A stretch of DNA of 23,170 nucleotides from Ectocarpus siliculosus (lineage: Eukaryota > Sar > Phaeophyceae > Ectocarpales > Ectocarpaceae): NCBI GenBank assembly GCA_000310025.1, contig FN648901.1:1-23170 (forward strand). The letters run 5' to 3'. The translations under genes were made by a program, and so were the position numbers. Below, one piece after another: positions 1 to 23,170 of this stretch; positions within the stretch are counted from its first letter, which is position 1; each line of letters opens with the position of its first letter. Below the pieces are notes generated by a model, which saw only the letters and a program-made list of their open reading frames with translations, ran no database searches and had not been told where the DNA came from.

Positions 1-841
1 GCCTACTCTGTATGACTCTCTTCTGTTGTAGGGCTGTCCACACCAACGCGTGGTCTGTAGTGCCTACATCCGTTGTGCATACTCGTACTTCCGTCTCTTT
101 CCCCCCATTCTCTACGACTATATAGTCAAGGATGGAGCGTTCTCCTTTTTTGAAACATTGCCTAGTCAATTCCGGTTCTGTCTTTCGTACTCTACCGTTC
201 AACACCTTCATCTCGCTACTGTCAAGGAACCTCAGCATTTCTTCCCCGTTTTTGTCCGTGGCTCCCTCCCCGTATTGCCCTATGGCTCCGTGTGGGTTCG
301 TGGTTCGCCCGATTCTTGAATTGAAGTCCCCAACTAGAACTACTTCTCCCTTTCTCTTGAAGTTTTGTACATCCGCTGCTACCTCCTCGAACCCTATCCT
401 GATGTCCTTCACCATATTCTTCGACTCTGGTGGCATATATACATTTCCTACGAACAAGTCCTTCCTTCCCCGTTCCCCTGGTACCCTTATCCACATGCTT
501 TCGTTGAATTTGGTGTCGCTGATCACCTCAATTATGTCGCACATGTGCTCCTTGACTAAGAAGCCAACTCCCCCCTCCCCTCTACTCTTGATTTTCTGTC
601 CTCTCCTCATTTTACCTATCCATGTGTAGCTTCCCACTTCTTTTCCTATTTCTGCCCCGTCCTTCTCCCACGACTCTTGGACTCCGACTATGTCCAGGTC
701 TTTTTCGGCTGCTTGCTCGGCAATTTCGAGTCTTGTACGCTCATCTGTGGCAAACCCGCATACATTCCAAGACCCTATTCTGATTTCCTTACTCCTACTT
801 TCTACTTTCCCGTGCCTTTCAGGATTCCTTCTGTCCCTCAT
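1..841 (-). CDS. Non-LTR (LINE-type) retrotransposon ORF, APE endonuclease domain, partial
   Basis: The minus-strand frame is open from an ATG at 841 (an in-frame stop lies just upstream near 887) to the left edge, about 280 codons. It reads as an apurinic/apyrimidinic-type endonuclease, which nicks target DNA to prime reverse transcription. Visible motifs, counted from that Met: IGSWNVCGF near residue 22 (catalytic Asn26), VGVQESW near 53 (Glu56), GDFNSRIG near 171 (Asp172, Asn174), SILDYIVV, and TTDHALVW near 261 (Asp263-His264). Their order and spacing fit the exonuclease/endonuclease/phosphatase fold of LINE ORF2 proteins. The reverse transcriptase would lie beyond the left edge. No stop or frameshift interrupts the frame, so this part of the copy may be young. 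It lies antisense to the CFAP61 gene, probably inside one of its upstream introns. The family was assigned from motifs only. Confidence 0.85.
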   Translation of the reverse strand, partial: MRDRRNPERHGKVESRSKEIRIGSWNVCGFATDERTRLEIAEQAAEKDLDIVGVQESWEKDGAEIGKEVGSYTWIGKMRRGQKIKSRGEGGVGFLVKEHMCDIIEVISDTKFNESMWIRVPGERGRKDLFVGNVYMPPESKNMVKDIRIGFEEVAADVQNFKRKGEVVLVGDFNSRIGRTTNPHGAIGQYGEGATDKNGEEMLRFLDSSEMKVLNGRVRKTEPELTRQCFKKGERSILDYIVVENGGKETEVRVCTTDVGTTDHALVWTALQQKRVIQSR

Positions 842-1494
842 TTGCCTTCCCTTCTGCCTTATCCTTTCGCTGCCCCCCCCCTTCCCCTACTTTGGCTTGC
901 TTTCCCTTTTCCCTAGGTGAGGGGGGGGGGGGAGTTGTTTCAGTATTGGTCTTCTGAAAAGTCGTCATTGGCAGCACCGCACTGGGGGGCATTGACGGGT
1001 TGGATGATAGGCTGTTATGGCCCCCGAGGTGTGGGTTGTTTTTGACTTCCGCCTGTTTCGTGCCTCCGGGAGGGGGGACAACATATCAAGACATACGTAG
1101 CGGGAGGGGAAACATGGCATGTAGATGTGGTTGCCACCGAGCTTGCTTGTCCGTCTCGGGGACTTCGTATTTTCCCCTGTTGTTTCTTCCTTTTCGTCTC
1201 GTCCTGGGAGGATGGTTTGGCAGGCACGGCGCGCGTTGTTTGACGAAGTGCCTGGCCCCCCGCACAAGCAACAATCGAGGTCTTGTGTAGTGCTTGGTGC
1301 TGTTGTTTCTGTCGTTTGCTTGGTTGTTTTTTCAGGTATCCTATTACATAATGTTTGCTTTGGTTTTTCACAACACCTGACTGCTGTTATTGGCTAGTTG
1401 GCCGGTGAGGGCGGCAGGCGTCCGCGTCAGTTTGACCAATACAGATTGTAGGGGGTGCTAAGCTGAAATCGGAGCGGTGTTTGAACACCGAGAA

Positions 1495-1534
<40 letters not shown>

Positions 1535-1768
1535 AAGAAGGTTTCGTGTAGTTTCGGTAGAACCATCCCTCCTATTCCTCCCTCACGCCTTGCTCTTGAT
1601 ATTCCTACCCGTTTGGTTAATGCCCGTACTCTCTGTTGCCACACTTTCCGTATTGGCTGCTGTTTCGGTTACTCCAACGACTTTATCCCGCTTTCTAGTC
1701 TATTGCAAGTAGGATGACTCGTGGCGTTTACAAGACAATCAGCCCCGCTGCCATCAATGTCCTCGAAG
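842..1768. other. No supported gene; probable 5' flank of the LINE and intron sequence
   Basis: This stretch has no exon I can support. It contains a run of about 14 G at 919-932 next to the LINE ORF, several short overlapping minus-strand frames without recognisable domains (possible LINE 5' region or ORF1 debris), and an AAC/CAA microsatellite. A pyrimidine-rich part before 1742 and an in-frame TGA at 1715-1717 fit an intron running into the first CFAP61 exon seen here. Confidence 0.4.
1494..1533 (+). repeat. (AAC)n / (CAA)n microsatellite
   Basis: About 12-13 uninterrupted CAA trinucleotides lie in non-coding sequence. On the minus strand they give a poly-Leu frame, which I treat as a repeat artefact. 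Confidence 0.95.
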
Positions 1769-1883
1769 GTTGGGATGGAGGACTTCACGGCCACCCGGCC
1801 CAGCGCCGTGATCGTGCTCGACCTGGAATCGGAGGCTGATGTGCTGGCAAGGGTTAGCGGCCGGAGAGTAGACATGGCCACAG
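1769..1883 (+). CDS. CFAP61: CFAP61 exon: start of adenylate-kinase-like LID
   Basis: The exon ends with PSAVIVLDLESEADVLARVS followed by GRRVDMATG, the classic beta-strand, helix and LID entry of adenylate kinases (R-x-x-G-R-R-x-D-x-x-T-G). The acceptor is ambiguous: AAG at 1766-1768 (used here, phase 0) or CAG at 1740-1742. An in-frame TGA at 1715 rules out any earlier start. The exon ends in phase 1 before a GC donor (ACAG then GCAAGG). Confidence 0.75.
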
Positions 1884-4800
1884 GCAAGGTTTAAAGTTTT
1901 TTTCAGCACTTTCCCGCCGCGTCTTGTTTCGTGTTTGCCATTCGTGTCGTCGTCGTAATCGTCATCGTCATCGTTGTTGGTGTTGGTTTTGGTGTTGGTC
2001 GTGGTGGTAGCGGTGGAGGTGCCGGCTTCGATTTCAAAATCACTCCGTCGTGGGCCGTTGTCATTGTTTGAAAGACGCGATTTCGGTAAGTCTGTGACAA
2101 CGCTCGCGACCACTTCATCCTTCGACACACCACGAGCTCAGGTCATTCTCCCCGGACGTGTTGGACCTTACTTCGTTTATCCGTAGTTGTGGACATGGCG
2201 GGGCAAGGCTGAGACAATGTTGACCGTCCGACGCTTCAAGGACCCCGCACGTGCTTCTTCACGTACACCTTGAAGCCAGGCATAGAAAGTTATCGCCCAC
2301 CCCCCCCTGGTGCTTTCAATCTCCATGGGAATATTGCGTACGCCATGGAGCGCTGAACGCATACACAGTTTTTGCCCTCGAAGACCCGACAAAAACGGTG
2401 CAATTCTCTAACTGTTCAGTCTTCCCAACACATCTCAGCTGCCCGGTTGCAGTCCTTGAGAAAGAAGGTATCGCACCGAAACTCAACTCCGGTCTCCCCT
2501 GTCCGAAAACCAGAACAAAACAGAACACAACTACATCAACAAGCAAGCGGACGATCCCCATGTTTATGAAAAGTAAAAGGGTAAACGTACCAGCAACAAC
2601 GACGACAATCACGGATGACCTAATGACATCATCGTCACACGGACATCATCATGCATCGACGGCAAACAACAACGATCTAACTCATCATCATCCTAATCAA
2701 CGACGGCAGGTGAGATCTACCACCAAGAGTTCCGGCCACCGCCGGCTGGGGACTCCGGCGACGAGGACGGTGGCGTAACCGTGGACGCCCTACCCGGCGA
2801 CGGAATCCCCGGGGCCGTCACCGCTAGGCTAGAGTCTTACCGGCGCAAGTGCGATGACGTCGTGAGATCATTCGCGTCGACTGAGGGAGGAGGAGGAGGA
2901 GGAGGTGCCGCCGGCGCGGATGGCGAACAGAAGCAGGGGCAGTACGGGGACGGAGGAGCGGGAGGGGGGGACGGAGTGTTTCAGTGGGATGCTGGAGGTA
3001 AGGCCTTTGCTGCGGCTGCGGAAACGAAGACGGGTGTACGTGCGCGCGTGTGTGTGTGTGTGGAGCCCTTCGTCGCTTAGACCACACCCTCGTGCCTCTA
3101 CAAGGCAGAAGACCCTGCGGAGAATGTCCCGGGTGTGGTAAGGTAGAAGGTTGTTTCGTGCGGCGTATCCAGCCAGAAAACGCTTGTGCGCGGCCTGCAT
3201 TGCATGAAATATGTTCGAAACTACCGCCACAATGACGGTTTGTACGGAGCGGCAAACACGTGCATCCTGCGGGAAAGATACCGACATCAAGGGAATGCGG
3301 AAGAGACAGCGCTCCTGCAATCCCTGCCACCCCTCCCTCCATCTTGAAATCTCAAAGGAACAGCTCTTTCGGTTTTGCACGCACATCCGCATCCCCGATC
3401 CCGGAGATCTACGGTGACCCATAATCTCCAGTCATTTCGAGGCCTGTTTACTAAATAATGTCGCTAAAACTAATCCAATCATTTTTCTTCTTCTCTCGAA
3501 ACCTCATCCGGCACTCTTGGGGTTGGTGCACGAACGATACACACCGTGTGGCAGGCGGCGGGGCGGGGGGCGAGGGCAACGGTGGAGGCAGCGGCCGGCG
3601 GGTGCCTCAAGAGGGCGTAATCCAGTTCATTCGGTCGCAGGAGGGCGGGGCGTTCGGGCGCGTTTCGGTCCTCGACGCCAACGAGGCCGTTGAAAGGCGA
3701 GTAAAGAAACGACGCGCGATATTCATGCGTATGGCAAGGAACAACCGCACGCGGTTGAGGACACGGGAGGTTCAAGCGCATAAACAACAGCGTTTTTTGT
3801 TTGGTTTCTCAGGAAGTTAAAGAAGCAGTACACTACTACCAGAGCGAACGGTTGAATTTTCGGGCGACGGCAAAAACCACCATCATTTGTGATGCATTTG
3901 CACAAACCAAGAGCACGCTCGCATGCCAAAAATCCTCCGGATGTTCACACACAAATGCTCAAACACATGAATTGCCGTTCTTGTGCAGCTGGCACGTATG
4001 TCTCCTTTCGTGTCATACTTGAGCTTTGTTTACGTCGCAGCGGGCACCAAAGTTTCTATCACATTGACCGCGAAGAACACTACAATAACATTTTTCCCTT
4101 TCTTTGCCTGGCCACCTGGCCACACACTTTGTGCGTGTACGACACAGTATCCTTGACCAAGCCGTGTCGGCCGTCGACGCCTGGGTGTCTGCCGACCACC
4201 TGGCGGTGCACGGGCGCGGCTCCAGCTCTGACGGCGGGTCCACTTCGTCCGCCGCCCTTGCTGCCCTGCCGCCTAACGCCTTCGCGGTGACCCTCTTCTG
4301 CCTCGAGTCCAGGCGAGTTACGCGGGCTGTTTCGTCCTGAGTTTCACGTGTCTTTGTCTGATTCTTCAGCGCTGCTTCGTGCGGCACTGTTCGTCGTAGG
4401 AATGTTACGACGAGCCGAAGCTTGGCGTTGGAAGAGAAACTTCGAACTGACGCTCTGCTCAACTCGGGTCTAGTACTTAGGCAAAGGTCTCGGTGGTGTG
4501 TTGGTGTTGTCATGACGCGACATTGTGCTTTTTATTGCTTGCCAAGTAGACCTGTGTGTTTCTTATCCTCCTTTTTATTCTTCAGAGAACCCTGTCGCAA
4601 TTCCCAATCCATAAATGCTCAGATTCCGCCTCGTCCCCGAGGAAGGAACGGTTTGCCATCGCGGACCCGGTCCTGTGAGAACAATGACCCGTCCTCTCGA
4701 GGACGCGTGGTCAATGGCCTACCCGCTAAGGCATGCAAAACACGACCACGCCCCCGCCCCCGCCCTTCGCCCCGAAGACCACTAGCATATATTCGAAAGT

Positions 4801-7800
4801 CAAACACAATGCCACAAGCTCGAAGCGCCCCCGACCATACTCCCACTCCCCGTCCCGAACACAAAATGTCGACGCTACGAGAACAGGCTCGAGTCTCGCG
4901 CGGCGGACTTCCTGCCACATGCTTTCCTGCTGTACCCTGACCGAGACTATTGCGTGCTCACGCTTCCATCGGTGGGCGCGGAGAGCGTACTGCTCCGGCA
5001 CTTCTCTCCCGTGCCGGCTAGGCCGGGTTCCGCGTTCAACCATGTCCTCTACGTGATGCACAGGTTGGTTTGGTTGGTTTGGGGTGTGTTCGGTTAAACG
5101 AGCATTGGAGCGGGAGGTAGACAAGGCACGTGCAGGTACAGTGGGGGTCCCTGTCTAGTGCCGTTTGAATAGTGCCAGTTCACGGTGTGGTGCCGGTGTC
5201 AGCCGGCAAAAACTGAATTTCCAAGCCATTGTCAGTACTTTGAATAGCGCCGGTCCGGTATTGTGCCGGTGGATTTTCTGGGCACATACCGGCACTAAAC
5301 AGGGAGCCCCACTGTACTCCTTTCTTGTGCGTGTAGGGTGATGATCGGAAGGAGCCGACACATGAAATTGCCATCTGGTAAATCATGTGGGGATTTTTAA
5401 CCATGTGGGGATTTTTGTTCTAGCAGTGTGGATCGGTGGAACGGTTTGCTGGCTGCTATGGGGTGGTATTTATACTTACATTCTCCCGGAGCCCATGCCT
5501 CATTCGTCCGGACTCATCCCTTCCCCGTCTTCTTTCGCTCCTGAGTATAACCCCGCTTCCCTCTCTCTCTCTTTCTCGACATTTCATGTCTCGGGATGCC
5601 GTAGAAAACGCCGCCCCCTTCGTTGAACGCCCCCACCAACTACTTTCGTCAACGGCCGTATCCCTACGAGGAGCAAGGGCGGTGCTCCTCCGCATTGAAC
5701 TAGATGATTGGTCGATGACAAAATGGCAAAGACAGCCAATAACACCAAGGACTCATGCCGATGCCTAACGCCCTGTACCAGAGATTCGCTGCCCGCCTAC
5801 AAATACCTGAGGGTTTCGAGATTCGTCGGAAGCAGTCACCGGGCGGGAGTGTCGCACCTCGTAGAATGCTGGGGCGGAGCCGACTTGGTCATGGCGGCGG
5901 TCAAAGACGCCGATCAGCACCAAAACCAGGCAAGAACGGGTTTCCGGGGTGTTCCCTGAAAACAATATGTGTGTCCCACTGCTATGATCAAAGTGGTCAC
6001 GACACGCCGTGTTTTTCTCGCCAAAAAAGATGGGGAGAGATGCAGCTGATGAACGGACTAAAAACCTCGCGGGAAGCAAGCCCAAAAAAGGACCACGAAA
6101 TGTTCTAAAACAAAGTCGCAGGCTAAATGATTGCGGGTGCATCGCAGCGGTGAAGGATGCCAACCGTTGCACAAAGGCCCTGCGTGATATACTGTAGTCT
6201 CACAGAGTCGTCTATTAAAACACGCATCATCTTTCTTTCAGGGCCTAACTTTGTGCCCCGGAACTTCCAGGGATGGACGGGGCTCCCGCCCGCTCCTTCG
6301 ACCGCCACGAATTGTCCCTCCTGAAACGAACGCACGCGCCTTGTCTGATTGCATGAAGCAATTTTTGCGAGGGCTCGACAAAATCCCGCCATAACCCAAC
6401 CCACACTTCCTCTCATCCCAATCATGAAACTGCTGGTCTTTTGTTCTTTTCCCAGCCGATTCCCCTACCCCCCCATCTCATCCTCCTCCGAATCCGCGCA
6501 TGCACGTCATCGCGCGAAAACATGCCTCCGCTTCAACGACAACACGGAATCTCAGGAACTGATGGACAACCCGCCCTCGGCGGCGTTCGTGGCCACCATG
6601 GGTCACCAGGTGGTCGGCGTGTTCGTCGCCAATCGGGAGGCGTGTGGGGGCGACGAGGTGTCTCGCCTCCGGTCTCTGTTCGAGCTGGAAGACTTCATCG
6701 CGTTCGATCGACACCGGCCCAGGAACCAGGCCGTCATGACGGCGCTGGCGCTGAACCCCATCTTTGCTGGGCACTGCCGCTTTGCCCTGAAAGAGGTGCG
6801 TGTGTGTGGGGGGGAGCCCCGTGTGTTTGTCAACGTTCATATCATAAGGGTTCATATTCCTGGTGTATACCCGTGCACCCGATACCGTGGACAGTTCGTT
6901 CCGCCTGCTCCAAACATGGTATCGGGTACCGGCTGCCGTGAAACGTTCGGGTACGAGTACGGGTACGAGTACGGGTACGAGTACGTGACCCTTTGGTGAG
7001 CTTGGCACAACTTCCACACCTGATGAACCCGACACTTTGGAATGTTCGGTGCAGCATCCTTACCATCCTCATATCTTATACGCTTCGGGAAAGTCCAGTA
7101 CGACTTCCCGTACCTTACCAAACGTGCCCGTACTACCGGCACATAAGGTCAGATTTGTGTGATGTTTCGAAATCCACAGTGACACACAATGAATTCACTC
7201 GCGTTTGATCATTTGGAAGAAATGGTAGCATTTCGAACATAAACCGATTGTTTGGGAGGAATGATGTTCGGAATCACATGGGTAAAGCTCAACATCAAAT
7301 TTTGAAGGATGTGGAACGATTGGTGTTCGCCTAGAAACCCCCTTAGCGGAATCAAGCACGAGAACGTTGTGTGTGTGCGAAATTCTCGATTTGCTACAAT
7401 GCAATCATCCTCAGCCGGACCAAAGCGAAAGAGGTACGAGCGGGACAGTATTCGACGAAGGCCTCCGAGTTCACGGATTCAGAGCATATGTCACGGATCA
7501 AAACCGAAACCCACTACTACTTCGGATCTTCTTACCGTGCCTTACTGCAGGGATACACCAGTGCCATTTCCCTACAGCACATGCTCCCATGTGGATTTCT
7601 TCTCTCCACTCCCATGTGGATTTCTTCCCTCCACTCCCAAGCGTGCGTGCTTGTGAGGGGGTGAACTTGTTGTTGCATTCGCTCGCGTAATGGGCGGTTG
7701 TGTTGGTAGATTTGTGTCCAATTTTATCGCTCGCAATTCGTTGGCATGAATATCGAATAACCGCTCAGACACACTCTGCTACCGCCTTGGTGATGCCTCC

Positions 7801-10800
7801 CCCCCCCCCTGGTCCCTTCCTGTACCCCCATTCGGCCCACAAGGTAATGCGCCTCTACGACAAGTCCGTGATCTACTGGTGCTCCACGCCCGGCTCCGAC
7901 CTCCCCAAATCCGTTCCCTGGCACATGATTCCCGTGAGGCCGCGCCACCAGATGCAGCCACGGCCTGGAGACGTCGCCCCCACCTACACGGCAGGCGGGG
8001 GGCGGAAGCGAATCGACCATGAGGTTTGCCGTTCTATTGATTTGTCACGAATATGGTGCATGGGGGAAGGGGGCGGGGGCGGTGCATTACTGCTATGTGT
8101 GGTACAGAAATGCTCTGCTAGACTTGCAACGCGTCGGATTCTACGTCTTGCTGCTGTTACAATCCGTAGCGCTCCTTCGAACTTAACGAAGTACCGTTCA
8201 TCCCTCGGCTTCCGTCCTCCCCTCCCCTCTCCTGCCCCAAATACCCAACGAAAAAACACCTTGGCCCGGGTACCTCGTAAACACCACGCCACAGCCGGCG
8301 GCGCTATACTTCCTGTCGCGGCGTTTCGTTACCGAGCCGAAGGTCACCGCCAACCGCCGCGTCGTCGTAGTCGGGGCCTCGACTACCGCCCTCGCCTGCC
8401 TCGAAGGCCTGGCGTTCACTCCCTATCTCAACATCACCAGCCTTACCCTTGTGTCCCCCGACGGAATACCCTCGGTCGCCACCGGAGCAGCCGATGAAGC
8501 CGCCAAGCCTATCGGAAGTGGTGGTTGTGGTGGTGGCGGCGGGGGGCAAGATTTTGGTGGCGATGGAGAGGGAGAGGGAGAGGCCGGAGAGTTGGCGGCG
8601 GCGGCGGCGACACTGTCCCCGGTCGACGAGGACGCGCCCGATGCCGACCGGATGGCTCGGATGGGCTTGGAGCGGCATGTTCGGGTCGTTAGGTGAGAGT
8701 GCATGGCACGTGCAGGTTACCACTGTATGGTTTCTGTTGCTCAGGTGCGTACTACGTGTTTACGTGCGTGCTCTCTTCTCCTGTGTGCAATATTGAGGCG
8801 AGCGGGGGACCGAAGTTGTGCTTGCTTTCCGCATGCGAAATAGTCTGTTTCCTACGGATCATTTGTGGAGATGACACATCAAGTCCGAGTACCACGTAGA
8901 TAGGGAAAGGGACGAGCCCGTGCTGGTTCAGGGCCAACGCCCGTAATCAATCTACGTAGTTTCAAGAATATTTAATACCGCCGTGGGCATAGTTTCGAGT
9001 GGTCTACTGTGAAAAAATGAAAAAAAACGTGAGAGGTTCCCTGATGTGCTATACAGTTTGGGTCTCTTATAGGGAAAAATCACGAGGGTTCACGCGGAAC
9101 CCGCTCACACGCCCAAACCAAACAAAGCCTCTCCGTCACCTCGCCCCAAACTCGCCCTTCTCGGCCGAACGAGCAAAACAACTGTACATACCCACCATTT
9201 CGGCACGTGGGCTCCCGTGCAGATCGCGCATGGTCCACCTGGACCGCGAGAACGGCGCCATCCTCCTCCCCGATGGGTCCGTGGTGCCCTACGACGTCCT
9301 CGTGCTGTGTACCGGCCTGCAGGTGTGTCTAGATTTTTGTGGGGGAGCGCCTAGCCGGTCGGACCCGACCTCTTAACGCGTCGGACCGTGCCGGATCAGG
9401 CCTCTTGGATAACCGGAGAGTTGTTTGTTGGCAGGGAGAGGGGGGGGGCGGCACAGATAAGGGGAAAGAGTTTCATCGCCGCCTGTTTTGTCTTCGTTGC
9501 TTGGCGGAACGGATTCCTTGCCAATACGATGCGACAACTCACACGGCAATTGTTTTCGGTCTCCTGACGTTGTATTTTCGGTTTCCGCGTTAAGCGAACC
9601 TCGGTATGAGTGTTGTTGACCACGACCGAGAATGCAACCTTGGCCTTCTACTTTACCTCACGCAGCCCTGACCAGACTTCTACCCCGACTGCCGACGCCG
9701 TCGTTGCCCCGCGATTCTCGCGGCACACAAAACGCACATGCATATTATTCTCACAACAACAACAACAACCCAAGGACGACACGTCGCGCCGCCTAGGGTT
9801 GTGGGCCCCCGGCCTAAACCCTTCCAGCCCGGGCGTCCCAGGCTTTATCTCCCTGGACTCCCCCTTTCTTCGGGTGGACGTCGAGAAAGCCGTCGCTAAA
9901 GCCCCGCCGGACGCCGGCGTGGTGGTGTACGCCGTCGCCCTCAAGGCCCTCTGCGCAGTGCGAGGGCTGATTGACATGGGCGTGGCGCCGGGGAGGATCT
10001 CGGTGGTACGGCCGTTGTCGGCTGGCTCGGCGGCAGCGGCGCCGAGGATGGCAGACGTGGCCGTTTCGGCGGTAGACGACGAGGAGAAAGCGGCGCCCCC
10101 CGGCAGTACAACAAGAGGGAAAGGTGTGAAGTCGTCGTCGTCAACGTGGTCGCTCGGAGACGAGGCGGTCGACACCGCAGCGGTCGCCGCGGCGGCCCGG
10201 GCCGGAATCAATGACGCCGGCGAGCGCCGACTTGAGGGGGTGCGGGTGGACTCCGAGGGAGGCGTGGCGGCCGCAGTGTTTGCGGGCAAGGGCGTCGACG
10301 GTCGAGGTGGGGGTGACGCAAGCGGGCGGAAGCAGCGCCGGTCGAAATCTCACGAAAAGGGTGAGAAAACCGGCGCTGCGAAGACGGCGGTGGTGGTGGC
10401 GGCGGCGGCGGCGGCGGCCGGGGAGGTGACGGACCGAAGGGGTGGCGGCGGCGGCGGCGGCGACAACCACTCCACGGGAGAGGAGCAAGAGGAGGGCGAA
10501 GAAGACGCCACGAGGAGCGACTTCCTTGCGTGCGGCCTGCTGCTGTGCGGGGACACGCCGAATGTCGACCCAGACGTGTTTAGGGCGGCCAACAACAGCG
10601 GCCTCGTATATGACGGGCGCCTTGTCGTCGACCCGACGTTCAGGACCTCCGACCCCGCGGTGCTGGCGGGAGGAACCCTGACAAAGTTCTCGAGAGTGCA
10701 CGGCTCGGGCGCGCCCCGGCACGAAAAGTTCAACGCGAGCGAGGTGAGTCGAACTCGGCCCGCTTTTACTACGTTGTGTGGTACCGTGTTTTGTCATCGA

Positions 10801-13418
10801 AGGCCATCGGGCATCCTAGTTACGTAATTAGTCTGGGACCTGTGACGCCATGCAGTTTCATTTTTCTGCGATCCTTTCTACATTCTGCCCGACGTATACG
10901 ACACAGGTGACACTATCTTGTTTGAGAGCATGGTCAACGCGCTGTCGTTGAGGTTCGTGACTACAAACAGAACCACACCGGACGTCTGCCCCCCTCCCAC
11001 CACTCGTATCACAGCCACCCTAGGTTTCTAATACGTCTTTTTCGCTCCACTAACCTAGCCACCGATACCGTAACCAATCGGCGCACTTCTCAGAGTTATG
11101 TTGTGGTTGTATTGTCCGGACCTTTTTCGACCAGGTTGGCACCCATCTCGCCTCGTGCGTGCGTCAGCAAATCGACCCCCTCTCGCTCGCACAAAGCACA
11201 TGCGCCGACGACCCCGACGCCATCGTCGACGGTTGCGGCTCCGAGCGCTACACTGATGGCGGCGGCGGCGGCGGTTCACGCCAAGGAACGGCGTACTCCG
11301 GAGCCTCTCCTTTTGGCGCCCGAAGCAGCCCCGTTACCGCCCTAGCCCCAGCGCCTCGACTCCCGATCTTCGAGAAACCTCGGTGCGTGAGCGGAAAGCT
11401 CCCGGGCGGGCTGTGGTACGTTCGCGCGACGCTGCCGCCAGCGGATGAGTCGTCCAAGCGTCGAGGCGAAGGCACGGGCGGTGGTGGAGGCGACGTTGGC
11501 AGCGACGCGGAAGGCGGTGGGGAGAGCGATGATGACGGCCGCGGCGGAGAAGAAAAGCGCAGCAGTGCCTCTGGGGGGGGCGATGAGGTCAAGTCTTTCA
11601 CTACGGGAGCGATCGTGGTCGGCGGTGGCGGTGGGGAGGACGACGACGACGGCGGTGCTGCCTCTGACGAGGGAGGAGGGGTCACGGGCCAGTACTGTTT
11701 GGTGCGGGTCGACTCGCTAGATCGGGTGTGCGACGTCATCTACTGCGGCCGGGAACCCGTGGAAGCGAAGAACCTCAGCAAGGTCGTAGGGGTGCAGCTG
11801 GGCTACCTCCAGGCGAGTGGGAGGGGGCAAACGCGATGGTCGCAAGTTGCAGCAGTTGACGGAATCCGGCTTGTACGGGACACTACCTTTGTGCGGTGAT
11901 GCCCACCGAAATGCGACTGACGATACCTCGGCTATAACCGTCACCAACCAAGTAGTGCCACTCTGGCCCGTCCGCTGCCTGGTCGTTGGCCCTCACCAAA
12001 CCCCTCTCTCGCCCTCCCCATTTTCGCACAAACTGCACAAACACCAGGGCCTAGAAGCGGCGTTCGAGCGTGGAGGGATTTCGAGCTGGATCGATTTCTT
12101 CCGGCAGGGCGCGTTGACACCTCTGTACCACGACCGTTTCCCCATGCTCTCCGAGGATCTGAGGGAGGCGTTTTCTGACGGGGACGAGGCGGCGGCGAAC
12201 CTGCTGTCCGCCTTGAACAAGGTAGGGGAAATGGGAGGGGCCGGTCCTGTGCCCTTCAGGTCATAAATTGCGCGCGTCGCGCAAGTTGTCGCGCACGGGG
12301 CGACATCCGGGTAGAGGTTAGAGTTCGGCGAATGCGAGGAACGACATGTCATATGCCCCAAGCAAATTGCTGCTGCACAACTACTTGCAGAGTCGCTAGC
12401 CGACCCATGAATATGAGGTCACTTATTCCATCGTCGAGTTCAGGCGGCTTATGGAGTGAAATTCGTCTGGAGGCCGTGCGTAGGTGAGACTCGACTTGGA
12501 TTTCGGTCACAAACACAACAGAAAGTTACTGGAATCTCTTCTCGTTGTCGACCCCAAACATCATGACGCCCTTGTTTTCAAAGCTCGTTACTTGAGCTAG
12601 AACGCGTTTAATGTAGGTTTTGCTCGGCTCTGGTTAAAGGTGAGGCAGGCTCTTGTACATTCTAGAAACTCAGTCATAACGCACCCGCCGATCAACCGAA
12701 CCTCGGGAGAGCAGGGTTGGTGACGGGGGACGTTTTTTTTAATGCTTTTATGTCCGTGGTTGGCGACGAATGTATTCAGCGGCCCGCCCATACGCCTAAA
12801 ATCGAACAAGAAGCTTGCCACTTACCAGCCCGCCCCCCTGCTTGACAAACCACGACTCATTATGTTCGATTCCTTGCAAAATACTTGTGTGACAACGTCA
12901 GAGCATCATCCCAATCTCCAGCGAAAACCTACTCCAAGATGGAAAACACCTGAAAAACGTGATGGTTCGTGGCGACCGTCTGATTTTTCCCTTGCCTAGC
13001 GAGAACAGGCACGCTCAATCCTACATCTGTGATCCTTTCGATCAACTCACACCCCCCTCTGTGTCTCCTGCCCGAACACATGCATGCGTGATCAAGCACA
13101 AGCCAAGAGGAAGACTGACCCGTATCACGGTAACACATGCCCTTTCTTTAATAACACGCAAAACAACAGGGGATCGACGACGGTATGAACGACGACTGGC
13201 TGTCTCTATCGATCCGCAAGGCCGTTGGGCCCGGCGCTTGCGAGCTGCCTCCCTCCACGCGGAAAACGGCAGAGGCTCGTGCTCTGGAGTGGGTGAGGCG
13301 GAACCGTGGACTGCTACCGCATTTGGCTTTGCCTGTGCCTCAACAACCTGCCTCTTCCGCTGCCGACGGGGTTGTTGGTCGTAGTGGCCCGGCCGTTGTG
13401 AAGGCCCGGGCGAGATAG
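1769..13418 (+). CDS. CFAP61: CFAP61 (cilia- and flagella-associated protein 61), 5'-incomplete, 14 exons
   Basis: CFAP61/FAP61 is a subunit of the calmodulin- and spoke-associated complex that anchors radial spokes (notably RS3) to ciliary doublet microtubules and takes part in dynein control. Exons: 1769-1883, 2710-2997, 3555-3696, 4148-4312, 4887-5063, 5782-5929, 6556-6795, 7844-8023, 8295-8692, 9223-9322, 9775-10743, 11135-11812, 12048-12221, 13170-13418. The sum is 4,023 nt, or 1,341 codons with the stop, and every junction keeps phase. Family landmarks in order: DFLPHAFLLYPDRDYCVLTL; a GNAT-like block with FVATMGHQVVGVFV and ALNPIF; VPVRPRHQ; a Rossmann-like VVVVGAST; VPYDVLVLCTG; GGTLTKFSRVHGSG; LYHDRF; and a C-terminal WVRRNRGLLPHLALP. 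Exons 1-3 add an adenylate-kinase-like LID segment. The normal amino-terminal third is absent, so the true start lies upstream or the copy is truncated. Introns 1, 3, 4, 6 and 12 use GC donors. Identification rests on remembered family similarity; exon 1's start is the least certain boundary. Confidence 0.9.
1884..2709 (+). other. GC-AG intron 1
   Basis: The donor is GCAAGG after ACAG and the acceptor is CGGCAG. Joining 1883 to 2710 makes Gly (G + GT) and restores the kinase motif DMATGEIYHQEF. The nearby GT at 1889 would join in the wrong phase. Confidence 0.85.
2710..2997 (+). CDS. CFAP61: CFAP61 exon: adenylate-kinase-like LID and C-terminal helix
   Basis: The exon begins GEIYHQEFRPPP, the LID strand of adenylate kinases, and continues to VTARLESYRRKCDDVVRSF, which matches the R-L-x-x-Y helix after the LID. 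The second LID arginine (R-x-D-D in canonical enzymes) is replaced by a PGDG stretch. A Gly/Ala-rich acidic linker follows. The donor GGAG then GTAAGG is strong, phase 1. Confidence 0.8.
3555..3696 (+). CDS. CFAP61: CFAP61 exon: end of adenylate-kinase-like domain
   Basis: The acceptor GTGTGGCAG completes a Gly codon in phase. After a Gly-rich linker comes FGRVSVLDANEAVE, resembling the last strand and helix of adenylate kinases (VDG or DA, then V-x-x-V). It ends in phase 2 at AAAG before GCGAGT. Confidence 0.65.
3697..4147 (+). other. GC-AG intron 3
   Basis: The donor is GCGAGT (AAAG before it) and the acceptor is CGACACAG. The junction AG + T gives Ser and a continuous helix, ANEAVE-S-ILDQAVSAV. 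A GT donor four bases on (GTAAAG, phase 0) would not match the phase of the next exon. Confidence 0.65.
4148..4312 (+). CDS. CFAP61: CFAP61 exon: linker into CFAP61 core
   Basis: It encodes ILDQAVSAVDAWVSADH, a Ser/Gly linker, then LPPNAFAVTLFCLES, which matches the conserved A-F-x-x-x-L-F-C block of CFAP61 proteins. It ends in phase 2 before a GC donor. Confidence 0.8.
4313..4886 (+). other. GC-AG intron 4
   Basis: The donor is CCAG then GCGAGT; the acceptor is CGAGAACAG. The join AG + G (Arg) gives FCLESRLESRAADFL. From FC to DF this has the same number of residues I recall for the human protein; the alternative GT donor at 4317 would add three. Confidence 0.8.
4887..5063 (+). CDS. CFAP61: CFAP61 exon: core block LYPDRDYCVLTLPS
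   Basis: It encodes RAADFLPHAFLLYPDRDYC, VLTLPSVGAESVLLRHFSPV and NHVLYVMHR, among the most conserved CFAP61 stretches (F-x-D-x-x-Y/F-C-x-x-x-L-P, then the LYV-x-HR end). The donor is CACAG then GTTGGT, phase 2. Confidence 0.9.
5139..5314. mobile_element. MITE with 25-bp TIRs and TA target site (Tc1/mariner-pogo-like)
   Basis: The left end CAGTGGGGGTCCCTGT (from 5139) is mirrored at 5290-5314. The two 25-bp arms, extending to TAGTGCCG, differ at only two positions when reverse-complemented. TA lies directly outside both ends (5137-5138, 5315-5316), as expected for a TA target duplication. The body is 176 bp, non-coding, and carries an internal direct repeat around TTTGAATAGYGCC. It lies wholly within CFAP61 intron 5. 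The superfamily is inferred from CAGT ends plus TA. Confidence 0.85.
5782..5929 (+). CDS. CFAP61: CFAP61 exon: pre-GNAT segment
   Basis: The acceptor CCCTGTACCAG lies just after a CTAAC branch-site-like motif. The exon completes Arg and reads DSLPAYKYLRVSRFVGSSHR then GVSHLVECW and VMAAVKDADQHQNQ. This matches the CFAP61 stretch after the LYV-x-HR motif. It ends in phase 0 before GCAAGA. Confidence 0.8.
5930..6555 (+). other. GC-AG intron 6
   Basis: The donor is CCAG then GCAAGA and the acceptor is GAATCTCAG; both sides are phase 0. A GT ten bases further on would be phase 1 and does not fit. A pyrimidine tract spans about 6440-6490. Confidence 0.8.
6556..6795 (+). CDS. CFAP61: CFAP61 exon: GNAT-like block
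   Basis: It encodes SAAFVATMGHQVVGVFVANR (an acetyltransferase-like beta hairpin), then FELEDFIAFDRHRPRNQAVM and ALNPIFAGHCRFALKE. The order FVA..VVGV, ..EDFI.F, ..ALNPIF, ..LKE is diagnostic of CFAP61. Eighty codons, phase 0 at both ends; donor GAG then GTGCGT. Confidence 0.95.
6949..6984 (+). repeat. 12-bp minisatellite, three perfect copies
   Basis: GGGTACGAGTAC is repeated three times head to tail inside CFAP61 intron 7. It gives a Gly-Tyr-Glu-Tyr frame that I regard as spurious. Confidence 0.95.
7584..7636 (+). repeat. 25-bp tandem repeat, two copies
   Basis: CTCCCATGTGGATTTCTTC plus CTCCA occurs twice in tandem with one or two differences, within intron 7 and upstream of the pyrimidine-rich acceptor. 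Confidence 0.85.
7844..8023 (+). CDS. CFAP61: CFAP61 exon: VPVRPRHQ block
   Basis: It starts in phase 0 after CCCACAAG, giving ALKE-VMRLYDKSVIYW, and contains the diagnostic HMIPVRPRHQMQPRP. A homopyrimidine tract sits 5' of the acceptor. Sixty codons, phase 0, donor GAG then GTTTGC. Confidence 0.93.
8295..8692 (+). CDS. CFAP61: CFAP61 exon: Rossmann-like nucleotide-binding block
   Basis: It encodes LSRRFVTEPKVTANRR, then VVVVGASTTALACLEGL, a degenerate dinucleotide-binding turn (GAST in place of GxGxxG), and LNITSLTLVSPDGIPS. A Gly/Glu-rich insert follows before the conserved LERHVRVV. The fold resembles pyridine-nucleotide oxidoreductases; redox activity is not established for this family. 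Phase 2 end, donor AG then GTGAGA. Confidence 0.93.
9223..9322 (+). CDS. CFAP61: CFAP61 exon: VPYDVLVLCTG block
   Basis: The acceptor CCCGTGCAG completes Arg (AG + A). The exon encodes SRMVHLDRENGAILLPDG then VVPYDVLVLCTGLQ, the oxidoreductase-like Y-D-x-L-x-x-C-T-G signature of CFAP61. Phase 0 end, donor CAG then GTGTGT. Confidence 0.93.
9775..10743 (+). CDS. CFAP61: CFAP61 exon: large exon with Ala/Gly-rich insert
   Basis: The start after CAACCCAAG (phase 0) is preferred because it joins CTGLQ to DDTSRRLGLW; an alternative phase-0 acceptor sits at 9675. Conserved blocks are VVVYAVALKALCAVRGLIDM, ISVVRP, DFLACGLLLCG, SGLVYDGRLVVDPTFRTSDP and LAGGTLTKFSRVHGSG. Between ISVVRP and DFLACG is an insert of about 170 residues rich in Ala, Gly, Ser and Lys, longer than the roughly 65 residues I recall for the human protein. 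Phase 0 end, donor GTGAGT. Confidence 0.9.
11135..11812 (+). CDS. CFAP61: CFAP61 exon: post-oxidoreductase region, acidic insert
   Basis: The acceptor TTCGACCAG opens in phase 0 with VGTHLASCVRQQIDPLS. Conserved parts are LPIFEKPRCVSGKLPGGLWY and GQYCLVRVDSLDRVCDVIYC. An Asp/Gly/Glu-rich insert of about 90 residues separates them. It ends VGVQLGYLQ in phase 0 before the GC donor GCGAGT. Confidence 0.9.
11813..12047 (+). other. GC-AG intron 12
   Basis: The donor is CCAG then GCGAGT and the acceptor is AACACCAG, phase 0/0, giving LGYLQ-GLEAAFERGG. At 235 bp it is the shortest intron of the gene. A pyrimidine tract spans 12001-12025. Moving to the GT four bases on breaks the frame. Confidence 0.85.
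12048..12221 (+). CDS. CFAP61: CFAP61 exon: LYHDRF block
   Basis: It encodes SWIDFFRQGALTPLYHDRF followed by LSEDLREAF, matching the conserved F-x-x-x-x-x-x-x-L-x-H-D-R-F element of the C-terminal CFAP61 region. Fifty-eight codons, phase 0, donor AAG then GTAGGG. Confidence 0.92.
13170..13418 (+). CDS. CFAP61: CFAP61 terminal exon
   Basis: The acceptor is AAACAACAG. The exon encodes TAEARALEWVRRNRGLLPHL, comparable to the C-terminal Y-N-R-Y-H-L-P stretch of the human protein, then a Ser/Ala/Val tail. The stop TAG is 13416-13418. Confidence 0.88.
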   Translation, partial: GIDDGMNDDWLSLSIRKAVGPGACELPPSTRKTAEARALEWVRRNRGLLPHLALPVPQQPASSAADGVVGRSGPAVVKARAR

Positions 13419-14011
13419 TACCCGCTAACCAGCAAGGCCTTCAGGGATGGCGACGTTCTGCGCTGGCTGCTTTCCGTATTGCGTGCGCGCTTATGTTTAT
13501 TTACCGCAGCAGCAGGTCGCTCCTGCTGTCGATGGAAGGGGAGCGGTGGCGTTTATTGAGGATTGTCGTAACAATTCGCGCGACACGAAAAACGGGGTTG
13601 CGTTTGCTCGACCACATTCGAGAAGTGAGCGCAAAGGGCTATGTGAGTGGCCATGCACACGTAGCCACTTTGCTCCGCCTTTTGCGTACCCTGCGGGACC
13701 AACACCCTGTACACACCCTGTCCAGACCCTGTCGAGACCCTGCCGGGGACTGTTGTTCTACAAGGTCGCCGTACCGGAGACCTTGTGGAGAGACCACCCT
13801 GGTCAGGGGTGCATTGCCTATACCCTGTGCTACCTGGCATGTATTTAGAGTGCCAAAAGAGGCACCACCATTGAAGAGTCCTCACCCGACGATATGTGTT
13901 CGTATTATACTAAATATGGTATCAGAATATGCATACTCCGGAGTACGATGTGTTTTGATTTCCAGAGGCAGTCTACGAGTACGGAAAAAAAAGAAAAAGA
14001 TCCGCAGCACG
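13419..14011. other. 3' flank of CFAP61, no supported gene
   Basis: I see no coding sequence here. An imperfect tandem repeat of about 11 bp with core ACCCTGT lies at 13701-13744. A canonical AATAAA signal is not evident. Confidence 0.5.
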
Positions 14012-14155
14012 TACCGGAGGTGACACAAGATACCACGTCCCCTGAACCGCTTTTCAGAGCTCAATTTTTCTCCGCAAAACAGAATTAGTGGCAGCGCCGA
14101 AAACGGCGGCGTTGAAGAAGCCGTCTCGTCAAGAGCTTTCCGAAAGGTGTCGTTC
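14012..14155 (+). repeat. Truncated copy of a TIR element (family of 20061-20276)
   Basis: It starts TACCGGAGGTGACACAAGAT and runs colinear with the reverse complement of 20140-20276: shared blocks include GACACAAGATACCAC, GGCAGCGCC and CTTTCCGAAA, roughly 70% alike by eye. The second terminal repeat is missing, so it looks truncated. Confidence 0.7.
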
Positions 14156-14759
14156 CATTTATGCAATATATCCACCAAAGAAAAAGGAAAACATTTTGAA
14201 CAGACACCAACACGGACACCAATGAAATTCCCCAACAAGAGGTATAGTAGTTCAGATGTCACACGGTTACCGCGGTTTAATCTGCTAAATACAAAGTGTG
14301 CAGCACGCAAGGATACGCAAAAAAGCTTCGATGAACGACACTTGGCGCAAACTAAAACAACGGTCCGTACAACGCGCGAATATACAACATACAACCCAAA
14401 CATGTGGTGCTACTTTGTCGATGATGAGCATGAGGCCGAGGGCACTATTTACCCTTTCCCTCGGGGTTTGTCTCCTTCGGGGTTTGTCTCCGCCACGTCG
14501 GGTCCATCAGAACCGTCGATCCTGTGACGTCAATGCATACAGGACGAAACGAGTCGTTGTCAAAAAGGAAGACGACAAAACAACATCTACAAGCTCTGCG
14601 GTGGCGACGTGTACTCGTACAAGTATACAGTGAATTCAGGGCCCGTACAATTTCTACGTCGACGAAAAATTAATGCGTGGCTCGTACAATGAGGGCCTTA
14701 TTTGGCCGCGTCCCGGCCCAACATCCGAATGTTGAGAAGCATATAGATCCATTCCCACC
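14156..14759. other. No supported gene
   Basis: Open frames exist on both strands but lack domains and splice support. A short direct repeat of TCGGGGTTTGTCTCC occurs at about 14460-14495. Confidence 0.4.
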
Positions 14760-15617
14760 TCAAACAAAAGTGTCCTGGTTGACGCTGTGGTGAACCTCGT
14801 TTAAAAGGTACCTATCGTAGCCGTTGTGAGAGCCCGGATGTGCCAGCCTGAATCTGTGGTGCCAAGCGCGCGTGTTGCGACCCTCCCCTTGGGTTTGTTC
14901 GCAAACAAAAGCCTCTCCCGGATCGACATCTCCTCTCCTAGGGCATTGGTGATAGATGTGCACTTGGCGTCGGATGGCGTCCACGGGGAAGACCAACGGA
15001 AGCCCCCGACCACGCAGGAGCAAGGTTGGGTGCCCCGTGATGGAATCGGGCACACGTTCGTTTCCTTCACCAACCCCCACATACTCGTACCCGAGCACCC
15101 ACCAGGTAACCGGAGGCGGCTCCCCGCTCAAGGAACGAGGGTTCCCCTCGTGCAGGAAGTAGAGGATCTTGACCAATGTCAATTGGTCCGTTGCAACAGT
15201 TCCAACGTCAGGTGGTGGCGGTGGCCCGTTGTATACCTCAACATTATCACCACCTCCGCCCCCCAAGGCCCAGTCATCGCGCGGCCCGGGTCTGTCCGCG
15301 GTTTTGGCATCGCCGCCCTTCAAGCAACCCTGTCCGCAACTGGCCACGAGGGGGACGCGTATATATGTAGAACACGCGATCTGGTTGACTTCGAGCGCTG
15401 AGGCATGACCATCGTCCCAGCACGAGGGACATCGTAGGTTCTCGCACGGCTCTTCCCTCCCGCATCCGTAGTACGTCTCGAAAGCCCTAGACAAAGTTTC
15501 TTCGTCGGGTCGGAGATGTCCTGACGCCACACGATCCGTCCAGGTCCCAGCGACGTTGCACACGTCCCCGTCTTCGAACAGAGTCGCCGCCCATACTGCC
15601 GAGCCCGGGAACTGCAC
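14760..15617 (-). CDS. Hypothetical protein, probable 3' exon (unrecognised)
   Basis: A 285-codon minus-strand frame ends at TGA (14760-14762) and opens with GTG rather than ATG, so it is more likely a terminal exon entered at AAAG-GTGCAG near 15618 than a whole gene. Visible parts: a Cys-containing stretch, YYGCGREEPCENLRCPSCWD; another CGQGC; a Gly/Pro linker; then WWVLGYEYVGVGEG, GHPTLLLRGRGLPLVFPVDA, VHIYHQCPRRGD and a Leu/His-rich end, YLLNEVHHSVNQDTFV. The cysteines could bind metal. A mobile-element or expanded-family origin is possible but I do not recognise it. Confidence 0.55.
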   Translation of the reverse strand: MQFPGSAVWAATLFEDGDVCNVAGTWTDRVASGHLRPDEETLSRAFETYYGCGREEPCENLRCPSCWDDGHASALEVNQIACSTYIRVPLVASCGQGCLKGGDAKTADRPGPRDDWALGGGGGDNVEVYNGPPPPPDVGTVATDQLTLVKILYFLHEGNPRSLSGEPPPVTWWVLGYEYVGVGEGNERVPDSITGHPTLLLRGRGLPLVFPVDAIRRQVHIYHQCPRRGDVDPGEAFVCEQTQGEGRNTRAWHHRFRLAHPGSHNGYDRYLLNEVHHSVNQDTFV

Positions 15618-15738
15618 CTTTAGCTGGCCTGGCGACTGGCTGCCTTTGCTTTGATGTCTGTAGGCACGCGATCGTGGCCAAGGCTAGGGCCGAGCCATTG
15701 CAACATCCGAACGCAAGCAGACCGGGGCTGACCTAGAC

Positions 15739-16208
15739 AACCTCGTGCATCCTGGTGCTGTGGTTGTACTTTGTCACTTCGTACTGCAGGCCGTTGGCGA
15801 GTGCCAGTATGGCGGCATTGGTGTTGGCGCGCATAGTGCAGCGGAGGGTTACGTCCACAGTCCGACTTGGCGCCAGACTTGTTCTGCTGGTGCGCGAATT
15901 CCCCGGAACTCGCGTCCGGGACACCTATATACGGGGGAGGGTGTGGGCGGAGATGAAGCAACTTTGTGAGGGTCTACGTAAAAGTATCTTCCCAGAGCAC
16001 AGTCCCACACAGATTGTTGTTGTTGAGGGGGTGTTGTATATATAATTGTCCATCCCAGGTAATCCCACTCTGCTATGTGAAGAATCATCCCGCGGGAAAA
16101 ACGATACATAGCACCAACCACAGGCAGAACTGCAGTATCTCGTTCGGTTTTACCCCCACGGGTTTTCGACTTGCTACTTCTGGCTCTACTACTACTTGCC
16201 GTCGCCAT
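15739..16208 (-). CDS. Possible upstream exons of the 14760-15617 protein
   Basis: Two minus-strand frames look exon-like. One starts at ATG 16208 with a Ser/Lys/Arg-rich leader and EWDYLGWTIIYTT. The other, about 15740-15880, encodes VDVTLRCTMRANTNAAILAL and NGLQYEVTKYNHSTRMHE with mostly G/C-ending codons. Splicing from GAG (donor GTTGTC at about 15738) to GTG at 15617 would be phase 0/0. How the two upstream frames join is not clear. Confidence 0.3.
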
Positions 16209-16793
16209 CAGGAACGAGGATAGTTCGATAGAATAAATCTCTTGGAAGGAAGATCAAGTTGCAGGCTGTGAGGAAAGAGGACAGATGATGATGATGGAGC
16301 CATGGAGCCCTCTCTCAAGCCCTCTCTCAAGCCCTACGCCCATGGAAGCGGCTAAACTATTGACAGACGCGTCCCGATAAGAACCAGTATCAAAAGGGCA
16401 GCCAGCGAAGCAAACACGCACACGGATAAAGTATTATTATAGTCTCCCTCCCGACTACTGCTGTAGACCGCAGGTACACATACCGGTTGATTCGTTACTG
16501 CCCCTACAACAGCAGTTCTTCACTGACTGTCGTTTTCCCCTCATCCGTACTCAAACTCTTCCTCGTCTTGCGAGAAAATGGGCACAGGAAAGGAATCAAA
16601 TTCCGACTAACACACTGAAGTGCAAGAAAGGTAACTGCCGACTGCCTTGCCCATGAATCGCTCAGTCGCGCCGTGTTTCTCAGTCGCGCGCTGGGGATGT
16701 CTGTCGCTCGCACGGTCCGATGCGGTCCGACATGACACGTCTCATCAAGTCTCTGTGGCGTATATTATCAAACGCAAACATGCCGCAGATATC
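16209..16793. other. No supported gene
   Basis: The sequence carries a GAT trinucleotide run near 16286-16298 and a 12-bp tandem repeat (AGCCCTCTCTCA) at about 16309-16337. No coding evidence. Confidence 0.45.
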
Positions 16794-16885
16794 CACGAGT
16801 TTCCGTAAGAAGAGATCCATCATGTTGCCCTTGCTTTCGATCACCCCACCCGTTCCGTATTGTGCGCCGCCCTTGTCTCTGTCTT

Positions 16886-16887
<2 letters not shown>

Positions 16888-16940
<53 letters not shown>
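16888..16940 (+). repeat. (CT)n microsatellite, copy 1
   Basis: An uninterrupted CT run of about 25 units lies inside the first duplicated unit. It creates Ser/Leu and Arg/Glu repeat frames that are not genes. Confidence 0.95.
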
Positions 16941-16946
<6 letters not shown>

Positions 16947-17185
16947 CTTTTCCGCGGCTGTCGTCAACCATTGTCTTTCGGTTTGAGTTCAACCAGTTCT
17001 ACGCTTCCTCTCTCTTTGTGTTTTCCGAACCTTAGTCCACGCATTGGAAATGAAATACCGAGACCATGCTTGCGAGAGCTTGAGGGGGTGTGCCACGCGT
17101 TTCCGTAGGAGGAGATCCATCATGTTGCCCTTGCTTTCGATCACCCCACCCGTTCCGTATTGTGCGCCGCCCTTGTCTCTGTCTT

Positions 17186-17187
<2 letters not shown>

Positions 17188-17255
<68 letters not shown>

Positions 17256-17256
17256 A
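17188..17256 (+). repeat. (CT)n microsatellite, copy 2
   Basis: A longer CT run with a single TT interruption lies in the second duplicated unit. Confidence 0.95.
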
Positions 17257-17412
17257 TTTCTCTAATTTTCTTTTCCGCGGCTGTCGTCAACCATTGTCTT
17301 TCGGTTTGAGTTCAACCAGTTCTACGCTTCCTCTCTCTTTGTGTTTTCCGAACCTTAGTCCACGCATTGGAAATAAAATACCGAGACCATGCTTGCGAGA
17401 GCTTGAGGGTCG

Positions 17413-19009
17413 CAGGCTACCAGACTGCAGCCAAATCACCTCTATGATCTCGGTTCTGGCCTTGCGCGAGAGATGACACACAAGACATACAATACATATT
17501 CCGTTGCACATGCTACATGTAACGAAGACAATACCATATACATGTGAGAGGTGTTCGCTATATCTTATACATCGCTTCGTTCGTTCAATCAAGCCCGTGG
17601 CTACAGGCTAGCCGCACGTTTTCCACCAGTCAGACTAGTCTAGTCTAGGTGCAGTCTCCCTCTCTCAGACTGCAGCACGCGCACGTACCATTCCCGTTCA
17701 TATGTCGTTGAACACACCACAGCTGGCGGTCGTCGGAAATTTATCCGCAGATATTTTCCCGCTGTCAATTGGAATTACCGTTCCCACTCAAATCGTCCGG
17801 GTTCCCATTCATTACCCCCAAACCGTTTCCAACAAAATTAAAGTGCGGTTATCATCTGTGCGAACGTCGGGTGGGTAACGTCGTCAGTGGTTGGGACCCA
17901 GGTGACCTGCTGTCTTCTATCTTGCCCTCAATGTTTGTTTCGATGTCAACATTTTCGTACTGCGGTTGTTTTATCCAACCTCAAACAGATTCCTCTCGTC
18001 ACGCCGACCAAAACTCGCATCATATGCCACACAGACAGATAGACGGACTCCCTGGGAAAAAGGAAAAAGTTCCATCACTTGAGGCCGGGGCTATATGCCT
18101 ACACACTGCTGTTTTTGTCATGGATTGTTATCGGGCATTAAAAATCGGTCCAAGGGGGTGCGGTATCTTATGCAACATACGGCACTGCTTCTCGGACTGC
18201 AGCGATGATGTCTGTCTATACACTGCTGTTCACATGAAATATTTACCTGGAGGCGTTCGAATTGACGAAGCCGTTCGGGTCGCCAGCTCGACGACTCCAC
18301 TACCCTCGTCCTGCAGAACTCCATGACCTGCGGCTTCGCCTGCCGCCCCCCTACCGCCAGGATGGATAGCAGTGCCTGACAAAGCGGCTGCTCCTCAAAG
18401 CGTCTCCGAGTGGATCCGTAGGGGTTGCGCAGCCGGAGCAACGACTCTTATCCCGTTCTCTACACCAACGAGTACCACACCGACAAATGTATCCACAACC
18501 TGGCTCAGGAAATCGCCAAGATGCCCACTGTGATCTTGGCTCGTCATCGTACGAACGTGATATGTACCTTTGCTGTCCGACGCGACACCTTGTACAGCAC
18601 ATGTACAACCGGAGATCATCACCAACGAGAAAAAAAAAATTATGAGAAAAAAAAAAAACATTTTTTTTTGTTCTGTGATGAAGAACGAGAAAGCCCGCTG
18701 TCAGAGCCAGCCTGCAGCACGCGCCCTGGCTAACGTTGTGGAGGACGTGCAACCTGGCGGTTATCTGGCGCTAAGGTGACAACTGCCCGATAGTATAGCC
18801 GTTTACATGGTGTCTGCGAACAGTTTGAGTGGTGTTCGTGTGGGTTTATTGGTCCGAGGAAGTGGCCTCACAACTTGCACAAGTTTTTGCTCTCATGTTC
18901 AAGCGCGCGCACGCTGTTGCCCGAGCTCATTTCTTCTCATCCCCCTCTCGTCCTCCCTTTGGACTCCGTTTTCTCACTCTCCGCCTCTCCATCTTCTCTA
19001 TTCGTCACG
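17413..19009. other. Gene-poor spacer with repeat fragments
   Basis: No convincing gene. A 185-codon plus frame at 17769-18323 has no recognisable domain and overlaps a repeat fragment at 18148-18182. A short plus frame at 18425-18600 (YTNEYHTDKCIHNLAQEIAK and onward) looks protein-like but lacks splice or homology support. Poly-A and poly-T runs lie at 18631-18669. The last 100 bp before 19010 are pyrimidine-rich and could be a 5' leader. Confidence 0.45.
18148..18182 (+). repeat. Terminal fragment of the 20061-20276 repeat family
   Basis: AAAATCGGTCCAAGGGGGTG, then CGGTATCTTATGCAACATAC and GGCA, matches the right terminal repeat of the element family. Only one end is present. Confidence 0.65.
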
Positions 19010-19210
19010 ATGTCCTCCGCCCGCTGCGTCCAAGGTCGTTCTGCGGCGAGGGGTGTCCATTCCGAGGTCAACGCGAATGAAGCCCATCATCACCAAACCC
19101 GTGGGCGCACGGTCGCCAAGGCCACCAAATCCCCGTCCAAGTCCTACACGACTCCGAAGGAGAAGGGTCGCAAGACCATCGTCCGGAAGAAGAGGCGAGC
19201 GCCATCCTTG
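19010..19210 (+). CDS. First exon of a hypothetical basic protein
   Basis: ATG 19010 lies in CACGATGTCC after a pyrimidine-rich leader. The 67 codons use mostly G/C third positions and encode a basic, disordered segment (KATKSPSKSYTTPKEKGRKT, then VRKKRRAPSL), suggesting a nuclear or nucleic-acid-binding protein. The exon ends in phase 0 at a strong GTGAGT donor (19211). A frame starting upstream at 18875 includes the leader, but the downstream ATG fits codon bias better. The next exon is probably near 21879-21924. Confidence 0.5.
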
Positions 19211-20060
19211 GTGAGTCTCACGTGTTGTCCCCGAATATATCCTGCATCGTTTGGAATGTATGGGCGCATGGGCGCATGCGCATACATGCACCCGTTTTGC
19301 CTTTTTTTTCGCGGTGTTTTTTTTTCTAGGTCCGCCCTGTCGTTCGTTGTTCTCCCTTCTCACTTAAGTACAATCGACCGCTGTGGCCGTTGTCGCTGTT
19401 TTGGCCCCTCTGCACCCACCCAGTGCATCCGGGCTCTGCACCCCGTCAGCGTTGCATTCATTCATTGCTCTCGCCCGCACCTCGCACGCTGTTCAATTGT
19501 TTTCAAGCATTGATCAGTAGCCACATCCCCGTGCCCCCAAGGCAGCTGCTCGCATCCATGCTCTCCGCAATCTACCATCGACCGTGCTGCAGTCATCCAG
19601 TGTACGCACACACAGAATTCGATTATTGCATCACGGGTATAAATCATCAGTGTATAGACTTGAAGAGACTCGAAACAAGTCCAGTACCCAGCCGGTTTTC
19701 CTCCACTCACTGAAAAGACTCCACCACATCCCGTTCGACTGCTGTGGGTATATCTCGAATGGGTAGTCTTTCTGTGTGTATTTTTATTATTCCTTAATTG
19801 TCTGCATATACCCGGTCTTTCTCTCTCCTCTCTCTCTCCTCTCTCCTCTCTCTCTCCCTCTCTCTACAACTTACTATACGTAGAAGCGGGTTTTTGTGTT
19901 TCGATCTTGAGTCGTCAGGTCGTCGCCCGTCTGTGCAATCGCAAGATATGACAACCATGGGTTACGCTTTTTCTCGACACCCGCACTCGTTCGGTCGCGC
20001 ATGTTCCTCACTCCTCAACGTTCTCCCACATCCCAACTTACTCAGCCTTCGTTACCAGCG

Positions 20061-20276
20061 TACCGTACGTGGTAATATACGACGCCCCCTGGACCGATTT
20101 TCAAAGCTCGATTACTCCACAAAGAGTGCGCACGAAGGAAACGATACATTTTCGGAAAGCACTCGATGAGATGGCTTGAACGCTACCGTTTACGGCGCTG
20201 CCATTCTTGCTGCTGTGGATCAATTGAGCTTTACACATCGACCCGGGGGGTGTGGTATCTTGTGTCACATACGGTA
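20061..20276. mobile_element. Small TIR element (MITE-like), ~215 bp
   Basis: The left end TACCGTACGTGGTAATATAC (20061) and the reverse complement of the right end, TACCGTATGTGACACAAGAT (from 20276), form imperfect inverted repeats of about 50 bp that both run into AAAGCTC. TA sits at each extreme and may be the target duplication. It has no coding capacity. Partial relatives lie at 14012, 18148 and 20810. Confidence 0.7.
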
Positions 20277-20807
20277 TGTTGGAAGTCTGTGTCAATGGTG
20301 TCGGGATCGCGATTGCGTTTATCGTGTGTGTGTTGTTGGCGGGTATAGACACCGCTGTCGCGTTGTATCGCCTCCTGTCGTTTCGTCACTCATGACAATC
20401 TTCTTCCTGTCTTGTAGTTCGAACGATTACGCATTTGCTCATGCGGGTATAGTCGCTGCTGGTGTTTCGGAGGTGTCGTTGGCATAGCCCGTCGGTCAAG
20501 ATTGTCGTTCGGGTGGATGTTCCCTTTTGATTTCGTCTAGGCTAGTGTACGTGGGAAACTCATCTCGGGTACATATTCGGTGAAAAGCTGCGACATTAAA
20601 GAGTCGGTCAACATCGTTCAAAACACATAAACTTTGAACACGAACGTCGGGAAAAGCATGCCACACACAAACAACATCTATCCCCATGCCCACGTTTCAT
20701 CGATCGTGTATTTTACGGGAACAACGAAGTAGATGCATGTTGGAATCGCTTCCTTAAGCGAAGCGGCGCAAGCCGCTGAAACCCCTTGTAGGTTTTACAA
20801 GTGACGA

Positions 20808-20845
20808 AGAGCGTGTGGTATCTTATGCAACCTATGCCAGGTACT
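20808..20845 (+). repeat. Terminal fragment of the 20061-20276 repeat family
   Basis: GTGTGGTATCTTATGCAACC is shared with the right terminus of the family. The rest of the element is not visible. Confidence 0.55.
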
Positions 20846-21208
20846 CCGTATAAGCAGAGGATGGCATGTGTTGTGCCACTCAAGTACGTCCTGTAACGCC
20901 TGAACAGCGGTGACAGGTAATACGTGCACACCACACACAATAATGCATGCACACCCACATGTAAGGTAGATAGAATCCGCGTCGGTGCTCCGTGGGGTTG
21001 TTCCGAGCGCGAGTGAAAGAGTTTGAACATTCAAAGGTACGACATTGGCGTCCCTTCAGCCGGAGAATCCGGCAACATGCACTTAATTATTTGCAAATCG
21101 GAAATCAACGGTGACGCACCCCGGGGAGGGGATGAACTTTGCATCTGAATTGCGCGCCCGCAGTACGTACAAACAGGGGGGGGGTCATATTTTTCCTGCC
21201 ATTGAATA

Positions 21209-21234
21209 CCCCGGGTAATGATATAACCCGGGGG
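21209..21234. other. GC-rich perfect hairpin
   Basis: CCCCGGGT and ACCCGGGG are separated by a 9-base A/T-rich loop. There is no T-run and no gene next to it, so I assign no function. Confidence 0.7.
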
Positions 21235-21878
21235 AAGAACAGCAACCTCGACACACATCCACATATTCTGTGTTCCCGCAATGGACAATAAATGCGAAGT
21301 ATGCATACTAGCATCCAATCCGATCGATACGGCGATGTGCCCTCTTTTCTTTTCGCTACCGGCAGTCGAATGGTATTGGATACAGTATTCCGCGGCGTCC
21401 ACATAGGAATTGCAATATATAAACCATGCATTTTACAAGGACACAGGCCTTCCACTCAAGAGTTTGGTTTCTTGATTCCCACGGGGTTCGCAAGAGGACA
21501 TGGTCGATGTTGGCCCCCGGTTGTATCTCCGATTCGATGGTCACCCAACAAGTTCATCTCTTGCACAGATGTATGCGAGTCCATTGCTTTCTCCCTCTGC
21601 CTATAAGGCCGTTTCCTACAGCAACGAAAAATCTCGGACAAAAAAATGCGCAATTTCCTGCTTGGTGACTTCTTTGTTTCTGCAAGAGTTTCAAATTTGG
21701 GGTGGGCCGTATCTCACATACTGGGTGTAGATCGTCATGGTTGGCCCGAGATGGTTCATTTGTTCAAATACATAGCGCCGGCAAAGTTCCCGCCCACAGC
21801 ATACCACACTCTATCCGACCAACTCATGCATTTTTGCACCCTCCGCCGTTCCCGACCTCTGTCGCCCCGTGGATGCAG

Positions 21879-22371
21879 GACTCGGAAGATGCCGTCCAAC
21901 CCATGCAAGAGTTCGGTTCATAGTACGACCCGGAGAGCGACCCCGGCAACGGCTCGAGGGACGAAGAGCTGACCGTCGACTCCAACCGGTTCGACAACGG
22001 CGACAACGACGGTGAGGGGTCTGACGCAGGCAGCGTGGACCTTCTCGCGCCGCGGCCGCTCCCGGCGGCGATGCGCGGCAACGACGCCCGCTCGGTCCGC
22101 CTGCCTTCCAGGGGCGGCGGGCATGCAGGGCAGTCCTCCAGCCGCCGCGATCCCGCCAGCACCTCTTCGGCCCATGCGGATGGTCGCGCCGCTTCCTCTT
22201 CACGCGGCGGAGCTGCCTCGGTCGTGCACCGCGCTGCCTCCACCGGCGCCTCCGGCACTTCACCGTAAGCAGATCAACTCTGGAATGACCGGGGATGAGC
22301 TTTACGACTGCCTCCTGGTCGCTCATGTGAACGTGGTGGCTAGGTCAGGTCTGCTGGTCAATCCGCAGTTG
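21879..22371 (+). pseudogene. Exon-like region with in-frame TAG and frame slip
   Basis: After acceptor GATGCAG the frame reads DSEDAVQPMQEFGS, then TAG (21921-21923), and continues in the same frame as YDPESDPGNGSRDEELTVDS and an acidic, then Ser/Arg/Gly-rich disordered stretch to TAA at 22266. From there a +1 frame carries RKQINSGMTGDELYDCLLVA and VNVVARSGLLVNPQL to a strong GTAAGT donor at 22372. The first exon at 19010 joins in phase 0 to either 21879 or 21924 (acceptor TAG). If 21924 is used, the stop is spliced out and only the slip at about 22263 remains. It could be a gene with an unrecognised splice, a sequencing indel, or a decaying copy. Confidence 0.35.
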
Positions 22372-23004
22372 GTAAGTGATCGTTGTTTTGTACGATACCG
22401 TAGTATTCTTTGTCGTAGTCCCCCTCCGTGCAACCCCCCCCTCCCCCAAAAAGAAAAGAAAAATACCGCCGGGGTACCAAAAATACATTGTAGTAGGCCC
22501 GGATGACCATAGTTTTTTTCGTACCCCCCCACCCCTGTTTCTTGTGCGAGCCCCAACGGGATGTTCTTCATTGACGTCAAAATTGTCCTACCGATAAGGG
22601 CATTCACACACAAACCCAGGCATTCCATTATGGGAGAATTTTCGTGTGTGCGGTTGCCGATTTGTCGTGTAATAGTAGGTGGTTTGCTGTTGGTGTTGCT
22701 TCTAGGGTGCTATGGCAGGTGCATCACAGCAGAGAAGAGACAATACCGCGGGTACTATTCGCCCCGTGGCATTTTTTTTTTATCGTTCTTCTACCGTTGT
22801 CTCAGTGTTTTGTTCCAACAGGATATTTAGGTATGTTTCCATATGGCTTGGTTTACAGCCTCACCCCTCTTATAGTCAAAACCGGTTTACCAACACCTTG
22901 GATCTTGCCGAGTGTGTTTTTCACATCTTAGATCCGCACCGTTCAACCATAGCGACGGCACCAACACAACAGAAGCACCTGTAACCCACTGGGCTCACTT
23001 GCAG
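22372..23004 (+). other. Probable intron, no supported gene
   Basis: It is flanked by GTAAGT at 22372 and CTCACTTGCAG at 23004. It has C-rich and A-rich homopolymer stretches and no exon I can support. Confidence 0.4.
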
Positions 23005-23170
23005 ACTTGCAGCGCTGAACTTGATCGCGCGTGTGTCTCTTGCCACCTCTCCCACCGTCCGTGTTCGCGTACTTGCACCCCCCGAAACCCAGGTGCCCAT
23101 GATGCAAGGGCAGCCTCCCGTTCCGTCGGACAAGGACGCGGCGAACAAGGCCCTACGCGGATCTGTGGGT
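23005..23170 (+). CDS. Partial exon at right edge (unrecognised)
   Basis: The coding-like frame reads AALNLIARVSLATSPTVRVR, VLAPPETQVPMM and SDKDAANKALRGSV to the window end, with G/C-ending codons. Its frame does not match the phase of the donor at 22372, so a further exon in between or a different acceptor (CAG ending at 23012) is needed. Confidence 0.35.

Follow-up and report, generated by a model that had tools for sequence, protein, structure and literature searches.

The stretch of DNA analyzed here, referred to below as the window, spans positions 1–23170 of one contig (C336) of the Ectocarpus siliculosus genome (189.5 Mb in 492 contigs), with its first base at the start of the contig. 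Its plus strand carries the readable part of a gene that we assign to CFAP61 (1754–13421, stop codon included; the start at 1754 is not fixed), modeled as 14 exons separated by 13 introns. The first seven exons lie at 1754–1883, 2710–2997, 3555–3696, 4148–4312, 4887–5063, 5782–5929, and 6556–6795, and the remaining seven at 7844–8023, 8295–8692, 9223–9322, 9775–10743, 11135–11812, 12048–12221, and 13170–13421, where the frame reaches its stop. Joined through five GC and eight GT donors, they yield a 1345-aa frame free of internal stops, in which the Pfam CFAP61_dimer domain scores 51.9 bits and which retrieves human CFAP61 (8j07_d0, E = 2.3e-65) and its Chlamydomonas counterpart (8glv_LZ, E = 2.7e-46) in a PDB search; on this homology, which extends over both the FAD/NAD-like and the dimerization regions, the predicted protein is CFAP61. 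A protein search of the genome returned no second copy with GT at the sites in question, all 18 of its 18 matches falling in this same contig.

Upstream of the CFAP61 part, at 1754–4312, the frame continues through a region similar to adenylate kinases in their lid and C-terminal portion (PDB matches at E = 0.0002–0.0007), where the Pfam ADK_lid model scores 14.9 bits against a cut-off of 26.6. Its position in frame ahead of CFAP61 points to a fusion of adenylate kinase with CFAP61, or to an insertion; no P-loop motif was found in the first 2 kb of the window. The left end of the contig may lie within the gene, the 5′ part of the latter falling outside the window, and PF16092 (CFAP61_N) has zero matches in the genome, in a search that yielded none in any control either. 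Elsewhere in the window, a 295-aa open frame on the minus strand (2–886) runs off the contig start and looks, by eye, like a retrotransposon endonuclease; two ~300-base stretches at 16790–17410, likewise noticed by eye, are near-identical and both contain a long CT repeat; and a short basic, Lys/Arg-rich frame without a Pfam match lies on the plus strand at 19012–19212, ending at a GTGAGT donor.

Predicted GC Donors in the CFAP61 Gene

The original prediction held that five of the 13 introns of this gene begin with GC, and the letters at 1884, 3697, 4313, 5930, and 11813 agree. Intron 1 (1884–2709, phase 1) is bounded by CAG/GCAAGG and GGCAG/GT, intron 3 (3697–4147, phase 2) by AAG/GCGAGT and CACAG/TA, intron 4 (4313–4886, phase 2) by CAG/GCGAGT and AACAG/GC, intron 6 (5930–6555, phase 0) by CAG/GCAAGA and CTCAG/GA, and intron 12 (11813–12047, phase 0) by CAG/GCGAGT and ACCAG/GG. 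All five thus combine a GC donor with an AG acceptor in frame, and all five donors take the form AG/GCRAG; an AG precedes the cut at all 13 donors of the gene. A U12-type identity was considered and rejected: donors of the minor class have the form RTATCC(T/C)T, which appears in none of the five. Ochrophyta are, moreover, placed among the groups without minor introns in the relevant part of a published survey (PMC10639083).

To judge the donors, we kept the anchors flanking each of the 13 introns fixed, listed all GT-AG and GC-AG pairs that preserve the frame, and scored their donors and acceptors with matrices derived from introns that had aligned well in other genes of the genome (152 GT introns, with 14 GC introns added in one of the scorings). 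The top-scoring donor is GC in exactly introns 1, 3, 4, 6, and 12, and it is the modeled GT in the other eight, that is in intron 2 (2998–3554) and in the introns starting at 5064, 6796, 8024, 8693, 9323, 10744, and 12222; for introns 9 and 10 the top-scoring acceptor lies upstream of the modeled one, with the donor unchanged. With a prior of 1%, and with the GT matrix applied to the eight remaining positions of each GC site, the posterior for GC is 0.994 for intron 1, 0.973 for intron 3, 0.997 for intron 4, 0.932 for intron 6, and 0.706 for intron 12. In the same order, these values rise to 0.999, 0.996, 0.9995, 0.989, and 0.938 at a prior of 6%, and fall to 0.969, 0.878, 0.983, 0.733, and 0.322 at a prior of 0.2%.

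Homology bears on these junctions unevenly. At introns 4 and 12 the GC junctions give gapless matches to both human and Chlamydomonas CFAP61, and forbidding them lowers the score against the corresponding segments by 10 (human) and 6 (Chlamydomonas) units at intron 4 and by 8 and 4 units at intron 12, respectively. At intron 6 both references picked another, GT donor, in a stretch that is badly aligned, so that the site rests on phase and site strength. Introns 1 and 3 lie upstream of the part aligned to CFAP61 in the PDB search. For intron 1, an alternative with GT at 1889 and an acceptor ending at 2714 keeps the phase, exchanges E for K in the adenylate-kinase lid, and leaves the ADK_lid score at 14.9 bits for both versions; it loses on site strength, its acceptor having G at −3, a base seen at that position in 0 of 166 well-aligned acceptors.

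CFAP61 homology therefore lends modest support to GC at introns 4 and 12 only. The earlier claim of homology support at introns 1, 4, 6, and 12 accordingly survives for the fourth and the twelfth and is not borne out for the other two, and the claim that GC is needed to keep phase fails at intron 1, where the GT-AG pair does as well, while GC does remain the top-scoring in-frame donor at all five. Intron 3, described earlier as resting mainly on phase, is supported by phase and site strength, the junction being outside the CFAP61 homology of the PDB search. In sum, reading frame and site scores make it most likely that five of the 13 introns begin with GC, and at least three of the five GC donors can be taken as firm predictions.

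GC-AG Introns Elsewhere in the Genome

A share of ~1% or less is usually reported for GC-AG introns, as far as the cited parts of two surveys extend (PMC2490688, PMC7072748). Our literature search, which covered few subscription papers or supplements, found no published rate for brown algae, and one may exist in print. Using a purpose-built spliced protein-to-DNA aligner that penalizes GC, GA, and GG donors equally relative to GT, we sampled 232 introns from 21 other genes encoding chaperonins, dyneins, and CDC48/proteasome ATPases. The loci used correspond to 8 of ~10 chaperonin places, 9 of ~17 dynein loci, and nine AAA places; among the nine AAA loci fetched, three (L027, L029, and L030) had no reference above 250 bits and stayed unaligned, and two with 9 introns each (L026 and L033) were left out, their best references being 36% and 38% identical. 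In these two the non-GT calls were four GC (score drops of 6, 2, 1, and 9), one GA, and three GG.

Across the sample, 205 donors were called as GT and 27 as non-GT (19 GC, 5 GA, and 3 GG). The eight chaperonin genes contribute 80 introns with seven GC, two GA, and no GG calls, and all seven GC calls were kept on the basis of GT-only reruns made by gene rather than by intron, with score drops of 91, 13, 22, 25, 6, and 50 in six genes. Nine dynein heavy-chain loci contribute 114 introns with nine GC, three GA, and one GG calls; GC calls were retained here at a score drop of at least 7, which leaves seven credible ones and discards two with drops of 2 and 0. Some references, namely three for chaperonins and those for dyneins, are locally distant, and the assignment of two dyneins (L017 and L021) comes from alignment rather than from a PDB search of their own. 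The third set (VCP, RPT3, and two VCP-like genes) comprises 38 introns with two GG calls and three GC calls, none of the latter credible (drops of 2, 4, and 0). Another dynein heavy-chain locus feature is a 1366-aa uninterrupted frame in L024 (C24:453500–459500), the other sampled dyneins having an intron every few hundred bases.

Credible GC-AG introns thus number 14 of 232, or 6.0% (95% CI 3.3–9.9) of the introns of the 21 sampled genes as called by alignment, and the chance of at least that many is 1.3e-7 at a true rate of 1% and 0.0003 at 2%. The count includes one call (L006, 2091) whose replacement by GT costs 6 score units and without which it becomes 13 of 232. As an internal control, an AG precedes the cut in none of the eight GA and GG calls and none of the five weak GC calls, whereas it does so in 13 of the 14 GC donors counted as credible; the GA, GG, and weak GC calls fall mostly in badly aligned stretches, and those of GA and GG look like alignment noise. 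GC introns are of ordinary length, with a median of 420 compared with 414.5 otherwise.

GC donors occur in housekeeping and flagellar genes alike, and differences among single genes stay within chance. Cytoplasmic dynein 1 (L018) has one GC intron and the remaining eight dynein loci, treated as axonemal-type, have 6 credible ones in 102, versus 7 in 80 for the chaperonins (Fisher p = 0.57), and we rejected flagellar genes as a GC-enriched class on this comparison. Over-dispersion of GC among the 21 genes is likewise absent (P = 0.84); there is hence no sign of GC clustering by gene, with the proviso that a rare clustered class could escape a sample of 21. The suggestion that donor use is relaxed across the lineage is thus supported by a small but controlled sample, with GC donors in the chaperonins and in the dynein heavy chains (7 of 114) alike. 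In a separate search of the same genome, the EsV-1-7 domain gave at least 150 matches (150 scored of 880 first-look candidates); a large family of this domain is presumably a brown-algal feature, and the matches point to a brown alga.

U1 snRNA and Donor Context

All six U1 genes found begin with ATACTTACCTG, in a search that scored 41 of 2618 first-look candidates and that divergent copies may escape. The six (L009–L014) are nearly identical to one another and are distributed over three contigs (C479, C47, and C3), with four on a single contig.

The strong U1-matching context that had been noted for the five donors holds genome-wide, 13 of the 14 GC donors elsewhere being GCRAG. The corresponding GTRAG occurs in 48 of the 152 GT donors that aligned well (p = 9e-6), and at the other eight positions the mean number of U1 matches is 6.15 for GC donors (n = 13) versus 5.10 for GT donors (n = 152; p = 1.5e-4). 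We also considered, and rejected, the idea that a perfect GT donor is avoided and GC put in its place: counts of the full 9-letter sites fit a second-order background model derived from 186 kb of the genome, CAGGTAAGT occurring 578 times (606 expected, 814 for the reversed control) and CAGGCAAGT 1447 times (1446 expected, 1022 for the reversed control), in a model that over-predicts CAGGRAAGT (2737 expected, 1923 seen). Since the site counts equal the background, they support neither a GT-to-GC swap nor the GC rate itself.

On these data we propose that the donor C at +2 would take the place of T in introns that are otherwise of the U2 type, and that a normal U1 snRNA would pair across the resulting mismatch, with the AG before the cut and the RAG at +3 to +5 offsetting its cost. 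Compensation by the rest of the donor site is described for GC-AG introns in the part of the literature drawn on here (PMC2490688). As for the origin of the high GC rate, one guess is that it might have arisen through T-to-C drift at strong donors, the genome having a G+C content of ~55% (0.546 in the window itself).

CFAP61 against Its Own Genome

Five GC donors among 13 introns had been described as far above expectation. Relative to a rate of 1% that description stands (P = 1.2e-7 for at least five of 13); relative to the genome’s own rate of 6.0% it holds weakly (P = 0.0007), the gene having been picked by a scan, and among 5000 genes of 13 introns one would expect ~3.4 with at least five (0.2–31 over the confidence range). 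With a genomic GC rate of ~6%, there is no need to read CFAP61 as a special gene, and we put a probability of roughly 80% on its five GC donors being a draw from the tail of a genome-wide GC habit, made up of ordinary U2-type GC-AG introns and a normal U1. Two findings pull the other way: CFAP61 alone exceeds the other 21 genes (5 of 13 vs. 14 of 232, Fisher p = 0.0014), which counts against chance and makes a local cause conceivable, and the 38 introns of the third control set hold no credible GC donor. In the favored reading, we infer splicing as modeled, compensation through U1, and a chance excess in CFAP61.

One competing explanation shifts the ends of some of these introns, notably intron 1 (1889–2714) or intron 12 (11817 to 12053 or 12054), and makes them GT-AG. 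Both alternatives keep the phase, a GT-only alignment does arrive at 11817, and the lid domain scores intron 1 equally either way; yet the GC posteriors at the 1% prior speak against a shift, clearly so for intron 1 and less so for intron 12, where the GT version additionally breaks the gapless match to the two CFAP61 references, and we consider such shifts unlikely. Sequencing or assembly errors, or a decayed gene copy, as the source of the C would fit the position of the gene, on a short contig that begins where the window does, and the failure of an uncontrolled search to find the 5′ part of CFAP61. Five errors would, however, each need to strike +2 of a strong donor, the 1345-aa frame is open and its sites intact, the same pattern recurs in 14 introns on other contigs, and the protein search of the genome turned up no second copy, all of which leave this explanation very improbable.

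The remaining alternatives accept the GC donors and differ over their cause. The original prediction raised regulated splicing; spelled out here, CFAP61 would be specifically enriched in GC donors whose weakness regulates its splicing, for instance by stage (flagellated spores and gametes vs. thallus). The excess over the rest of the sample favors such a role, as does the link between GC donors and regulated splicing elsewhere, exemplified by let-2 of C. elegans in the cited part of the literature (PMC2490688), but the axonemal-type dyneins would be expected to share the regulation and are no richer in GC than the chaperonins, the gene was selected by a scan of windows, and the five sites sit in strong contexts rather than weak ones; we therefore regard it as improbable. 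A broader version, in which the lineage has moved to GC donors at a sizeable minority of introns (at least ~6%) with its U1 unchanged, while genes like CFAP61 have accumulated them well in excess of that rate as a co-regulated set of slower introns that tune flagellar expression, is speculative and strikes us as distinctly improbable. Finally, a variant U1 snRNA with a G that pairs with C at +2 could read the GC donors, in line with their raised rate in the genome and with the suggestion of a U1 variant for the GA donors of Eurytemora and Oikopleura in the part of the survey consulted (PMC7072748). Six of six U1 copies found nevertheless have the normal 5′ end, and RAG at +3 to +5 remains a requirement of the GC donors although a matching U1 should make it dispensable, so that we give this possibility hardly any credence.

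Discussion

Reading the five donors as a tail draw from a genome-wide habit has mainly corrective value: the odd GC count of one gene would mostly be explained by the genome in which it resides. A GC-AG rate several-fold above the usual one, in combination with a normal U1, would make this genome well suited to asking what degree of mismatch U1 can accept and how donors pass between GT and GC. It would also have practical consequences for annotation, as gene predictors that admit GT only, or that weight GC at 1% or less, would disrupt or displace roughly one in 16 introns across the genome, and a gene with 13 introns would be mis-modeled by them more often than not.

The introns described here resemble the GC-AG introns of the major class (U2-type) known from animals, plants, and fungi in the GC donor, the AG acceptor, a near-consensus remainder of the site, and the normal 5′ end of the U1 copies found, as characterized in the cited part of the literature (PMC2490688). 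What sets them apart is their rate, ~6% of the 232 sampled introns versus less than 1% in the model organisms covered by the cited sections of two surveys (PMC2490688, PMC7072748). An annotation precedent for a figure of this size is Meyerozyma guilliermondii, listed with ~6.67% major non-canonical sites in the relevant section of one of them (PMC7072748). As in Eurytemora affinis and Oikopleura dioica, with their GA-AG introns, and in some fungi (same source and section; PMC7072748), the departure from GT is genome-wide; unlike in the two animals, the alternative donor here is GC and is paired with a canonical U1, and the GA and GG calls resemble noise. Dinoflagellate introns, which can end in G(C/A)-AG according to the portion of the work cited (PMC5029490), offer another algal lineage in which GC donors are frequent. 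There, however, introns typically lack GU-AG ends, as that portion describes (PMC5029490), whereas here GT remains the rule, at 205 of the 232 donors sampled.
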